Assembly: GCF_024204665.1 (NCBI RefSeq)
Contig: NZ_CP100355.1
Coordinates: 3,019,451 to 3,083,450 of the forward strand
Source: Natronosalvus rutilus
Lineage (GTDB): Archaea; Halobacteriota; Halobacteria; Halobacteriales; Natrialbaceae
DNA: 64,000 bases
Reading direction: 5' to 3'
In this document: positions 1 through 64,000 of the stretch, piece after piece
How the letters are laid out: every line of letters begins with the position of its first letter
How positions within the stretch are numbered: position 1 is the first letter of the stretch
Made by a program: the position numbers and the translations under genes
Notes under the pieces: model-generated
What the model saw: only the letters and a program-made list of their open reading frames with translations
Told to the model about the DNA's origin: nothing
Database searches by the model: none

Positions 1-28
1 ATCAGGTCGAACGCGCACCGCCAGGACC

Positions 29-41
29 GACAGTCACTGTC
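29..41. repeat. 13-bp perfect palindrome downstream of the aminotransferase
   Basis: GACAGT-C-ACTGTC forms a perfect inverted repeat 22 bp past the stop codon of the minus-strand aminotransferase. A further GACAGT follows at about position 46. It could be part of a transcript end or a binding site. Nothing else supports either role. Confidence 0.3.
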
Positions 42-63
42 TAACGACAGTCCCCGCACCCAC

Positions 64-1266
64 TTATCGGAGGGCCTCACGACACGCAGCGACGCCGCCG
101 TCCGGATCGACGTCCGCACCGAAATCGTCGAGCACGTCGGCCAGCGCCGCGATGAGGAGTGTGACGTTCTCCGGACTCGCGGAGTAGCCCATACAGCCGA
201 TGCGGAAGATTTCGCCCGCGAGGTCGCCCAGGCCGCCCGCGATCTCGAGGTCGTAGCGCTCGAGGAGTTCGTCACAGACCTCTCCGTCGTCGATCCCCTC
301 CGGAACCCGGACGGCATTGAGGCTCGGGAGCCAGTACTCGTCGTCCGGGTTCATCTCGAGGCCCATCCCCTCGGCGCCGGCCTTGAGCGCGCCCGCGAGT
401 CGACGGTGGCGCGCCCAGCGATTCTCGATGCCCTCTTCCGCGACCAGGCGGAGGGCCTCCCGGATCGAGTAGACGTTCGTGATCGGGGCCGTGTGGTGAT
501 AGGCGCGTTCGTCGCCCCAGTAGCCCTCGAGCAGCGAGAGGTCGAGGTACCACGACCGGGAGGGCTCCTCGCGCGAGAGGACCTTCTCCATCGCCTCGTC
601 GGAGAGGGTGAGCGGACTGGCCCCCGGCGGGCAGGAGAGACACTTCTGCGGGCCGGAGTAGGCTACGTCGATGTCCCACTCGTCGACGCGGAGTTCGACG
701 CCGCCCAGCGAGGTGACGGTGTCGGTGATCACGAGCGCGTCGTGGTCGTGGGCCGCGGCGGTGAGTTCGGGGACGTTCGGCTGACGAACGCCCGTGCTCG
801 TCTCGGCGTGGACGAATCCGAACACGTCGGGGTCGTGTTCCGCGAGCGCGTCCGAGACCGTCGCCGGATCGAGCGGTTCGCCCCACGGCGCGTCGACCTC
901 GACGACCTCACCGCCCGCACGGCGAGCCATCGACGCCATGCGCCCGCCGAAGTAGCCGTTGGTCGGGACGAGCATCGTGTCTCCCGGTTCGACGACGTTA
1001 CCGATGGCCGCCTCCATCGAGGCCGAGCCGGTTCCCGAGACGGGGATCGTCCACTGGTTGTCCGTCTGGAAGGCGTATCGGAGTAGTTCCTGCACATCGT
1101 TCATAATCTCGATGAACGAGGGATCGAGGTGCCCGACGAGGGGCGTACTCATCGCCCGGAGTACGCGCGGGTGCACGTCGCTCGGCCCTGGTCCCATCAG
1201 GGTTCGCGTCGGCGGCGTCAGTTCGCCGACGTCCGGTGCGCTCGAGTCGTCGCTAGCTGGTGGCAT
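64..1266 (-). CDS. Class-V PLP aminotransferase, alanine/serine-glyoxylate type
   Basis: The 400-aa product is a fold-type I, class-V aminotransferase of the serine-pyruvate / alanine-glyoxylate group. Near the N terminus it has the family motif LMGPGPSDVHPRVL. The cofactor-binding aspartate is in ITDTVTS (about D182) and the Schiff-base lysine is in SGPQKCLSCPPG (about K208). The C-terminal small domain has the usual IGCMGYS segment. The family moves an amino group from serine or alanine to glyoxylate or pyruvate, and the exact substrate cannot be read from sequence. I chose the ATG at 1266 (MPPASDD) over the 9-residue longer form because family members begin close to this point. It is transcribed away from the 23S rRNA gene and occupies the place where 16S rRNA would normally lie. 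Confidence 0.9.
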   Translation of the reverse strand: MPPASDDSSAPDVGELTPPTRTLMGPGPSDVHPRVLRAMSTPLVGHLDPSFIEIMNDVQELLRYAFQTDNQWTIPVSGTGSASMEAAIGNVVEPGDTMLVPTNGYFGGRMASMARRAGGEVVEVDAPWGEPLDPATVSDALAEHDPDVFGFVHAETSTGVRQPNVPELTAAAHDHDALVITDTVTSLGGVELRVDEWDIDVAYSGPQKCLSCPPGASPLTLSDEAMEKVLSREEPSRSWYLDLSLLEGYWGDERAYHHTAPITNVYSIREALRLVAEEGIENRWARHRRLAGALKAGAEGMGLEMNPDDEYWLPSLNAVRVPEGIDDGEVCDELLERYDLEIAGGLGDLAGEIFRIGCMGYSASPENVTLLIAALADVLDDFGADVDPDGGVAACREALR

Positions 1267-1409
1267 GGCATAGTGTGGTGTGGGAACCACCAAAAGCGTT
1301 CACTCCCCGGCGAATCTGTGTCTGGAGGGCGAGGGCGTCTCAGCGTTCCCGGAGTACGTCTCGGCTCGAGCGAACGTTCCGTGCCAGAGATAGTCATGTG
1401 GGAGCGTCA

Positions 1410-1440
1410 CCAGGCGAAGTCGAATCCGTGCTCTTAAGTA
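1410..1440 (+). promoter_or_regulatory. Predicted promoter of the 23S-5S-5S unit
   Basis: A TATA element TTAAGTA at 1434-1440 is preceded by a GTCGAATCC-like stretch in the BRE position. This resembles the rRNA and spacer promoters known from Halobacterium and Haloarcula. Transcription would start near 1465, about 170 nt before the mature 23S end. No 16S gene is present upstream to supply read-through, so this element probably drives the unit alone. Confidence 0.65.
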
Positions 1441-1634
1441 CGTGACCGAAAGAGAATATAATCCGTAAGCAAAACTGATGCACCTCCCGGCGCAAGCGAG
1501 GGAGGGAAGGGTCGATGCCACCAGCCGTCTACTGGTGGCAGATGAAGACCGTATGTACGTGTAGTCCAGGCGTCCACTGGACCCGTTCCCGGGTCACAAC
1601 CGCTGCATTCTGTGCAGCACCGATCCGAAAGAAC
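1441..1634 (+). other. 23S precursor leader (remnant of 16S-23S spacer)
   Basis: This stretch looks like the distal part of a haloarchaeal 16S-23S internal transcribed spacer. It contains a hairpin (CCACCAG / CTGGTGG near 1519-1540) and then the 5' half of the 23S processing stem at 1554-1588. There is no tRNA-Ala and no open reading frame with coding character. Confidence 0.6.
1554..1588 (+). promoter_or_regulatory. 5' half of 23S bulge-helix-bulge processing stem
   Basis: The strand TGTACGTGTAGTCCA, then nine nucleotides, then TGGACCCGTTC is complementary to 4572-4606 on the far side of the 23S gene. The outer arm has 15 bp and the inner arm 11 bp. The middle nine bases on each strand can form a short helix flanked by bulges, which is the substrate shape of the archaeal splicing endonuclease that excises pre-23S rRNA. 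Confidence 0.85.
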
Positions 1635-4550
<2,916 letters not shown>

Positions 4551-4571
4551 TTCGCATGGATCAACCCGTAA

Positions 4572-4606
4572 GAACGGGTCCAGGCGCTAATTGGACTACA
4601 CGTACA
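4572..4606 (+). promoter_or_regulatory. 3' half of 23S bulge-helix-bulge processing stem
   Basis: GAACGGGTCCA, nine nucleotides and TGGACTACACGTACA are the reverse complement of the arms at 1554-1588. Together the two strands enclose the 23S gene and should be cut by the tRNA-splicing endonuclease. Confidence 0.85.
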
Positions 4607-4645
4607 TAACGGTCACAGCGACCAGAGAACCCTAGACACCGTACA

Positions 4646-4686
4646 CCGACCCTGGTATCGTCGCGGTTCGACTCCGCGAGTCGGCG
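4646..4686 (+). other. tRNA-like processing element before 5S copy 1
   Basis: CCGAC (4646-4650) pairs with GTCGG (4680-4684) as a short acceptor-like stem. Between them is a perfect T-arm mimic with stem CGCGG/CCGCG and the seven-base loop TTCGACT. The mature 5S begins right after. In Haloferax volcanii such a t-element lets tRNase Z cut the 5S rRNA 5' end. The same role is inferred here. Confidence 0.75.
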
Positions 4687-4808
4687 TTACGGCGGCCAGA
4701 GCGGCGGGGCACCACCCGTACCCATCCCGAACACGGCAGTTAAGCCCGCCCGCGTTTCGGCCAGTACTGGCGTGGGAGACCCGCTGGGAACCCCGGCTCG
4801 CCGCCGAC
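4687..4808 (+). rRNA. rrf: 5S ribosomal RNA, copy 1
   Basis: About 122 nt with the conserved core CCCGTACCCATCCCGAACAC and CAGTACTGGCGTG. The 5' GGCGGCC pairs with the 3' CTCGCCGCC end as helix I. It lies about 140 nt after the 23S gene and directly after a tRNA-like element. It differs from copy 2 at roughly a dozen positions, some in apparently compensating pairs. Confidence 0.95.
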
Positions 4809-4833
4809 CCACTCATACCACATACAGTATCCA

Positions 4834-4877
4834 CCGATACTGGCGTCTTCGCGGCGGTTCGATTCCGCCGATCGGCA
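4834..4877 (+). other. tRNA-like processing element before 5S copy 2
   Basis: CCGAT (4834-4838) can pair with ATCGG (4871-4875) around a T-arm mimic with stem GGCGG/CCGCC and loop TTCGATT. The arms differ from the first element, but base pairing is kept on both sides. This argues that the structure is functional rather than a remnant. Confidence 0.75.
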
Positions 4878-4999
4878 TTAGAGCGGCCACAGCGGCGGGG
4901 TACCTCCCGTACCCATCCCGAACACGGCAGATAAGCCCGCCCGCGTTTCGGTCAGTACTGGCGTGAGAGATCCGCTGGAAACTCCGGCTCGCCGCTTCC
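4878..4999 (+). rRNA. rrf: 5S ribosomal RNA, copy 2
   Basis: A second complete 5S gene, about 122 nt, with the same conserved CCCGTACCCATCCCGAACAC core and a closing helix of GAGCGGCC with the 3' end near GCTCGCCGCTTCC. Its unit, including its own tRNA-like element, repeats the copy-1 unit at a period of 191 bp, so the pair arose by tandem duplication. No tRNA-Cys follows, although that gene usually closes haloarchaeal rRNA operons. Confidence 0.95.
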
Positions 5000-5210
5000 A
5001 TTCATATCGTTTTCATACTGAAGAGCTGCGGCACTCGTCGAGCCACCGCCGAACTCCCGTTCTCGAGCAGACGCCTAGACGACCAACTCGGACACTCCAG
5101 GACGTCGAGAACGCCAGCGCTGGCGTCGAATACCGAACTCGAGGGCCCACCTCGAGCCCAGAAGTGGGGATCAGCGGCGGTACCTGTACTCGAACAGTGC
5201 TCAGCGTACG
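5000..5210. other. Spacer after the rRNA unit with two dyads
   Basis: No tRNA or open reading frame with coding character is present. A T-rich run (CGTTTTCAT near 5007-5016) just after 5S copy 2 is the likely transcript end. Further on are a 16-bp perfect palindrome ACGCCAGC-GCTGGCGT (5111-5126) and a hairpin CTCGAGG-5 nt-CCTCGAG (5138-5156), both of unknown role. Confidence 0.4.
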
Positions 5211-5217
5211 TTTAAGG
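5211..5217 (+). promoter_or_regulatory. TATA element of the dodecin gene
   Basis: TTTAAGG ends about 27 nt before the dodecin ATG. This is the spacing expected for a leaderless haloarchaeal transcript. Confidence 0.55.
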
Positions 5218-5243
5218 CGACCACCGATGTAGGGGGCCGTGCA

Positions 5244-5444
5244 ATGGTCTTCAAGAAGATCACCCTGATCGGAACGAGTACTGAGAGCTTCGACGCCGCA
5301 GCGGACGACGCCATCGACCGGGCGGAGTCGACGCTGAACAACGTCTACTGGGTCGAAGTCGACGAACTCGGCGTCGAAATCGCGTCCGTAGAGGAGCGAC
5401 AGTACCAGGCGGAAGTGACGGTTGCGTTCGAACTACAGGAGTAG
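5244..5444 (+). CDS. Dodecin, flavin-binding storage protein
   Basis: The 66-aa product matches Halobacterium dodecin nearly end to end ([12 protein letters not shown] start, then DAIDRAE). Dodecins form hollow dodecamers that bind stacked pairs of riboflavin or lumichrome and act as flavin buffers. The key binding residues are present: W36 in VYWVEV, which stacks between the two flavins, and Q55 in YQAEV, with E45 also kept. Length is typical. It is transcribed toward the minus-strand Fe-S carrier gene, with only 5 nt between the two stop codons. Confidence 0.93.
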
Positions 5445-5449
5445 CGTAA

Positions 5450-5818
5450 TCAGGTCCGGAAGGACTCGCCGCAGCCACACTCGCTGACGACGTTCGGGTT
5501 TTCGACGTGGAAGCCCTCGGCCTGGAGGCCGCTCTCGTAGTCGAGGATGCTGCCCTCGATGTACTTGAGGCTCGCAGGGTCGACGAAGACCCGCAGGTCG
5601 TGGTGGTCGTAGATCGCGTCGTCGGCTTCCGGTTTTTCGTCGAATCGCATCCCGTAGGAGAGGCCGGCGCAGCCGCCTTGCTGGACGAACAGTCGGAGTC
5701 CGGCCTCCGTCGTGTCGTAGTCTTCGGCCTCGAGTAACTCGAGGGCGCGCTCGGCGGCGGTCTCGGTCACCTCGATTCGTGGGTTGGCGGATCCACCGTC
5801 TGCGCTCTCCGTGCTCAT
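5450..5818 (-). CDS. A-type iron-sulfur carrier (IscA/ErpA/HesB family)
   Basis: 122 aa with the HesB/IscA fold. The three conserved cysteines are present: C50 in QGGCAGLSY and the C-terminal C114-G-C116 in SECGCGESF. The family receives Fe-S clusters from scaffold proteins and hands them to apo-enzymes in the cytosol. The start is the ATG at 5818 (MSTESADGG); a GTG 12 nt upstream is less likely. The short acidic N-terminal tail is common in haloarchaea. Which A-type subtype it is cannot be settled from sequence. Confidence 0.92.
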   Translation of the reverse strand: MSTESADGGSANPRIEVTETAAERALELLEAEDYDTTEAGLRLFVQQGGCAGLSYGMRFDEKPEADDAIYDHHDLRVFVDPASLKYIEGSILDYESGLQAEGFHVENPNVVSECGCGESFRT

Positions 5819-5873
5819 AGTGCACTCCACGGCTGCCTCGGTGTTAACTGTGACGCTCGCCGAGGTGGGGAAC

Positions 5874-7169
5874 TCACTCGTCGTCCCGGTCGTCGAGACG
5901 GACGCGGACGCTCTCGGCGTGGGCCTCGAGGCCCTCCGCGTCGGCGAGAGTCGTGATAGTGGGCGCGAGTTCCGCGAGTCCGTCGCCGGAGAGCCGTTGC
6001 ACCGTCGTGGCCCGGAGGAAGTGTTCTACCGAGAGCCCGCCCGCGACTTTCGCGCCACCGTTCGTCGGAAGGACGTGGTTAGTGCCGCTGGCGTAGTCGC
6101 CCGCCGCGACGGGGGTGTTCGGGCCGAGGAAGACGCTCCCAGCGCTGTCGACGCGGTCCAGGATGGACTCGTCGTCGTCGGCGACGATGGCGAGGTGTTC
6201 GGGGGCGTACTCCTCGGTGAAGAGGATCGCCTCGCTCATCGAGCGGGCGAGCAAGACAGCGCTGGCGTCGTTCTCGAGCGCCTCCCGGATCGTCTCCTCG
6301 CGCTCGCGGTCGGGGAGCGATTTTTCGAGTACGTCAACGACGGCCTCGGCGGTCGCCTCGTCGTCCGTGACGGCCACGACGGAGGCGTTCGGGTCGTGCT
6401 CGGCCTGGGCGAGGAGTTCGGCGGCAACGTACTCAGGATCGGCGGTCTCGTCGGCGACGACGACGACCTCGCTCGGCCCCGCGAGAAAATCGATTTCCAC
6501 TTCGTCGCGAACCTCGGCTTTCGCAGCGGTCACCCAGCGGTTGCCGGGGCCGACGACCTTCTGAACCGAGGTGACGCTCTCGGTTCCGTAGGCGAGGGCA
6601 GCTATAGCCTGGGCGCCGCCGACGCTGTAGACGGTGTCGGCCCCGGCAAGGTGGATCGCCGCGAGCGTGACCGGGTTGATCTCCTCGGCTGGCGGCGTCA
6701 CCACGGAGACGTGCTCGACGCCCGCGACTGCGGCAGGGACGACACCCATGATCGCGCTCGAGGGGTAGGCGGCCGTGCCGCCGGGGACGTAGACGCCGGC
6801 GCGCTCGAGCGGTCGGAATCGTCGACCGAGTTCGCGCCCGTCGTCGAACTCGCGTCGCCAGTCCTCGGGGAGCTGGGCCTGGTGGAACTCGCGGACGTTC
6901 TCGATGGCGGTGTCGATGGCGTCGCGGACGTCGGCCGAGAGGTCCTCGACGGCGCGCTCGCACTGGTCGGTGATCTCGAGATTGCCGACGTCGACGCCGT
7001 CGAACTCGCGACAGTACTCCCGGACGGCGACGTCGCCTTCCTCGCGGACGCGCTCGACGATCTCGCGGGCGTCGTTCCTGGCGGCGTCGATTCCGGCGTC
7101 GCGCTGGAACAGGGCCACCCGGGTCTCGAGACCGAGGTCGGCGATTTCGGTGACGGAAAACGCGCTCAT
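5874..7169 (-). CDS. hisD: Histidinol dehydrogenase
   Basis: 431 aa, the normal length for HisD, which oxidises L-histidinol to histidine with two NAD molecules as the last step of histidine synthesis. Visible signatures are VVGPGN, FLAGPSEVVVVAD, LLAQAEHDP, EEYAPEHL (the catalytic Glu-His pair) and DYASGTNHVLPT (second catalytic histidine). I placed the start at 7169 (MSAFSVTEIADLG). The open frame runs about 160 codons further upstream, but that stretch is arginine-rich with no homology and lies over the next gene. No other his gene is nearby, as is usual in haloarchaea. Confidence 0.96.
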   Translation of the reverse strand: MSAFSVTEIADLGLETRVALFQRDAGIDAARNDAREIVERVREEGDVAVREYCREFDGVDVGNLEITDQCERAVEDLSADVRDAIDTAIENVREFHQAQLPEDWRREFDDGRELGRRFRPLERAGVYVPGGTAAYPSSAIMGVVPAAVAGVEHVSVVTPPAEEINPVTLAAIHLAGADTVYSVGGAQAIAALAYGTESVTSVQKVVGPGNRWVTAAKAEVRDEVEIDFLAGPSEVVVVADETADPEYVAAELLAQAEHDPNASVVAVTDDEATAEAVVDVLEKSLPDREREETIREALENDASAVLLARSMSEAILFTEEYAPEHLAIVADDDESILDRVDSAGSVFLGPNTPVAAGDYASGTNHVLPTNGGAKVAGGLSVEHFLRATTVQRLSGDGLAELAPTITTLADAEGLEAHAESVRVRLDDRDDE

Positions 7170-7219
7170 ACGCTCGGATTCGGGCGAACGGTGAAAAACG
7201 GTTGCGTTCGCGGCCGGGG

Positions 7220-7468
7220 TTACGCGCTCTCGTTCCCACGCGCGTCTGCGTCGGCGTCTTCCTCGATTGGCGCGATACCGATCGCCGCGGCAGTCGCACG
7301 GAGGAAGAGGAAGATCACGAGCGCGAACCCGAGGAGGCCGATGGGGGCGGCGACCATCTGGGCCGTTTGGAACGGGAGGACGATCCGACTGAATCCGAGC
7401 ACGACGAAGCTCAGGACGACGAGTCCGAAGGCGAGCAGCGAGAGCCGAACGAAGTCGTGCTGGTCCAT
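7220..7468 (-). CDS. Small two-helix membrane protein
   Basis: 82 aa. After a short MDQHDF start there are two clear membrane segments, about residues 9-27 (LSLLAFGLVVLSFVVLGF) and 37-57 (MVAAPIGLLGFALVIFLFL). An acidic C-terminal tail (EEDADADARGNESA) follows. It lies 50 bp upstream of hisD on the same strand and could be co-transcribed. I do not recognise a family beyond small haloarchaeal membrane proteins. The start is the ATG at 7468; the frame continues far upstream only as a shadow. Confidence 0.7.
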   Translation of the reverse strand: MDQHDFVRLSLLAFGLVVLSFVVLGFSRIVLPFQTAQMVAAPIGLLGFALVIFLFLRATAAAIGIAPIEEDADADARGNESA

Positions 7469-7789
7469 ACTCGAGGTTCGTGGCGTCGTCGCTAAGTGGT
7501 ATCGGAACGTCGTCGACGGTGTCGACGGATTCAACGGCTCCAACGGCTTCGAAGGGGTCGTGGGTTCGATGGGGTCGATGATTCGAGGAATTCGACGCTT
7601 CGGCGGGCTCAGAGAGAGCGATAGCCGACGACGATCGCACCACCTCCCGTACGAGACAGTTCGAAGAACGACGACCGACAGCGCGCCGCTCGAGGAGAAA
7701 CGTCGATCGCTGACCGACAGTATTCGTTTCGGTGACAACACATCGAATTCAGGAGCGACGTTGAAGCGTTTCCCCCTCCTACGTCGGGT
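7469..7789. other. Divergent intergenic region without a gene
   Basis: About 320 bp between the small membrane protein gene and the DHH gene. The part near 7505-7585 is a loose mosaic of GTCGACGG, TTCGA and GGGGTCG units. I see no RNA gene and no open frame with coding character. Promoters for both neighbours should lie here, but no strong TATA element stands out. Confidence 0.4.
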
Positions 7790-8806
7790 ATGTCTCGTGC
7801 AGCGGACCTCGCGGACGTCCTCGCCGACAGTTCGTCGCTCGTGATCGTCTGTCACGACAACCCCGACCCGGACACGCTCGCGAGCGCGCTCGCACTCGAG
7901 GCGATCGCGACCGACCAGGACGTCGCCGAGACGGCCATCGCCTACGGTGGCGAGATATCCCACCAGCAAAACCGGGCGTTCGTTAACCGCCTCGATATCG
8001 ACGTGGAACCGCTCGAGGATCTCGATATCGGCAAGTACGACTGTCTCGCGTTCGTCGATCACTCCATGCCGACGGCGAACACGGCACTCGACGCTCGGTT
8101 CGAACCGGACGTGATCGTCGACCACCATCCCGGCGAATCCGCCGACGCGACGTTCGTCGACGTCCGAACCGACTACGGGGCGACGGCGACGATCTTCGTC
8201 GAGTACCTCCACGAACTCGAGGTCCCGTTGACGACGCGGCTGGCGTCCGCGTTGCTCTTCGCGCTCCACCGCGAACGCCTGGACTTCGTCCGCGAGCCGA
8301 CCCAGCGGGAGTACGAAGCCGCGCTGGCGGTGTACCCCGAGGCCGACCTCGAGACGCTCGAACAGCTGTATGGTAGCGCGTTCTCGCCGGCGACGATCGA
8401 CGCGATCGGTCGAGCGATAACCACCCGCGAGCGCCGCGGATCGGCCGTCACCGCGAGCGTCGGTCGAACGGTCGAGACGGACGCACTTCCCCAGGCAGCC
8501 GACTACCTCCTCAACATCGAGGGCGTCGACACGACGCTCACCTACGGCATCGTCGACGGGACGGTTCGACTGAGCGGGCGGTCGATCGATCCGCGGATCA
8601 ACATCGGCGACGTTCTCGAGGACGCCTACGGCGAATTCGGGTCGGTTGGCGGTCACCACGACATGGCTGGCGGCCGAATTGGGCTGGGACTGTTCGCCGA
8701 CGAGGCCAGCGACGACGAGAGCGTGCTGGCGTTCGTCGACACTCGGGTTCGGCGACGATTTTTCGAGGCGCTGAATCTCGATTCCGGGAACGGTTCCAGG
8801 GAGTGA
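7790..8806 (+). CDS. DHH-family phosphoesterase (NrnA/RecJ-like)
   Basis: 338 aa with the DHH/DHHA1 architecture of nanoRNases and cyclic-dinucleotide phosphodiesterases. Metal-binding motifs appear in order: VCHDNPDPDTLAS near the N terminus, FVDHSM, the defining VDHHPG, and the C-terminal DHHA1 signature VGGHHDMAGG. These cytosolic enzymes degrade short oligonucleotides or pApA-type products. A longer membrane-anchored paralogue lies at 35872-37080. It ends 5 bp from the convergent Hsp20 gene. The exact substrate is unknown. Confidence 0.88.
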   Translation: MSRAADLADVLADSSSLVIVCHDNPDPDTLASALALEAIATDQDVAETAIAYGGEISHQQNRAFVNRLDIDVEPLEDLDIGKYDCLAFVDHSMPTANTALDARFEPDVIVDHHPGESADATFVDVRTDYGATATIFVEYLHELEVPLTTRLASALLFALHRERLDFVREPTQREYEAALAVYPEADLETLEQLYGSAFSPATIDAIGRAITTRERRGSAVTASVGRTVETDALPQAADYLLNIEGVDTTLTYGIVDGTVRLSGRSIDPRINIGDVLEDAYGEFGSVGGHHDMAGGRIGLGLFADEASDDESVLAFVDTRVRRRFFEALNLDSGNGSRE

Positions 8807-8811
8807 GTCGC

Positions 8812-9270
8812 TCAGTCGATGTCGATCCGCCTGGGTTCGTCCGCCGGCTGGCGTTTCGCGAGCGTAACCGTCAGCACGCCGTTGTTGAGCGTCGCGTCGA
8901 CGGCGTCGGTCTCGATCGGGTCGGGAAGCGCCACTCGCCGATTGAAGGTACTGGCTTGCCGCTCGTGTCTGATGATGCTCGCACCGTCGCGATCTCGCGT
9001 CTGGTCGCGGGTGCCCCGTATCTGCAGGCTCTCGCCCGATACCTGGATCTCGAGGTCGTCCGCGTCGTAGCCGGGGACGTCGGCGCTGACGACGAACGCG
9101 TGGCCGTAGTCGGCGACGTCGACGTTGGGTTCGCGATCCTGGAGCGACCAGCCGAGGCCGCCTCTTGGGGTGAACTCGGGGTTCCACGAGCTGGTTGCGG
9201 CGTCGAACTCGCGGCCGAGTCGCTCGAGGAACGAACCGAGGTCGTCGAGTGGGTTGGGACGTCGTGACAT
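8812..9270 (-). CDS. Small heat-shock protein, Hsp20/alpha-crystallin
   Basis: 152 aa. The alpha-crystallin domain covers about residues 48-140, from EPNVDVADYGHAFVVSADVPG to the conserved GVLTVTLAK, and a short RRIDID tail follows. The family forms oligomers that hold unfolded proteins. The N-terminal region (LDDLGSFLERLGREF) is a typical amphipathic start. Haloarchaea carry several copies, so this is one member of a set. Confidence 0.93.
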   Translation of the reverse strand: MSRRPNPLDDLGSFLERLGREFDAATSSWNPEFTPRGGLGWSLQDREPNVDVADYGHAFVVSADVPGYDADDLEIQVSGESLQIRGTRDQTRDRDGASIIRHERQASTFNRRVALPDPIETDAVDATLNNGVLTVTLAKRQPADEPRRIDID

Positions 9271-9525
9271 GGTCGTCTCGAGTAACGCCGCCGGGACCGA
9301 AAAGTCCTCTGCACGTCGGGGTGACCGTCAGAATAGTTGAGCGCACCGGGAGGCAGAGGCACGGGCCTCGGGATGCGGGAGGGTCGGAACACCGGGTACT
9401 GGTGCATCGTGACATCAGGCGCTGGGCGTCGGGGTGCCGGGGCATCGGGACACCGGAGCGCTCGAGGGCAACCCCTGCACACGACAGGGGAGGATACTCC
9501 CCCGTGGCACCCGTCCATTCACTCG

Positions 9526-10218
9526 ATGACGGACGCAAACGCACTATTCGTCGTGAGCGAGTACGGCTACTGGGGCGAGGAGTGTATCGACCCGCTCGAG
9601 ACGCTCGAGGACGCGGGCGTCGAGGTGACGATCGCGACGCCATCCGGCGGGCCGCCGGAGATCGACGACCGCTCGATCGATCCCGAGACGGTCGGCGAGG
9701 AGACCGCCGAACGCGTCGAGGAGCGCCACGAGACGGACGAACGGCTGAGCGATCCGGAGGCAATCGCGGACGTCCACGCCGAAGACTTCGACGCGGTCGT
9801 CTTCCCGGGCGGGCACGGCACCGAGTGGGACGTCAACCAGGACCACCACGCTCGAGTCGCCCTGCGGACGATTCTGGAGGGCGACGGGAAGGCCCTGGTC
9901 GTCTGCCACGCCGTCGGCATCCTCGCGTTCGCCCGCGACAGCCACGGCGCGTTCCTCGCCAACGGAAGGCGGGTCACCGGGTTCCCCAACGCGTGGGAGG
10001 AAGACATCGTCGACGACCGGGACCTGCTCCCCGACGGCCGAAAACTTCCCTACTGGGTCGAAGACGAGGTCGCCACTGCCGGCGCCGACTGGGACGCCGA
10101 CGCCGAGGCCGACACGGACGTAATCGTCGACGGCGACCTGATCACGGGCCGTGGCCCGGAATCCTCCCGGGCAGCCGCCGAGACCTTGCTCGAGGAACTC
10201 GGTCAGAACGGTCAGTGA
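9526..10218 (+). CDS. DJ-1/PfpI-family class I glutamine amidotransferase-like protein
   Basis: 230 aa. The flavodoxin-like fold shows the family's FPGGHGTEWD motif and the nucleophile elbow VVCHAVG with C127, plus the conserved glutamate near residue 19 (YWGEEC). This spacing fits the HchA/Hsp31-like branch, whose members act as glyoxalase III or deglycases, chaperones or proteases. I chose the ATG at 9526 (MTDANALFVVSEYG) because the upstream frame codes for GC-rich, non-homologous sequence. The 255 bp before it hold only loosely repetitive GGGGTGCCGG-type sequence and no clear TATA element. Confidence 0.88.
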   Translation: MTDANALFVVSEYGYWGEECIDPLETLEDAGVEVTIATPSGGPPEIDDRSIDPETVGEETAERVEERHETDERLSDPEAIADVHAEDFDAVVFPGGHGTEWDVNQDHHARVALRTILEGDGKALVVCHAVGILAFARDSHGAFLANGRRVTGFPNAWEEDIVDDRDLLPDGRKLPYWVEDEVATAGADWDADAEADTDVIVDGDLITGRGPESSRAAAETLLEELGQNGQ

Positions 10219-10329
10219 GAACGCTCTCGAGCGTTCGCACCAGGGACGAGAATCGTCGAATCATACCTATTTTGACATTGATCTCGCCGATGGAAACCCG
10301 CTTAAGGGAGCACGTTATCGGTTTGAACG

Positions 10330-11151
10330 ATGAAACGACGGACGGTCCTGGGCGCCGGTGGGGCCCTCGCCGCTGGGATGGTCACGGTTGCGGCCGCCGC
10401 GGGTCAGACGTTGCGTGACGACGCGTTCGTTTCGGCGGCTCGAGCACCGCCAGCGGCGGACGGGGTCGAACGAGAGACGGAAGGCCTCCTCTCTGGAACT
10501 GAGCACGAGACGCCGCTGCACGTGGTCGACGCGCCGGAAGACGGCCCGACGGTGATGGTGTTCGGCGGAATTCACGGCGACGAGTACAACGGCATCGACG
10601 TCGCTCACGAAATCACCGACTGGAACCCCGACGCGGGGACGCTCGTCGTCGTCCCCGAGGCGAACCGCGTCGCCGTCGAGAACGAGCGGCGAGAAGGTAC
10701 TGACGGAGACCTCAACCGGATGTTTCCACTGGACCGTGAACCGATAACTGACCTCGCTCGCGGCATCTGGGACGCCGTCGAACGCTACGACCCCGACGTC
10801 GTGCTCGACCTGCACCGATCGCTCGGCATCTTCGGCCTCCACGACCGATACGTCGGCCAGGCAGTTTTCCACACGCCTGACGCCCACGGCGACGAACTCG
10901 CGACGTCTCTCAACGAGGACCTCGTTCCCTGGTACATGCCCGCCCACCGGTTCGTGGCCATGGAGAGCACCCAGCCGAGTCCGCTCCTGTTCAAGAAGGC
11001 AGCACACGAACTGGGGTCGACCGCCTACCTCTTCGAGACGACTCGCTTCATGCTCGACCGATCTACCAAAAACGCGTTCACGCGGGCAGCGGCGGCCCGC
11101 GTCCTCGCACTACACGGCCTACTCGAGACGGAGGCGGAGGTGGCCCGATGA
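10330..11151 (+). CDS. Exported succinylglutamate desuccinylase/aspartoacylase-like zinc hydrolase
   Basis: 273 aa. An N-terminal twin-arginine-like signal (MKRRTVLGAGGALAAG) suggests export or lipid anchoring. The M14-type zinc site is visible as FGGIHGDEYNG (H82 and E85) and a further ligand in LDLHRSLG (H162). A later YLFETTR supplies the likely catalytic glutamate. The family removes acyl groups from N-acyl amino acids or acts on similar amides, and the substrate here is unknown. A CTTAAGG TATA-like element lies about 30 bp upstream. Its last four bases overlap the next gene (ATGA), so the two are translationally coupled. Confidence 0.82.
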   Translation: MKRRTVLGAGGALAAGMVTVAAAAGQTLRDDAFVSAARAPPAADGVERETEGLLSGTEHETPLHVVDAPEDGPTVMVFGGIHGDEYNGIDVAHEITDWNPDAGTLVVVPEANRVAVENERREGTDGDLNRMFPLDREPITDLARGIWDAVERYDPDVVLDLHRSLGIFGLHDRYVGQAVFHTPDAHGDELATSLNEDLVPWYMPAHRFVAMESTQPSPLLFKKAAHELGSTAYLFETTRFMLDRSTKNAFTRAAAARVLALHGLLETEAEVAR

Positions 11152-11429
11152 CCCTCACTCTCCGACGCGTCCTGGCCAGCCCGGCGACCATCGGTACGTT
11201 TCTCCTGCTGGTCGTTCCGTTCGGCCTCGGCTGGCTCAAGACGGCCCTGTTCTCCCCGCTCGCGCTTCCCGGCTACATCATCTACGCGATCGGGTCAGCG
11301 ATCGGCCACAGGCTCGCACCACAGTTCGAGCTCTGGGTCTACTGGATCCCCTTCGTCGCCGGGTGCTACGGGATCTCGGTCGTCGTCGGAACGGCATACG
11401 AGTGGACGCGAGCCGTGATTGCCCGGTAA
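11148..11429 (+). CDS. Small membrane protein coupled to the aspartoacylase-like gene
   Basis: 93 aa with about three hydrophobic segments: residues 10-30 (ATIGTFLLLVVPFGLGWL), 36-52 (LALPGYIIYAIGSAIG) and 62-84 (WVYWIPFVAGCYGISVVVG). It overlaps the preceding exported hydrolase by 4 nt (ATGA), so the pair probably forms one unit at the membrane. I do not recognise the family. Confidence 0.75.
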   Translation: MTLTLRRVLASPATIGTFLLLVVPFGLGWLKTALFSPLALPGYIIYAIGSAIGHRLAPQFELWVYWIPFVAGCYGISVVVGTAYEWTRAVIAR

Positions 11430-11505
11430 TCGTATCTCCCCGAACGGCTTCGCCGGGGCTGGCGGGAATCACGCCCTTTTTACCCGACGACGGGGAAAAG
11501 CCGGT

Positions 11506-11730
11506 ATGAGCTTCGACGAAGACGACCGCGTCGTCTTACACGATAAGCACAGCGAGTTCGACGGCGAAACCGGCACCATCACCCAGACGATGGAGTCGAT
11601 GTTCGGCGACACGACCTACACGATCAGCTTCGAGGACGGCCAGGAGGCCGGCGTTCCGGAGGACGCCCTTGAGGAGGCCGCCGACGAGGACGTCGTCGAG
11701 GACGAGGAAGCCGACGCAGACGACGCGTAA
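11506..11730 (+). CDS. Small acidic haloarchaeal protein with KOW/SH3-like barrel
   Basis: 74 aa. The N-terminal 50 residues (FDEDDRVVLHDKHSEFDG, then ETGTITQTMESMFGD and TISFEDGQEAGVP) read like a small SH3/KOW-type beta-barrel of the kind found in RNA- or ribosome-associated proteins. The last 25 residues are almost entirely Asp, Glu and Ala. I placed the start at 11506, because the frame upstream is not conserved in character. The function is unknown. Confidence 0.75.
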   Translation: MSFDEDDRVVLHDKHSEFDGETGTITQTMESMFGDTTYTISFEDGQEAGVPEDALEEAADEDVVEDEEADADDA

Positions 11731-11793
11731 CCGATCCACGCCCAGTAGCGAGTACCACTCCCGATCCGTTGGCCCCGACTCGAGGATACGCCG

Positions 11794-12240
11794 ATGCCAC
11801 AGATTCCGCTTCACTACGTCGACCTGCGAACGTTCTGCTACGCCACCGAAGACGACAAGCGCGTCGAGGCGGCGCTGAGACGCTTCCTCCCCGAAGAGTC
11901 CGAGATCGAACGCGTCGAGAGCGAGGGCCACTACGGGGACCGCATCCTCGTTCTCTCGGCCCGCGTCGAAAACGCCGACGACGTTCGTCACGTTCTCTCC
12001 CAGTTGACCGACCTCGAGACGTTCGACCGGCTGCTGGCGGAACTCGACGATCGCGTCACCGACAATTGCGAACTGTTTCTCCGCCTGGACAAGCAAGCCG
12101 CCTTCGGCGGGGACGTCCGGCTCGGCGAGGGGATCACGTTCCGCGCGAAAGTCGAGGCCTACCCGGCGAAGAAGCCACAGGCCGTCGAAAACGCCGAGAC
12201 GGTGCTCGAGGAGTTGGCGGCCGATGCTGCCGAGGAGTGA
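11794..12240 (+). CDS. RNA-binding protein, exosome-associated family (PF01877/DUF54)
   Basis: 148 aa. The sequence fits the archaeal RNA_binding family often annotated as an exosome subunit: HYVDLRTFCYATEDDKRVEAAL at the start, a central GHYGDRILVLSARVEN strand, and a C-terminal FLRLDKQAAFGGDVRL segment. The fold is expected to be related to ribosomal L5-type RNA binders. The biochemical role is not established. It is convergent with the universal stress protein gene, 21 bp away. Confidence 0.85.
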   Translation: MPQIPLHYVDLRTFCYATEDDKRVEAALRRFLPEESEIERVESEGHYGDRILVLSARVENADDVRHVLSQLTDLETFDRLLAELDDRVTDNCELFLRLDKQAAFGGDVRLGEGITFRAKVEAYPAKKPQAVENAETVLEELAADAAEE

Positions 12241-12261
12241 CTGATAACGCTTCGTTACCGG

Positions 12262-12714
12262 TTATCGTTCGCCTCCGCCCGAAACGTCTTCCGCCTGGCG
12301 GACCGTCAACACCGGCGTGTCGGAGAGCCGGACCACCTTCTCGGCCACACTCCCGATCAGGTAGCGATCTAGCCCGGTCCGTCCGTGCGTCCCCATCACG
12401 ATCATATCGATCCCCTGAGCCTCGGCGTACTCGAGAATCTTCGTGTGAGGACTGCCGCGCTCGAGCGTGGTGATAACCGGCTCGACGCCGGCCCGGGCAG
12501 CCTCGCCGGAGACGTCCTCGAGGACCGAGTCGCCGACGGTCTCAAACTGCTCGACGATGGGGCCGGTTTCGACGTCACCCGCGAAGACGGCCTTGTCGAT
12601 CACGTAGAGGACGTGTAACGCGGCGTCGTACTGGTTCGCGAGGTCGATCGCGTGCTCGAGGGCGCGACCCGTCGTCTCGCTGCCGTCGGTGGGGAGGAGG
12701 ATTCGCTCGTACAT
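12262..12714 (-). CDS. Universal stress protein UspA family
   Basis: 150 aa with the single Usp domain. The N-terminal ILLPTDGSE strand and the C-terminal nucleotide-binding motif GTHGRTGLDRYLIGSVAEKV mark the ATP-binding subgroup. The family forms dimers and responds to stress, and its precise role is usually unclear. A second Usp gene lies at 41109-41543. Confidence 0.92.
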   Translation of the reverse strand: MYERILLPTDGSETTGRALEHAIDLANQYDAALHVLYVIDKAVFAGDVETGPIVEQFETVGDSVLEDVSGEAARAGVEPVITTLERGSPHTKILEYAEAQGIDMIVMGTHGRTGLDRYLIGSVAEKVVRLSDTPVLTVRQAEDVSGGGER

Positions 12715-12779
12715 CGCTGTGAGTCGTGTGTTCGAGACCCACGGTCAAATAGTATGTGTCGGCGTTTGCCGCAGTCGCG

Positions 12780-13607
12780 TCAGGGGTCGCCGTGTGAGAC
12801 GCCCTCGCGCTGGTCGGCCTGGAGTCGCCGCACCGCGGCCCGCGCGTTGCCCGCCTCGTAGCCGAAGATGACGTCATTCCCGTAGTGGCCGGCCACCTCG
12901 GCCGCCTGACACAGGTTCTCGAGGTCGACGTTCACCGCGTAGAGTTCGATACTGAACGGCGTCTCGAGCGCGCTCTCGAACCCTTTGGCGATCGTCTCGA
13001 GCCAGTAGGTCGTCGTGTACCCCATGTCGTAGAGGGGGACGACGAACTCGTCGACGTGGGGCTCGAGGGCCGCGAGGTCGAGCCCGGATCGCTCGTAGAG
13101 GTGTCCCGGGTAGGGGTCGGGATACAGCGTCAGGTAGACGCGGCCGGGGATACGATCGGCCGCCGCCTCGACGAACTCGGTGATCACGTTCGCGCGCCAC
13201 GCGAACCGATCCTCGAACTCGCTCTCGGCGAAACGTCGCTCGCACACCTTGCATCGACAGTACTCCGGGCGCGGGAAACCGACGTCGTCGAGACGAACGT
13301 CCTCGTTCGCAGCGACGCAGTCGTCGATGATCTCGAGGAGTCCATCCCGGTACTCGGTTCGCGAAGGGCAGATGTAGGCCCAGTCGAAGTAGGGCCGGTC
13401 TCGCGTGGCGGGATGGCCCTCGTCGTCGACGGGGACGAGCGAGGGGTCGGCGTCGGCCGCCGCGTTGTCGCCGAAACAGGAGACCATGTTCACTGCATCG
13501 GGGAGCGGTTCGGCAGACCGGCCGGTCACGTCCTTGACTTCGTAGAACGCCCGGCCGAAGTCGTCCCACGCGACTTCGTCGGGGTTTCGCGTCACGACGC
13601 CGTACAT
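12780..13607 (-). CDS. Haloarchaeal conserved protein, TIM-barrel-like, with CxCxxC motif
   Basis: 275 aa. The succession of beta-strand/helix units (RVYLTLYPDPYPG, DEFVVPLYDMGY, DVIFGYEAGNA) suggests a TIM barrel like that of glycoside hydrolases. A distinctive cysteine group CRCKVCERRF sits in the middle and is likely to bind metal. It starts directly with MYGVVTRNPDEVAWD. No signal peptide or membrane segment is seen. I do not recognise a characterised family. Its neighbours give no functional clue. Confidence 0.7.
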   Translation of the reverse strand: MYGVVTRNPDEVAWDDFGRAFYEVKDVTGRSAEPLPDAVNMVSCFGDNAAADADPSLVPVDDEGHPATRDRPYFDWAYICPSRTEYRDGLLEIIDDCVAANEDVRLDDVGFPRPEYCRCKVCERRFAESEFEDRFAWRANVITEFVEAAADRIPGRVYLTLYPDPYPGHLYERSGLDLAALEPHVDEFVVPLYDMGYTTTYWLETIAKGFESALETPFSIELYAVNVDLENLCQAAEVAGHYGNDVIFGYEAGNARAAVRRLQADQREGVSHGDP

Positions 13608-13661
13608 GGGCGGCGATAGGACGTCGAGACGGTAAGCGGTTCTGATTCGCTCGGTTCCTCT

Positions 13662-13769
13662 CTACTCGGTCGGCTCGTACTCGACGTCGACCTCGGACGT
13701 GCTGAAGACGACTTTCCAGAGAACGACGACGGCGACCAGGACGAACAGGAATTTGATCGTACGCGACAT
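13662..13769 (-). CDS. 35-aa membrane microprotein
   Basis: Translation of the gap between its neighbours gives a 35-residue frame on the minus strand, beginning MSRTIKFLFVLVAVVVLW and ending in EVDVEYEPTE. It has one membrane helix at about residues 5-21 and an acidic tail, and codon use is normal for the window. Very similar short proteins are familiar from other haloarchaea. Its role is unknown. Confidence 0.65.
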   Translation of the reverse strand: MSRTIKFLFVLVAVVVLWKVVFSTSEVDVEYEPTE

Positions 13770-13848
13770 GTACGCGTAGAGAATCAATCGCCTAACACTT
13801 AGAGATTCTGGATAGTCTCGGAAATCGGACGAGAAATCAGTTCGTTAC

Positions 13849-14331
13849 CTAGCTCGAGTCGATCAGGTCGGCGATTTCGTCGCGAACGATCGTTTCGCAG
13901 TACGAACAGCGAACCCCGTCCTCGAGGACGTCGAAGCGGGAGGTGACGGGTTCGTTCTCGGTCGTGATGCAGGTCGCGTTCGGGCAGGTCAGCACGCCCT
14001 CGACCTCCTCGGGTCGTTCGACGCGGTGTTTGCTCGCCACCTCGTAGTCACGCACGATGTTGATCGTCGCGTCGGGCGCGATCAGCGAGAGCACGTCGAC
14101 TTCCTCCTGGCTCAGTTCGCGGCCCTCGACTTTCACGATGTCCTTGCGGGCGAGTCGGTCGGAGGGGACGTTGATCCCGACCGAAACCTCCTCGTCCTGG
14201 CTTCCGTCGATTCCGAGGATCGCGAGGACGTTCAGCGCCTGGCCGCCCCGCACGTGGTCGATGACGGTGCCGTTTCGGATCTTGCTGACGCGGAGTTCGT
14301 GGTCGTGGTCGTCGTCGTGATTATCGCTCAT
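13849..14331 (-). CDS. pyrI: Aspartate carbamoyltransferase regulatory chain
   Basis: 160 aa. The N-terminal allosteric domain begins with [20 protein letters not shown], preceded by a histidine/aspartate-rich extension. The C-terminal zinc domain shows CPNATC and CSYCE, which give the four cysteine ligands that hold it to the catalytic chain. PyrI binds CTP and ATP and tunes pyrimidine synthesis. It overlaps pyrB by 4 nt, so the two subunits are translated in a coupled way. Confidence 0.95.
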
Positions 14332-15248
14332 CGAGACACACCCCCTTCGAGAAGGCGATCGAGCAGCGCCATCCGAACCGGCACCCCGTTGTGCGCCTGT
14401 TCGAAGTACGCCGCGTGATCGGTGTCGTCGATCTCGGGTGCAATCTCATCGACCCGCGGGAGCGGGTGCATCACCGTCAGGTCGTCGCTCGCACCCTCGA
14501 GCGTCTCGAGATCGATCTGGTACTCACCGGCGATTCGCTGGTACTCGTTTTCGTCCGGGAACCGCTCGCGCTGGATGCGGGTCACGTAGAGGACGTCCAG
14601 GGAGTCGAGGACCTCCTCGAGGCTCTCGTGTTCGCGCACGGACGCCCCCTCCTGGTGGAGGTCGTAGACGACTTCCCGCGGCAGTTGCAGGCTCTCCGGG
14701 CTAACGAAGTGCTGGTGAGCGTCGAAGTTCGACAGTGCGTAGGCCAGCGAGTGGACCGTCCGTCCGTACTTCAGGTCGCCCATGATGCCAATCGAGAGGT
14801 CGTCGAGGCCGGCGTTTTCCCGGATCGTGTAGAGGTCGAGCAGCGTCTGGGTCGGGTGGTGGCCCGCCCCGTCACCGGCGTTGATCAGCGGGACGTCGAC
14901 GAACTCGCTCGCCATCTTCGCGGAGCCCTGACTCGGGTGGCGAACGACGATGGCGTCGGCGTACCCCTCGATGACGCGGACGGTGTCGGCGAGCGTCTCC
15001 CCCTTCTTGACGCTCGAGGACTCAACGGATCCCATGTCGACGACGTCCCCGCCGAGGCGTTTCATCGCCGTCTCGAAGCTCATCTTCGTTCGGGTGCTCG
15101 GTTCGAAAAAGAGCAGGCCGAGGATCGTCCCCTCGTGTTTTCCGGCGACGGCGTCCGGATCGGCGTCGATCTCGGCGGCCCGGTCGAGGACGGCCTCGAC
15201 GTCCTCCCGCGTGAGGTGTTTGCTCGTGATGAGGTGATCGTGGCGCAT
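14328..15248 (-). CDS. pyrB: Aspartate carbamoyltransferase catalytic chain
   Basis: 306 aa, the normal length. PyrB joins carbamoyl phosphate and aspartate in the first committed step of pyrimidine synthesis. The carbamoyl-phosphate site [12 protein letters not shown], the VVRHPSQGS loop and the PLPRVDEI segment near the C terminus are all present. It is the first gene of the pyrBI pair. Confidence 0.97.
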
Positions 15249-15290
15249 CTACTCGAGATGGCACGCGCGGGCCTCTTGAATCTCCCCATC

Positions 15291-15383
15291 CCCGTTCGTC
15301 GTCCGTTTGTCTACCCCTATCCACTGCCCCCGTTCGCCGTCTGTTTCTTCGCCCTCGTTCGCCACCCCCGTTTGCCGTCCATC
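15291..15383. repeat. Three degenerate CCCGTTYGYCGTC repeats
   Basis: Between pyrB and the isomerase gene, the motif CCCGTTCGTCGTCCGTTT recurs with changes at about 15291, 15328 and 15364. The area is pyrimidine-rich on the plus strand. It has no coding character. It could be the end of the isomerase transcript or the upstream region of pyrB. Confidence 0.4.
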
Positions 15384-15427
15384 CGTTCCGGTACTGGCCT
15401 CGGTTCCGACCTCGTTCGCTGCCCACC

Positions 15428-16279
15428 TCAGAACGTCTTCCGCCCTTCGTCCGTAATCACGCTCTCGAGGAGGGCGACAGGGGTCGCGTCGTACGCGGGG
15501 TTCTCGATGGAGAAGCCTTCGGCCGGTTCAGCCATGACCTCGACGGGAGTCCGGTACTCGTTCTCGAAGGCGAAGCCCTCGGAGACGATCTTCGCGGCGG
15601 ATCCGAGCACCGTCACCGGCACCTCGAGCTGGGCCGCCGTCGACGCGATGGGGAAGGTGCCCACGCGGTTGTAGAGGGAGTCGTTTACGATGCAGTCCAT
15701 GCCGATGAGCACGCGCGTACACTCGGGCAGGTAGTGGCCGTGGGCGCTGTCGGTGATGAGGGTCACGTCGAGGCCCGGAAGCGTCGCCAGTCGCCGGGCC
15801 GTCTTGCGACCGATGTATCGCGGCCGGGCCTCGGTGACGTAGACGTCGAAGCTCATCCCACGCTCGGTGGCCAGCTCGAGGGCCTCGATGACGGTCGAGG
15901 AGAAGTCGTGCGTCAGGATCGTCTCGCCGTCCGAAAGGTACTCGAGGGCGTTCTCGGCGGCCCGGGTTTTCCCGGACTCGACGCGAGCGACGACGTCCTC
16001 AATCGCCGTTTCGGTGAAGGTCTTGGCCTCCGAGACGGTGTCGGGGTCGGCGTCTTCGACCTGGTGGACGACCTCGCGGACCGCGTTCTGGAGCGAGGCG
16101 TGGGAGGGGTTGGCCCGGCGGAGGGCCGTCGCATTTCGGTCGAGGTCGCGAACGTACTCCTCGACGGTCGCGAAGTCCCGCTCGAGGAGGTCCGTCAGCG
16201 CGCGCGTCGCCTTTATCGCTACCACCGAGGAACTGTGCGTCTGCATTTCCTTGATCTCCTCGGCCGTCTCGTCGATCAT
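15428..16279 (-). CDS. Ribose-1,5-bisphosphate isomerase / eIF-2B alpha-like protein
   Basis: 283 aa of the eIF2B/MtnA/R15P-isomerase superfamily. Characteristic stretches are ILTHDFSSTVIEAL, VTEARPRYIGRKTA, LITDSAHGHYLPECT and IGMDCIVNDSLYNRVGT. In archaea the R15P isomerases convert ribose-1,5-bisphosphate to ribulose-1,5-bisphosphate in the AMP/nucleoside salvage route. Older annotation calls such genes translation factor eIF-2B. I chose the ATG at 16279 (MIDETAEEIKEMQTH); the longer frame is not homologous. It sits just upstream of pyrBI on the same strand, which fits nucleotide metabolism. Confidence 0.85.
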   Translation of the reverse strand: MIDETAEEIKEMQTHSSSVVAIKATRALTDLLERDFATVEEYVRDLDRNATALRRANPSHASLQNAVREVVHQVEDADPDTVSEAKTFTETAIEDVVARVESGKTRAAENALEYLSDGETILTHDFSSTVIEALELATERGMSFDVYVTEARPRYIGRKTARRLATLPGLDVTLITDSAHGHYLPECTRVLIGMDCIVNDSLYNRVGTFPIASTAAQLEVPVTVLGSAAKIVSEGFAFENEYRTPVEVMAEPAEGFSIENPAYDATPVALLESVITDEGRKTF

Positions 16280-16391
16280 ACTCGAGCAGACTGCGGTCAG
16301 CACAAAAGGTGTTCCGGGTGGGTGATTCTGCAGTCGGTGCCGACCGAAATCGAGCGCACGGCTTTTGGCCCGCCGCGGCGTGGAATCCGGT

Positions 16392-16727
16392 ATGACTGAC
16401 ACCGTCACTGTTCGCTACACCTGCCCGCACTGTGACGCCGTCGTGAGCCTCGAGCGAGCCCCCGACCTCGCGGATCGGTCCGTGACGACCGTCCGCCAGC
16501 CCGGCTGGGAGTACGCGACGCGAACCGACCCGCTCGAGGTTCGCGAGGCGGCGGACGGCATCGCCTTTCGCTGCGGCGAGGACGGACCGGTGACCGATCG
16601 CGACGGGAACGAGATCGAGGGCTGTGGCCGCCCCTACTACCTCAACTTCGTTCGATTCGAGCACGGCGTCGAACTCGAGCCCGAGCCACCCACCTACGGC
16701 GGGCCGCGGTTCGACTTCCGAACCTGA
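16392..16727 (+). CDS. Zinc-ribbon-like haloarchaeal protein
   Basis: 111 aa. An N-terminal TCPHCDA knuckle and later cysteines in FRCGEDG and GCGRPYY could form one zinc site. The rest is acidic and mostly beta-like. It starts at the ATG 16392 and ends 93 bp before the ApbC gene. No function is recognised. Confidence 0.7.
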   Translation: MTDTVTVRYTCPHCDAVVSLERAPDLADRSVTTVRQPGWEYATRTDPLEVREAADGIAFRCGEDGPVTDRDGNEIEGCGRPYYLNFVRFEHGVELEPEPPTYGGPRFDFRT

Positions 16728-16820
16728 GGCGGCAGCCTCGAGCGGGGCGACGAGCATTCGAGGCCGGCGCCTGCTGAAGACAACACAACGCTTTTCGAGC
16801 GCCAGCGGCCACCAGTAGGT

Positions 16821-17918
16821 ATGGACGAAGCCGCCGTCCGAGACCGCCTGCGAACGGTCGAGGACCCGGAACTGGGGGACGACATCGTTACGCTCGGCCT
16901 CGTGAACGACGTGACCGTGAGCGAGGACGGCGAGGTCGCCGTCGACCTCGCCCTCGGGGCGCCGTACTCGCCGACCGAAACCGCCATCGCCGGGGCCGTC
17001 CGAGACGCCCTCGCCGAAGAAGGGATCGATCCGGAGCTCTCCGCGAGTATCCCCGACCGCGACGACTCGAGTGGCGACGAGGTGCTCCCGAACGTCAAGA
17101 ACGTGATCGCCGTCGCCTCCGGGAAGGGCGGCGTCGGGAAGTCGACCGTCGCGGTCAACCTCGCGGCGGGGCTCGCCCGTCGGGGTGCCCGCGTCGGCCT
17201 GTTCGACGCCGACGTCTACGGGCCGAACGTCCCCCGGATGGTCGACGCCGACGAGCCGCCGATGGCGACCGAGGAGGAGACGCTCGTCCCGCCCGAGAAG
17301 TACGGCGTGAAGCTGATGAGCATGGCCTTCCTCGTCGGCGAGGACGACCCCGTCATCTGGCGGGGCCCGATGGTCCACAAGGTGATCACCCAGCTCACTG
17401 AGGACGTCGAGTGGGGTCACCTCGACTACCTCGTGATCGACCTCCCGCCGGGGACGGGCGACACCCAGCTGACGATGCTCCAGACCATCCCGGTGACGGG
17501 TTCGGTGATCGTCACGACCCCCCAGGACGTCGCCCTCGACGACGCCCGGAAGGGACTCCAGATGTTCGCCCGCCACGACACCGTCGTCCTGGGAATCGCG
17601 GAGAACATGGCCACGTTCGTCTGCCCCGACTGCGGCGGCGAACACGACATCTTCGGGACTGGCGGCGGGTCGGCGTTCGCCGAGGCGCACGATCTGCCGT
17701 TCCTTGGCTCGATCCCGCTCGATCCCCGCGTTCGAGAGGGCGGCGACGAAGGACAGCCGACCGTCCTCGACGAGGAGAGCGGGACCGGCGAGTCCTTCCG
17801 CGAGTTGACCGCCGCCGTCGCGAACAACACCGGCATCGTCCACCGGCGGGCCGTCTCCGAATCGGTCGCCGAGCGAACCCCGCCGGTCGACGCGGGCACG
17901 GGCGAGGGCGAGCACTGA
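16821..17918 (+). CDS. apbC: Iron-sulfur cluster carrier ATPase, Mrp/NBP35/ApbC family
   Basis: 365 aa. Residues 1-75 form a MIP18/DUF59 domain (VEDPELGDDIVTLGLVNDV). It is followed by a deviant Walker A P-loop ASGKGGVGKSTVAVN at about 99-113, then DLPPGTGDTQLTM. The metal-binding pair CPDCGGEHDIFG sits in the C-terminal half. The family binds a bridging 4Fe-4S cluster at a dimer interface and transfers it to apo-proteins. A short unknown gene follows 29 bp downstream and may be co-transcribed. Confidence 0.95.
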   Translation: MDEAAVRDRLRTVEDPELGDDIVTLGLVNDVTVSEDGEVAVDLALGAPYSPTETAIAGAVRDALAEEGIDPELSASIPDRDDSSGDEVLPNVKNVIAVASGKGGVGKSTVAVNLAAGLARRGARVGLFDADVYGPNVPRMVDADEPPMATEEETLVPPEKYGVKLMSMAFLVGEDDPVIWRGPMVHKVITQLTEDVEWGHLDYLVIDLPPGTGDTQLTMLQTIPVTGSVIVTTPQDVALDDARKGLQMFARHDTVVLGIAENMATFVCPDCGGEHDIFGTGGGSAFAEAHDLPFLGSIPLDPRVREGGDEGQPTVLDEESGTGESFRELTAAVANNTGIVHRRAVSESVAERTPPVDAGTGEGEH

Positions 17919-17947
17919 GCCGACATGAGCGAGCACACTGAGAGACC

Positions 17948-18169
17948 ATGAGCGGCGACGAGTTCGAGCCCGATTCCGAGCGCGTGACCCTGCTCCGGGA
18001 AATCGCCGACGACGTGCGCGGGGACTCGAGCGAGAGCAAGCAACTGGCGAACATCCTCTACCGGACGAGCGACCTCTACGACGAGGCCGAGGACACCTCG
18101 CCCGAGGAGATCGTCCGGAACGTCAAATTCATCCTCGAGGTCACGGAACGCGGCGGGCTCGGGCGCTGA
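17948..18169 (+). CDS. Small conserved haloarchaeal protein
   Basis: 73 aa, acidic and mostly helical (ERVTLLREIADDVRGD, SKQLANILYRTSDLYDEAED, EIVRNVKFILEVTERGG). No cysteines or membrane segments are present. It follows apbC closely on the same strand. I know no function. Confidence 0.75.
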   Translation: MSGDEFEPDSERVTLLREIADDVRGDSSESKQLANILYRTSDLYDEAEDTSPEEIVRNVKFILEVTERGGLGR

Positions 18170-18251
18170 GATTCGGTTCTGGTGCCTCGAGCGCCGAGGG
18201 CCATACGGACCGGAGCGCGTCGTTTTTGTAGCCGCCGCCCCCAGGACGACC

Positions 18252-18905
18252 GTGGACGCGAATCAGCAGTCGACGGCGAACCCGTTCGGCATGGACGAGG
18301 CCTGCGAGAACTGCCCAGAACTCTGTGCGCCGCGCACGCAGGTCGTCCACGGATACGGCGACGTGGGAGCCGACTTCCTGTTCGTCGGCGAGCGACCGAG
18401 CGCGCGGGCCGACACAGTTGGGATTCCGTTCCTCGAGGCGGGACCCAAAGACGAACCCGGGGAGGGGATGGGAGGACTGTACCGAATCCTCCAGCGACTC
18501 GGTCTCTGCGCGAGTGCGAGCGACCCCGAGGAACCCGAACTCGCCAACGTCTACCTCACCCTGCTGACTCGCTGTCGCGACCCCGAGCGCACGCCGACGG
18601 ACGAGGAGGTCGTCACCTGCGAACCGTACCTCAACGCCGAGATTCGCATGATAAACCCCGAGATCATCGTCCCCGTGGGCCAGCGCGCGCTCACCGAAAT
18701 CGGCACCGAATACACGACGACGGCCGCGGACGACCTCGAGATCGAGACCCACCACGCGACGACGATCCGGGGTCGCGGCTTCGAACTCGTGCCCATGCTC
18801 GAGCCCGCGGCCCAGACCCAGGCCCAGACCCAGGCCTGGCTCGAGCACTTCGTCGACCTGATGGCGTCCGATTATCGACAGACGAAGGGACGACAGGGGC
18901 GCTGA
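18252..18905 (+). CDS. Uracil-DNA glycosylase, family 4-like Fe-S type
   Basis: 217 aa. Motifs of the Fe-S uracil-DNA glycosylases are visible. DFLFVGERPSARADTVGIPF is the active-site loop. Cysteines in ENCPELC and in CRDPERTPTDEEVVTC, spaced like family 4, should hold a 4Fe-4S cluster. VPVGQRAL follows. The loop departs from the usual GEAPG form, so a haloarchaeal subfamily is likely. The enzyme would remove uracil from deaminated DNA. The start is a GTG at 18252; an in-frame ATG at 18291 is possible but would cut family sequence. Near the C terminus a 12-bp direct repeat encodes QTQAQTQA. Confidence 0.8.
   Translation: MDANQQSTANPFGMDEACENCPELCAPRTQVVHGYGDVGADFLFVGERPSARADTVGIPFLEAGPKDEPGEGMGGLYRILQRLGLCASASDPEEPELANVYLTLLTRCRDPERTPTDEEVVTCEPYLNAEIRMINPEIIVPVGQRALTEIGTEYTTTAADDLEIETHHATTIRGRGFELVPMLEPAAQTQAQTQAWLEHFVDLMASDYRQTKGRQGR
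18811..18834 (+). repeat. Exact 12-bp tandem duplication in the glycosylase gene
   Basis: CCCAGACCCAGG occurs twice in a row and encodes the QTQAQTQA stretch near the C terminus of the uracil-DNA glycosylase. It keeps the frame and probably varies among strains. Confidence 0.6.
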
Positions 18906-18994
18906 CGGGGTCGCCAGAAGGAACAAGTGGAGGCCGCAGACGTCGGGACTGCCGGGACTGATCGCCCGAATTTGGCACGCTGAGCCACACAACG

Positions 18995-19001
18995 CTTAAA
19001 T
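18995..19001 (+). promoter_or_regulatory. TATA element of the UPF0058 gene
   Basis: CTTAAAT lies about 27 nt before the ATG at 19025, the layout of a leaderless haloarchaeal promoter. Confidence 0.55.
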
Positions 19002-19024
19002 CGGAACCGTTCATAGTCGCGAGT

Positions 19025-19303
19025 ATGCACAAGGACGAACTGCTCGAGCTCCACGACGAACTTGTCGTCATCATGGAGTACTTCTCCGAGCGAGAGCACG
19101 TCGACGAGAGCCTCTTCGACGCCTATCACCAACTCGACGTCGACCCCGACGACGTCCACAAATCGAAGAGCGAGCACAAACACGCCGTCTTCGTCCTCGG
19201 CAACGCGCTCGCGAACGCGATGAGCGAGGACGAGTTCTCGAGCGCGGGCCGGATCGGCAAGCGCATGAAGGAACTGGCCGACGACGCCGAGTCGAAGATC
19301 TAG
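19025..19303 (+). CDS. UPF0058 family protein
   Basis: 92 aa, almost all helical. MHKDELLELHDELVVIMEYF at the start and HKHAVFVLGNALANAMSEDEFSS in the second half match the archaeal UPF0058 family as I remember it. The family is broadly kept in euryarchaea without a known role. It has its own promoter and stands alone. Confidence 0.88.
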   Translation: MHKDELLELHDELVVIMEYFSEREHVDESLFDAYHQLDVDPDDVHKSKSEHKHAVFVLGNALANAMSEDEFSSAGRIGKRMKELADDAESKI

Positions 19304-19387
19304 CTGGGCCTCGAGGCCGACGATAGACCTCCGATTCGCCACCGAACCAGGCGAAACGTATTTACACCGGTTCCCGCTTGTTGAAAC

Positions 19388-21910
19388 ATGGATCCGCGCA
19401 CGCAAGAGCGCGTCGAGCGATGGGACTCCCGTCCGTTTTCCGGCGGCTACGACGGTCTCTCTTCACTCGCCGACGAGGAGTTCTCCGGTGCCGTGACGTC
19501 CGGTGGTGCCTGGGCGTTCATGCTCAACGGACGTATCGTCGGCGTCGTCGACGGCGCTCTCGAACAGTTCGACGGAGCGAACGGCACGACGTACGTCGCA
19601 CCCCATCCCTCGCTCCCGTTGCTGTGTACGATGGACGAACAGGGCGGCGAGACAAGGGCGAAGTACTACACGAACGACACGCCGCTGAGCGAGGTCGACC
19701 AGACGCTCCAGGAGGGGTCGTTCACCGGCTACGTCGAACTGAGCGAACAGGTACTCAGCGGCGACTACTACCTCGTGTACTACGGCGGTCGCCGGATGGC
19801 CGCGGCCTACATCGGGAACGCACAGCGACTCCTGACCGGCGACGACGCGTTCGAGCGGGCCGACGACGAGGTCGGCATCTACGAGGTCGTCGACGTGGAT
19901 ATCGACATCCATGACGTCCCCGGATCGGCGCCAGCACCAGAGCCAACGTCCGGGGATTCGACAGCACCGGCGGGAGAGTCAGGCGCTGCGAACGGGACAG
20001 CCGGTGCGTCCAGTCCGTCGACCGATAGCGAGCGCGACGTCGAAACACAGTCCGAACCGGCCTCCGAGGGGACGAACGATACCCCCGGCGGGATCACGGC
20101 GAGTGCGACGACCGAACCGGACCCGGAGCCGGTCGAATCGTCCGGGATCACGGAACCGGCGACCGAAGCCGACGCTCGAGCGACTCCCGGTTCGACCGCC
20201 GAGTCCGCCGATTCCGTCGAGCACGACGAACTCGAGGGCACCGAGTCGGCCGACGACGAGTCGGCTGCCGACGCGCAGCCGATGCCCCCAGCGGAGGGTG
20301 AGAGGCAATCGAACACGAGTGGCGAGGACGACCGCGGAGACGACGTCGACGCGGCCGGAGCGTCGACCGACGCCGGGTCGGACGCGGCGACGCCCGTGGA
20401 GGATGCCGAACCGATGCCGCCGGCCTCGAGCGAGTCGCTCGATCCCGAGGACGTGGAGGCCGCCGCGGAGGAACTCGGTGCTGACGGCGTTCCCTGGGAG
20501 GAAACAGACGAGGACGGTGGAGGTGGAAGTGCAGAGGCCCGCGAAGTCCAGGACGCCGACGAACGAAAACCGGACGACCGAGCACCCGAAACCGACAACG
20601 AGCCGTCGGAGAGCGATCCGCTCGAGGAACGCTTCAAACAGGAGGAACAATGGCGGGAAACCCGGAACATCCCCTCGATCGACCCGGAGAAGACCTCGCG
20701 TCCCGACCGGACGGACGACGGGTCGAAATCGGGATCGAACGCCGAGGGTCGGCGCCGAACGACGGGCGGTCGGTCGCGCCAGCCCGGACCGTCGACTGCC
20801 TCGTCGACCCAGGGGTCGAACTCGAGTACGGGTCGTTCGAAACAACAGCGGGACGGGACCGCCAACACGTCGGGACAGGGTCGCGCTCAGTCCAGCACTA
20901 GCGCCGCGAGAAACGTCCCCCGGGAGGCCCTCGAGGAGGACATGCTCGAGCGCGAGGACAAGATCGACCGACTCACCCAGCGCGTCGACGAACTCGAGCG
21001 AGAGAAGGGGACGCTCGAGGAGCGCCAGCAGGAACTCGCGACCGAGCGCGACCGATACCGGGAGCGCGCCGAGGAACTCTCAGCGACCGTCGATCGATTG
21101 CAACAGCGCATCGAGACGCTCGAGACCGAACTCGAGCGGGTTCGAGCGGCTGACGCCGCGGGCGTTCCCGTCGACGGGACCAGCCTCTCACCCCAGGAGG
21201 CGTTGTCCAGGACTAACCTGTTCGTCCGGTACGCCTCGAAGAGCCAGCCGACGCTGGCGACGGCCCACGACGAGAACGTGAGTCGCGAGGACGTCGCGGA
21301 GAACCTCCGTCTCGAACACCACACGCAGTTCGACGCGAGCGAGGTCGTCGTCGACGGCCAATCGTACGAGGCGTTCCTCGGGTCACGGATCGAGTACCAG
21401 TTCGTCGAGTGGCTCGTCGCAACCCTGCCGTTCGAGATCCGCGATACCGGCCACGCGGACGGCCTCGGTGATCTCTACGACGCCCTCCCCCGCATCGATC
21501 GAGCCGAACTCGACGCCTCGATCTCCCTCGACGGGGACGACACCGAGGGCGTTCCCGACGAAGTCGCGTTCGACGTCGTCGCTTTCGACAAGATGGGCAA
21601 CCCGTTGCTCGCGGCCAACCTCGACGGGTCGCGCGACCCCGCCACCCAGACGGATCTCGAGACGCTGGAGGAGTCCGTCTCGGCGGTTAAGGCCAACCAC
21701 GGCGAACTCGCCGCGGCGTTTTTCGTCACCTCGAGTTTCTTCGAACCGGGCGCCCTCGAGGTGACCGAGCAGGCGACCGGCGGCGGCGGCTTCCTCACGC
21801 GAGACTCACGGCTGAGTTACGTGTCGCTGTCGCGAAAACAGGGTGGATATCACCTGTGTCTCGTGGAGTCGCGTTCGGGCGGCTTCCACATGAACGTCCC
21901 AGAACTCTAG
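19388..21910 (+). CDS. Large haloarchaeal protein: N-terminal domain, acidic linker, coiled coil, C-terminal alpha/beta domain
   Basis: 840 aa, no signal peptide or membrane segment. Residues 1-180 form a compact domain (AWAFMLNGRIVGVVDGALEQ and DYYLVYYGGRRMAAAYIGN). Residues 180-510 are low-complexity, rich in Ser, Thr, Glu, Asp and Pro. Residues 520-595 are a heptad-rich coiled coil. The last 230 residues contain DEVAFDVVAFDKMGNPLLAAN and ELAAAFFVTSSFF, whose pattern recalls the core of PD-(D/E)XK nuclease folds, although the usual catalytic E-x-K is not present. I believe it belongs to a haloarchaeal family numbered about DUF7527, from memory. The fold assignment is inference. Function is unknown. 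Confidence 0.75.
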   Translation: MDPRTQERVERWDSRPFSGGYDGLSSLADEEFSGAVTSGGAWAFMLNGRIVGVVDGALEQFDGANGTTYVAPHPSLPLLCTMDEQGGETRAKYYTNDTPLSEVDQTLQEGSFTGYVELSEQVLSGDYYLVYYGGRRMAAAYIGNAQRLLTGDDAFERADDEVGIYEVVDVDIDIHDVPGSAPAPEPTSGDSTAPAGESGAANGTAGASSPSTDSERDVETQSEPASEGTNDTPGGITASATTEPDPEPVESSGITEPATEADARATPGSTAESADSVEHDELEGTESADDESAADAQPMPPAEGERQSNTSGEDDRGDDVDAAGASTDAGSDAATPVEDAEPMPPASSESLDPEDVEAAAEELGADGVPWEETDEDGGGGSAEAREVQDADERKPDDRAPETDNEPSESDPLEERFKQEEQWRETRNIPSIDPEKTSRPDRTDDGSKSGSNAEGRRRTTGGRSRQPGPSTASSTQGSNSSTGRSKQQRDGTANTSGQGRAQSSTSAARNVPREALEEDMLEREDKIDRLTQRVDELEREKGTLEERQQELATERDRYRERAEELSATVDRLQQRIETLETELERVRAADAAGVPVDGTSLSPQEALSRTNLFVRYASKSQPTLATAHDENVSREDVAENLRLEHHTQFDASEVVVDGQSYEAFLGSRIEYQFVEWLVATLPFEIRDTGHADGLGDLYDALPRIDRAELDASISLDGDDTEGVPDEVAFDVVAFDKMGNPLLAANLDGSRDPATQTDLETLEESVSAVKANHGELAAAFFVTSSFFEPGALEVTEQATGGGGFLTRDSRLSYVSLSRKQGGYHLCLVESRSGGFHMNVPEL

Positions 21911-21911
21911 G

Positions 21912-22217
21912 CTAGCCTTCGACTTCGGCGACGTCTTCGATCTTCATGCCCTCGAGTTTGTCGACGATCTCGTCGAGTTTTCCGTCGAGTTCGTCGACGA
22001 ACTCGACCGTCCGCTCGGTCTTGATCGCACCCTGGCTGGAGGGTTCGATGAGGTTCTCTTCTTCGAGTACGCGCAGGGAGTACCGAACCTTGTGGTGGGG
22101 GTACCCGGTTTCGTTGGACATCTTGACGATCCCGATCGGTTCGTTCTCGATGACCATCTTCAGGACCTGCAGATGTCGTTCCAGCATATCGACTTCCTTC
22201 TCAAGTCGGTCTATCAT
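21912..22217 (-). CDS. Winged-helix DNA-binding protein
   Basis: 101 aa. It opens with a helix rich in charged residues (MIDRLEKEVDMLERHLQVL). A winged helix-turn-helix follows at about residues 22-60 (IGIVKMSNETGYPHHKVRYSLRVLEEENLIEPS), and the C terminus is acidic and helical (VDELDGKLDEIVDKL). It probably regulates transcription as a dimer. Its TTTAAAAGG TATA-like element lies about 22-30 bp upstream on the minus strand. The stop codon is one base away from that of the large coiled-coil gene, so the two are convergent. Confidence 0.82.
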   Translation of the reverse strand: MIDRLEKEVDMLERHLQVLKMVIENEPIGIVKMSNETGYPHHKVRYSLRVLEEENLIEPSSQGAIKTERTVEFVDELDGKLDEIVDKLEGMKIEDVAEVEG

Positions 22218-22458
22218 GGCATTTGTTAACTTGTCTTTGCACCTTTTAAAGATTGCCCTCGAGTCCCGGCAAAATGAACCGTCAGTTGACAGTCCGTCGT
22301 GACAGGAGTTAACGTTTCGGGTTCGGGTATCGGGACGAGAGCCGGAGAATACTCGAGCAGATATTCACGACCACCCAGATTTTCTCTTCGAAAAGGAACC
22401 ACCTATACACGAACGTGGATCGAATGTCGCCTCTCGCGCCCCACAGACCGTAACCGGT
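22218..22458. other. Divergent intergenic region, HTH gene to purA
   Basis: About 240 bp with no gene. The palindromic hexamer GTTAAC occurs at about 22224 (in TTTGTTAACTTG) and again at about 22306 (in GAGTTAACGTTT). A broken dyad CAGTTGACAGT / TGACAGGAG lies beside the second copy. These could be operator sites for the divergent winged-helix protein, but nothing more supports that. Confidence 0.35.
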
Positions 22459-22465
22459 TTATCGG
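22458..22465 (+). promoter_or_regulatory. TATA element of purA
   Basis: TTTATCGG lies about 25-30 nt before the purA ATG, consistent with a leaderless transcript. Confidence 0.55.
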
Positions 22466-22488
22466 CCGGGCAAGAATCCGGCGCCTGT

Positions 22489-23871
22489 ATGACTGTCACA
22501 ATCGTCGGGTCGCAACTCGGCGACGAGGGCAAAGGCGGCGTCGTCGACCTCTACGGCGACGCTGCTGACGTCGTCGCTCGCTACCAGGGTGGCGACAATG
22601 CCGGCCACACCGTCGTTCACGGCGGCGAAACGTACAAACTCTCGCTGGTGCCGTCCGGCGCCGTGCGCGGCAAGACCGGCGTCCTCGGCAACGGCTGCGT
22701 CGTCAACCCTGAGACGCTGTTCGACGAACTCGATCAGCTCCGCGAGCGCGGCCTCGAGCCAGACGTTCGCGTCGCCGAGCGCGCGCACGCGATACTCCCG
22801 TATCACCGCGTGCTCGATGGCATCGAGGAGGAAGAGAAGGCCGATCTCGCCGCGGGGACGACCAAACGCGGCATCGGCCCCACCTACGAGGACAAGGCGG
22901 GCCGTCGCGGCGTCCGCATCGGCGACCTCCTGGACCCCGAGGTCCTGCGTGAGCGCCTCGAGTACGTCGTCCCTCAGAAGCGCGCGCTCGCCGAGGATGT
23001 CTTCGGCGTGACGCTCGAGGGCGAGACGGCGGACGCCTTCGACGTCGACCACCTCTTCGAGACCTACCGCGCCTACGGCGAGCGTCTCGAGGACGAGGAC
23101 ATGACCGTCGACTGCGGCACCTTCCTCCAGGAGCGCGTCGACGCGGGCGAGAACGTCCTGCTCGAAGGCGCACAGGGGACGTCGATCGACATCGACCACG
23201 GGGTCTACCCCTACGTCACGTCCTCGAACCCGACCGCAGGGGGTGCGACCGTCGGCACCGGACTGGGACCGACCGTCGTCGGCCAGGGCGAGGTCATCGG
23301 TATCGTGAAGGCCTACCTCTCCCGGGTGGGCACCGGCCCGCTGCCGACCGAACTCGGCGGCGTCGAGGGCCAGACACCCGGCTACGACGGCGACTCGAGT
23401 ACTGGAGACAGGGACGAAGAGGAACTCGCGACCTACATCCGCGACGAGGGCGGCGAGTACGGCACCGTCACCGGTCGTCCCCGCCGCGTCGGGTGGCTCG
23501 ACATCCCCATGTTGCGCCACGCCGCCCGCACGAACGGCTTCACCGGCCTCGCGGTCAACCACATCGACGTCCTCGCCGGACTCGAGGAGGTCGAGGTCGG
23601 CCACAGCTACGAGTTCGACGGCGAGGAGATCTTCACTGTCCCGCCGACGACCGAGCAGTGGGCCCGCTGTGAGGCCACCTACCGTACCTTCGACGGCTGG
23701 CCGGACGTCGACTGGGCCGCCGTCGCCGAAGAAGGCTACGAGGCCATCCCCGAGAACGCGCGGACGTACCTCGAGTACCTGTCGACGGAACTCGACGCGC
23801 CGCTTTACGCCATCGGCGTCGGTCCCGGACGCGAACAGACGGTCGTCATCGAGTCACCCTACGACGAGTAG
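22489..23871 (+). CDS. purA: Adenylosuccinate synthetase
   Basis: 460 aa. PurA uses GTP to join IMP and aspartate in the first step from IMP to AMP. The N-terminal GTP loop GSQLGDEGKGG has Leu in place of the usual Trp. It is followed by GGDNAGHTVV with the catalytic histidine. LLEGAQGTSIDIDHGVYPYVTSS, VGTGLGPT and the C-terminal IGVGPGREQT are also present. It is somewhat longer than bacterial PurA because of an acidic insertion near GDSSTGDRDEE (residue 305). It is monocistronic and convergent with the next minus-strand gene. Confidence 0.97.
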   Translation: MTVTIVGSQLGDEGKGGVVDLYGDAADVVARYQGGDNAGHTVVHGGETYKLSLVPSGAVRGKTGVLGNGCVVNPETLFDELDQLRERGLEPDVRVAERAHAILPYHRVLDGIEEEEKADLAAGTTKRGIGPTYEDKAGRRGVRIGDLLDPEVLRERLEYVVPQKRALAEDVFGVTLEGETADAFDVDHLFETYRAYGERLEDEDMTVDCGTFLQERVDAGENVLLEGAQGTSIDIDHGVYPYVTSSNPTAGGATVGTGLGPTVVGQGEVIGIVKAYLSRVGTGPLPTELGGVEGQTPGYDGDSSTGDRDEEELATYIRDEGGEYGTVTGRPRRVGWLDIPMLRHAARTNGFTGLAVNHIDVLAGLEEVEVGHSYEFDGEEIFTVPPTTEQWARCEATYRTFDGWPDVDWAAVAEEGYEAIPENARTYLEYLSTELDAPLYAIGVGPGREQTVVIESPYDE

Positions 23872-23959
23872 TGTCGTTAGGGCTGGCCGTTCGATGAATC
23901 GAGCCGTTTTCTGGTGCGTTCTCGAGCACGGTCAGGGTCCGTTTCGTCACGGCCCCGGC

Positions 23960-26347
23960 TCACGCGATCGGATAGGCGAGCAGTAGCTGTTCTTCCGGCC
24001 AGTAAAATCGGCCGTCGTAGTAGATCGGGGCTTCGGACTCTGCGAGAAAGTCGGTCACTGATCCGGGATCGACGTCGAACGAGAGTGGATTCGGTTGCAG
24101 GCGTTTTTCGTCGTCCCAGTTTGGAACCGCGTACCCACCGACCGGATCGATCGGGAACGGAACGGCCGTTACCCGGAGGGCGTCCGGCTCTCCTCGTGCG
24201 TCTCCGTCACTGGCTGTGTACTCATCACCGTCCCCAGTACTGGCTCGACGGCCGCCAGCAGTCAGCACGTAAATCAGGGTTGGCCACCAGCTAGCGACGA
24301 ACCGATAGCTGCCGTCACCGACGACGGCTCGCGGCTGAGGCTGGGACTCGATGGTGTCGGTTCTGGCCGCACACTGCGTCGCCGTGGCCAGGCTGTGACC
24401 GTACAGGAGGAGTTCGCCAACAGTAGTGTCGCTCGAGCGGTCGCCATTGTCGTCGCCATCTTTACTCGCTCCAGCGATCCCGGCGACCCCGCCAACCCCA
24501 GCGACGCTCCCGCGCTCGACGAGGTCGACGGCGAGCGATCGAGGACCGTCGATCTGAAACAGCTGGACGTTGTTCTCCGCCAGCGACGCCGGCTCGAGGA
24601 CGCCGTCACGACAGGGAATACCGGCCTCGGAGCAGTCGCCGACGACATGGAGGAAGTCCACCCCCGTCTCGAAGACGCCGGCGAGTTCCTCGCGAGAGGG
24701 GGTCTCGAGTGCCGTCACGGTCGGTGAGAGCACGTCGTCTCGTCGGCGGTAGCGATCGACGACCGATTCTCGTTCCGCGTCCGTGACTTCGTCCGTGAAC
24801 GCGACGACCACGGCCCGCTGTCGACAGTCGCGTCCGAGGTATTCGAGGCGATTGCGGTAGGCGCCGGGCATCGACGTAAACGCGGCGTCGGTTGGATCCG
24901 ACGCGGCTCCACCCGACCGGAGACGACCTCGCAACCGGGTAATCACCTCGAAATGCCGTTCATCGCTCGAGGGGGAACCGGCTGCCGATCGAGTTGTCTC
25001 GGTCGTATTCGTTGCCTTCGTTGCCTCCGTCGCATCCATCACCTCAGCCGGCTCTGTCGCCTCTGTCGCCTCTTTCGTCGTCTCCGTCGACTCCGCCACC
25101 TTCGGAAGCTCGATCGCTGCCATATCGTACAACAGATGGGGCAGCTGAGCGACCGACTCCGGCGACGGCTCGACCGTCATCCGGTACGGCCAGGCGGGAA
25201 GCGCCTCCTCGAGCGGCGGCCCTGGAAACGAGAGATAGGCCTCGAGACGCTCCGCGAGCGGCGCTTCGACGCACGGCTCGAGGTCGATTCCGGCCGACTC
25301 GAGGATGCCGTGCGCGCGAACGGTCCACTCCGAATCGTCGTACCACGTGGCGAGCATGTCGAGGAAGAAGATGCGCTTCAACAGCGCCGCCGTCTGCCCT
25401 TCGAACGCCGGGAGCGGGTCGAACTCGTGGTAGACGTCGACAGCAGGCGCACGAAGGATCGGTGCCGAGTCGTCCTGGACGCGGACGCGAGCCCCCAGAT
25501 AGTACGCCAGTGGAGCCGCCGGCAAGAGAGCCGAGAGCGAGTCCGGGATCAGGAGTTCGATGCCGGTGTCAGGCGTCGAGGCCTCGACGGCCGCTGGCAC
25601 GGTCGTCTCAGAACCGAGGCGAATCGTCGGCGGATAGCCCCGGTTGTTCCGGTGGACTCGGTCGACCGACGTCGTCGTAATGGTGGCGCCGAGGTGCGAC
25701 ACGGCCGTTGCAAACCCCGCTGTCGTGGGTTCGACGGTCAACTCGTGGCGTGGGTAGTCCACGTACGTCTTGAAACCGAAGGTGACCGTCGTGGGGTACG
25801 GGAACGATATCGTGAGGCCGGATTCCGATCGATACCTGATCGTTCCGGCCCCGTCGAACCAGAGGTGGACATTGATGCTCGATTCGACCGAACACCGGTA
25901 CTGTCCCTCGGGTAACGAGTACCGGACCGGTCGGTCGGTGCCGACGTCGTCGCGGACAGTGGCCGTCGTTTGCCCGTTCCGTTCGACCTGAAACGAGCCA
26001 TCGGACCGGGTGACTTTGAGGAAGTTCTGCAGGTCGTACCTGATCTCCGTGACTCGAGCCGTGACTGCCGCGTCGACCTGCTCGTCAATGTCGCGGTCGT
26101 CCACGGACGGGTCCCACCCGGTCAGACCAAACAAGAGATCGTTCCCTGCGATGTCGGTTACGTCGAGGGACGAACTGGCGGTGTGGAACGTGACGTCGAC
26201 GAGGTCGATGTCCGGGTTGGGGTCGACATGGTCGCCGTTCACGCCACTACCCCCGACGTCAACGTGGTAGCCTTTCGGGGAGCTCGAGTGGGTTGGACGG
26301 CTCGGACGAACCAAACGAATCGAGTGAACCGAATCACTGCTCATCAC
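23960..26347 (-). CDS. Haloarchaeal protein with CHAT/caspase-like domain, partner of the histidine kinase
   Basis: 795 aa, no signal peptide. The N-terminal 400 residues include beta-rich stretches (SINVHLWFDGAGTIRY, SGLTISFPYPTTVTFGF) and a helical part. Residues about 416-459 are a Thr/Glu/Ala-rich linker. At about residues 510-640, VVVAFTDEV, DFLHVVGDCSEAG, VQLFQIDGPRS and LVERGSVAGV line up with the strand order of CHAT (caspase-like) peptidases, but Asp-type residues stand where the catalytic His and Cys are expected. I read it as an inactive or altered member, by inference. It overlaps the kinase gene by 14 nt and is surely co-transcribed. The first Met codons at 26347 and 26344 are equally possible starts. 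Confidence 0.6.
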   Translation of the reverse strand: MMSSDSVHSIRLVRPSRPTHSSSPKGYHVDVGGSGVNGDHVDPNPDIDLVDVTFHTASSSLDVTDIAGNDLLFGLTGWDPSVDDRDIDEQVDAAVTARVTEIRYDLQNFLKVTRSDGSFQVERNGQTTATVRDDVGTDRPVRYSLPEGQYRCSVESSINVHLWFDGAGTIRYRSESGLTISFPYPTTVTFGFKTYVDYPRHELTVEPTTAGFATAVSHLGATITTTSVDRVHRNNRGYPPTIRLGSETTVPAAVEASTPDTGIELLIPDSLSALLPAAPLAYYLGARVRVQDDSAPILRAPAVDVYHEFDPLPAFEGQTAALLKRIFFLDMLATWYDDSEWTVRAHGILESAGIDLEPCVEAPLAERLEAYLSFPGPPLEEALPAWPYRMTVEPSPESVAQLPHLLYDMAAIELPKVAESTETTKEATEATEPAEVMDATEATKATNTTETTRSAAGSPSSDERHFEVITRLRGRLRSGGAASDPTDAAFTSMPGAYRNRLEYLGRDCRQRAVVVAFTDEVTDAERESVVDRYRRRDDVLSPTVTALETPSREELAGVFETGVDFLHVVGDCSEAGIPCRDGVLEPASLAENNVQLFQIDGPRSLAVDLVERGSVAGVGGVAGIAGASKDGDDNGDRSSDTTVGELLLYGHSLATATQCAARTDTIESQPQPRAVVGDGSYRFVASWWPTLIYVLTAGGRRASTGDGDEYTASDGDARGEPDALRVTAVPFPIDPVGGYAVPNWDDEKRLQPNPLSFDVDPGSVTDFLAESEAPIYYDGRFYWPEEQLLLAYPIA

Positions 26348-27998
26348 CGTTCGATTCCGTCAACGCCGACGAAACTGGTGTTTCAACCGCGGATTCGCTG
26401 GTGAGATAGACGCCCGTGAACTCGAATCGTGCCCCACCAGCCGATCCGTCAGTGCACTCGACGCTCCAGCCGTGTTCGTCGGCAATTCGCTCGACGATCG
26501 CGAGACCGAGTCCGGTACTTCCGGAGCCCGTACTGTAGCCGGAGTCGAATACGACCTCGCGTTCAGACGGCGGAATGCCCGGACCGTCGTCCTCGACTGC
26601 GAACCCGTCGTCGCACGTGCCGACTCGGACGTAGACCGCTGACTCGCCTCGAGTTCCTGGTGGACCATCACCGGATTCTGATTCGGAAAGGACCGAAGCG
26701 GTGCCCTGTTTTACGGCATCGTCGGCACGAGACTCGCGCTGATCGAGTGCCGAGCCGTGTTCCACCGAATTCCGGAACAGGTTCTCGAACAACTGGAGCA
26801 AGCGTGTCGGGTCCGCATCGACCCAGACACCGCCGTCGTCCAGTTCGAGACGGGCATCTCGAGTGTCGACGTGTTCCCAGGCCTGCTCGGCGACGGTGGA
26901 CAGTCTAACCAGTTCGAGGTTTCCCGTCTCGTCACCCTTGCGAGCGACCGCCAGCACGTCGTCGATGAGCTGTTCCATTCGGTCGTGAGCCTGCTGGATT
27001 GTGGTGACAGCGTCGTGGTCGTCGCCGAGTTCGTCCCGTACGAATCCCAGATAGCCGTTCGCGACGGTGAGGGGATTTCGGAGGTCGTGGCTGACGATGC
27101 TCGCGAACTGGTCGAGGCGCTCGTTCTGTCGCTCGAGTTCGCGTTCCCGGACTTTCAGCGCGGTGAGGTCGGTGTAGATCCGGTATCCCCGGGTCGTTTC
27201 GTCGTCCGTTGCAATCGGGACCGTTTGGCGCAAGAACGGTCGCGGTCCGGATGGCGTGTTCCTGATGACTTCGGTTTCGGTCTCTCCGTCGGGTGCGTGT
27301 TCGATCAGCGGCGTTCGAGTGGGTTCGTCGGCACCGTCACCGGGTGCCTCGAGTACGTCCGCGATCGATTCGCCGACGATCGACTCGGCGTCCCGCCCGA
27401 AGACGCGAACGAACGCGGAATTGACGCGCTCGATCCGGTAACGCTCGCCTTCGATTCGGTACTGAACGGCCGCGTCGGAAACGTTCTCGAACAGCGCGGC
27501 GAATCGATCGCGTTCGGTCTCCAGCGCCGCCTCGTATTCGACGCTGGTTCGAGCGTTGACCACGATTGCGACGAGCGTCTCGCCGATTTGTCGGTCGAGG
27601 TCGGAAAACGCGTCGGGTTCCGACGAGAACGCCTGGAATATGCCGTCGTTGGCGATGGGAACGGAGAGGACCGAGCGAAAGGAGTCACACGTCGGGGCGG
27701 CGTTGGTCTCGTCTCGGAGATCGTCGACCAGGATGGTGGCTCCGGTCGCGAGCGTTCGGCCGGCGATGCCGGCGTTCGCCGAGAGCGCCTGGCCGGGAAT
27801 TAAGTGGTTCGCGTACACTGCCCGGGGGATCAAGCGCTCGTCTCGCTGCGTGCAGATACTCGCGGCTTCGAACGACAGTACGTCCGCGGCCGCGGTCAGC
27901 GCGTGTTCGTAGACCGATTCGACGGACGTACTCGCATCGAGCGTCGTCGCAATATCGCCGAGTCGTCCGATGAATTCGACGGTCTTCGAGGCAACCAT
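26334..27998 (-). CDS. GAF-PAS sensor histidine kinase
   Basis: 554 aa, cytosolic. An N-terminal GAF domain (residues about 1-150, with SVYEHALTAAADVLSFEAASI) is followed by a PAS domain (about 165-290). The HisKA helix IVSHDLRNPLTVANGYLGF carries the phospho-acceptor near H303. The HATPase core has ENLFRNSVEHG (N box), VEDDGPGIPPSE (G1) and STGLGLAIVERIADEHGW (G2). No receiver domain or response regulator gene is nearby. I prefer the ATG at 27998 because the only TATA-like element (TTTATAT near 28064-28070) sits just 8 bp before the alternative GTG at 28058, too close for that start. The 3' end overlaps the CHAT-like gene. Confidence 0.88.
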   Translation of the reverse strand: MVASKTVEFIGRLGDIATTLDASTSVESVYEHALTAAADVLSFEAASICTQRDERLIPRAVYANHLIPGQALSANAGIAGRTLATGATILVDDLRDETNAAPTCDSFRSVLSVPIANDGIFQAFSSEPDAFSDLDRQIGETLVAIVVNARTSVEYEAALETERDRFAALFENVSDAAVQYRIEGERYRIERVNSAFVRVFGRDAESIVGESIADVLEAPGDGADEPTRTPLIEHAPDGETETEVIRNTPSGPRPFLRQTVPIATDDETTRGYRIYTDLTALKVRERELERQNERLDQFASIVSHDLRNPLTVANGYLGFVRDELGDDHDAVTTIQQAHDRMEQLIDDVLAVARKGDETGNLELVRLSTVAEQAWEHVDTRDARLELDDGGVWVDADPTRLLQLFENLFRNSVEHGSALDQRESRADDAVKQGTASVLSESESGDGPPGTRGESAVYVRVGTCDDGFAVEDDGPGIPPSEREVVFDSGYSTGSGSTGLGLAIVERIADEHGWSVECTDGSAGGARFEFTGVYLTSESAVETPVSSALTESNGDEQ

Positions 27999-28144
27999 AT
28001 TCGAGAGGAGAGAGACCAGCGTTCGCCGCCGTCGTCTCGTTTCATTCTTCGCATCCACTCATATAAATGTTCACGACCGTTAGCCAATCGTCGACACGCG
28101 GCCGTTCCCGAAACCTTTTGCTGGATGCGGTCCCCTGTCGAACC

Positions 28145-28339
28145 ATGAACGAGTCGTTGCTGGAGATCCTTTGCTGCCCGCTCGACAAAGACGACCTCGA
28201 ACTCGAGGACGCCGAGTACGACGACGACGAGATCATCTCGGGATCGCTCGTCTGCACCGGCTGTGGCGAATCGTACCCGATCGAAGACGGCATTCCGAAC
28301 CTGCTCCCTCCGGACATGCGCGAACAATCGCCGGCATAA
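28145..28339 (+). CDS. Trm112-like zinc protein, methyltransferase activator
   Basis: 64 aa. ILCCPLDKDDLEL and VCTGCGESYPIEDGIPNLLPP are the two halves of the Trm112 fold and carry the cysteines for one zinc. Archaeal Trm112 proteins bind and stabilise several tRNA, rRNA and release-factor methyltransferases. The start is the ATG at 28145. The next gene follows after 9 bp on the same strand. Confidence 0.88.
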   Translation: MNESLLEILCCPLDKDDLELEDAEYDDDEIISGSLVCTGCGESYPIEDGIPNLLPPDMREQSPA

Positions 28340-28348
28340 GGTGATTTC

Positions 28349-28987
28349 GTGTCCCGCCACGCGGCCACCGTCACCGTCGATCGAACCGGGTCCGACAGCC
28401 TCACCGCCAGCGCCAGCTCGCTCGAGGCGAGCCACCCGTTCGAGATCCAACTCGAGAGCGAGGGTGGGCCGGCACACGTTCACTGCCGCCTGACCGGCGA
28501 GCTAACAGGCGCCGCGTCGATCGGGGGGTTGAACGCGGGCAATGGGAACGCTCGAGACGGAAACCACTACGTCGACCCTGATCGACCGACTCCCATCCTG
28601 ATCGACTTCGATCCGGTGGCGCTCGAGGCGCCGCTCGAGGGATCGATCGTCCTCTCGACGGGGTACGGCGCGACCGAAACGACGCTCGCGGTGACGCTGC
28701 TCCCGACGACTCGGTCGGTCGACGTCGACCAGACGCTCGGCGAACCCGCTCGAGAGGAGCCGGAGCCAACGGCGCTCGAGCGCGGCGTCGAACAGCTTCG
28801 AGCCGTGAGCGGGCTCGAGCCCGGTACCCTCGGCGTCCTCGCTCTCGCCGTCCTCGCGATTGCGATTGCTTGGTCGACAGCGGCCGTTGTCGGCGGAACC
28901 GTCGCGTACGCCAGCGTGTTGATCGTCTCGATCGGCGTCGTCGTCGCGGTCGCCCTGCTGGTCGGACGGCTCGAGCCGCCGGGGTAG
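28349..28987 (+). CDS. Haloarchaeal protein with C-terminal membrane hairpin
   Basis: 212 aa from a GTG start. The N-terminal 120 residues look like a beta-sandwich (ATVTVDRTGSDSLTASA, PFEIQLESEGGPAHVHCRL, LEGSIVLSTGYGATETTLAV). Two membrane segments close the protein (about residues 160-180 and 185-207), so the soluble part is probably tethered. I believe this family is listed as DUF7524, from memory. Function is unknown. It lies between Trm112-like and CbiX genes on the same strand. Confidence 0.72.
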   Translation: MSRHAATVTVDRTGSDSLTASASSLEASHPFEIQLESEGGPAHVHCRLTGELTGAASIGGLNAGNGNARDGNHYVDPDRPTPILIDFDPVALEAPLEGSIVLSTGYGATETTLAVTLLPTTRSVDVDQTLGEPAREEPEPTALERGVEQLRAVSGLEPGTLGVLALAVLAIAIAWSTAAVVGGTVAYASVLIVSIGVVVAVALLVGRLEPPG

Positions 28988-29071
28988 AGGGAGAGGGTAG
29001 GAGATAGGGCCGCCGACGGCGAACGCACCGACAGCGAAGTCGATAAGCCGCTGCCATCCTAACGACCGAGT

Positions 29072-29947
29072 ATGCAAGCGCTGGTCATCGTGGCACACGG
29101 ATCGCACCTGAATCCGGACTCCGCACAGCCGACGTACGACCACGCGGATACGATCCGGAAGACGGGCGCCTTCGACGAGGTTCGGGAGGGATTCTGGAAG
29201 GAAGAGCCCCACTTCCGGGAAGTGATACGTACCGTAGAATCCGACGAGGTGTTCGTCGTCCCCCTGTTCATCAGCGAGGGGTACTTCACCGAACAGGTGA
29301 TCCCGCGAGAACTCCGCCTCGAGGGCTGGGATCCCGACCTGTGGGAGTCGGACGGCACCGACGCCACCGAAGTCACGCTCGAGGTCGGCGACGCCGAGAA
29401 GACGGTCCACTACTGCGGCCCAGTCGGGACCCACGACGCGATGACCGACGTAATCGTCAAGCGCGCTGAAACGGTGACCGACGACCCCGACGTCGGTCCC
29501 GGTTTCGGGCTCGCGGTCGTCGGCCACGGGACCGAGCGAAACGAGAACTCCGCGAAAGCCATCGAACACCACACCGAGCGCATCCGCGAGATGGATCGCT
29601 TCGACGAAATGCGAGCCCTCTACATGGACGAAGAGCCGGAAGTCGACGACGTCACCGATTACTTCGAAAGCGAGGACGTCGTCGTCGTCCCGCTGTTCGT
29701 CGCCGACGGCTTTCACACCCAGGAAGACATCCCCGAGGACATGGGGCTCACCGACGACTACCGAACGGGCTGGGACGTGCCCGGCATCGTCGACGGGCAG
29801 CGCATCTGGTACGCAGGGGCCGTCGGCACCGAACCGTTGATGGCTGACGTCATCCTGGAGCGCGCAGTCGACGCCGGTGCCGACGTCGGCGACGCGCTCG
29901 AGCAAGTCGAGTCCTGGACGAGCGAGAGGCCGGCGGCGGGTGACTGA
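29072..29947 (+). CDS. cbiX: Sirohydrochlorin cobaltochelatase, two-domain CbiX
   Basis: 291 aa with two similar halves, as in archaeal/bacterial long CbiX. The metal-binding histidines are in IVAHGSHLNPDS and VVGHGTERNENS. Paired strand motifs FVVPLFISEGYFT and VVVPLFVADGFHT confirm the internal duplication. The enzyme puts cobalt (or possibly iron or nickel) into sirohydrochlorin in cobalamin or related tetrapyrrole synthesis. It is separated from the DR2241-type gene by one base, a conserved pairing. Confidence 0.93.
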   Translation: MQALVIVAHGSHLNPDSAQPTYDHADTIRKTGAFDEVREGFWKEEPHFREVIRTVESDEVFVVPLFISEGYFTEQVIPRELRLEGWDPDLWESDGTDATEVTLEVGDAEKTVHYCGPVGTHDAMTDVIVKRAETVTDDPDVGPGFGLAVVGHGTERNENSAKAIEHHTERIREMDRFDEMRALYMDEEPEVDDVTDYFESEDVVVVPLFVADGFHTQEDIPEDMGLTDDYRTGWDVPGIVDGQRIWYAGAVGTEPLMADVILERAVDAGADVGDALEQVESWTSERPAAGD

Positions 29948-29948
29948 C

Positions 29949-31205
29949 GTGGTCGAAGACGCTCCCGACTTGGAGGCGACGGGGTGGCGAGTCGCCGACG
30001 AAGTACTCGAGGCGTTCCTCGAAACGGTACTCGAGACTGACGAGGACGACCAACCGGTAATCGACTTCGACGGACTCGTCGCGGAGCGACTCGCGGACGG
30101 GTCGACCTACCGGCTCGAAACCTCGACCACGACCGTCGAAATCGAGGCGTCGACCGTCGCCAACGCGACGGAGCGATCGATGGACGAGTTGCGTCAGTCG
30201 CTCGAGCCGATCGGCCCCTTCGTCACGAACTGGTACGTCTGGGAGCGGACGGTCGGCGGCCGCGAAACCGCCCGGCGCGCGTTCTTGCGATGGTGTGAGG
30301 GGGCGCCGCTGGACGATCCGAAGGTCGAGACAGTAGCGTCGAAAACGGACACGAGCGACGTCCTCGATCGATACGACGCCCTCGAGTCGGGCGTCGTCCG
30401 TCACTGGGGCGAACTCCAGATCACGACTCGCCTCGCGACCGAGGATGGTGGTTGCACCGGTACCGGCACCGGCACTGGCACAGGAGCCGGCGAACGCGTC
30501 TACGAGATCCGCCACGTCCAGGACGCCGACGCCACCGACGAGACGCTCGAGGATCACGACGACCCTCGCGACGCTCGCGAAATCGTCACTTACGACGCGG
30601 ACGGGCGGTACCGGCCGCTGAAGACCGCGCCGACGCTCGTGGCGGGGTGGCGCTTCGCCGGCCTGTCGGGTGACGACCTGGTCGAAACCGTCCGCACGAT
30701 CTACCCCGCCACAGTCGCCAACTGGCACCGCGAACAATGCGGCGACCTCGACGTCGACCACTGGCTCGAGACGGCCGAGCGCCAGACCGGCATCTACGAC
30801 GTGATCGACGAACTCCCGCGAGAGACCCTCGAGTGGCTGACCGAGGCCTGCTGCGTCGACTCCCAGTGTCTCAAACGCCGCGAGTGGGAGTACGCGGCCG
30901 ACGATCCGATCGACACCGACCCTGGCGACGGCGTCTTCCCCTGCCGGGAACCCTGCTCGCTCGTCATCGCGGCGGCCCGGAAGTGGGCCATCCTCGAGAG
31001 TGAGGAGGAGAAGACGTGGGAACTCGAGTTGACGACCACCGAGATGAACCAACTGGCCGAAATCGTCGACGCCGTGGCCGACGGGCGAGTCGACGAGATC
31101 CGCGAGGCGGACGTCTACGACGGTGCGAACCGCTACCGGGCGCGATACCTCCGCGCGAAGCGAATGGACGACGGCTCGCTCGGCGAGGGAGCGACCAATC
31201 GCTAG
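29949..31205 (+). CDS. DR2241-family iron-sulfur protein paired with CbiX
   Basis: 418 aa. The C-terminal half has the cysteine set HREQC, EACCVDSQCLKRREWEY and CREPCSLVI expected for the 4Fe-4S domain of DR2241-type proteins, which are genetically tied to CbiX. The N-terminal half (GPFVTNWYVWERTVGGRETARRAFLRW) is the associated stabilising domain. It presumably supports metal insertion or redox handling of the precorrin, but no reaction is established. I chose the GTG at 29949, one base after cbiX; GTG 29940 is possible. A Thr-Gly repeat (TGTGTGTG) interrupts the middle. Confidence 0.8.
   Translation: MVEDAPDLEATGWRVADEVLEAFLETVLETDEDDQPVIDFDGLVAERLADGSTYRLETSTTTVEIEASTVANATERSMDELRQSLEPIGPFVTNWYVWERTVGGRETARRAFLRWCEGAPLDDPKVETVASKTDTSDVLDRYDALESGVVRHWGELQITTRLATEDGGCTGTGTGTGTGAGERVYEIRHVQDADATDETLEDHDDPRDAREIVTYDADGRYRPLKTAPTLVAGWRFAGLSGDDLVETVRTIYPATVANWHREQCGDLDVDHWLETAERQTGIYDVIDELPRETLEWLTEACCVDSQCLKRREWEYAADDPIDTDPGDGVFPCREPCSLVIAAARKWAILESEEEKTWELELTTTEMNQLAEIVDAVADGRVDEIREADVYDGANRYRARYLRAKRMDDGSLGEGATNR
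30456..30488 (+). repeat. Imperfect ACCGGC/ACTGGC hexanucleotide repeat in the DR2241 gene
   Basis: The bases ACCGGT-ACCGGC-ACCGGC-ACTGGC-ACAGG encode a run of Thr-Gly pairs. The repeat keeps frame and lies in a loop between the two domains, so it is a likely site of length change. Confidence 0.6.
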
Positions 31206-31228
31206 GGACTCGAAGATACCTCGAGTCC
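31204..31228 (+). terminator. Hairpin at the end of the DR2241 gene
   Basis: GGGACTCGA, a 7-nt loop and TCGAGTCCC form a perfect 9-bp stem that begins within the stop codon. A pyrimidine-rich CTTCTTCTTCG stretch follows. This may mark the 3' end of the cbiX transcript. Archaeal termination relies more on T-runs, so it remains tentative. Confidence 0.4.
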
Positions 31229-31318
31229 CGACGCCGCTTCTTCTTCGTGCGCTCGAGGAACGGGTCTCTTGCATACGCCGCACACAGCGTTTTGCCCGCT
31301 CAAGTGGTAACTGATGGC

Positions 31319-31675
31319 ATGCTCGTCCAGCTCGAGCAGTACAAACACGAGGAGGTCCAGTTCGACGACAACCGGACGACCGGCGAATCCCAGACCGCGG
31401 ACTCGATCGAACGGGAGTCAGAGGAGTACTTCGGGGAAGATATCGAGGATTTCGACGTCGAAACCTGGGAAACCGTCGAGTACGAGGGCGATCCCATCCA
31501 GCGTCGCGACGTCACGATCGACGGCGTCACCGCCGTCTCCATCCCCCAGCGATCGAACGAGGACGACGACTCGGCGCTCCCCGGAAAGACCATCCAGGTC
31601 AGATTCGAGGGCGGGATCGAAACGTTCGAGCAGGCGGAGATCGTCGAGGTACAGGACGAAAATCCGAACGAATGA
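31319..31675 (+). CDS. Conserved haloarchaeal protein, acidic, beta-rich
   Basis: 118 aa starting MLVQLEQYKHEEVQFDDNRT. It is acidic (ESEEYFGEDIEDFDVETWETVEY is typical in composition) and has alternating strands toward the end (TIQVRFEGGIETFEQAEIVEV). No cysteines, signal or membrane segment are present. I do not recognise a function. The ATG at 31319 was chosen because the frame upstream belongs to shadow sequence over the previous gene. Confidence 0.65.
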   Translation: MLVQLEQYKHEEVQFDDNRTTGESQTADSIERESEEYFGEDIEDFDVETWETVEYEGDPIQRRDVTIDGVTAVSIPQRSNEDDDSALPGKTIQVRFEGGIETFEQAEIVEVQDENPNE

Positions 31676-31778
31676 GCGGTGAGTAGTGAGCGGAGTCCAC
31701 GTCGAGTGATCGATAGTCGATGAGCGAGGATCTCGACGGCCGAGGGAATCCCCGGCACCCCCTTGAAGACCGGAGCCC

Positions 31779-32864
31779 TCAGAACAGATTCTCGAGTTCG
31801 TCGTTCGCGAAGGCGTCAGCCGGGTCGCCGGCCGCTTTCTCGTCCTCGACTCGCTGGGCCGCACGCGCGCGGTCGAGGAACTCCTGAATCCGGTCGGAGC
31901 GTTCGACGCCGCCCAGCAGGACCAGCGCGGCTATTCGGTCGCTATCGAGGGGGAAGTCCCCACCTCGAACCTGCATGCTCTCGGTCTCGTCCTCGAGCCA
32001 GCGCCGCGCCTTCTCGACTCCTTTGCGCGGAATCGTCTCCGGCTTCCCGGCGATGACCAGTAACGCCGCGTCGCCGACCCGAGCCTCCGGCAAACTCGTT
32101 CCGGTGAGCAACGCCTGCCTGGAGACACTCATCACGCTTCGAATGTTCTGCGTGCTGTCGTCGCTCGCCGGCGCGCTCGCGTACCCCAGCGCGGCGATTC
32201 CACCCTGGCGAAGCGTGTTGATGACCTCGCTCGAGTCGACGACGCTCTCGCCGACGCCCTCGACGGCCTCGCCCGACGCGAAGAGCAGGCCGAATCGTTG
32301 CGCGATGTTTTGATTGATCGACTCGAATCCGCTCTCGACGCTCTCACCCTGGCTGTGCCAGGCGTCGTTGTCGACGAGGATCGTCGCGTCGGCCTCGCGA
32401 ACGATTGTCTTCAGCGATCGGCCCGCGTTCGCCTGGTACAGCGACCCCTCGTTCCGCCCGGGGAGGATGCCGAGCGCGTAGACTGGAATGTCGTAGACCT
32501 GCTGAAGGTGGTGGACGAGGACCGGCGCGCCACCGCTCCCGGTGCCGCCGCCGAGACCGGCCACGACGAAGATGGCCTCGGACCTGGAGGTGACGTGGCC
32601 GTCGAGGTCGCCGAGCACCTCCTGGACGTCCGACTGCATGATCTCCGCACCGAGTTCGTTGTCGCCGCCGACGCCGTGCCCGTTCACCCGGTCGGCACCG
32701 ATCAGGTGCGTCTCGACGTGCTCGAGCGACTGGAGGTCCGGGGTCGCGGAGTTGATGGCGAACGCTCCCTGGACGGCGTCGAAGTCCATTTCAGCGTCGA
32801 ATTTCGTGAGGCGCTCGACCACCTTTCCACCGGCCTGGCCGATACCAATCAGGGCTACTTTCAT
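31779..32864 (-). CDS. cetZ: CetZ, tubulin/FtsZ-superfamily cell-shape protein
   Basis: 361 aa. The GTP-binding signature is VAGLGGGTGSGGAPVL. The N-terminal MKVALIGIGQAGGKVVERL and the NNDAW-type segment DNDAWHSQGESVESG fit the CetZ branch rather than FtsZ. CetZ proteins polymerise with GTP and control rod shape and motility in haloarchaea. The C-terminal tail ends in NDELENLF after an Ala/Asp-rich linker. I placed the start at 32864 (MKVALIGI). The longer frame is not homologous. Several paralogues are usual per genome, so which CetZ group this is remains open. Confidence 0.93.
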   Translation of the reverse strand: MKVALIGIGQAGGKVVERLTKFDAEMDFDAVQGAFAINSATPDLQSLEHVETHLIGADRVNGHGVGGDNELGAEIMQSDVQEVLGDLDGHVTSRSEAIFVVAGLGGGTGSGGAPVLVHHLQQVYDIPVYALGILPGRNEGSLYQANAGRSLKTIVREADATILVDNDAWHSQGESVESGFESINQNIAQRFGLLFASGEAVEGVGESVVDSSEVINTLRQGGIAALGYASAPASDDSTQNIRSVMSVSRQALLTGTSLPEARVGDAALLVIAGKPETIPRKGVEKARRWLEDETESMQVRGGDFPLDSDRIAALVLLGGVERSDRIQEFLDRARAAQRVEDEKAAGDPADAFANDELENLF

Positions 32865-32917
32865 ATGCAGGAATCCGAGGGAATCAAGTTGAACGTTCCG
32901 GATCATTTTCACGGTCT

Positions 32918-32924
32918 GACGTTT
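32918..32924 (+). promoter_or_regulatory. TATA-like element upstream of the pilin-like genes
   Basis: TTTATAT near 32918-32926 is the only strong AT element between cetZ and the pilin-like gene pair. It would place a transcript start near 32950 on the plus strand, about 80 nt before the likely TTG start. The orientation is uncertain. Confidence 0.35.
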
Positions 32925-33029
32925 ATATGCGATGGCGCGGCCAGAGGGGGCCATGTTCCTGTTTCCCACCGCTCGCCGGGTGGTTCGACGGGCTGCGAGG
33001 GCTCGCCTCACTCGAGTACGAGTCCACCG

Positions 33030-33512
33030 TTGGACCGTTCGAACCGGCGCGGGCAAACCGAACCGCTCGCCGCACTTGTGGCCGTCGCTACGGTCTGTCT
33101 CGCACTCGGCGTGTACGCCGGTGCACTCTCAGGGATGGGGCAGACGAGCAGCGATCGCTCCGTTGCAGAACCCACGCTCGAGGCAGTGCACGCGACCATC
33201 GCCGCCGACTGCGTCTACGATCCGAATGGGCCAGACGACCCGGTCGCAAAGATCCCGACGGATCGACTGCCCAGCGACCGGACCGTGACGGTGACGGTAC
33301 TGGCGCTCGAGGAAGGTCATCCAGAAACGGGACGCTGGGTGAAGTACGTCGACGGTCGGTACGAGCGTGGCTCTGCAACGGGTGACCGCCCGCCCTCACC
33401 CGCCCCGACGCACGGAGGGAGCGCTGACGACACCGCGACCCGTGCGATAGCCATCCTCGAGCCCTCGGGGAAGGTGGCGAGCGCCACGCTCCACGTGGAG
33501 GTCCGGTCGTGA
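33030..33512 (+). CDS. Type IV pilin-like protein, haloarchaeal QTEPL group
   Basis: About 160 aa. The N terminus reads NRRGQTEPLAALVAVATVCL: basic residues, then QTEPL, then one hydrophobic helix. This is the layout of haloarchaeal pilin-like proteins in pilus/secretion clusters (the DUF7285 type, from memory). The rest is an extracellular-type region rich in Thr, Ser and Asp. No ATG is available, so I propose the TTG at 33030 (MDRSNRRGQ). The 3' end overlaps the next gene by GTGA. No pilus ATPase or prepilin peptidase lies nearby. Confidence 0.65.
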   Translation: MDRSNRRGQTEPLAALVAVATVCLALGVYAGALSGMGQTSSDRSVAEPTLEAVHATIAADCVYDPNGPDDPVAKIPTDRLPSDRTVTVTVLALEEGHPETGRWVKYVDGRYERGSATGDRPPSPAPTHGGSADDTATRAIAILEPSGKVASATLHVEVRS

Positions 33513-34345
33513 CGTCAGCGCCCGGCCTCTTGTCGTCAGCACCCAACCTCCTACCGTCAGTATCTGGCCTCTTGCCGTCAGCACCCGCCCTCGAGTCGTC
33601 CACACCCGATACCGAGCTATCCACGACCGATAACATCGAGTCAGCCGCAGCCGGTACCGGCGCCCGGAAGCGCTGCATCGGTGACGACCGAGCCGTCAGT
33701 ACGGTCCTCGACGTCGCACTCTGTCTCGTGCTGATGAGCGCCGCCGTCGGCGTTCTCGGCATCTATCTCGCAGGTGACGAGGACACCGGTCACACCCCCG
33801 AAACGGCGACCCACGCGGTCGAACTGCTCGACTCGACGACAGTCAGCGTCGAATACACACTCGAACCGGCCCTCGAGCGCGCCCCCGAGGGCGCCTACGG
33901 CGAGCCGGATGACTACACCAGGAGCGAACTCACGCGCGTGACACACGGTCCGGCCGCCGGCGTTCTCGCGGACGCCGCACTCGCGAACGTGTCGCTCGAG
34001 GACGAACCACTCACGCAGGAAGGTCACCTCTTCGCGACGGCGATCGAGGGACCGATCGCCAGCGAGTTCGCGGTCGTCGACGGTGACGTCGCCGTGGCGG
34101 CCCACTGGACGCCCTACGAGGGGGCGCCGCTCGAGGGACGAGCGAGCATCGGCCCGACCCCGTCGCCGACGGCCGACGTGAGTAGCGTCTCGATGACCGT
34201 ACCCAGCGGCTTCAATTTCGACCGCTTCGACTCCGCCGATTTCGGCGGAGACGAGGACGACATCGAGAGCGAGGACGGGGACGACGTCGTCTCGTCTGGG
34301 AAGGCATTGATCGACAGATGGAGTGAAGCTATAAGAATATATTAA
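33509..34345 (+). CDS. Second pilin-like protein with repeat-bearing N-terminal extension
   Basis: 278 aa from a GTG that overlaps the previous stop. The pilin-type segment is CIGDDRAVSTVLDVALCLVL at about residues 51-70, followed by the rest of a membrane helix and a polar, acidic extracellular-type region (the DUF7284 type, from memory). The 50 residues before it are odd: four tandem SAPxLLP-type heptads coded by a 21-bp repeat, not expected before a pilin helix. The true start may lie downstream, but no ATG is available. The C terminus ends at the edge of a very AT-rich island, so truncation is possible. Confidence 0.6.
   Translation: MTSAPGLLSSAPNLLPSVSGLLPSAPALESSTPDTELSTTDNIESAAAGTGARKRCIGDDRAVSTVLDVALCLVLMSAAVGVLGIYLAGDEDTGHTPETATHAVELLDSTTVSVEYTLEPALERAPEGAYGEPDDYTRSELTRVTHGPAAGVLADAALANVSLEDEPLTQEGHLFATAIEGPIASEFAVVDGDVAVAAHWTPYEGAPLEGRASIGPTPSPTADVSSVSMTVPSGFNFDRFDSADFGGDEDDIESEDGDDVVSSGKALIDRWSEAIRIY
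33514..33597 (+). repeat. Four 21-bp tandem repeats
   Basis: Units start at 33514, 33535, 33556 and 33577 with the common core GTCAGCACCC-NNCCTC. Each codes for a heptad like SAPGLLS, SAPNLLP, SVSGLLP and SAPALES. The phase fits the reading frame of the second pilin-like gene. Confidence 0.7.
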
Positions 34346-34382
34346 CTTAATTTTATAATATTAATATAGGAATATCGAATCG
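34325..34382. other. AT-rich island between pilin-like gene and next gene
   Basis: About 58 bp that are roughly 80% A+T in a genome well above 60% G+C. It includes AATATATTAACTTAAT and TAATATTAATATAGG. The stop codon of the pilin-like gene falls inside it. The last TTAATATA lies about 27 bp before the ATG at 34393 and is a good TATA element for that gene. The remainder could be a terminator, a DNA-unwinding site or a scar of rearrangement. Confidence 0.55.
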
Positions 34383-34392
34383 AAATACGTCG

Positions 34393-34857
34393 ATGAAAAC
34401 CGACTTGATGCTGACCGACCTTTCCCCACGTATGTTCTACGAGCAGCGCCTTTCCGTCCCGGACACTCGCGACTCGCTTCGAACCGAATACGACGACGAC
34501 CTTCGATCGGCACTCGAGCACGCTGGCCTCGAGCAAGCCGAGATCGAAACCGACGTCGACCGATTGAAACTGGAGGCGCTCCGCGACGGGGAGGCACCGG
34601 ACCTGACCCTCGAGGAAGCCGCCCAAATTCAGTCGCTTCAGGATGGCGAGCCTGACCCGGAGACGATCGTCGAACTGGCGGGTGAACACCTGCTGTTGGG
34701 GATGACGACGGCCGTCGTCGACGTGGATACGCTCGCGGCCGACCTCGACGGCGGCCTCGGCGCCACGGAGATTCAACAGAAAATCGAGCGCCGCGCACCG
34801 ATGACGTTCGAGGAGTACGTCGCGATTCAGTACGCGATCGTCGATCGCGGTATGTGA
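34393..34857 (+). CDS. Small acidic haloarchaeal protein
   Basis: 154 aa, helical and acidic, with no cysteines or membrane segment. Repeating short helices (ETDVDRLKLEALRDGEAPDL, TLEEAAQIQSLQDGEPDPET, MTFEEYVAIQYAIVDRGM) suggest an all-helical domain. I believe it matches a haloarchaeal family numbered about DUF5791, from memory. I chose the ATG at 34393, because the TATA element in the AT-rich island is about 27 bp upstream. ATG 34432 is an alternative. Function is unknown. Confidence 0.68.
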   Translation: MKTDLMLTDLSPRMFYEQRLSVPDTRDSLRTEYDDDLRSALEHAGLEQAEIETDVDRLKLEALRDGEAPDLTLEEAAQIQSLQDGEPDPETIVELAGEHLLLGMTTAVVDVDTLAADLDGGLGATEIQQKIERRAPMTFEEYVAIQYAIVDRGM

Positions 34858-34897
34858 AGAGCGCAGTCGTTATGCACTCGGCTTCCCGAGTACGGAT

Positions 34898-35797
34898 ATG
34901 CGCGTCGCTATTCTCGGCTGTGGGTACGTGGGCCTGGAACTGGGCCGTCAGCTCGAGGACCGAGGCCACGAGGCGATCGGTGTTCGTCGATCCGTCGACG
35001 GACTCGCGGTGGTCGAGAACGCCGGTTTCGACGCCATCCAGGCCGACGTGACTGACGCGTCGGCGCTGGAGGCCGTCCCCGACGTCGATGCAATCGTCTT
35101 CGCCGCAAGCAGCGGTGGACGAGGTGCGGAGGCCGCTCGAGACGTGTACGTCGAGGGGCTCGAGACCGCGATTAGGGCGTTCAGCGAACGAGCCAACCAG
35201 CCGGCACGTCTCGTCTACACGTCCTCGACTGGCGTTCACGGCGATCACGGCGGGGACTGGGTCGACGAGGAGACGCCCATCGAGCCGACCACCGAGAAGA
35301 CCGAGGTGCTGGCAGCGGCCGAACGAATCGCCCTCGAGCGGCCACCCGAGTACGGTTTCGAAGGGACGGTTGCCCGCTTTGCGGGCCTCTACGGCCCGGA
35401 CCGGTATCGCCTGGAGCGCTATCTCGAGGGACCGGTTACCGAGGGGTACCTGAACATGGTCCATCGAGACGATGCCGCCGGTGCGGTTCGATACCTCCTC
35501 GAGCACGACCTCGGTCGCGGCGAAGTCGTGCAAGTGGTCGACGACGAACCGGCGTTGAAGTGGGCGTTCGCGGACTGGCTGGCCGAGCAGTGTGGGCGCG
35601 ATCCGCCCGAAAGGCGAACGAAAGCAGAGCGACTCGAGGCCGGGGATCTCACGGCGGCGGCCCGGCGTCGAATCCTGACGAGCAAGCGGTGTTCGAACAC
35701 GAAATTGCGCGAACTGGGATACGAGTTCGAGTACCCGACCTATCGGGAGGGATACGAGTCAGCGATAGCGGCGTATCTGGGAGAAACGCCCTCGTAG
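34898..35797 (+). CDS. NAD(P)-dependent epimerase/dehydratase, extended SDR type
   Basis: 299 aa with a Rossmann fold. The nucleotide loop is AILGCGYVGLELG, and serine/threonine of TSSTGVHGD with neighbouring residues make the active-site region. The classic YxxxK is not obvious (EKTEVLAAAER stands at its place), as in the YeeZ-like branch of atypical SDRs. It probably acts on a nucleotide sugar or another small molecule, but the substrate cannot be told. It stands alone, 40 bp after the small acidic protein gene. Confidence 0.8.
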   Translation: MRVAILGCGYVGLELGRQLEDRGHEAIGVRRSVDGLAVVENAGFDAIQADVTDASALEAVPDVDAIVFAASSGGRGAEAARDVYVEGLETAIRAFSERANQPARLVYTSSTGVHGDHGGDWVDEETPIEPTTEKTEVLAAAERIALERPPEYGFEGTVARFAGLYGPDRYRLERYLEGPVTEGYLNMVHRDDAAGAVRYLLEHDLGRGEVVQVVDDEPALKWAFADWLAEQCGRDPPERRTKAERLEAGDLTAAARRRILTSKRCSNTKLRELGYEFEYPTYREGYESAIAAYLGETPS

Positions 35798-35871
35798 CCG
35801 GTTGTTACGGGCGGTTTGTGGGCGTTATAATCGAGGGGAACCTTCATGGGCATTCAATTTGAGTGTGGGGT

Positions 35872-37080
35872 ATGGGAACCCGGGGCGGCACACGAATCGA
35901 TCCCGTGGCCGATGGTGCTAGTGGTGGCGTCGGGATGGTCAGCGAGTCCATCGAGTCGTTACGGGTGATCGACCCGCTCGTCCTCTCGCTAGGAGTCGTC
36001 GGACTCGTGGCCCTCGCACTCGGTGGCTGGTGGGTTCTTCGCTGGTTCAACCGATCGCCGGGGAATCGGCTGCGACGGCTCCTCACGAAGTACGACGACG
36101 TGGCGGTCGTGATGCATCCGAACCCCGATCCGGACGCGATGGCCTCGGCGATGGGCGTTGCGGCGATCGCAGAGAGCGTCGACACCGACGCGACGCTCTA
36201 CTATCCGGGCGAGATCCGCCACCAGGAGAATCGAGCGTTCCGAACCGTACTCGAACTCGAACTCGAGACCGTCGAGTCGGCCTCGGATATCGACTCCGAG
36301 ACGGTCGTGCTGGTCGATCACAACACGCCGAGAGGGTTCACCGGCGCCCAGATGGTCGAACCGCTCGTCGTCGTCGATCACCACCCTGGAAACGGTACAG
36401 GAACGACGTTTACCGACGTGCGAACGGAGTACGGCGCCGCGTCGACGATCCTGGTCGAGTACCTTGAGGAGACCGGCGTCGACCTGGTCGATAGCGACGA
36501 CTCCGGTGGCGGCGACGTGGAGTTGACCGAGGAACTGGCGACGGGGCTGCTCTACGGCATCCTCTCGGATACGAACCACCTCACGAAAGGTTGTTCGGCG
36601 GCCGACTTCCAGGCCGCGTCGTTTCTCTTTCGGGCCATCGACGAGGAGAAGCTAGACCGGATCGCGAACCCGCAGGTGAGCGACGACGTGCTCCAGATCA
36701 AGGCCGACGCGATCCAGAAAAAGCGCATCGAGGGATCGTTCGCCATCTGTGACGTCGGCGAGATCGGTAACGTCGACGCGATTCCCCAGGCCGCAGACGA
36801 GTTGATGCACCTGGAGGGCGTGACGGCGGTCGTCGTCTACGGCGAACACGACGGCACGATTCACCTCTCCGGTCGCTCTCGAGACGACCGCGTTCACATG
36901 GGCGAGGCCCTGCGCCACGCCGTCAGCGACATTCCGATGGCGAACGCGGGCGGTCACGCGCGCATGGGCGGCGGCCAGGTGTCGGTCGATCACATGAACG
37001 GCATCGGTCCCTCCGACGGCGTGAGCAAACCGGAGTTCGAAAAACGCGTCTTCTCGGCGATGGCGGGCGAGCGTTCCTGA
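35872..37080 (+). CDS. Membrane-anchored DHH-family phosphoesterase
   Basis: About 402 aa. One membrane helix at about residues 40-60 (LVLSLGVVGLVALALGGWW) is followed by a full DHH/DHHA1 phosphoesterase. Its motifs are VVMHPNPDPDAMASAMG, VLVDHNTPRG, VVDHHPGNG, GILSDTNHLTKG and the C-terminal ANAGGHARMGGG. It belongs to the same superfamily as the soluble protein at 7790-8806 but is longer and tethered to the membrane. It might be a nanoRNase or cyclic-dinucleotide phosphodiesterase. The ATG at 35872 fits a TTATAATCG element about 45 bp upstream; GTG 35863 is possible. Confidence 0.86.
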   Translation: MGTRGGTRIDPVADGASGGVGMVSESIESLRVIDPLVLSLGVVGLVALALGGWWVLRWFNRSPGNRLRRLLTKYDDVAVVMHPNPDPDAMASAMGVAAIAESVDTDATLYYPGEIRHQENRAFRTVLELELETVESASDIDSETVVLVDHNTPRGFTGAQMVEPLVVVDHHPGNGTGTTFTDVRTEYGAASTILVEYLEETGVDLVDSDDSGGGDVELTEELATGLLYGILSDTNHLTKGCSAADFQAASFLFRAIDEEKLDRIANPQVSDDVLQIKADAIQKKRIEGSFAICDVGEIGNVDAIPQAADELMHLEGVTAVVVYGEHDGTIHLSGRSRDDRVHMGEALRHAVSDIPMANAGGHARMGGGQVSVDHMNGIGPSDGVSKPEFEKRVFSAMAGERS

Positions 37081-37180
37081 CGCCGTTTCTACTGATATCG
37101 CTACTGCCTGCCCCCGACCCGCACGACTCGAGAGCCCAGGGAGAGACGCGCTTTTACCGTCGACAGTCCAAGACACGAGC

Positions 37181-38293
37181 ATGGCAACCGGACCGGCGAC
37201 GTGGGAATACCGCGACGACCACTACGAGGAGTTCGGGCGAACGTACTTCAGGCGCTACGGCGACGGGCTGCTCTCGAGTATCGGCCTCGGGACCTACCTC
37301 GGCGAACCGACGGACGACGTCGACGAGGGCTACGAGGCAGCCATCCTGCGAGCGCTCAAGCGAGGGTGTAACGTGCTCGACACCGCGATCAACTACCGGT
37401 GCCAGCGGAGCGAACACGTCGTCGGGCGAGCCCTCGAGCGGACGGATATCGACCGCGACGCGATTTTCGTCGCGACGAAGGGCGGCTTCGTACCCTTCGA
37501 CGGGGAGCGCCCGGACGACCCGGGCGAGTACGTCAGGGAAACGTACGTGGAGCCTGGACTCGTCGACCGCGAGGACCTCGCCACGGGGAGCCACTGCATC
37601 GCCCCCGACTACATCGAGGACCAACTGGATCGGTCCCTCGAGAACCTCGACACGCACGTCGACCTCTACTACGTGCACAACCCGGAGACCCAGTTGCGAG
37701 ATCGGTCCCGAGAGGCAGTTTACGACCAGCTCGAGGCGACGTTCGTCCGTCTCGAGGAGCGGGCTGCCGCGGGAGATCTCTCACACTACGGCGTGGCGAC
37801 CTGGGAGGCGTTCCGCGTCCCGGAGGATCACCCGTCGTACCTCTCTATCGGCGAGATCGTCGAGCGCGCCCGCGCCGCCGCGAGCGAAGCGGGCACGGGT
37901 GGCACGCACTTTCGGGCGATTCAGCTCCCGTTCAACGTCGCGATGGCCGACGCGTTCACGGTCGCGAGCCAACCGGGCCCGGACGGGCCACAGAGCGTCC
38001 TCCAGTTTGCCACCGAAGCCGGGCTCAACGTGTTCACGAGTGCGAGCATCGCCCAGGGTAAACTCACGAGCGACCTTCCAGAAGACGTGGCGACGATTCT
38101 CGAGGGGGACTCGCCGGTCCAGCGAGCGATCAACTTCGCTCGGTCGGCACCGGGGGTAACGACGTCGCTGGTCGGTATGAGCCGCCCCGAACACGTCGAG
38201 GAGAACGTCGATGCCGGGCGATTCGACCCGCTCGGTGCGTCGACGTTCGACGAGCTCTTCGTGGGGCCCGACAGCGATTCCGGCGAGTCCTAG
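37181..38293 (+). CDS. Aldo/keto reductase
   Basis: 370 aa. The catalytic tetrad of the family is visible: D67 and Y72 in NVLDTAINYRCQ, K100 in FVATKGGF and H166 in DLYYVHNPE. The C-terminal cofactor region has SVLQFATEAGLNVF and LVGMSRPEHVEEN. It would reduce a carbonyl with NAD(P)H. The substrate is unknown, and the length is a little above average because of an acidic N-terminal stretch. Its stop overlaps that of the convergent zinc-finger microprotein gene by 4 nt. Confidence 0.9.
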   Translation: MATGPATWEYRDDHYEEFGRTYFRRYGDGLLSSIGLGTYLGEPTDDVDEGYEAAILRALKRGCNVLDTAINYRCQRSEHVVGRALERTDIDRDAIFVATKGGFVPFDGERPDDPGEYVRETYVEPGLVDREDLATGSHCIAPDYIEDQLDRSLENLDTHVDLYYVHNPETQLRDRSREAVYDQLEATFVRLEERAAAGDLSHYGVATWEAFRVPEDHPSYLSIGEIVERARAAASEAGTGGTHFRAIQLPFNVAMADAFTVASQPGPDGPQSVLQFATEAGLNVFTSASIAQGKLTSDLPEDVATILEGDSPVQRAINFARSAPGVTTSLVGMSRPEHVEENVDAGRFDPLGASTFDELFVGPDSDSGES

Positions 38294-38460
38294 CGAATCT
38301 CCTTCCACTCCCGCTCGCAGTTCGGACACCGCCGGATCGTGGTGATCGTGTCCGGGTCGTTCTCCGTCTTCAGCGGTTTCCCGCACTCGGCGCAGGTCAC
38401 TCGCTCGTAGGTGTCTTTCTCGAGTTCCCCTTCGCGGAGTGCCTTCCGGATAGATTTCAT
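38290..38460 (-). CDS. 56-aa zinc-finger protein, HVO_0758-like
   Basis: I translated this 56-residue frame from the minus strand. It starts MKSIRKALREGELEKDTYER and carries two cysteine pairs, CAEC and CPNC, 22 residues apart, which should hold one zinc. It closely resembles the HVO_0758 family of small haloarchaeal zinc-finger proteins. The gene converges on the aldo/keto reductase with overlapping stop codons. Molecular role unknown. Confidence 0.85.
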   Translation of the reverse strand: MKSIRKALREGELEKDTYERVTCAECGKPLKTENDPDTITTIRRCPNCEREWKEIR

Positions 38461-38691
38461 GTTGACCACCTACGAAGGTGGAGAAGAAAAAGACCGGTGT
38501 CTCGGAACTATTTCGATTCGAAGGTTTCCGAACCCCGCGTGGATACGGGCCGACGCATGTTGTGACTGAGTTCCGGGCCGCGTACGGGCCGGTCGTCCCG
38601 TTCGTGGAGTCTGGCTCGTCGAAATACCGGCCTCGAGGCGGGCTTCGCCGAATTCGTCGCCGTTTTTACCCTCCAGCCGAACGATTCACCG

Positions 38692-39831
38692 ATGGAGTAC
38701 ACCCAGGAGCGCGTCGCCACGCTCCACCGACTGACGGAGGCCCCCGTCGGATTCGACGGCCTCGAACCCGTTCTCGAGCGGACCGTCGTCGTCGTGCCGA
38801 TGACGGATCGGGAACAGGAGCGGCCCGCAGCGACGGGCGTCCTGTCGGCGCTCGAGTCGATTCGGCCGGCCCCCGAACGCGTGATCGTTCCGGTCCGGGC
38901 CGACCCCGACCGGATCGAGTCGTTTCGCGTGTGGGCCGAGTCGTTCGACCTGTCGGTCCAGGTGCTGTGGTGTAATGCACCCGCCGTCGAGAAGCTGCTG
39001 GCGAGGAAGGAGCTCGACGGCGATCTAGGGAAGGGTCGGGACGTGTGGCTCGCGCTCGGTCCAGCGATTGCCCAGGGGGAGTACGTCGTCGTCCACGACG
39101 CCGACGCGACGAGCTTTCGACCGGACCACGTCGTCCGGTTGCTCGAGCCGCTGGCGATGGGCTACGACTTCTCGAAGGGATACTACGCGCGCGTCGAAGA
39201 CGGCCGACTCTACGGGCGGCTCTGTCGGCTCCTCTACGAGCCCCTCGTCGAGGCAGTGCGCGCCGACCACGACGACCCCGTCGTCGAGTACCTCGCCGCG
39301 TTTCGATACGCGCTGGCGGGCGAGTTCGCGGTGACGGCCGACCTCGCCAGCCGACTCCGGCCACCCCGGGCGTGGGGTCTCGAGGTGGCGACCCTCGGCG
39401 ACGCGTTCGAGCACGCTAGCTTCGAGGGATCCGCGCAGGTCGATCTCGGTATCCACCGACACGACCACCGAAACGTCGACGGCGACGCTGGCCTTGAGGG
39501 GATGAGTCGAGACGTCGCCTCCTCGATCCTTCGCGTACTCGAGGCCAACGACGTCGACGTCGACTACGAGACCCTGGCGACGCGGTACCGCACGGTCGCC
39601 GACCGACTGATCGACCAGTACGCGGCCGACGCCGCGTTCAACGACCTCTCGTACGATCGAGACGGAGAACGAGAGCAGGTAACCCGCTACGCGAGGTCGC
39701 TCACCCCACCCAAAGGGGAACGACGGCTCCCGCCCTGGGCAGCGGCGCCCGTCGAGCCGGACGCGCTCGTCCAGGCGGCGACGCCGTGGACGCCTTCGGC
39801 CGCCTCGCTCGAGTCGACCACGCAAGACTAA
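38692..39831 (+). CDS. Glycosyltransferase related to glucosyl/mannosyl-3-phosphoglycerate synthase (GT81-like)
   Basis: 379 aa. A GT-A fold is indicated by RTVVVVPMTDREQER, the GKGRDVWLALG segment and the metal-binding HDADATSF. The helical YDFSKGYYAR and the WGLEVATLGD stretch recall GT81 enzymes that make glucosylglycerate or mannosylglycerate precursors, which are compatible solutes. That substrate is inference; other nucleotide-sugar transferases share the fold. It has its own upstream region and is followed 26 bp later by a small unknown gene and a Nudix gene. Confidence 0.82.
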   Translation: MEYTQERVATLHRLTEAPVGFDGLEPVLERTVVVVPMTDREQERPAATGVLSALESIRPAPERVIVPVRADPDRIESFRVWAESFDLSVQVLWCNAPAVEKLLARKELDGDLGKGRDVWLALGPAIAQGEYVVVHDADATSFRPDHVVRLLEPLAMGYDFSKGYYARVEDGRLYGRLCRLLYEPLVEAVRADHDDPVVEYLAAFRYALAGEFAVTADLASRLRPPRAWGLEVATLGDAFEHASFEGSAQVDLGIHRHDHRNVDGDAGLEGMSRDVASSILRVLEANDVDVDYETLATRYRTVADRLIDQYAADAAFNDLSYDRDGEREQVTRYARSLTPPKGERRLPPWAAAPVEPDALVQAATPWTPSAASLESTTQD

Positions 39832-39857
39832 TCACCGCTTCGTTCGTTGCAGGGTCT

Positions 39858-40448
39858 ATGGGGACCGGACTCGATCAGCGGACGAGCGACGAACTCGCCG
39901 GGATCGTCGACCTCTTCGGCGGGCTCACCCGGACGGAACTCGAGCGCGCCCTCTCGGAAGTCGCGTTCCGCGCGGACGGGCAGTCGGTCGACGAGGACGC
40001 TGCAGCGGGAGCGATCGAGGCGTCGCTGGACGCGTTCGCGCTGGTTCGCTACGAACTCCGTGGCAACGGTCACGCCACCGACGGAGGCACCGAGAGCGGT
40101 GACGGGGACGCGCTCTTCGTCCCCGGTCCGACCGCGTTCCCTCGCACCCCCGAGCACGCGGAGGACCTTCCGCACATTCTCGACGTGTCGCCACGTGACC
40201 CCGACCAGGACGCGGTCGGGGAGGCCGCCCGAGACCGATTTTTGGCGGACGTCGAGACGGTGCTCGAGGGTGAGGGTGGGCGTGGCGACGGTAGCGAGAA
40301 CGTGGACGGGAGCGACGACGGTACCGAGAACGTGGACGAGACAGCCATCGAGAACCTGATCGACCTGAGCTACGACCTCGAAGCGTGGGCTCCGCTCGAC
40401 CTGACGGCCGAACGAACCAGACTCGTCGAGGCGCTAGAGGACGCCTGA
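39858..40448 (+). CDS. Haloarchaeal protein of unknown function, acidic
   Basis: 196 aa. The N-terminal half is helical (LDQRTSDELAGIVDLFGGLTR, LERALSEVAFRADGQ, AAGAIEASLDAFALVRYEL). An acidic loop with the repeat GSENVDGSDDGTENVDET precedes a last helical piece (IENLIDLSYDLEAWAPLDL). I think it belongs to a family numbered about DUF7109, from memory. It lies between the glycosyltransferase and Nudix genes on the same strand. The start is the ATG at 39858. Confidence 0.72.
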   Translation: MGTGLDQRTSDELAGIVDLFGGLTRTELERALSEVAFRADGQSVDEDAAAGAIEASLDAFALVRYELRGNGHATDGGTESGDGDALFVPGPTAFPRTPEHAEDLPHILDVSPRDPDQDAVGEAARDRFLADVETVLEGEGGRGDGSENVDGSDDGTENVDETAIENLIDLSYDLEAWAPLDLTAERTRLVEALEDA

Positions 40449-40460
40449 CCGGGGATTCGT

Positions 40461-41054
40461 ATGACGACACGACGGCTCACACTCGAGGCGGTCATCGACT
40501 TTCAGCCCACCGAGATAGACGACCAGCCGTACGATGCCGCCGTGCTCGCCCCCGTGATCGACCGCGACGGCGAGGACCACCTGCTCTTTACGCGCCGGGC
40601 CGACCACCTCGGGGAACACCCCGGCCAGATGAGTTTTCCCGGCGGCGGCAGGGAGCCACACGACGACTCGATCCTCGAGACCGCCCTCCGAGAGGCCGAC
40701 GAAGAGATCGGCCTCAAGCCGTCGGCGGTCGACGTGGTCGGCCAGTTAGACGACATTCGGACGGTCACGGAGTACGCCGTGACGCCGTTCGTCGGGCGAA
40801 TTCCGGATCGTTCGTACGACCCGGACGAGCGCGAGGTCGCCGAAATCGTCGTCCTGCCGCTCTCGGGGTTTCTCGACCCGGACAACTACGAGTACGACAG
40901 ACGCGACCACCCCTACTACGGTGACATCGTCATCCACTACTTTCACGTCGACGGCTACACCGTCTGGGGGGCGACGGGTCGCATTCTCGTCCAGTTGCTC
41001 GAGCTGTCGACGCCGTTCGAGGCGCCCGAGCGGGTCGAACGCTCGCAGTACTGA
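40461..41054 (+). CDS. Nudix hydrolase, CoA pyrophosphatase type
   Basis: 197 aa. The Nudix box GGGREPHDDSILETALREADEEIGL is complete except that its first part carries a two-residue change in spacing. The upstream LLFTRRADHLGEHPGQMSFPGG is the extra signature of CoA pyrophosphatases of the YeaB/NudL type. These cleave CoA or acyl-CoA into phosphopantetheine and ADP. The gene begins 12 bp after the previous one, so they are likely co-transcribed. Confidence 0.9.
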   Translation: MTTRRLTLEAVIDFQPTEIDDQPYDAAVLAPVIDRDGEDHLLFTRRADHLGEHPGQMSFPGGGREPHDDSILETALREADEEIGLKPSAVDVVGQLDDIRTVTEYAVTPFVGRIPDRSYDPDEREVAEIVVLPLSGFLDPDNYEYDRRDHPYYGDIVIHYFHVDGYTVWGATGRILVQLLELSTPFEAPERVERSQY

Positions 41055-41108
41055 CTACCCGCCGTGGTAGGTGGGTAGGTACGTGCTAGAAGACCCGTAC
41101 CGGCCGAC

Positions 41109-41543
41109 TCACCGAACAATCGTCACGGGAACCGGCGACCGACGAGCGACCGTCTCCGCGACGCTCCCCAGGAGAATGCGACTCGCACCCCGTCGACCGT
41201 GGCTCCCGATGACGATCTGATCGACCGAGTGCTCCTCGGCGTAGTCGATGATCGAGTGCGCGACGCGACCGACGACGAGTTCGGTCTCGCAGTCGACGCC
41301 GCGGTCGGCCGCCTTCTCGGCGACGTTCTCGAGCAATGTCTCGCCGCGTTCCTTGCTCTGTCGGTGGATCTCCTCGTAGTTGATCATCGCGCCTCCCTCG
41401 AGACCCGGCGCTCCGTAGAGGTCGGCCGGGTCGATGACGTGGAGGCCGACGATGGTCGCGTCGGGGTGCTCTTCGAAGGCGAACTCGAGGGCGTCTGCCG
41501 CGCGGTCGGAGCCGTCGACTGGAACCAGGATTCGGTTTCGCAT
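41109..41543 (-). CDS. Universal stress protein UspA family, second copy
   Basis: 144 aa, single Usp domain. ILVPVDGSDRAADALEF at the start and GSHGRRGASRILLGSVAETV at the ATP-binding end mark the family. I chose the ATG at 41543, because a GATATTAAC AT-rich element lies about 25-30 bp upstream on the minus strand. It is not adjacent to the other Usp gene and is not its close duplicate. Confidence 0.9.
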   Translation of the reverse strand: MRNRILVPVDGSDRAADALEFAFEEHPDATIVGLHVIDPADLYGAPGLEGGAMINYEEIHRQSKERGETLLENVAEKAADRGVDCETELVVGRVAHSIIDYAEEHSVDQIVIGSHGRRGASRILLGSVAETVARRSPVPVTIVR

Positions 41544-41646
41544 GGGTGAACGTACACGCTCCAGTATGTTAATATCGGCTACCGTTCCTGGCTGGCTGGA
41601 ACGTGACATCGGTTCCCGTATATAGGAGGCTGGAGTGCTCGCTCGT

Positions 41647-41669
41647 GTAGCTCGTGCTATGTGAGCTAC
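41647..41669. repeat. Inverted repeat between UspA and L15e genes
   Basis: GTAGCTC and GAGCTAC form a 7-bp stem around a 9-nt loop. A third, related GAGCTAC follows at about 41680. The region 41544-41768 holds no gene, and these dyads may lie in the 3' end of the L15e transcript. Confidence 0.35.
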
Positions 41670-41768
41670 CGACTAGTCGAGCTACAACGGGAACGAAAAC
41701 AGCACCGACGCTCGAGAGGCGCCAAAATGCGTTCGCAGAAAGCGAGTCTCGAGCGGCCGAGTGTGCGA

Positions 41769-42359
41769 TTACTCGGAGCTACGCTTGCCGCTGTTCAGCG
41801 AGGGACGGACGTTCTCGGTTCCCTTGCCGCGGTTGTAGAGACCGCGGTTGGACTTGCCCGCGTTGGTCAGCCCGCGGAAGGCCCGGTTCTTGTGGGTGTC
41901 GGCACAGATCCAGTTGAGGTCGTCGTCGTTTTCGATGGCGGGGTGGTTCGGGTCGACGAGGATCACTTCGAACCACTTCTGCCCGCCGTCTTCACCGACC
42001 CAGTAGCTGGCGAGGACGCGGAGGTTGGGGTACTTTCGGGAGACGCGCTCTTCACCGATGCGCTGGATGTTCTTCCGGCGACCGATGCGGTTGACGCCCT
42101 GGCGCTTCGTCCGGCGCCCGGCCTTGTGTCGCTGCTTGCGCGCGTTCCCCTTGCGGACGGCGACGCGCGTCACGACGATGCCCTGCTTTGCCTTGTAGCC
42201 GAGCTCGCGCGCCTTGTCCAGTCGCGTCGGGCGCTCGATGCGCTCGATGGCGCCCTCTTTGCGCCACTCCTGTTTTCGTTGCCACTGCAGTTCGCCGAGC
42301 TTGCCGTCGCCCGGGTTCTTCCATGCCTCCTTGATGTGGGAGTAGAAGCTTCGTGCCAT
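41769..42359 (-). CDS. rpl15e: Ribosomal protein L15e
   Basis: 196 aa, full length. Family blocks MARSFYSHIKEAWKNP, RIERPTRLDKARELGYKAKQ, GRRTKRQGVNRIGRRKNIQ and NAGKSNRGLYNRGKGTENVRPS are all kept. It binds 23S rRNA in archaeal and eukaryotic large subunits. Unlike most genes here it appears to have a leader of about 120 nt, with a hairpin at 42396-42414. Confidence 0.97.
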   Translation of the reverse strand: MARSFYSHIKEAWKNPGDGKLGELQWQRKQEWRKEGAIERIERPTRLDKARELGYKAKQGIVVTRVAVRKGNARKQRHKAGRRTKRQGVNRIGRRKNIQRIGEERVSRKYPNLRVLASYWVGEDGGQKWFEVILVDPNHPAIENDDDLNWICADTHKNRAFRGLTNAGKSNRGLYNRGKGTENVRPSLNSGKRSSE

Positions 42360-42395
42360 TGGTAGTCTGCGGGCGTTTCCCGGTTCAGAAGCGAT

Positions 42396-42414
42396 CTCGC
42401 GTTCGACACGCGAG
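42396..42414 (-). promoter_or_regulatory. Hairpin in the L15e leader
   Basis: CTCGCGT-5 nt-ACGCGAG is a perfect 7-bp stem 37 nt before the L15e start codon. The nearest TATA-like element on the minus strand is GCTTATACC at 42506-42514, giving an mRNA leader of about 120 nt. A control role in ribosomal protein expression is possible but unproven. Confidence 0.4.
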
Positions 42415-42579
42415 TAGCTTCCACATTCCAACCTGTGGCGTGAGCCGAACAGGTGCCCGCCGTCGCCCGCGGACCGACGAGTCGGTTGGTGCTATCAGCG
42501 TGGCGGGTATAAGCGCTTCGAACCGTCCGCTCGCGAGCGTACGTCGACCGAGAGATTGCTCGAGGCACCTACGCGCCCG

Positions 42580-44241
42580 TCAATATCCACCTGGCGGTGG
42601 CTGTTTGAAGTCGCCAGCCGCATCGCTCGAGGACAGCCGGCTGAGCAACCAGAGGACGGCGATCGGAACCCCGATCAACAGGACGACGGTCAGCAACGCG
42701 TCGAGTGCGTCGACGACGGCCGCCGCCCCCAGGACGAGGATGACGGCGAGGGCGGTGACCACGAGTTGGCTTCGCAGTCCCGTTCCAATACGACTTCGAG
42801 TCGTCGACAGCCACCCGGAACCCATAGCGATCGATCCGACGAGGGCGAACACCGCGAGCAGTGCCAGCGTAACCGGGGCGAGGGCGTGCCATCGCTGTCC
42901 CGGCGGTGTTACGGCGCCGATTCCGTACATGGCGAGTACCGCGAGGGAAACCCCGATTCCGCCGACGACGACCGTCCCCATTGCGTGGACGAGTTCCGAC
43001 TGGCGGCTGTCGACCGACGGCCCCAGCTGTGTACGGAGGGCGTGACTCCGCTCGGTGAGATCCCAGACCGTAATCGCGCCCGCTACGGCGAGAAACACGC
43101 CAATCGGAGCGAGACCGAGTCGAGAGCCGACGAACGTTGCGACGAGCATCGACCCGCAGCCGAGTCGTCGAAGCCACCCTCGCCAGTCACGCAGGTCCGA
43201 CGCGAGCGGAATGACGAGCAACTCGAGGAGGACGACCGTCAACAACGTGCCGAACGGGACCCAGACCGCCACGTTCGGGTCGACCTCGACGAACGGGAGA
43301 GATGCCAGCGCGAACGCGACAGGCGGGACGACCAGACCGCCGGTGGCGAACGCGACCGTTCGGAGCGGAACGGGGCCGAACCAGGCGCGCGCCGGCGAGG
43401 CGACCATCCAGCCGAGACAGATCACACCCGCGCCGAGAGACACGCCCAGGAGCGCGAGGTGCAGGCCGCCGCTCTCCAGAGCGAAGCGGACGAGGGCGCC
43501 GACGGTTCCCATCGCTCGCAGTGTCGACTCGAACGCGTCGCCGGTTCCCGGGGCCAGCAGCACGACGATTCCAATCACGAGAACGTAATAGGCACCCGTC
43601 GGAATCTTCCGTACCCGTTGGACGATCGATCGAACGGTCAGCGTCGACGTTCGATCCGGGAGGAGTCGCTCGAGGGCGGATCCGGCACACGCGACTAACA
43701 CCGTCGCCATCACGGACAGCGCGAGCACGGAGAGAAGACTCGCGTGCGATCCAATCGTCACCGCCTCGAGCGTCAGTCTCGTCCCCGAAAGTACCCGTCC
43801 GACGACGCCGGTCGCCAGGGCGAAAACCCCGACGGTGACGGGGAGCGACGAGAGGGTCGAGTCGCGAACCGACCAGGCGGCCGACTCCCGATTCGACTCG
43901 CCGTCGATTCCTGCGGCACCGATCGCGAGGACGGCGACCGTGTTCGTGACGACCAAGAGCAGGCCCACACCGCCCTCGTAGACGGCGAGACCCCAGCCGC
44001 CGAGGACGGTGAGCAGGCCTGTCGTGATGAGGACGCTGCCGAGGGCTCGACGAGCGAGTCGGTCCGAAGCGGCGAGTACGGCCCCCAGAGCCAGTCCGAG
44101 TGCGCCCAGACCCGCCAGCGCGCCCTCGAGTCCGTATCCGGCGCCCCAGCAGATACCAACCGTCGTCACCGCTGCGATGGCCGTGGCGAGCAAGCGAAGG
44201 TCGGTGGCTGCGACCGCACGATCCGTCTTCACGTCGACCAC
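42580..44241 (-). CDS. Polytopic membrane protein, last gene of the DUF58 operon
   Basis: 553 aa with about 13-15 hydrophobic segments spread along the chain and short polar loops. It begins MVDVKTDRAVAATDLRLLATA and ends in a proline-rich KQPPPGGY. I believe it is the DUF7519 family found next to DUF58 genes in haloarchaea, from memory. It overlaps the DUF58 gene by 13 nt. No known transporter motif is visible. Confidence 0.78.
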   Translation of the reverse strand: MVDVKTDRAVAATDLRLLATAIAAVTTVGICWGAGYGLEGALAGLGALGLALGAVLAASDRLARRALGSVLITTGLLTVLGGWGLAVYEGGVGLLLVVTNTVAVLAIGAAGIDGESNRESAAWSVRDSTLSSLPVTVGVFALATGVVGRVLSGTRLTLEAVTIGSHASLLSVLALSVMATVLVACAGSALERLLPDRTSTLTVRSIVQRVRKIPTGAYYVLVIGIVVLLAPGTGDAFESTLRAMGTVGALVRFALESGGLHLALLGVSLGAGVICLGWMVASPARAWFGPVPLRTVAFATGGLVVPPVAFALASLPFVEVDPNVAVWVPFGTLLTVVLLELLVIPLASDLRDWRGWLRRLGCGSMLVATFVGSRLGLAPIGVFLAVAGAITVWDLTERSHALRTQLGPSVDSRQSELVHAMGTVVVGGIGVSLAVLAMYGIGAVTPPGQRWHALAPVTLALLAVFALVGSIAMGSGWLSTTRSRIGTGLRSQLVVTALAVILVLGAAAVVDALDALLTVVLLIGVPIAVLWLLSRLSSSDAAGDFKQPPPGGY

Positions 44242-45749
44242 CGCCGTTTACTCCGATCGACCGCGACGTGGAGGGACTCGTCCGGGCGCCACTCGACGAC
44301 GCGAACGCCGTGACTCCGGAGCGTCGATCGCCGACGGTCGACCTCGAGGCGCTCGAGGGCGCCGGCGAGGTCGGGTCGGTCGGCTACCCCCGGACAGACG
44401 ACGGTCACCTCGTGCCCGTAGGCGCGGAATCGACGAACGGAGGCGACGGGGTCGTCGTCGAGTAAGGGCGTGACGAAGACCACCTGTTTCTCGTCGGCCA
44501 GGTGTCGGCAGAACCGATCTATCGATTGATCCCCGTGAGCGAGCCACGACGGGCGGCCGAACGAACCACACCACTCCCCGTCGAGTAGCCGACGGACTCG
44601 AGCCAACTGGTCGCGCCCGGTTCGCGGGAGCAGGTAGTCGCCGCGGCCGCCGTAGAGGGCGACCCCGACGCGGTTGTTTTCGGCCAGTAACGTCGTCGCC
44701 AGCCACTCGGTTGCGCGGATCGAGAGCGACCGGCCGTCGAGTTCGCCCGAGTTTCGGACGACCGCACTCGCGTCTCGCGCGTCGACGACCACGACGACCG
44801 ACGTGGCCCGCTCCTCGCGGAACTCGATGGTCGTCAACTCGCCGGTTCGCGCGAGCCGTTTCCAGTCGACTCGACGCATCGGATCGCTCGGCTGGAAGGG
44901 GCGAAGCGAGTGAAACTCCAGTCCTTCGCCTCCGACGTCGGTCTCCACCCGACCGGGGTGCTGGATCGTCTGCCCCGCGAGCGGGAGGCGCTCGAGGGCG
45001 TCGTTCCACGTCAGGCGAGTCCCGTTGCCGTCGTCCTGGTCCTGATCCTGGCCTTCATCTTCGTCTTCGTCCTCGCCCTCGCCTTCGAACTCGTACCGCC
45101 TCCGCAGCCGTTCGCTCCCGCTCACGTTCCGGCTCTCGACGACGACGTCGTCGAAGACGTGCGTGCCGCGTCTCGGATTGACGGCGTACTCGAACGTGAG
45201 AGATTCGCCAGGTGCCAGACTGCCGACCGCCCTGGGCGTCCCGTCGAGAGCGAGATCCGTCGGCGGTTGGTCGGCCACGCATACGTCCGGCGCGGCGTCG
45301 GTTCCGTCGTTGGCGACCGTGACGGTAACCGAGACTGACTCCCCAGGGACGGGGTTGGACGGCTCGAACCGTCGCTTAACGACTAGCTGCAGCGACGGTG
45401 GGGTCGTCGCGTAGCCGTAGACGGCGTAGGTTAGGGCCACGACCGACGACAGAAACACGGCGGCGTCGCGAGCGACCACGCCGACGCCGACGGCGACCAG
45501 GGCAATTCCGAGGGCGACCGTCCAGCGGTCGCTCGAGATTGGTCGCTCGTCGGCGACCGTTCCCGTCGTCCGGGTGGCCGATTCACCGTCGGTTTCGGTC
45601 GCGGCTTCGCCCAATTCGGGAGCCGATCGTTCGGCGCTGTCGGAGGCACTATCGCCGACGGAGACGCTGTCCGTTTCGGGCCCGGAAGCGTCGGACTCCT
45701 GCCCACGGGGTTCGTCGACCTCCAGTTCGAGTGTACTCGCGTCGCTCAC
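44229..45749 (-). CDS. DUF58 domain protein
   Basis: 506 aa. After an acidic start there are two membrane helices near residues 75-115, then a beta-rich conserved part (VSVTVTVANDGTDAAPDV). The DUF58 signature follows: GLEFHSLRPFQPSDPMRRVD, then DWKRLARTGELTTIEFREER and VVVVVDARD. The last part resembles a von Willebrand type A domain. DUF58 proteins usually work with a MoxR AAA+ ATPase in assembling or maturing surface or metal-containing complexes. Here no MoxR gene is adjacent. A Glu/Asp/Gln run (EDEDEDEGQDQDQDD) interrupts the middle. Confidence 0.9.
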   Translation of the reverse strand: MSDASTLELEVDEPRGQESDASGPETDSVSVGDSASDSAERSAPELGEAATETDGESATRTTGTVADERPISSDRWTVALGIALVAVGVGVVARDAAVFLSSVVALTYAVYGYATTPPSLQLVVKRRFEPSNPVPGESVSVTVTVANDGTDAAPDVCVADQPPTDLALDGTPRAVGSLAPGESLTFEYAVNPRRGTHVFDDVVVESRNVSGSERLRRRYEFEGEGEDEDEDEGQDQDQDDGNGTRLTWNDALERLPLAGQTIQHPGRVETDVGGEGLEFHSLRPFQPSDPMRRVDWKRLARTGELTTIEFREERATSVVVVVDARDASAVVRNSGELDGRSLSIRATEWLATTLLAENNRVGVALYGGRGDYLLPRTGRDQLARVRRLLDGEWCGSFGRPSWLAHGDQSIDRFCRHLADEKQVVFVTPLLDDDPVASVRRFRAYGHEVTVVCPGVADRPDLAGALERLEVDRRRSTLRSHGVRVVEWRPDESLHVAVDRSKRRWST

Positions 45750-46429
45750 GATCTCGCTCGCCTCCGCTGTCGGCCCGGTTCCTCGCGGTCGAGTTCACGA
45801 TCCTCGAGTGCGTCAGAGCCGATCCCTGCCATCGATTCGTCGAAACGGCCCTCGAGAGGCGACTCCCGAAGCGCCACGAGTTCCGTTACGGCTGCCTGAG
45901 CCTGTCGTTGCTCGCGCCGACCGACGAGCCAGTCCTGCAATCGCGTCCGGTTCGACAGCGTGACTGCGTCCGAAAGATAGGCGGCCGCTCGCGGATCGTC
46001 CGTCCACGTCCCCGATCGAACCAATTCACGCGCTTCCTCCGCGTCGTAGCCGCTGTCGATCAGCGTCGTCATCACCGCGTCGGTAACGGCGATGCGCACT
46101 CGGTTCCGTGCTCGTCGTCGTCGAACGCGTTCGGCGCGATCATCGCCGAGCGACTGTCGCTCGAGAGCGTGCTCGACGTCGTCGCCGATTCGGTCGACCG
46201 AGACACTGTCGTCGGTTGGGCCTCCGAGCCTCGAGTGTGCCCCGGCACCGGCTACCGTCGAGACGAGCACCATCGCGCCCAGGACGATCGCGACGCCACC
46301 GCCCCCGAGTACGACCACGTCTCGAGCGATGGCCGCGCTCGCCGGAGGGAGCACTACCACACCGGTGGTGGCCAGGAGCGTCGCCAGCAGAGCGCCCGCC
46401 CCGAGTGCGATCAGGATCGTTCGTTTCAC
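45746..46429 (-). CDS. Membrane protein of the DUF58 operon
   Basis: 227 aa. Two membrane helices at about residues 5-25 and 37-60 are followed by a soluble, arginine-rich part (RVRRRRARNRVRIAVTDAVM). A winged-helix-like stretch follows (YDAEEARELVRSGTWTDDPRA, then AAYLSDAVTLSNRTRLQDWL). It overlaps both neighbours by 4 nt. I think it is the family numbered DUF7269, from memory. Confidence 0.78.
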   Translation of the reverse strand: MKRTILIALGAGALLATLLATTGVVVLPPASAAIARDVVVLGGGGVAIVLGAMVLVSTVAGAGAHSRLGGPTDDSVSVDRIGDDVEHALERQSLGDDRAERVRRRRARNRVRIAVTDAVMTTLIDSGYDAEEARELVRSGTWTDDPRAAAYLSDAVTLSNRTRLQDWLVGRREQRQAQAAVTELVALRESPLEGRFDESMAGIGSDALEDRELDREEPGRQRRRARS

Positions 46430-47577
46430 TCTCGCTCACCGTCCGCTCCGTCGTGTCTCGAAACGATTTGCTCGTAGGCCGCTCGCGCACGACGGACGCG
46501 AGCGTCGGTTGCCGGATAGTTTCCGTACCGAACCTCTCGAAATGTCTCGGTGAGCGTCGAGACGGCCGACTCCGGAAAGCCCGCGTCGACCGCGGCACTC
46601 GCGTACTCGCCCGGTGTCTTCGACCGGTCTCGTCTCCGTGAGACGAGTCCGGTCAGTGCGGCCCAGGCTTCCTCGACCGTCTGGGGTCCAGGATCGTCTT
46701 CGGTCTCGGCGTCGTCGGTCGTTCGGCGATCGTCGTCTTGAGTGGCCGTCGACTGCGACCAGGAACCGGCCGCTCGACGAGACAGGCTGAAGCCGTCGAA
46801 GAGCGACGCGATGCCTCCGGAGAGGGAGAACGAGCGGGAACGTCTCCCGAGCGAACCCAGCGCACCAGCGATTCCCGTCGGAAGCGAGACGACCGCGGAC
46901 CCGAGTCCGCGGCCCAGGCCGCGACCGGCCATTCCGAGTGTCGACTCGACGGCGCGTCCGGTTCGAACGAAGCCGTCGACGATGGCCGGCGTCACGCGCG
47001 TAACTCCGATCGTCGCCGCCATCGTCACCTGCGGGATCCGCTTGAGACGAAACCGCAGGCGAGGGAGGAATCCGTCCGGAAGGGACACGTCGGCGTCTAC
47101 GTTTCCAGGGGCCCGATCAGGGTGTGTTCCTCGCCAGAGCAGGACTATCGGGCCGACGACGATCAGGCTGGCGAGCGCGACGACAGCGGCTCGAAGGAGG
47201 TCGGCGCCACCGCTCGAGGCGCCGTCTTCGGGTTCGGCCCCATCTGCGGTCGATTCGTTTTCGTCGTCCGAATCGTTCGGTTCCCCGTCCGAGTCGTCGG
47301 GTTCGGCGCCGTCGTCCGAGTCGTCCGAGTCGTCCGGATGGTCACTCGAGTCGGAGCCGTCGCTTTCGTTACCATCCGGGTCCATCGCGTCTCCGTCCGG
47401 GTCGCTCAAACCGTCCCCGCCGTCCGTCTGGGGTCCGGACTCGCGGTAGTGGTCGTCGCTCACGGCGTCCTGGTCGGGGTAGTCGCCGTAGCCGGCCGCG
47501 GGGAGGAACGCGGCGGCGGCGAGGACTGCGAGGACACAACAGGCGACGAGGGCGGCGTTGTGGCGGTCGTATCCCAC
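46426..47577 (-). CDS. DUF4129 domain protein, first gene of the DUF58 operon
   Basis: 383 aa. One membrane helix near the N terminus is followed by a long Asp/Ser/Glu linker. A second helix lies near residue 135 (LLRAAVVALASLIVVGPIVLLW). The C-terminal DUF4129 domain has KTPGEYASAAVDAGFPESAV and a Tyr/Arg pair in VRYGNYPATDARV. I chose the GTG at 47577, because an ACATTTTTACG AT-rich element lies about 27 bp upstream and fits a leaderless mRNA. The ATG at 47643 is an alternative. It heads a four-gene unit with overlaps throughout. Confidence 0.82.
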   Translation of the reverse strand: MGYDRHNAALVACCVLAVLAAAAFLPAAGYGDYPDQDAVSDDHYRESGPQTDGGDGLSDPDGDAMDPDGNESDGSDSSDHPDDSDDSDDGAEPDDSDGEPNDSDDENESTADGAEPEDGASSGGADLLRAAVVALASLIVVGPIVLLWRGTHPDRAPGNVDADVSLPDGFLPRLRFRLKRIPQVTMAATIGVTRVTPAIVDGFVRTGRAVESTLGMAGRGLGRGLGSAVVSLPTGIAGALGSLGRRSRSFSLSGGIASLFDGFSLSRRAAGSWSQSTATQDDDRRTTDDAETEDDPGPQTVEEAWAALTGLVSRRRDRSKTPGEYASAAVDAGFPESAVSTLTETFREVRYGNYPATDARVRRARAAYEQIVSRHDGADGERE

Positions 47578-47704
47578 ACTATCGCTTCGTGCGTGGCCGA
47601 TTCGTAAAAATGTTACCACTGTGACCAGTAGTCGACCGGACATGTGGAAGATCACGACGTCTGCGCGACGAAACTATTTTCGACCGACAGGTTCAACCGG
47701 GTGC

Positions 47705-48790
47705 ATGGTCTCTCGCGACCTCCTCGGACGCATGGCGACGACGCTCGGCGCCATCGTCCTCGCCAACTTGGTGCTCGCCCTCGCTTTCGTCACGCTGCTC
47801 GAGCCCTGGCTCGCCCCCGTCTTCGACGGCGTCGGACTCTCTCGCGGCGTCGCGTTCGCTCTCGCGACCGCCCTCTGTCTAGGATGTATGCTCGCCGTCC
47901 AGTTGCGGTACGCCCGCCTGGAACTCCTCGCCGAAGCCGACGCCGCTGTGCTCGCGCCCGAGGAGCGGCCGGAACTGACCGATCAGGTCACGCGACTCGC
48001 TGCCCAACTGGACGTCGCGGTGCCAACGGTCGCCGTTGCCGACACCCAGGTGGCCAACAGCTTCGCCGTCGGCGGCGTTCGTTCGGGCACGATCGTGGTT
48101 AGCGAGGGGCTCCTCGGGACGCTCGAGCCCGCGGAACTCGACGCCGTCCTCGCCCACGAACTCGCGCACCTGAAGAACCACGACGCGGCGGTGATGACCC
48201 TCGCTTCGTTCCTCCCGGCGCTGATCGCCGACGAACACGTCGTCTTCGGGGATCACATGCCGCGGTGGGCCCGACCGTACGTCTACGGTGGACTCTTGTT
48301 CGTCGCGGCACTCCTCGGGTCGTCGTTCATCGACGCGCCCGTGTTCACCCCGAGCGGACTCCTGCAACTCGCCGTGGCTCTGGCCGTCACCGTCGTCGTC
48401 GGCGGGATCGTTCTCGGCGTCGTCGCGACTGCCGTCGTCTTCCTCAGCCGCAGCCTTTCGCGCCAGCGGGAGTTCGTCGCCGACCGTGCCGGGGCCCTCG
48501 CCACCGGCGATCCGGCAACGCTCGCGGGCGTCCTCGAGCGACTCGACGGACACCCGAGCGCCCCCGTCGAAGACGCGCGAATCGAGGCGGAGGCGACGTC
48601 CGGCGAGCACTACCGCGGTCTCGAGGGGATGTGCTTGCTTCCGCACGGTTTCGATCGGTCAGGGGAAGGAGCGACGGACGGTAGCGGCCCGCTCGAGGTG
48701 GACACCTATGCCCATCCCTCGACGACCGAGCGTATCGCACGGCTTCGAAAATTGGCTGCAGAACTGGAAAGCGAGCCGCGCGTGGGATGA
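47705..48790 (+). CDS. HtpX-like M48 metalloprotease
   Basis: 361 aa. Two N-terminal membrane helices (about residues 10-35 and 45-65) are followed by the zinc motif HELAHLKNHD (H151, E152, H155), with the third ligand in REFVADRAGAL. Two more helices lie between. This is the HtpX/Ste24 type, which breaks down misfolded membrane proteins. The start is the ATG at 47705 (MVSRDLLGRM); the frame upstream overlaps the promoter of the DUF58 operon. Confidence 0.92.
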   Translation: MVSRDLLGRMATTLGAIVLANLVLALAFVTLLEPWLAPVFDGVGLSRGVAFALATALCLGCMLAVQLRYARLELLAEADAAVLAPEERPELTDQVTRLAAQLDVAVPTVAVADTQVANSFAVGGVRSGTIVVSEGLLGTLEPAELDAVLAHELAHLKNHDAAVMTLASFLPALIADEHVVFGDHMPRWARPYVYGGLLFVAALLGSSFIDAPVFTPSGLLQLAVALAVTVVVGGIVLGVVATAVVFLSRSLSRQREFVADRAGALATGDPATLAGVLERLDGHPSAPVEDARIEAEATSGEHYRGLEGMCLLPHGFDRSGEGATDGSGPLEVDTYAHPSTTERIARLRKLAAELESEPRVG

Positions 48791-48818
48791 AATATCGGCG
48801 ACGGGACCGGAAGCGGCC

Positions 48819-50054
48819 TCAGTCGTTAGCGGCCACGGGTGCCGTGTCGAGCGCCGCGAATCCCGACTCGAGGTCAGCGAGCAGGTCGTCGACCGACTCG
48901 ACCCCGACGGACACGCGAATCAGCGTGTCGGTAATGCCGACGGCTTCCCGCTCCTCCCGGGGGAGCGGTTCGTGGGTCATCGCCGCCGGGAGTTCGATCA
49001 GGCTCTCGACGCCGCCGACGCTGACTGCGAGGGTGAACTCCTCGAGCGTCTCGAGGAACCGTTTCGCGTCCTCGAGTTCGCCGTCGAGTTCGAACGAGAG
49101 GATGCCGCCGTAGCCCTCCATCTGTCGAGCCGCGAGGTCGTGCTGCGGGTGAGACTCGAGGCCGGGATAGTAGACGTCGGTGACGGCGTCGTGACTCTCG
49201 AGAAACTCGGCGACGGCCATCGCGTTCCCCTCGTGCTGGCGCATGCGCATTGGGAGCGTTTTGAGCCCCCGGAGGACGAGGTAGCTGTCGAAGGGCGCGA
49301 GCATGTCGCCGACCCCGACCTGCTGCTGGAACCCGATTTCCTCAGCGAGGTCGTCGTCGCTCGTGACGACGGCGCCGCCGATGGAATCGGAGTGACCGTT
49401 CAGGTACTTCGTCGTGCTATGGGCGACGACGTCCGCGCCCAGTTCGAGCGGGCGCTGAAAGTAGGAACTGGCGAAGGTGTTGTCCACTCCGAACAAGACG
49501 TCGTAGCTCTCGGCAATTTCTGCGATCGCGGCCACGTCACACAGGGTCATCCGGGGGTTCGTCGGCGTCTCCATCCAGATCACGACCGTCTCGTCGGTGA
49601 CGGCGGTCTCGACGGCCTCCGTGTCGCCCCCGTCGACGAACGTCACGTCCACGTCGAGGCGGTCGCGAAAGACTGACTCGAGCATCCGTCGGGTGCCAGC
49701 GTAGAGGTCGTCGCCGGCGACGAGGTGATCGCCGGGTTCGACGCTCGAGAGCAGGGTCGTGAAGATTGCGGCGGTACCCGAGGAGAAGGCCATCGCGTGC
49801 TCGCCACCCTCGAGGCTCGCCAGGCGTTTCTCGAGGGCGTGTCGAGTGGGATTCGAGAGCCGAGAGTAGAGGAACTCGCCGCGGTCGGGGTCGACGTCCT
49901 CGAGGCTGAGATCGGTGTCGAGTCCGGGGAGGGCGAACGTCGAGGAGAGGTGGATGGGGGTGGTGACGTCGCCCGCCTCGCTCCCCACGCGGAACGGCTC
50001 CTCGCCGGCGGTGACGGCCCGGGTCTCGAACGCAGCACGATCTTCCTGTTCCAT
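48819..50054 (-). CDS. Cystathionine gamma-synthase/lyase family, PLP enzyme
   Basis: 411 aa, Cys/Met-metabolism PLP family. The Tyr-containing YSRLSNPTRHALEKRLASLE, SSGTAAIFTTLLS, the aspartate in GVDNTFASSYFQRP and the Schiff-base lysine in HSTTKYLNGHSD are all present. The enzyme would exchange or remove groups at the gamma carbon of homoserine esters or cystathionine. Synthase, lyase and O-acetylhomoserine sulfhydrylase roles are hard to tell apart by sequence. It is divergent from the oxidoreductase gene. Confidence 0.9.
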   Translation of the reverse strand: MEQEDRAAFETRAVTAGEEPFRVGSEAGDVTTPIHLSSTFALPGLDTDLSLEDVDPDRGEFLYSRLSNPTRHALEKRLASLEGGEHAMAFSSGTAAIFTTLLSSVEPGDHLVAGDDLYAGTRRMLESVFRDRLDVDVTFVDGGDTEAVETAVTDETVVIWMETPTNPRMTLCDVAAIAEIAESYDVLFGVDNTFASSYFQRPLELGADVVAHSTTKYLNGHSDSIGGAVVTSDDDLAEEIGFQQQVGVGDMLAPFDSYLVLRGLKTLPMRMRQHEGNAMAVAEFLESHDAVTDVYYPGLESHPQHDLAARQMEGYGGILSFELDGELEDAKRFLETLEEFTLAVSVGGVESLIELPAAMTHEPLPREEREAVGITDTLIRVSVGVESVDDLLADLESGFAALDTAPVAAND

Positions 50055-50209
50055 ACTCGACGTCCACGATGGATTGCCGGTAATAACTTTCCATCTACCA
50101 GTAATATTTGCCTCGCTCTCGTATTATCGGCAGCTATCTTTCACCCGAAGGCAGGAAGGACCGAACCGAGACGCAAACCAATAACTACCGTGCGAATGAA
50201 TATACGGCT

Positions 50210-51325
50210 ATGAGTCTCTCCGTCGGCGTACTGGGGTATCGATTCATGGGCAGGGCGCACGCGAACGCGCTCGCACGGCTCCCGATGTTCTTCCCCGAGG
50301 CGCCGGATGTCGAGCGCCAAGTGCTGATCGGACGGGACGAGGACGCTCTCGCGGACGCCGCCGACCGCCTGGGCTTCGCGTCGACCGCCACCGACTGGGC
50401 CGATGTCGTCGACGAGGTCGACGTCTTCTACAACCTCGGGCCGAACCACGTCCACGCCGAGCCCACCATCGCCGCGCTCGAGGCCGGCACCCCCGTCTTC
50501 TGTGAGAAGCCGCTCGCTCCGACGCTCGAGACCGCCGAGGAGATGGCCACGGCCGCTCGCGAAGCCGGCGTCCCCGCCGGCGCCGCGTTCAACTACCGGT
50601 TCGTGCCAGCGATTCAGTACGCGAAGAACCTGCTCGAGGCGGGCGAACTCGGGGAGATCCACCACGTCCGCGGGCGCTACCTCCAGGACTGGCTGGTCGA
50701 CCCCGCAGCCGAGTGGTCCTGGCGAAACGACGAGGAACTGGCCGGGTCGGGTGCACTCGGCGACCTGGGGTCGCACACGGTCGATCTCCTGCGTTTTCTG
50801 GTCGGAAACGACGACCTCGCGGGCGAAATCGAGCGCGTCAGCGGCCACCTCCGGACCTTCGTCGACGAGCGGCCCACCGGGGACGGGGGGACGCGGCCGG
50901 TGACTGTTGACGACGCCTACTCTGCGCAAGTCGAGTTCGCAAACGGGACGATGGGCACCCTTGAGGCCTCACGGTTCGCAACGGGGCACAAGAACGACCA
51001 CACGATCGAGGTCCACGGTTCGAAGGGGAGTCTCAAATTCTCCCTCGAGCGGCTGAACGAACTCGAGGTCCTGCGCGAGGGCAACCGCGGTTACGAGACT
51101 GTGCTGGTCACCGACGAGGACGACCCCTACGTCGATCACTGGTGGCCGCCGGGGCACGTCATCGGCTGGGAGCACACCTTCGTCCACGAAAACTACGAGT
51201 TCCTCTCGGCCGTCGACGCGGGCGAGGAGTACGAACCGAGCTTCGAGGACGGACTGGCCGCCCAGCGAGTGCTCGACGCCGTCGAGCGAAGCGACGAGCG
51301 CGGCGAGTGGGTAAGTCTCGAGTAG
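50210..51325 (+). CDS. Gfo/Idh/MocA family oxidoreductase
   Basis: 371 aa. The N-terminal Rossmann part starts SVGVLGYRFMGRAHANALARL and has the GxGxxG variant GYRFMGRAH. EKPLAPTLETAEEM carries the conserved EKP motif. The C-terminal half with GSGALGDLGSHTVDLLRFLVG holds the substrate-binding region. Such enzymes use NAD(P) to oxidise or reduce sugars, inositols or related compounds. The substrate is unknown. I chose the ATG at 50210. Confidence 0.92.
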   Translation: MSLSVGVLGYRFMGRAHANALARLPMFFPEAPDVERQVLIGRDEDALADAADRLGFASTATDWADVVDEVDVFYNLGPNHVHAEPTIAALEAGTPVFCEKPLAPTLETAEEMATAAREAGVPAGAAFNYRFVPAIQYAKNLLEAGELGEIHHVRGRYLQDWLVDPAAEWSWRNDEELAGSGALGDLGSHTVDLLRFLVGNDDLAGEIERVSGHLRTFVDERPTGDGGTRPVTVDDAYSAQVEFANGTMGTLEASRFATGHKNDHTIEVHGSKGSLKFSLERLNELEVLREGNRGYETVLVTDEDDPYVDHWWPPGHVIGWEHTFVHENYEFLSAVDAGEEYEPSFEDGLAAQRVLDAVERSDERGEWVSLE

Positions 51326-51418
51326 CTGGGAAGCGTCGCGGAACGTTTTCTCGACGGGTATTGCTCGAGCCGAAACGAAGACAGGTCGCTACTCGAACCG
51401 AAACGAAGTCGGGCTACC

Positions 51419-53605
51419 TCAGGTTTCCACGCCCAATACGGTGTTGTCGTCGGCCTCACCGAACGCGACCCAGTCGTCGTCCGTCTTGGCTGCGTTCGCC
51501 TCGCTCGGGCCAAAGGTGTACGTCCCCGTCTCCGCCGGCGCTTCCGCGAAGTAGGTGAACGTGGCCGTCTCGCCCGGGACCGCGGTTCCGAAGTAGACGT
51601 ACTGCACGTCGCCATCTTCCTCGACGCGCTCGACGTCGCCGTGTGCCTCGTCGACCGACCACTCGGCGAGGACGACGTCCCTCACCGTCGCTTCGTGTGA
51701 GACCGACTCGACAGCCACGTCCACGCGGTTGGTCTGGCCAGCGGTGAACGCCGACCCATCGTCCTCGCGAGCACCCGCCACCTCGAGCGTTTCGGGCGTG
51801 TCAGGGTCGACCAGTTCGACCTCGTTGTGCTTCGCGAAGTCGCCGGCCGCCGCTCGCCGAACGGCCGACGGTGCGTCGACGAAGCCGGTACCGGCGTTCC
51901 ACGGGGTGTAGGCGGTGTGGGCGTCGCGGGCCTGGGCTTCCACCGTGTAGATGACGTCGGCGGGCGACCAGTCGTGGCCGTTCTTGCGCGCGGCGTCGAT
52001 CACCAGGGCACAGATGCCAGCCGCGGCCGGGCAGGCCATGCTCGTCCCCGTCATCGGCGAGTAGTAGAGTTCGTCGTCCGGCTCGAGCGCGTCCAGCGCG
52101 TCCGTCGGGCCGACCGTACTCATCACGGCGTTGCCCGGGGTCGCGACGCCGGGTCGATAGAGGCCAACCGGTCGGTACCGATACGGTTCGCCGAGCTGTT
52201 CGAACGCCTCGAGGGCGATCTCGTAGGTGACTACGACGTTGGTCGCGGGTTCGACCTCGATCCAGTAGGTCTCGCCGCCCTCGACGTCCGTCGTCAGCGT
52301 CTGGTGCTGGTAGACCAGCTCCTCGCCGAGTTGGGCGACTTCCTCGCCGTCTTTCGAACCCTGGAGGACGGTCAGTGTGATCTGCTCGCCGTCTGGCGTC
52401 AGCGAGAGGTCGAGTTCGAGGACGTCCGCGTTGTTCGGCGCGACCCACTCGTAGTAGTCGCTGCCGGTACCTGTAGGGCCGACTTCGCCCGCCCACGACT
52501 CGGTGTCGACGACGTACTGTCCCCGGGTCATCGCGGCGTGGAACTTCTCGAGGTTTCGCAGGGCTTTTCGGCGGTCGTAGTTGGTCTCGCGGTCCTCGTC
52601 CGGCGTTCGTCCGCGCGAGGAGAAATCGGTGACGTGCTCGTCGTCGCGGGTGGCCGCCACGCCGAGCACGTGCGGCGCTTTGGCGAACCGCGAGAGGGTA
52701 TCCGGGTCGGGGCCGTCGTTGCCCGCCGCGAAGACGGGGACGATTCCACGCTGGAACGCCTCCCAGGACGCGACGTTGACGGGGTCGTTCGGGTTGTACC
52801 GCACGTCGCGAGCGACGCCGTAGGAGTTCGACACCACGTCGGGATCGAAGTCGTCGTCGGGGTCGTCCGCCCGGGCCAGCACGTGATCCCACGCGCCCAC
52901 GACGAACGGGAGGTAGACGGCCTCGTTGGTCGAGTAGACCGACACGCGGGCCCCGGGAGCCATCCCGCGGTATTGCCCGTCGCTCGCCGACCCATCACCG
53001 GCGACGATGCCGGCGCAGTGGGTGCCGTGCCCCAGGTCGTCGGTGTCCGCGCCGGCACCGAGGTCGATCCAGTCGGGATCAGGATCGCCCAGCGGATCGT
53101 CGACCCACTGCCAGTTCGACTCGAGTCGACCGTCGAAGTCGGGGTGCGGGCCGGAAAAGCCCGAGTCGATGACGACGGTATCGACCGACGAGCCGTCGTA
53201 GCCGAAATCAGACTGGACCACGTCAGCGCCCGTCGCCTCGCGAGAGTCGTCGTTGTAGAACTCGAGTTCTACGGCCTTGGTGACCCGCCGAACCGCGTCC
53301 CAGTCGGCGACCGTCGAGAGCTGATCGCCGGTCAGGGCGGTGTAGGCCATCGGGAGCACCTCGTACTCGACGAGGCCCGCCTGCAGGTCAAGGTCCGACA
53401 GGAGCCCGACCGATTCGGCGTCGTCGAAGACGACGATCACCTCCTGGAGCACGTCGCTCGCGGTGTCGAGCAGTCCGTCGAGCACCGACGTGTCCGTGTC
53501 GGCTGTCGCCGTTCCCGAAAACGGGAGCAACGACGCTGCGCCGGCGGCGCCGGCGGTCCTGAGTACTGTGCGTCGGTCGATGTGGTGTGACGTGTCCTCT
53601 GACAT
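51419..53605 (-). CDS. Tat-exported subtilisin-like serine protease (S8), copy A
   Basis: 728 aa. A Tat signal (DRRTVLRTAGAAGAASLLPF) ends near residue 36. The catalytic triad is D147 (VVIDSGFSGPHPDF), H193 (GHGTHCAG) and S522 (GTSMACPAAAG), with oxyanion N296. About 225 residues separate N296 and S522, far more than the roughly 65 in subtilisin. They hold a beta-rich insert (VLELDLSLTPDGEQITLTVL and YWIEVEPATNVVV). The last 110 residues form a module shared with the neighbouring copy. No propeptide inhibitor domain is obvious beyond residues 40-110. Likely secreted and salt-adapted. Confidence 0.9.
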   Translation of the reverse strand: MSEDTSHHIDRRTVLRTAGAAGAASLLPFSGTATADTDTSVLDGLLDTASDVLQEVIVVFDDAESVGLLSDLDLQAGLVEYEVLPMAYTALTGDQLSTVADWDAVRRVTKAVELEFYNDDSREATGADVVQSDFGYDGSSVDTVVIDSGFSGPHPDFDGRLESNWQWVDDPLGDPDPDWIDLGAGADTDDLGHGTHCAGIVAGDGSASDGQYRGMAPGARVSVYSTNEAVYLPFVVGAWDHVLARADDPDDDFDPDVVSNSYGVARDVRYNPNDPVNVASWEAFQRGIVPVFAAGNDGPDPDTLSRFAKAPHVLGVAATRDDEHVTDFSSRGRTPDEDRETNYDRRKALRNLEKFHAAMTRGQYVVDTESWAGEVGPTGTGSDYYEWVAPNNADVLELDLSLTPDGEQITLTVLQGSKDGEEVAQLGEELVYQHQTLTTDVEGGETYWIEVEPATNVVVTYEIALEAFEQLGEPYRYRPVGLYRPGVATPGNAVMSTVGPTDALDALEPDDELYYSPMTGTSMACPAAAGICALVIDAARKNGHDWSPADVIYTVEAQARDAHTAYTPWNAGTGFVDAPSAVRRAAAGDFAKHNEVELVDPDTPETLEVAGAREDDGSAFTAGQTNRVDVAVESVSHEATVRDVVLAEWSVDEAHGDVERVEEDGDVQYVYFGTAVPGETATFTYFAEAPAETGTYTFGPSEANAAKTDDDWVAFGEADDNTVLGVET

Positions 53606-53698
53606 CGTGGAAGTAGATTCGTATCGGTAGTGGTGTGCTTCGAGACTCGAGCCATCGTTCGGGCCGCGGACTCGAAGCTCGAGGCGGTGAACCGGGCT

Positions 53699-56509
53699 CT
53701 AGGTGCTCTGACCGACGACGACGTTCGAGTCGCTCGTTCCCGTAATCGCGACCCAGCCGTCGCCCGCGTCGACCTCGGCTGGGCCGAAGTCGTAGGTGTC
53801 GCTCAGCAGCAGTTCGTCGGGCGCCTCGACGAAGTACTCGACCGACGTCTCGGTGTCGGCGGCGGCCGTTCCGAAGTAGACGTATTGGACGCCTTCGCCC
53901 GCCTCGACGCGCTCGACGTCGTCGGAGTACTCGGTCAGGACGTCCCACTCGGCGGGAACGACGTCCCGGAGTTCAGCGTCCGCGCTCGGGTTCGCGGTCA
54001 GCTGGACGTGGTTGGTCTGCCCGCCCGTGAAGACGCTGGCGTCGTCCTCGCGGGTGCCGTCGACGAAGAAGCCGTCCTCGACGTCGACCGTGAGGTCGAG
54101 GTGGACCTGCACGTCGTCGCCGTTGACGCAGCCCGGCATGTTGACCAGTTTCGCGACGATGAACACCGTCTGCTCGCTCGCGTCGCGGCCGAACGAAACG
54201 GACGTCTCGGCCGATCCCTGGAGTCCCTGGGCCCGTCCGAGCACGTTCGGTTCGCCGTTGTCCGCCGGGTTCGCGGCGTCGTAGACGAACAGGTCGATGT
54301 GCGGGTCGCCCTTCGCCGCGCCCTTGTCGCCGCCCGAAAGGTGACTGATCTCGATGTTGGCGGTAACCGTACCCGGGCCGGCCTGCACGTACCCCGCCGC
54401 GGCGCGCTCGTCTTCAGGGACGTTCAGACCAACGACCTCGCTCGAGGTGCCCGACAGTTCGCGGGTAACGGCGTCGATGGCCGGGCCGGGGTTCACGCGG
54501 CCGTACCCCTCGAACGGGTCCCGCCCGCCGAAGTCGTACGTGGGTGCCTTTGCGCGGTGGTATGGCGCTGCGGTGAGCGCCGTCTCCGTCGCCGTGGCCA
54601 GCAGCACCTGCTTGAGGCGCATCACGTCGTCGAAGTCCGTCTCCGCGGGTTCGGGAAGTGCGATGCTCGAGGGCGCGTCCTCCTCCATCGCCTGGGCGAC
54701 TAGTCCGGCGGTACCGTTCGTATAGGGCGAAGCCATCGACGTGCCGGCCTTGCCGGTGTAACCCCGGATCGGCGGCTGTTCGTCCTCCGGCTGGTCCGCG
54801 ACGCCGGTGTCGGCCGCATTGGCCGTATCCGTCACGTACCCGCCCGGCGCGGTGGCGTCGGGCTTCATGTACGTGTCGTAGTCCTCCTCGTCGATGCCGC
54901 CGATGCCGCCGCTCGAGTACGCCGAAATGCCGTCGAGCGGGCCGGTCGCGACCACGGAGATGGCCTCGTCTGCAACGGCCGGTGAGCCGTTCCCGTTGAC
55001 CGGCGTCGCAGCGTTACCCGCCGCTGCGACCGTCAGTACGCCCGCGTCGGCGATCTCCTTGATTCGAGCTGGGATGCGGTCGAGCGTGCCCGCCGCCGCC
55101 CCCAGCGGCAGGCCGCCGACGTAGCCCCAGGACATGTTGACCGTGCGCATGTTGAACAGGTCGGCGAAGTCCGCGGCGTGCCGGCCCAGGTCCTCAGTCG
55201 GGCCCGAGAGGCCCTGCAGGCACACGAGACTCGCGTTCGGTGCGACACCGGAGTGGAAACCATCGTGTTCGCCGGTTCGATCGGCGGCGGTGGTGTCGGG
55301 ATCACAGAACGCTCCGGCGGCGACCGAGTCGACGTACGCAGCCGTCGCCAGTTCGCCTTCGGCCGTCCGGACGTAGACCGTGTAGGTTCCCGACTCCTCG
55401 GCCGGAGTTACGGCGGTCACGTTGTCCTGGACGCCCTCGTCGGTGTCGAGCGTGGTTCGCTCGAGCGTTTGTCCATCGGGCCCCTCAATCAGGACCTCGA
55501 TCAGTTCGCCGAACGCGGAACCGAAGACCCCCGTGCCGGCGTCGGCCTCGACCTCGTAGGCGAGGTAGTTGCCGGTCACCGCCGAGAGCGCGGTGCGAGG
55601 TTCGTCGGTCTGGACGGTATCCGGGTCGATTGCACTCGCCCGTCCGCTCCCGCCCATGATAGACGCGCAGTGAGTCCCGTGGCCGTTCTCGTCGCGCGGT
55701 CGCTCGTAAAAGCCGTAGTTCGACCCGGCGTCGTACCAGCCCACCGTCTTGGGGGTGTCGGCCGTCGGCGTCCCGTCGGTTCCCTCGAAGACGACGCTCG
55801 AGTCGTAGGTCGTTCGCTCGCCCTCGTAGGCGAAGTACGTGCCCGAAATCTCGTACTCCGAGAGCGTGTTGATGTACGCCTCGGCGACGAAACGGTATCG
55901 CTGGTCGGGCGTGACCGAGGTTCGAATCGTCTCGGGCATGCTGCCGGAGGCCGCTCGCGCGGCGGTCTCCCACTGGCCATCGACGTACTCGTCGATCCGG
56001 AACTCGAGATCGTTGGTGTTCTCGACGAACGGCGACCACGAGAGCGAGGCGTCCAGTTCTTCGACGCCGCTGGGTGTCGTGAACTCGTGGTAGGCCTCCT
56101 CGCCGGAGACGAACGTCCCAGGCCCCATCGTCCCCGAGAAGGACTCGGTGTCGCCGGTCTCGACGCGCTCGAGGTCGTTTTCGTCTGGTTTCGTGAGTTT
56201 TACCTGACCGTCCTCGATGAACGCCTGGACCCCGTTCCACGGCCCGAGGTCCGGATGCCGCGAGTCCAGGCCGGAATCGGTCAGTGCGATCGTCCGGTCG
56301 GTTCGACCGCGATATCCTCTATCCCAGGCGTGACGCGCCTCGAGCGCCCGCCAGTTGAGAAATCGTGGATCGATGTCGTCGGTCGCCCCAACGGTGGTCG
56401 TACTCGCCCCACCGGCCAGCGCCGCCCCCACGGCGACCCCGGTCGCTTTGACGAATGTTCGACGTGAGAACCCGGTTCCCCTCTGCTGATCTTCGTTACT
56501 CCCTGACAT
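53699..56509 (-). CDS. Tat-exported subtilisin-like serine protease (S8), copy B
   Basis: 936 aa. The Tat signal is SRRTFVKATGVAVGAALAGG. The triad is D78 (ALTDSGLDSRHPD), H277 (GHGTHCASIMGG) and S591 (GTSMASPYTNGTAG), with oxyanion N499. D and H are 199 residues apart and H and N 222 apart, so two extra domains are inserted there, at places different from copy A. No inhibitor propeptide is seen: the mature-like region begins at once (IDPRFLNWRALEARHAWD). Beyond the catalytic core lies a beta-rich domain and the shared C-terminal module. The gene is 93 bp upstream of copy A and may be co-transcribed with it. Confidence 0.88.
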   Translation of the reverse strand: MSGSNEDQQRGTGFSRRTFVKATGVAVGAALAGGASTTTVGATDDIDPRFLNWRALEARHAWDRGYRGRTDRTIALTDSGLDSRHPDLGPWNGVQAFIEDGQVKLTKPDENDLERVETGDTESFSGTMGPGTFVSGEEAYHEFTTPSGVEELDASLSWSPFVENTNDLEFRIDEYVDGQWETAARAASGSMPETIRTSVTPDQRYRFVAEAYINTLSEYEISGTYFAYEGERTTYDSSVVFEGTDGTPTADTPKTVGWYDAGSNYGFYERPRDENGHGTHCASIMGGSGRASAIDPDTVQTDEPRTALSAVTGNYLAYEVEADAGTGVFGSAFGELIEVLIEGPDGQTLERTTLDTDEGVQDNVTAVTPAEESGTYTVYVRTAEGELATAAYVDSVAAGAFCDPDTTAADRTGEHDGFHSGVAPNASLVCLQGLSGPTEDLGRHAADFADLFNMRTVNMSWGYVGGLPLGAAAGTLDRIPARIKEIADAGVLTVAAAGNAATPVNGNGSPAVADEAISVVATGPLDGISAYSSGGIGGIDEEDYDTYMKPDATAPGGYVTDTANAADTGVADQPEDEQPPIRGYTGKAGTSMASPYTNGTAGLVAQAMEEDAPSSIALPEPAETDFDDVMRLKQVLLATATETALTAAPYHRAKAPTYDFGGRDPFEGYGRVNPGPAIDAVTRELSGTSSEVVGLNVPEDERAAAGYVQAGPGTVTANIEISHLSGGDKGAAKGDPHIDLFVYDAANPADNGEPNVLGRAQGLQGSAETSVSFGRDASEQTVFIVAKLVNMPGCVNGDDVQVHLDLTVDVEDGFFVDGTREDDASVFTGGQTNHVQLTANPSADAELRDVVPAEWDVLTEYSDDVERVEAGEGVQYVYFGTAAADTETSVEYFVEAPDELLLSDTYDFGPAEVDAGDGWVAITGTSDSNVVVGQST

Positions 56510-56842
56510 GGGATGTGAACGCGTATTCCAACGTCATTGATAACATAAACGGTTGTGACAAACCGATCCAAATGAGGCTACATATTTGTGGACAGTGTGA
56601 ATCGGACAAGATTTTCTGTTGATACTCACAGCCTTCGACGAAGTATCGAGCCTCGAGAATCGTGCTCGAATCCGGTATCGGTCGTTCAAAGGCGTTCAGG
56701 TCTGCCTCGAGAGCGATTCAGTATCGAACGACACTATACAATGTATAGTTAGAGCCAGATACGCACAATTCAGAGACTACCACCGGCCGCAACCGATCGG
56801 CAGTATTTTGTCCGGCCCGCCACGAGTACGACCCAGAGAACC
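56510..56842. other. Divergent intergenic region, protease B to PHP gene
   Basis: About 330 bp with no gene. It holds a 17-bp palindrome at 56733-56749 (listed separately) and two TCGAG-rich stretches near 56640-56720. AT-rich patches near 56580-56615 are likely promoter elements for the protease genes. Confidence 0.45.
56733..56749. promoter_or_regulatory. 17-bp perfect palindrome upstream of the PHP gene, possible operator
   Basis: ACTATACA-A-TGTATAGT is a perfect 8-1-8 dyad, AT-rich in a GC-rich context, about 94 bp before the PHP start and 225 bp before protease B. Its form suits a dimeric helix-turn-helix regulator. Its identity is unknown. Confidence 0.5.
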
Positions 56843-57529
56843 GTGTTGTCGGTCGAACTCCACGTCCACTCGTCGCTCTCGTACGACGGCCGCGACCCGG
56901 TCGAGTTCATTCTCGAGCAGGCCTCGGCCGTCGGCCTCGACGCCATCGCGATCACCGATCACGACGAAATCGCCGCGAGCCTCGAGGCCGTCGAACGGGC
57001 CCCGAACTACGGCCTCGTAGGCATTCCAGGCATGGAGATCTCGAGCAAAGCGGGCCACGTGCTCGGCTTCGGCATCTCCGAGGCCGTTCCGCCGGGGCTC
57101 TCCTACAAATCCACCCTCGAGGCGATCCGCGAGCAGGGCGGCATCGCCGTCGTCCCCCACCCGTTCCAGGAATCCCGGCACGGGGTGATGGCCCGCGTGT
57201 CGCGCGCCGACCTCGCACAGGCAGACGCGATCGAGGTGTACAACTCCCGACTGCTGACCGGGCGGGCGAACCGCCAGGCCGAACGCTTCGCGCGCGCTCG
57301 AAACCTGCCGATGACCGCCGGGAGCGACGCCCACATTGGTGAGATGGTCGGCCAGGCAGTCACCCGCGTCGACACCGACGACCGTTCGGCCGACGGGATC
57401 CTCGAGGCCATCGCCGACGGACGGACGACGATCGAGGGGAAGCGAACACCCTGGCACATCAGCTTCCGGCAGGCCGCCGGCGGCGTCAAGCGCCGGATCA
57501 AGGGTGGCGTCTTCCAGCTGTTTCGATGA
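56843..57529 (+). CDS. PHP-domain phosphoesterase
   Basis: 228 aa from a GTG. The PHP metal site is complete. H7 and H9 lie in ELHVHSSLSYDG, and AITDHDEIAAS follows. Further motifs are PGMEISSKAGHVLGFG, VVPHPFQESRHGV and AGSDAHIGEMVG. PHP proteins are metal phosphoesterases, including histidinol phosphatase, RNase AM-type nucleases and the phosphatase of cyclic phosphate processing. This short form has only the PHP core. It overlaps the asparagine-synthase-like gene by 4 nt, so the two products are made together. Confidence 0.88.
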   Translation: MLSVELHVHSSLSYDGRDPVEFILEQASAVGLDAIAITDHDEIAASLEAVERAPNYGLVGIPGMEISSKAGHVLGFGISEAVPPGLSYKSTLEAIREQGGIAVVPHPFQESRHGVMARVSRADLAQADAIEVYNSRLLTGRANRQAERFARARNLPMTAGSDAHIGEMVGQAVTRVDTDDRSADGILEAIADGRTTIEGKRTPWHISFRQAAGGVKRRIKGGVFQLFR

Positions 57530-58686
57530 CGGACTTCGATTCCCGTGGCGATACCGAAGGACGCCCTCTCCGGGGCGCCTCGAGTACCCTCGTCCGCGAC
57601 GCCCTCGAGACGTGCGACCCCTTCCCCGGAACCGCGGGCTTCGCCGGCTGGATCGACGGCGCGCTCGTGCGTGACGTCCTCGGGCGCGTTCCACTGTTCG
57701 TCGAGGAACCAGTCCTCGAGGGAGACGTCTCGTTGGCCCCCGACCGGGTGGCGTTTTCGCCCATTCCCCTGGCGGAGCCAGCGCTCGTTCCCGCGGGCTC
57801 CCGCCTGGGACCGGCGGGGCTCGAACAGGTCTGGTCCATTCCCGAAATCGACGTCTTGGAACCGGAAGCCAGCGGAGGCGACGATGCCACCGCCATCGAC
57901 GCCGTCGACGATGCCATCACCACCGCTATCGACGCCGTCGACGTACAGAACGTCGCCGTCGCCTTCTCCGGCGGGGTCGACTCGGCGCTCGTCGCCGAGT
58001 TGCTCGACGCGCCACTTTACGTCGTCGGCTTCCAGGGCTGTCACGACGTCGAAGCCGCCCGTACGGCTGCCGAGGCGATGGGACGAGACCTGACCGTCGT
58101 CTCCCTCGAGCCGAGCGACCTCGAACGCGCGACTCCCGCGGTCGCCCGCGCTATCGGGCGAACGAACGCCATGGACGTTCAGATCGCCCTGCCATTGTAC
58201 CTCGTGGCCGAACGAATCGCCGCGGACGGCTTCGACGCGATGGCCGTCGGCCAGGGGGCCGACGAACTCTTCGGCGGCTACGAGAAGGTCGTCCACCTCG
58301 ATCACCGGGTCGAGTCCGAGACGGTCCGCGGTGCGGTTCAAGAACAGATCGAGACGCTCTCGGAACAGCTACCGCGGGACGTCCTGGCCGTCGAAGCCGC
58401 CGGCGTCGAACCCGTCGCGCCGCTGCTCCACGACGCCGTCGTCGAGGCGGCGCTTGCGCTCCCCCCGCACTTGCTCGCCGACGAGGACGAACGAAAGCGC
58501 GCGCTTCGGGCGGTCGCGAGCCGATACCTGCCCGACTCCGTTGCCCGTCGAGAGAAGAAAGCCGTCCAGTACGGCAGCCTCGTCGCTCGCGAACTCGACC
58601 GTCTCGCTCGTCAGGCCGGCTACAAGCGACGGATGGACGACCACGTCACGACGTACGTGGAGTCGCTGTGCTCGAGCGATAACTGA
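57526..58686 (+). CDS. Asparagine-synthase-like ATP pyrophosphatase without a glutaminase domain
   Basis: 386 aa. The ATP site FSGGVDSALVAEL begins near S148, and the synthetase signature GQGADELFGGYEK and RREKKAVQYGSL are present. The N-terminal 130 residues are not a class-II glutaminase: there is no Cys2 after the start Met. Therefore it should use free ammonia or do another AMP-forming ligation. AsnB-like proteins of this type are usually annotated as asparagine synthase C-terminal domain proteins. It is translationally coupled to the PHP gene, which hints at a shared pathway. Confidence 0.82.
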   Translation: MTDFDSRGDTEGRPLRGASSTLVRDALETCDPFPGTAGFAGWIDGALVRDVLGRVPLFVEEPVLEGDVSLAPDRVAFSPIPLAEPALVPAGSRLGPAGLEQVWSIPEIDVLEPEASGGDDATAIDAVDDAITTAIDAVDVQNVAVAFSGGVDSALVAELLDAPLYVVGFQGCHDVEAARTAAEAMGRDLTVVSLEPSDLERATPAVARAIGRTNAMDVQIALPLYLVAERIAADGFDAMAVGQGADELFGGYEKVVHLDHRVESETVRGAVQEQIETLSEQLPRDVLAVEAAGVEPVAPLLHDAVVEAALALPPHLLADEDERKRALRAVASRYLPDSVARREKKAVQYGSLVARELDRLARQAGYKRRMDDHVTTYVESLCSSDN

Positions 58687-58736
58687 TCGATAGAATGGCC
58701 GCGCAGAACGGGCGGTCGACGACTCGAGGTGCGGGC

Positions 58737-58865
58737 TCAGGTCCAGTCTCCGAGACAGCGCGAGGAACAGAAGTGCAGGTCGACCGTCTCCGATGGCTCG
58801 CTCTCGAGGTGCGTCTTGAGCGTGTACGCGACCGAGTCGTTCGTGGCACAGTTATCGCATTCCAT
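58737..58865 (-). CDS. 42-aa zinc-binding microprotein
   Basis: Minus-strand frame beginning MECDNCATNDSVAYTLKTH and ending in CSSRCLGDWT. Two cysteine pairs, CDNC and CSSRC, suggest one treble-clef or ribbon-like zinc site. I chose the ATG at 58865, because the longer frame has no homology character. I recall similar small haloarchaeal proteins, but no function. Confidence 0.72.
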   Translation of the reverse strand: MECDNCATNDSVAYTLKTHLESEPSETVDLHFCSSRCLGDWT

Positions 58866-59089
58866 ACGAGGTATATCGAGACCCCCTACCCTTACTATGG
58901 GGTCGTTAACGCCCCTCGAGCGGCGGAAATCCCTCGTTTCAGGAGAGTCAAGGCGGGCCTGAAGGGGACGCGATTTGCGCGAGTGCTCGAGGAACATTCG
59001 GACTCGAACGCGAGCACGCCGGGGACAATAACTCGTCCGGCCCCCGGCGTATCGAAACCCTTACTCCCCAATGCCCGTAGTGGTCGCAT

Positions 59090-59368
59090 ATGACCGAGGA
59101 CGCCGTCACCCCCGAGGCTGTCCGCCACGTCGCGGCGCTGGCCCGGGTCGATCTCGAGGACGATGAGGTCGACCAGTTCACCGAGCAGTTCGCCGACATC
59201 CTGGCCGCCTTCGAGACGCTCGATTCGGTTCCGGACGTCGACACCGACGCCGACCTGACGAACGTCATGCGCGCCGACGAGGTCCGGGAGAGCCTCGAGA
59301 CGGACGCGGCGCTCCGGAACGCGCCGGACAGCGAAGACGACTACTTCAAGGGGCCGAACGTCTCCTGA
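59090..59368 (+). CDS. gatC: Aspartyl/glutamyl-tRNA amidotransferase subunit C
   Basis: 92 aa. EDAVTPEAVRHVAALARVDLEDDE and the C-terminal AALRNAPDSEDDYFKGPNVS fit GatC. The small subunit wraps around GatA and links it to GatB. The gene is 6 bp before gatA, so they are co-transcribed. gatB is not within the window. Confidence 0.94.
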   Translation: MTEDAVTPEAVRHVAALARVDLEDDEVDQFTEQFADILAAFETLDSVPDVDTDADLTNVMRADEVRESLETDAALRNAPDSEDDYFKGPNVS

Positions 59369-59374
59369 TCAGCC

Positions 59375-60649
59375 ATGAGCGAGGACATCTTCATCACCGA
59401 GGCGACCATCGACGGGGCCGACGACGGGCCGCTGGCCGGCCAGTCGGTCGCGGTCAAGGACAACATCTCCACGGCGGACGTGCGAACCACCTGCGGGTCG
59501 AGGATGCTCGAGGAGTACGTACCGCCGTACGACGCCACGGTCGTCGACCGTATCTCCGAGGCGGGCGCCACCATCGTCGGCAAGGCGAACATGGACGAGT
59601 TCGGCATGGGAACCACCACCGAAACCTCCCACTTCGGCCCGACGGACAACCCCGCCGCACCGGGACACGTCCCCGGTGGCTCCTCCGGTGGCTCCGCCGC
59701 GGCCGTCGCGGCCGGCGAGGCCGACCTCGCGCTGGGTTCGGACACCGGCGGGTCGATCCGCTGTCCCGCCGCGTTCTGCGGCGTCGTCGGCATCAAGCCG
59801 ACCTACGGGCTCGTTTCCCGATATGGCCTCGTCGCCTATGCCAACAGCCTCGAGCAGATCGGTCCGCTGGCGGCCACCACGGAAGGGGCTGCGGCCCTCC
59901 TCGACGTCGTCGCCGGGCCCGACGAGTACGATGGGACGACCCGCGAGGACCCCAACGCCGACCGCGGATCGTACGCCGAAGCGGCCGACGGCGACGTCGA
60001 CGGCCTCACCATCGGTATCCCTACGGAACTGCTCGAGGGCGCCGACGAGGGCGTCGTCGAGACCTTCTGGGACGCCATCGGCACGCTCGAGGACCAGGGA
60101 GCGACCACCCACGAGGTCAGTCTCCCCTCCGTCGAACACGCCGTCGAGGCGTACTACGTGATCGCGATGTCCGAAGCGTCCTCGAACCTGGCGCGCTTCG
60201 ACGGCGTCCGGTACGGCCACTCGGGAGGCTACGAAGGCAACTGGAACGAGTCGTTCTCGCAGGCGCGCGCGGAAGGATTCGGCCCCGAGGTCAAACGCCG
60301 CATCCTCCTCGGCACCTACGCGCTCTCGGCGGGTTACCACGACAAGTACTACAAGAAGGCTCAGGACGCCCGCGCGTGGGTCAAACAGGACTTCGACGCG
60401 GCGCTCGAGGAGGCCGACGTGCTCGCCTCGCCGACGATGCCGGTCACGCCGTTCGAACTCGGCGAGAGCCTCGACGACCCGCTGCAGATGTATCTGGCCG
60501 ACGCGAACACGGTCCCGGTCAACCTGGCGGACCTTCCGGCGATTTCGGCACCCGCCGGTGAAACCGACGGCCTCCCAGTGGGCATCCAGTTCGTCGGCCC
60601 CGCCTTCGGCGAGCGCCGCCTCGTCCGTGCGGCGAGCGCGCTCGAGTAG
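59375..60649 (+). CDS. gatA: Aspartyl/glutamyl-tRNA amidotransferase subunit A
   Basis: 424 aa. The amidase-signature triad Ser-cisSer-Lys is in VAVKDNISTADV (Lys), and in PGGSSGGSAAAVAAGEADLAL with the following SDTGGSIRCPAAF. GatA makes ammonia from glutamine, which GatB uses to convert Glu-tRNA(Gln) to Gln-tRNA(Gln), or the Asp equivalent. It is shorter than bacterial GatA (about 485 aa), which is normal for haloarchaea. Confidence 0.97.
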   Translation: MSEDIFITEATIDGADDGPLAGQSVAVKDNISTADVRTTCGSRMLEEYVPPYDATVVDRISEAGATIVGKANMDEFGMGTTTETSHFGPTDNPAAPGHVPGGSSGGSAAAVAAGEADLALGSDTGGSIRCPAAFCGVVGIKPTYGLVSRYGLVAYANSLEQIGPLAATTEGAAALLDVVAGPDEYDGTTREDPNADRGSYAEAADGDVDGLTIGIPTELLEGADEGVVETFWDAIGTLEDQGATTHEVSLPSVEHAVEAYYVIAMSEASSNLARFDGVRYGHSGGYEGNWNESFSQARAEGFGPEVKRRILLGTYALSAGYHDKYYKKAQDARAWVKQDFDAALEEADVLASPTMPVTPFELGESLDDPLQMYLADANTVPVNLADLPAISAPAGETDGLPVGIQFVGPAFGERRLVRAASALE

Positions 60650-60714
60650 CGCTCTACGTAGATTTATATACTAGATTCACGAATCGTGACATGAGCGTAT
60701 AGCGGAAGGCATCT

Positions 60715-61143
60715 ATGAAGATTATACCGGATCTGGAAGTCGAGTTTGAGGAAATCGAGTTCGACGAGTTCTCTCGCGCCTGCGACCTCGTCGAGGAGTA
60801 CTTCGGCGAGGCGATTGACGACGTTGCCCTCCACGCGCCGGTCTCGCGACGCCAGCTCGTCGCCGTGCTCGCACGCGCCCAGCTCTCGGGCCGCCAGCTG
60901 GCGATCGACCGGCTGACCGACGAAGGCGAGATGGTCTACCAGTCGAACGACGAGACGCTCCTCTGGCTCGACGGCGACTTCTGGCTCGACATGCGCGGAC
61001 TTCACCACCTCAGCCCCGACGAAGGACGGGCAGCGCGCGAGGTCCACCGCCGCCTCATCGAGGCCATCGACGGCGACGTTCCTTACTACAACCGCGAGCG
61101 AGATCCGTTCGTACTGATCGAACGGCGTCCCGACGGCGTTTGA
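60715..61143 (+). CDS. Conserved haloarchaeal protein of unknown function
   Basis: 142 aa. It has an N-terminal acidic strand (MKIIPDLEVEFEEIEFDEF). A helical part follows with VALHAPVSRRQLVAVLARAQL and QLAIDRLTDEGEMVYQS, whose layout resembles a helix-turn-helix followed by a wing, and the C terminus is basic. A TTTATATACT TATA element lies 45-50 bp upstream, and GGAAGG stands 6 nt before the ATG as a possible ribosome-binding site. No certain function. Confidence 0.7.
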   Translation: MKIIPDLEVEFEEIEFDEFSRACDLVEEYFGEAIDDVALHAPVSRRQLVAVLARAQLSGRQLAIDRLTDEGEMVYQSNDETLLWLDGDFWLDMRGLHHLSPDEGRAAREVHRRLIEAIDGDVPYYNRERDPFVLIERRPDGV

Positions 61144-61200
61144 AACCGATCCGATTTCTGGGCGAAAATCAGCGAACCGCGAAACGCGAACTGCGAGCCG

Positions 61201-61608
61201 TCACTCCTGGTAGGCCAGGTTCATGATCCACTGGGAGAAGGCGTCGCTATTGGGATCGACCTCCTCCTCTCCGATGAACGGCGAGAGCATGTCGCCGGCC
61301 ATCAGCAGGGTGAAATCGAGGTCTCGAGCCGTCGGCGAAATGTAGTAGGTGTTGTGTCCGTTGTAGACGGTCTCCTCGCGGTCGACGAGGTCCTTTTCCA
61401 CCAGCGACTCGACGATCCGACTTCCCTTACGCGAGGAGACGCCGAGTTCCTTCCAGAAGTCGCTCTGGTGGATCCCGCTCGTCTGGCGGACGAGTTCGAG
61501 ACCCGCGAACTCGTCTTCTGACAGCTCCGCTTCGGCGGCCGAGACGCTCATCGCGACTCCCCTCCGACCGTACCAATCGGTCCTGGTTCCGGCGCGTTCA
61601 TACTCCAT
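61201..61608 (-). CDS. Winged-helix transcription regulator
   Basis: 135 aa. The winged helix spans about residues 28-80: LSEDEFAGLELVRQTSGIHQ, SDFWKELGVSSRKGSRIVES, LVEKDLVDREETVYNGHNTY. It is followed by a C-terminal part (FTLLMAGDMLSPFIGEEEVD and FSQWIMNLAYQE) that I recall as highly similar among haloarchaea. I chose the ATG at 61608, because a TTTAAGCGG element stands about 20-25 bp upstream on the minus strand; ATG 61551 is an alternative. Target genes are unknown. Confidence 0.78.
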   Translation of the reverse strand: MEYERAGTRTDWYGRRGVAMSVSAAEAELSEDEFAGLELVRQTSGIHQSDFWKELGVSSRKGSRIVESLVEKDLVDREETVYNGHNTYYISPTARDLDFTLLMAGDMLSPFIGEEEVDPNSDAFSQWIMNLAYQE

Positions 61609-61626
61609 CCACCGGTCGCAAGCCGC

Positions 61627-62502
61627 TTAAATGTGCCCTTCGCGGTCGGTCAGGTTTGTGGCCAGCGCCTCGAGTGGGCGCTCCAGGCGACCCCCGGCGT
61701 CGACCTCGACGTCCCGATACGGCGTTCGACACGGCGGACCGTCGGCGAACGCGTACCCTCGCCGGTCCCCGAGGACGATCAGCGACGACGATCGCGTGCC
61801 GTACCCGTCCCCGTGGACGCAGACGCCGTACTCGTGATCGCCGAGGACGGTCCGGGCCCGCCCGAGCCACTCGAGCGCCGGCGTGCGGATCGGGTCTGCG
61901 TCCGAAGACTGGACGCCGTCGTTCAGGGAGGTCTCGTCAGCGTCGGAGACCAGACCGGCAACCGCGCCGGAGAGCTCCCGCTGTACGCGGCGGGCGTTCT
62001 CGGCCTGGGTCGTCGCGGCGTCCGCACGTCCGTGTGGAATCTCGAACGTCTCGTCGAAGCCAACGTTGACGACGACGTGGATCCCTGGCTCGAGCGTCGT
62101 CGTCCGCAGCCTGCCGTCCCACTCCAGGACGAAGGCGTCGTCGCGGTCGGCCACCACGAGACTGAAGCCCGCGAACTCCACGGCGTCGACGGCCTCCGCC
62201 ACGAACGTCCGGGCCTCGTGCGCGGAGGGCCGTGAGAGCGCGTCGGCGACGAGGCGGCCGCGAGAGCGCTCGCCCGCGAGATCGGCGTCGGTCCACCGGT
62301 TCGTAATTCCCACGAACAGGTCGTGGTCGTTGAACCCGATCCAGGTACCGCCGGCCTCGGCGTCACGCGGGGCGACGACGAGGGGGTCGGTCGCGTACAG
62401 ATCCGGGGAGTCGCTCGGTCGCTCGAGGCCCTCGTCGCGGTTGGCGGCGACGACGACCGGCGCTTCCTCGAACACCTGCCAGGCGAGCGTCAGGGTGCAC
62501 AC
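61627..62502 (-). CDS. NRDE (TANGO2-like) family protein
   Basis: 291 aa. The family motif VVAANRDEGLERPSD stands near the N terminus, after MCTLTLAWQ, where Cys2 could act as an N-terminal nucleophile. GTWIGFNDHDLFVGITNRWT and DREGHI at the end complete the domain. Members occur from bacteria to humans (TANGO2). Heme or lipid handling has been proposed for them, but the molecular role is unsettled. It ends 18 bp before the regulator gene on the same strand. Confidence 0.88.
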   Translation of the reverse strand: MCTLTLAWQVFEEAPVVVAANRDEGLERPSDSPDLYATDPLVVAPRDAEAGGTWIGFNDHDLFVGITNRWTDADLAGERSRGRLVADALSRPSAHEARTFVAEAVDAVEFAGFSLVVADRDDAFVLEWDGRLRTTTLEPGIHVVVNVGFDETFEIPHGRADAATTQAENARRVQRELSGAVAGLVSDADETSLNDGVQSSDADPIRTPALEWLGRARTVLGDHEYGVCVHGDGYGTRSSSLIVLGDRRGYAFADGPPCRTPYRDVEVDAGGRLERPLEALATNLTDREGHI

Positions 62503-62602
62503 GCTGAAAAGGACGGGCGCGACGCCCTTAGCGCTTTAGCAGACCGCACTGACCGCTCGGCATTTCATCGGTCACTCGAGATATCGACGCCCGTTCGGCA
62601 CC

Positions 62603-64000
62603 TCACCGGCCGCTCGAGACGTCGACGCCCACCTCCTCGAGCCGCCCGCGGACCTGCTCGCGGTCGACGGTTCCGGAGTGTGTTCGCGGGAGCGACGACG
62701 CGACCCCGATCGTCTTCGGACACTTGAACCCGGCCAGGCGGTCGCGGCAGTACGCTCTGAGCGCGTACGGATCGACCTCTTCCCCGCTCGAGGCGACGAC
62801 CAGCCCGCCGACGCGCTCGCCCCACTCCTCGTCAGATAAGCCGACGACGGCGGCGGCCGACACCGCGGGATGGTCCTCGAGAACGGTCGCGACTGCCGTC
62901 GGATCGACGTTCTCGCCGCCAGTGACGATCCGGTCGCTCTGCCGGTCGAGAATCCAGAGGCGACCGTCCTGGTCGCGCTGGCCGAGGTCGCCCGTGTGGA
63001 GGCCACGCTCGTCGAACGCGGCCCGCGTTCGCTCGGCCTCGAGGTAACCCGGCGTCACGGTCGGGCCGGAGACGACGATTTCGCCCATCTCGCCCGCCTC
63101 GACGGGGTCACCGTCGTCGTCGAGAATCGTCACCTCCGTGCAGACGAGGGGGCGGCCCACGGTACCCTCGTGGGCCACCGCCTCCTCGGGCGTCGCCGTC
63201 GCGATCTGGGAGGCCGTCTCGGTCATGCCGTAAGTCGGGCATGCAGGGACGCCACGTCGCCCACAGCGGTCGATCAGGTCCGGGCTCGCGGGAGCGCCGC
63301 CGAGCAGGACGAACCGGAGGCTTGTCGGCGGCCGCCAGTCGGCCTCGAGCAACCGCGAGAGCATCGTCGGGACGAGCGAGACGCCAGTCACGTCGTGCGA
63401 TTCCATCGTCCGTGCGGTCGCGTCCGGGTCGAACTCGCGCTGGAGGACGACCGTCGTCCCGTACAGCGCCGACCGGAAGACCGGCGCCAGCCCCCCGACG
63501 TGGTACATGGGGAGACAGCAGAGCCAGCGGTCGTCGGGGTCGACGCCGAGTCTGAACGCCGACGCCGTGGCGCTCGAGACGAGGTTCTCGGTAGTGAGGC
63601 GGACGCCCTTGGGTTCGCCGGTGGTGCCCGAGGTGAAGGCGATGAGGAGTTCCTTACCGCTGTTGCGCCCGTCTGGGTTGGCCAGCTCTGGGGTTCGATT
63701 CGTCTCACCTCCCGTGCCCGGCTCCGGCTCGAGTGTCGGGTCTCGTCCCACACACGACTCGAGTGACCGGTCTCGCTCCGCGTTCGGCTCGAGGGGTGCC
63801 AGCGACGCGAGCGGACTCGAGTCGTTCCCGCCCTGTTTGCCGTCCACCGAGTAAATCGGAACAGACTCGCCGCCGATGTCGCGTGCCAGCCCCTCGGTCT
63901 CGTCCTCACAGAGCAGGGCGGAAACACCCGCTCGAGCCGCCTTCGACCGCAATTCCTCGGCCGTCTCGCGGACGTTCAGGAGGACGAGAGCTCGCCGACC
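62603..64000 (-). CDS. menE: o-Succinylbenzoate-CoA ligase, cut by the window end
   Basis: 465 residues are visible, without the N terminus. An AMP-forming acyl-CoA ligase. The phosphate loop is AFTSGTTGEPKGVRL. The adenylate motifs YGMTETASQIA and LHTGDLGQRD follow, and the C-terminal lysine lies in AGFKCPKTIGVA. Conserved LNVRETAEELRSKAARAGVS at the window edge matches MenE, which activates o-succinylbenzoate in menaquinone synthesis. A linker of about 60 residues rich in Glu, Asp and Pro near residues 50-110 is unusual. The frame is open through position 64000, so the start lies outside. Confidence 0.86.
   Translation of the reverse strand, partial: GRRALVLLNVRETAEELRSKAARAGVSALLCEDETEGLARDIGGESVPIYSVDGKQGGNDSSPLASLAPLEPNAERDRSLESCVGRDPTLEPEPGTGGETNRTPELANPDGRNSGKELLIAFTSGTTGEPKGVRLTTENLVSSATASAFRLGVDPDDRWLCCLPMYHVGGLAPVFRSALYGTTVVLQREFDPDATARTMESHDVTGVSLVPTMLSRLLEADWRPPTSLRFVLLGGAPASPDLIDRCGRRGVPACPTYGMTETASQIATATPEEAVAHEGTVGRPLVCTEVTILDDDGDPVEAGEMGEIVVSGPTVTPGYLEAERTRAAFDERGLHTGDLGQRDQDGRLWILDRQSDRIVTGGENVDPTAVATVLEDHPAVSAAAVVGLSDEEWGERVGGLVVASSGEEVDPYALRAYCRDRLAGFKCPKTIGVASSLPRTHSGTVDREQVRGRLEEVGVDVSSGR

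Follow-up and report, generated by a model that had tools for sequence, protein, structure and literature searches.

Conserved pairing of an orphan GAF-PAS histidine kinase with a predicted dead CHAT-family protein suggests a kinase-to-pseudoprotease signalling pair in Natrialbaceae

A CHAT protein tied to two-component-type signalling is exemplified by HetF, the cyanobacterial protein for which the domain was named, alongside PatA, a receiver protein. As a probable active protease, HetF differs from the protein described here, which is encoded in a 64,000-nucleotide stretch of the Natronosalvus rutilus genome (the window). CHAT peptidases (PF12770, clan CD), including separase, Csx29/TPR-CHAT and SAVED-CHAT, resemble the window family in fold and motif layout. 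However, the window protein is without the His and Cys, no TPR or SAVED domain was found in it, it is paired with a kinase, and it has a beta-rich, cupin-like N-terminal half and a middle domain of the alpha/beta type. A caspase-like fold that has no dyad while active paralogues persist alongside is likewise seen in FLIP(L) (PMC7586951) and in bacterial pseudo-orthocaspases (PMC6426788), but the window protein is of the CHAT type and not C14, is archaeal and is linked to a kinase. The pseudo-orthocaspase survey reports no pseudo-variants in Archaea (PMC6426788), and haloarchaea show caspase-like activity with no known caspase gene (PMC3615174). Compared with two-component systems, the window kinase has every sequence hallmark, whereas its genetic partner is a dead CHAT protein and not a receiver protein. 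CHAT proteases and pseudo-caspases are known kinds; what is new, as far as the literature searched shows, is an archaeal clade of dead CHAT proteins stably paired with a histidine kinase, as well as the breadth of the intact CHAT family in haloarchaea.

The first-pass annotation of this DNA had described an orphan GAF-PAS kinase gene overlapping a CHAT-like gene, and both open reading frames were confirmed at the coordinates and strand given there. On the minus strand of the window the kinase gene (27998-26334) is followed by the CHAT-family gene (26347-23960), both convergent to purA.

26334..27998, minus strand: soluble GAF-PAS histidine kinase, 554 aa from ATG 27998 or 574 aa from GTG 28058 (Pfam)
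27558..27929, minus strand: kinase GAF domain, residues 24-147 (PF13185, GAF_2, E 2.6e-8)
27159..27506, minus strand: kinase PAS domain, residues 165-280 (PF13188, PF08448)
26934..27116, minus strand: kinase HisKA, phospho-acceptor and dimerisation domain (PF00512, E 1.5e-14)
26415..26813, minus strand: kinase HATPase_c catalytic domain (PF02518, E 9.6e-17)
23960..26347, minus strand: predicted catalytically dead CHAT-family protein, 795-aa ORF conserved from about residue 50 (homology, alignment, model)
22489..23871, plus strand: purA, conserved convergent neighbour marking the locus type; context, outside the module (Pfam)

The annotated 14-nt overlap is true if the CHAT-like gene starts at GTG 26347; an in-frame ATG at 26344 would give an 11-nt overlap and a GTG at 26242 none. 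Residues 1-45 of the CHAT-like protein are of low complexity, vary in length between close relatives and show little constraint (dN/dS about 0.6), so the start given for it is tentative. The pairs of relatives overlap by 1-4 nt or lie tens of nt apart. The description of the two as fused by overlap had to be dropped, as kinase and CHAT-like protein are two separate genes with no fusion. The neighbours of the pair in the window are purA, which adjoins 17 of the sampled dyad-less members, and Trm112-like, DUF7524 and CbiX genes. A CetZ tubulin-like gene lies near the module (31779-33011).

The Pfam matches to GAF, PAS, HisKA and HATPase_c bear out the identity of the kinase, and the H-box, N, G1 and G2 motifs of two-component kinases are covered by its HisKA and HATPase_c matches. 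Its H-box, FASIVSHDLRNPL, recurs in close variants in 28/28 paired kinases, the SHDLRNPL box is intact, and its dN/dS is 0.20-0.26. The reported lack of a response regulator also stands, with zero PF00072 matches in the 64-kb window and the nearest receiver more than 100 kb away. Since kinases outnumber receiver domains genome-wide (51 HATPase_c versus 29 receiver matches), a lone histidine kinase is ordinary in the N. rutilus genome.

The CHAT identity of the partner came from relatives and fold, since the window protein by itself gave no profile match. It had zero matches in Pfam (E<=1), NCBIfam and PADLOC, and the family profile returned chance matches only among PDB sequences. There was no Pfam match to TPR repeats, which are common but not obligatory beside the CHAT domain, and no C14 Pfam match to the p20 profile and dyad of caspases and metacaspases, the caspase likeness being at fold level only. 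The motifs noted previously, DFLHVVGDCS, VQLFQIDGPRS and LVERGSVAGV, are present. A lack of CHAT similarity in profile searches had been set beforehand as a refuter, and we found that intact relatives do match PF12770, one at 27.3 bits (cut-off 24) and four at 18-19 bits; these matches, together with those of the fold, uphold the CHAT likeness. The AlphaFold2 model of the window protein (pLDDT 82, pTM 0.84) matched gingipain RgpB (E 7e-4) and caspase-11 with probability 1.0 in Foldseek, and the model of an intact paralogue (pLDDT 89) had its best solved matches in SAVED-CHAT filaments (E 7e-7), separase, gingipain and caspases. The model and alignments divide the window protein as follows.

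25733..26194, minus strand: N-terminal beta-rich cupin-like domain, about residues 52-205 (model; Foldseek cupin matches BgaR, EutQ)
25103..25732, minus strand: middle alpha/beta domain, about residues 206-415 (model; 414-column gingipain match)
24308..24865, minus strand: pseudo-CHAT domain, about residues 495-680 (alignment to intact HYIGHC...FFLNACGS members; caspase and gingipain fold matches)
23963..24307, minus strand: C-terminal domain with a YPIA tail at its end (model and alignment)

The middle domain, among the most conserved parts of the protein, is possibly the non-catalytic subdomain of gingipain/separase-type folds. In the C-terminal tail, Pro793 is found in 28/30 kinase-linked and 1/61 intact members, and the tail motif around it (window 23963-24000) could be a docking peptide.

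The alignment placed three altered residues at the former active site.

24635..24637, minus strand: Asp571 at the catalytic His position (H in 63/63 intact members)
24548..24550, minus strand: Asp600, two residues ahead of the Cys position (D/E in 29/30 kinase-linked members, N in 63/63 intact members)
24542..24544, minus strand: Pro602 at the catalytic Cys position (C in 63/63 intact members)

Because Asp571 and Pro602 replace the His-Cys dyad, the window protein is predicted from alignment and model to be a pseudoprotease homologue of the CHAT family, and not a CHAT protease. The absence of the Cys/His pair that had been suspected in the window protein proved common to the whole kinase-linked clade: when 91 distinct members, sampled from similarity-ranked lists, were read with their flanking DNA, 61 kept both residues, while the remaining 30 all lacked the Cys and all but one lacked the His. 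In a family tree built from the N-terminal half alone, without the CHAT columns that define the trait, the 30 dyad-less members fell on one side of a branch with an SH-aLRT of 98 (97 with more rows). Purifying selection acts on their pseudo-CHAT domain (dN/dS 0.30-0.45), though less strongly than on the N-terminal part or the kinase.

We found that every one of these 30 dyad-less clade members has a same-strand kinase of one lineage (sampled tree, kinases placed by domain coordinates). The kinase lies directly upstream in 23 and downstream within 700 nt in 5, and the other 2 belong, as outer copies, to a tandem triple in which the kinase accompanies the last copy. This triple (L043:3474-12040), three dead CHAT copies in tandem with one kinase after them, all in one genome, represents an expansion of the partner. 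By comparison, 0/61 intact members adjoin a kinase of the pair lineage: 57 lack a kinase within 4.5 kb, in 3 one lies at a greater distance, and 1 adjoins an unrelated kinase. The cognate kinase was thus found beside dead members only in this sample. Unlinked genes in relatives had likewise been named in advance as a refuter, and the genes are linked in relatives. Furthermore, kinase and partner distances are correlated (Mantel r 0.944, 0/5000 permutations; 0.843 when only pairs under 60% identity are counted), four modules in a single genome group by module and not by genome, and among their closest homologues the paired kinases fall on one side of a branch with a support of 81. Pairing and dyad loss probably go back to a single old event; the 30/30 then stands for inheritance of a pairing that has outlasted duplications, moves to other loci and reversals of gene order, and not for 30 independent cases. 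A rule that every dyad-less member has a kinase was rejected, as a separate dyad-less lineage of five members has none (L237:5080-7575, one copy; L238:4824-9637 and L239:5326-10022, two copies each; mostly tandem pairs). Loss of the dyad therefore neither requires a kinase nor by itself predicts pairing, and dead CHAT proteins can do something other than pair with one.

Collectively, the computation shows CHAT family membership at the fold level, dyad loss in a clade, conserved linkage, a shared tree and selection. The reading we prefer, with a probability of about 45%, is that of a co-inherited module in Natrialbaceae, in which a soluble orphan GAF-PAS kinase is joined by a dedicated dead CHAT-fold protein that acts non-catalytically; judged from the genes, this suggests a kinase-to-pseudoprotease signalling pair. 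The kinase would sense a cytosolic signal through its GAF and PAS domains and would bind or phosphorylate the dead protein, altering its state, after which that protein would act without cutting. Most likely it would pair with the intact CHAT paralogues present in that cell, compete against them or hold their substrates, in the way that FLIP acts on caspase-8, and by this analogy the probable role of the module is to tune intact CHAT proteases or the substrates of these. The genome of N. rutilus encodes two paralogues of the window protein, both with the HYIGHC...FFLNACGS motifs that carry the His and Cys of CHAT peptidases, and an intact copy was also present in 15/15 other kinase-linked genomes checked; regulation of active paralogues is therefore possible in all of them. 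The close linkage may, for its part, reflect co-transcription without contact. A defence role, which had also been proposed, found no backing, with no PADLOC match and housekeeping surroundings next to purA.

The dead protein might instead lie on the input side, binding a ligand through its cupin-like N-terminal domain and controlling the kinase, which would signal to a response regulator encoded elsewhere. We regard this as unlikely, though worth serious consideration. In its favour, the N-terminal half is the most constrained (dN/dS about 0.2 across residues 46-420, the middle domain included), the model of this half looks like cupins with a sensing role, BgaR for example, and the genome offers the 29 receiver matches counted above. 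However, the same half is found in intact members without a kinase and is therefore not kinase-specific, and the cupin matches, which arise from the beta-rich domain, are weak (probability about 0.5).

In contrast to an input or a non-catalytic output, the former active site itself could receive the signal, with Asp/Glu600 at the end of a central strand taking the phosphoryl group from the kinase in place of a response regulator. Among 163 core positions of the pseudo-CHAT domain, only 600 carries an acidic residue in 90% or more of linked members and in no intact one, and it is Ala or Ser in the five dead members without a kinase. Position 571 is acidic in 21/30 linked members, and the window has no receiver. 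The change from Asn to Asp/Glu specifically in the linked clade indicates that selection acted on the dead pocket; as far as alignment can tell, it may have done so for structure, metal binding or phosphoryl transfer. We nevertheless consider a phospho-acceptor improbable, since a receiver-like set of conserved Lys or Thr/Ser was not identified, haloarchaeal proteins are acid-rich, and one linked member has Pro at 600. The bolder version, that a caspase-type site was rebuilt as an acidic phospho-acceptor pocket and that the dead CHAT protein is a response regulator controlling intact CHAT proteases, is a long shot.

Alternatively, a CHAT copy might simply have decayed next to a kinase, with synteny at purA keeping the two together. 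At this locus the pair is conserved in Natronosalvus, Natrialba, Halopiger and Halovivax, all Natrialbaceae, and many other neighbours are conserved there too; in addition, changes accumulate faster in the pseudo-CHAT domain than elsewhere in the protein. The purA-type pair was found in 16/292 genomes of the class sample, in this one family only and with a wide score gap to intact members. However, the pair is also kept at unrelated loci, among them a plasmid contig of 241 kb, and with its gene order reversed, and away from purA the kinase is the sole neighbour recognised as shared. Conservation at the purA locus in four genera together with occurrence at unrelated loci indicates that the pairing is more than chance. 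Full-length ORFs, dN/dS values well below 1 and the newly fixed position 600 also speak against decay, making passive linkage a doubtful account. Finally, cutting by the dead protein with other residues is very improbable: the former active-site strand stays in place in the model, but the residue in place of the nucleophile is free to vary among linked members (P, T, A, Y, F, R, G or S), and therefore no substitute nucleophile has been fixed there.

Through this locus a CHAT family came to light that nearly every sampled haloarchaeon carries and that mostly scores under the Pfam cut-off, together with its kinase-tied dead branch. The family was found in 271/292 haloarchaeal class genomes (93%) and in 54/61 related genomes, and most of its records are annotated as hypothetical, with single ones named "CHAT domain-containing" or "caspase family protein". 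In Haloferax volcanii the Pfam CHAT model gave no match, but it also misses most of the family. Our literature search found no paper linking CHAT with haloarchaea. With PF12770 missing almost all of this haloarchaeal family, hundreds of proteins now labelled hypothetical would gain an annotation from a curated model, and a named gene set is now available for testing archaeal caspase-like activity and its control by deletion. Two intact subfamilies have recurrent neighbours. The main one (L050:5532-8808; C1:2735456-2737507 in the window's own genome; 22 sampled loci) directly precedes tbsP, a regulator of gapII and cell development in Haloferax; often a YcaO gene is present too, opposite glyA, making this a candidate conserved protease-regulator operon. 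The second (L051:5881-9659; about C1:1099181-1102959 in the own genome; 16 sampled loci) adjoins a DUF7504 gene, with a HalX-type receiver-like gene alongside in about 8 loci.

Follow-up and report, generated by a model that had tools for sequence, protein, structure and literature searches.

A predicted PPC-like jelly-roll cassette in different catalytic loops of two adjacent haloarchaeal subtilases

The analysed stretch of Natronosalvus rutilus DNA (NZ_CP100355.1, positions 3,019,451 to 3,083,450; 64,000 nucleotides, hereafter the window) belongs to a genome of 4.3 Mb (G000) and contains two adjacent minus-strand subtilase genes with Tat-like signals, in the open reading frames where the original prediction had placed them. 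Gene B (53699..56509, minus strand, 936 aa) has inserts in the D-H and H-N intervals of its catalytic residues, and gene A (51419..53605, minus strand, 728 aa) has one in the N-S interval. On the minus strand B comes first, followed by a 93-bp gap (53606..53698, from the stop of B to the start of A) and then by A, and the two genes are likely co-transcribed. Nothing stands out among the flanking genes, which encode a GFO/IDH/MocA oxidoreductase, a PLP enzyme of Cys/Met metabolism, a PHP protein, and an asparagine-synthase-like protein. A gene for an M48 peptidase is located a little further away (47558-48790, a few genes off); no link with A or B was seen.

In A, all segments being on the minus strand, residues 1-36 (53498..53605) form a Tat signal with the motif RRTVL, which scores slightly under the Pfam TAT_signal cut-off (21.9 vs 22.7 bits). 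The next segment (residues 37-124; 53234..53497) has no Pfam call, is of prodomain size and probably has that role. Catalytic part 1 (residues 125-361; 52523..53233) holds D147, H193, and N296, and its end (~338-361) is partly common to insert-free relatives. It is followed by the putative PPC-like beta-jelly-roll cassette (residues 362-477; 52175..52522), by catalytic part 2 with S522 (residues 478-600; 51806..52174), and by a C-terminal domain (residues 609-728; 51422..51781) common to B.

In B, also read on the minus strand, a Tat-like signal (SRRTFVK, residues 1-43; 56381..56509) was recognised by eye. Catalytic part 1 with D78 (residues 46-92; 56234..56374) is separated from part 2 with H277 (residues 254-292; 55634..55750) by insert 1, a stretch of ~93-253 in which the PPC-like cassette proper, of the same family as that of A, occupies ~112-238 (55796..56176). 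Insert 2 (residues 293-415; 55265..55633) has nine predicted beta strands and precedes catalytic part 3 with N499 and S591 (residues 416-682; 54464..55264). A post-catalytic beta domain (residues 683-811; 54077..54463) and the C-terminal domain common to A (residues 816-936; 53702..54064) complete the protein.

The residues D147/H193/N296/S522 of A and D78/H277/N499/S591 of B sit within subtilase motifs. They show no variation in the alignments, which comprise 49 of the 51 A-type and 51 of the 64 B-type frames (window included, broken or short frames having been excluded beforehand); both copies do keep the D-H-N-S set, as had been claimed. Pfam Peptidase_S8 matches two stretches in each protein (E 2.4e-31 in A and 1.1e-27 in B). 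Both belong to peptidase family S8 by the order of D, H, N, and S and by the subtilisin fold, the latter modelled for B. In detail, the AlphaFold model of B (mean pLDDT 85.9, pTM 0.86) matches subtilisins with Z ~31 and an rmsd of 2.0 Å over ~260 residues spread across positions 46-679, which in the model span subtilisins such as Savinase from the first to the last residue. Because residue 46 aligns with subtilisin residue 1, B would, according to the model, leave no room for a prodomain; in A, ~88 residues lie between signal and core. The folding of B, or its inactivity before export, could be assisted by A with its prodomain-sized segment or by insert 2 of B itself.

Tk-SP of Thermococcus is the best PDB sequence match for both catalytic cores. 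When both inserts are removed from B, the best match rises from 59.8 to 106.8 bits and three pieces become one continuous alignment; two PDB sequences are matched by the intact protein (limit E 1e-3) and 31 by the shortened one (limit E 1e-6). Removal of the A insert gives a small gain only (87.2 to 88.3 bits). Projected on Tk-SP, insert 1 of B falls between chain positions 45 and 48 and insert 2 between 83 and 84 (PDB 9ues), and the A insert falls between 321 and 324 (PDB 3afg). On subtilisin numbering, we take the B inserts to follow residue 42 and to fall within 75-83, in the surroundings of the strong calcium site; the A insert presumably lies just ahead of residue 195, by the weak calcium site.

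The intervals named in the original prediction are thus borne out: the A insert (~362-477) lies between N296 and S522, and the B inserts (~93-253 and 293-415) lie between D78 and H277 and between H277 and N499, respectively. At the A site, 109-130 residues are found in 24 of the 43 A-family rows and 6-8 residues in the other 19, in an alignment without the five frames that are partial or split (two each of L071 and L073, and one of L072). The D-H site of B holds 122-156 residues in 17 of 26 B-family rows and 6-17 residues in nine; this alignment omits two cut frames (L068 and L073), and L039 was aligned with B and left off the tree. Since the short-loop relatives have no cassette at the same sites, the A insert and insert 1 of B are true insertions. 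In the aligned rows (24 A and 17 B), the cassette keeps to one site per host.

When 64 distinct B-type frames with a length of 800 residues or more are considered, the profile recognises the cassette in 38 and not in 26, a count in which absence is overstated because L085, L155, L162, L163, and L170 have a long D-H segment that the profile does not find; some of the 26 carry another or a much-changed D-H stretch. L085 is nevertheless a carrier in the B tree, because there "with insert" was scored by length. A-type proteins with and without the insert occur near each other in several genomes (e.g., L068, L074, and L075).

The A cassette and insert 1 of B belong to one family, a relationship that had been overlooked. 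Profiles built from 24 A inserts and 17 B inserts match each other over 106 columns (hhalign probability 99.4, E 8e-22), and only E-values of 0.02-0.19, that is, no match, were obtained by hhalign for either cassette against insert 2 of B and the post-catalytic B domain, or for the A cassette against the C-terminal domain. Therefore, one cassette has been used twice, rather than two unrelated domains. The two window cassettes are 24% identical and stand apart in the cassette tree; recent copying between A and B in the window genome is accordingly not supported.

The A cassette model (pLDDT 91.3) has eight strands, as does insert 1 in the model of B, and together with the fold matches these models uphold the claim of beta-rich domains placed in different loops. 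In the VIA comparison, the A cassette is matched best by residues 417-517 of Tk-SP, which form its C-terminal jelly roll, with Z 13.1 and an rmsd of 2.3 Å over 101 residues. Other matches are a GOLD domain (Z 11.8), the collagen-binding domains of ColH (Z 10.6) and ColG (Z 10.3), stretch 659-793 of tripeptidyl peptidase II (Z 10.6), the PPC domain of a Bacillus collagenase (5sv5, Z 10.5), and KP-43 (Z 9.6). The fold is very common, with Z of at least 5 in 759 of the 999 chains compared with the A cassette. Foldseek, ranked by E-value, places a bacterial mitogen first (5.2e-5, TM 0.55) and Tk-SP just behind (7.5e-5, TM 0.69). Among PDB sequences, the cassette profile gets no further than E 0.009, for Tk-SP. 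Like B, tripeptidyl peptidase II has a long insert between its catalytic D and H, on which the open-access literature yielded no statement.

Of the PPC, PA, and CUB-like folds proposed for comparison, PPC proved to be the best, both by profile and by the match of the model to PPC and Tk-SP jelly rolls. Against seven independent PPC stretches found with PF04151, the cassette profile reached 88.6% and E 2.6e-6 in hhalign; this set omits L193, L195, and L137, which were read in the wrong frame, and L194, a near copy of L191. A larger set of 14 stretches gave 96.5% and E 7e-10 but is biased, because half of its stretches were taken from L136, L138, and L139, proteins detected by means of the cassette profile. 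Taken alone, the A or the B cassette matches PPC at E 6e-5 or at 3e-6 to 3e-8, depending on the PPC set.

Single cassettes are at or below the Pfam detection limit. Weak matches to PPC (best E 0.0056) and to fn3 (best E 0.0015) each occur in one of 24 A and two of 17 B members, and DUF3000 is called in seven of the 24 A members (best E 0.031). The window cassettes have no Pfam match at E 1 and stay under the PF04151 cut-off, and a PF04151 search of the window genome (E 1e-3) found two places only, both elsewhere. For the PA domain, there is no Pfam match in A or B and none among the fold matches listed for the cassette. By its profile similarity and its modelled beta-jelly-roll fold, the cassette is classed as PPC-like, a domain type usually appended behind the catalytic domain of secreted peptidases. 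A tryptophan is conserved in all 17 B cassettes, together with acidic residues in nearly all; in the alignment, this tryptophan is not kept in A-type cassettes.

The profile of insert 2 of B finds its domain in all but two of the 64 B-type frames (62), and these two (L185 and L186) have a long changed stretch there. The site of insert 2 is the loop between the catalytic-His helix and GVAP. Profile comparison does not support it as a further copy of the cassette and gives only a hint of PPC (28-31%, E 5e-4 to 6e-4). For the post-catalytic B domain, an assignment to PPC is not supported (5-11%), and a search of PDB sequences found no match.

A second feature absent from the original prediction is the C-terminal domain, in which A and B are 50% identical. 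This domain of ~120 residues is common to haloarchaeal S8, M14, and S15 peptidases and to LVIVD-type proteins (e.g., L104:7924-10125 and L068:9424-14927), and is found on nearly all of the B and M14 frames as well as on many of the A and LVIVD-type ones. It has no Pfam match in A or B, no PDB sequence match better than E 0.68, and not a single cysteine in either protein. Its profile finds three places in the window genome, namely A, B, and an S15 peptidase at 394.9 kb, and none at the nearest M14 gene of that genome (1.73 Mb). It may serve as a common surface or sorting tag.

A search of 293 genomes of the order, with 15 candidates scored per genome, found the cassette at E 1e-6 or better in 27 genomes and 49 places. 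Sorted by host type in this analysis, these are 28 A-type proteins, 17 B-type proteins, and four M14 carboxypeptidases, one of the last being a split frame. In the M14 proteins, the cassette sits behind the catalytic domain; three of 13 M14 frames have it and ten do not, and the split frame L069 and L203 are two more carriers. In the phylum sample of 392 genomes, only four weak matches were found outside the order (E 2e-7 to 3e-4), and two of these, the Pfam-scanned L136 and L139, hold PPC domains.

In the cassette tree, A cassettes form one group (88/91) and M14 cassettes stand beside a subgroup of B (95/83); L085 and L094 are long branches of unsure placement. The host tree of B rejects a single clade of carriers (p 6e-58, 26 rows), and still does so without the unsure rows L083, L085, and L094 (p 1e-5). 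In the host tree of A, a single carrier clade is weakly rejected (p 0.022). One gain per family followed by simple descent is therefore rejected for B and, weakly, for A, and at least in B there must have been repeated loss, gain, or exchange of the cassette at a single site; the host trees do not distinguish gain from loss. The independent gain proposed originally stands insofar as two different sites have been invaded, but not as two separate domains, since the A insert and insert 1 of B are one family, and insert 2 of B, of another family, is nearly constant.

Three genomes of the same genus were compared. Two of them (G094 and G100) have insert-free A and B, and one (G237) has the type of the window. 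Apart from G237, window B is nearest to frames of another family (f17), and for window A the nearest is G282, a member of its own family, followed by f17. Replacement of A and B by transfer is possible.

The B loci from named records (n = 46) are from Haladaptatus, Natronomonas, Halorarius, Natronococcus, Halegenticoccus, Halomarina, and others. At least 15 of them contain an A-type gene, at least seven an M14 gene, and at least eight an LVIVD-type gene, counts that are lower bounds because contig ends cut some loci. In all 15 loci with both, the nearest A-B pair is on one strand. A and B are members of an exported-peptidase cluster of variable composition.

A jelly roll inside a subtilase is already known from CspB, a Clostridium spore-germination protease, in which, according to the available part of its report, ~130 residues interrupt the subtilase domain (PMC3567191). 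CspB without this jelly roll is easily digested and matures less efficiently, the heat stability of Tk-SP depends on its own jelly roll, and the authors liken that of CspB to the kexin P-domain (PMC3567191, same part). The CspB jelly roll and the A/B cassette both resemble the C-terminal jelly roll of Tk-SP. In CspB, the jelly-roll loop 411-415 lies between Asn287, a P1 contact, and Ser494 (PMC3567191, available part), so that the likeness to A is at the level of the interval only, and the B inserts are in other intervals. CspB also keeps its prodomain bound, whereas A and B carry export signals; in contrast to the CspB jelly roll, the cassette is dispensed with by some relatives and also occurs in a metallo-carboxypeptidase type. 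The NCBIfam Csp models score far under their cut-offs in A (26.6 bits vs 1250 for CspBA and 11.2 vs 675 for CspC) and do not match B, and no NCBIfam family is above its cut-off in either protein.

Other known systems place comparable domains elsewhere or use different ones. In Tk-SP (PDB 3afg and 9ues), the jelly roll is C-terminal and the core uninterrupted, in contrast to the interrupted cores of A and B, and PPC domains (PF04151), similar in profile and fold, stand behind the catalytic domain and not inside it. The halolysin SptA is, like A and B, a secreted haloarchaeal subtilase with a jelly-roll-like accessory domain, but in the accessible portion of its report this domain extends the C-terminus and carries two conserved cysteines, and no core insert is described (PMC3158780). 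The SptA tail contributes to stability and to the binding of protein substrates at high salt (PMC3158780, same portion). The P57 and C5a peptidases have an insert, which is a PA domain, a fold that does not figure among the matches listed for the cassette; an inserted PA domain binds collagen (PMC5177683, available part). A study of protease-dependent antagonism, as far as its text was available, concerns the halolysin HlyR4 and has no bearing on inserts (PMC12893001). In the accessible open-access literature, most subscription papers being outside its coverage, neither a jelly roll inside a haloarchaeal subtilase core nor a single cassette in two loops of the subtilase fold is described. The unusual part is the occurrence of one cassette in two loops of one fold and in another peptidase class.

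The computations presented here establish where the inserts lie, that the cassettes have a common origin and a PPC/Tk-SP-like fold, which relatives have or lack them, and that there is a cluster. The explanation that we favour, by a modest margin over even chances, is that the cassette acts as a stabilising clamp and folding aid in brine. A PPC-like family would have been built into the N-S loop of A-type and the D-H loop of B-type proteins, and behind the catalytic domain of an M14 carboxypeptidase type that occurs in related clusters. Like the internal jelly roll of CspB, the cassette would pack against the core of the protease, aid folding and maturation around Tat export, and keep the enzyme rigid in brine, substituting for loop stabilisation. 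In the prodomain-less B, the nearly constant insert 2 after the catalytic His could serve the same end, and any help of the cassette in holding substrates would be secondary. Because many relatives do without it, the cassette is dispensable for folding and activity in general, and on M14 proteins it cannot be a subtilase clamp.

That last point counts for an alternative which we regard as a real though lesser possibility: the cassette may chiefly be a substrate-holding module that, depending on the loop in which it is placed, would present polymers to the cleft from another side, giving A and B different target proteins. The likeness to the ColH and ColG collagen-binding domains agrees with this, as do the substrate binding by the SptA tail at high salt (PMC3158780, accessible portion) and the collagen binding by an inserted PA domain (PMC5177683, available part), and the tryptophan and acidic residues of the B cassettes could form a binding surface. 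On the other side, that tryptophan is not a feature of A-type cassettes, similarity of fold shows no function, and, the window cassettes sharing so little identity, no ligand surface common to A and B is evident. For the substrate capture at the cell surface suggested originally, the precedent studied best, CspB, speaks rather for stabilisation and autoprocessing.

More speculatively, and less probably still, one PPC-type cassette may have been passed around the haloarchaeal cluster of exported peptidases as a common handling module, inserted at any place that the host fold accepts (the N-S loop, the D-H loop, or the position after an M14 domain), either as a brine clamp replacing the calcium-site loops of subtilisin or as a shared docking surface. 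In the docking reading, the co-secreted proteases would use it to act on the same particles.

It is improbable that the cassette is a tolerated decoration, in the sense of jelly rolls that enter surface loops, get lost, and do little. The patchy presence, the rejection of a single carrier clade in B (weakly in A), and the absence from two of the three same-genus genomes searched would fit such a process, but only three host types are found in 49 places, the aligned rows show one site per host, and the cassette has persisted long at low identity without decay. Less credible still is the view that the A and B inserts are unrelated jelly rolls with merely a common fold: widespread as that fold is, this view is rejected by the profile match of A and B, which the other beta domains of these proteins do not share, and each cassette matches PPC far more weakly than the two match each other. 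Least of all can the inserts be taken for ordinary parts of a known halolysin subgroup, the outcome that would have undone the original prediction: A and B are haloarchaeal subtilases with export signals, and a figure legend in the accessible portion of PMC3158780 cites one halolysin with 149 inserted residues, but the cysteine pair of the halolysin C-terminal extension is missing from their tails, NCBIfam places them in no family, and the open literature covered has no such core insertion.

Insertions into enzyme cores are hard to study, since the insert-free version is usually gone. Here, two neighbouring genes have the same domain at different sites of a single fold, and for both there are natural counterparts that carry it and others that do not, in some cases within one genome. 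Its role in stability, maturation, or substrate binding, and the effect of the site, are therefore directly testable in brine enzymes, and the relatives of A and B provide a natural experiment on the effects of built-in domains on enzymes. A known type of appendage is also seen to be hidden inside proteins that databases label simply as S8 peptidases.

Two minor observations concern the relatives. Broken or split A-type genes, with two in-frame stops or in two frames, stand beside longer paralogues in L071 (G190:C1:139321-141510) and L073, and can be read as signs of turnover in the cluster. In a B-type clade (L085, L088, L084, L089, L095, and L090), an extra stretch of, very roughly, 70-100 residues lies between Asn and Ser and constitutes another interruption site of the subtilase fold.
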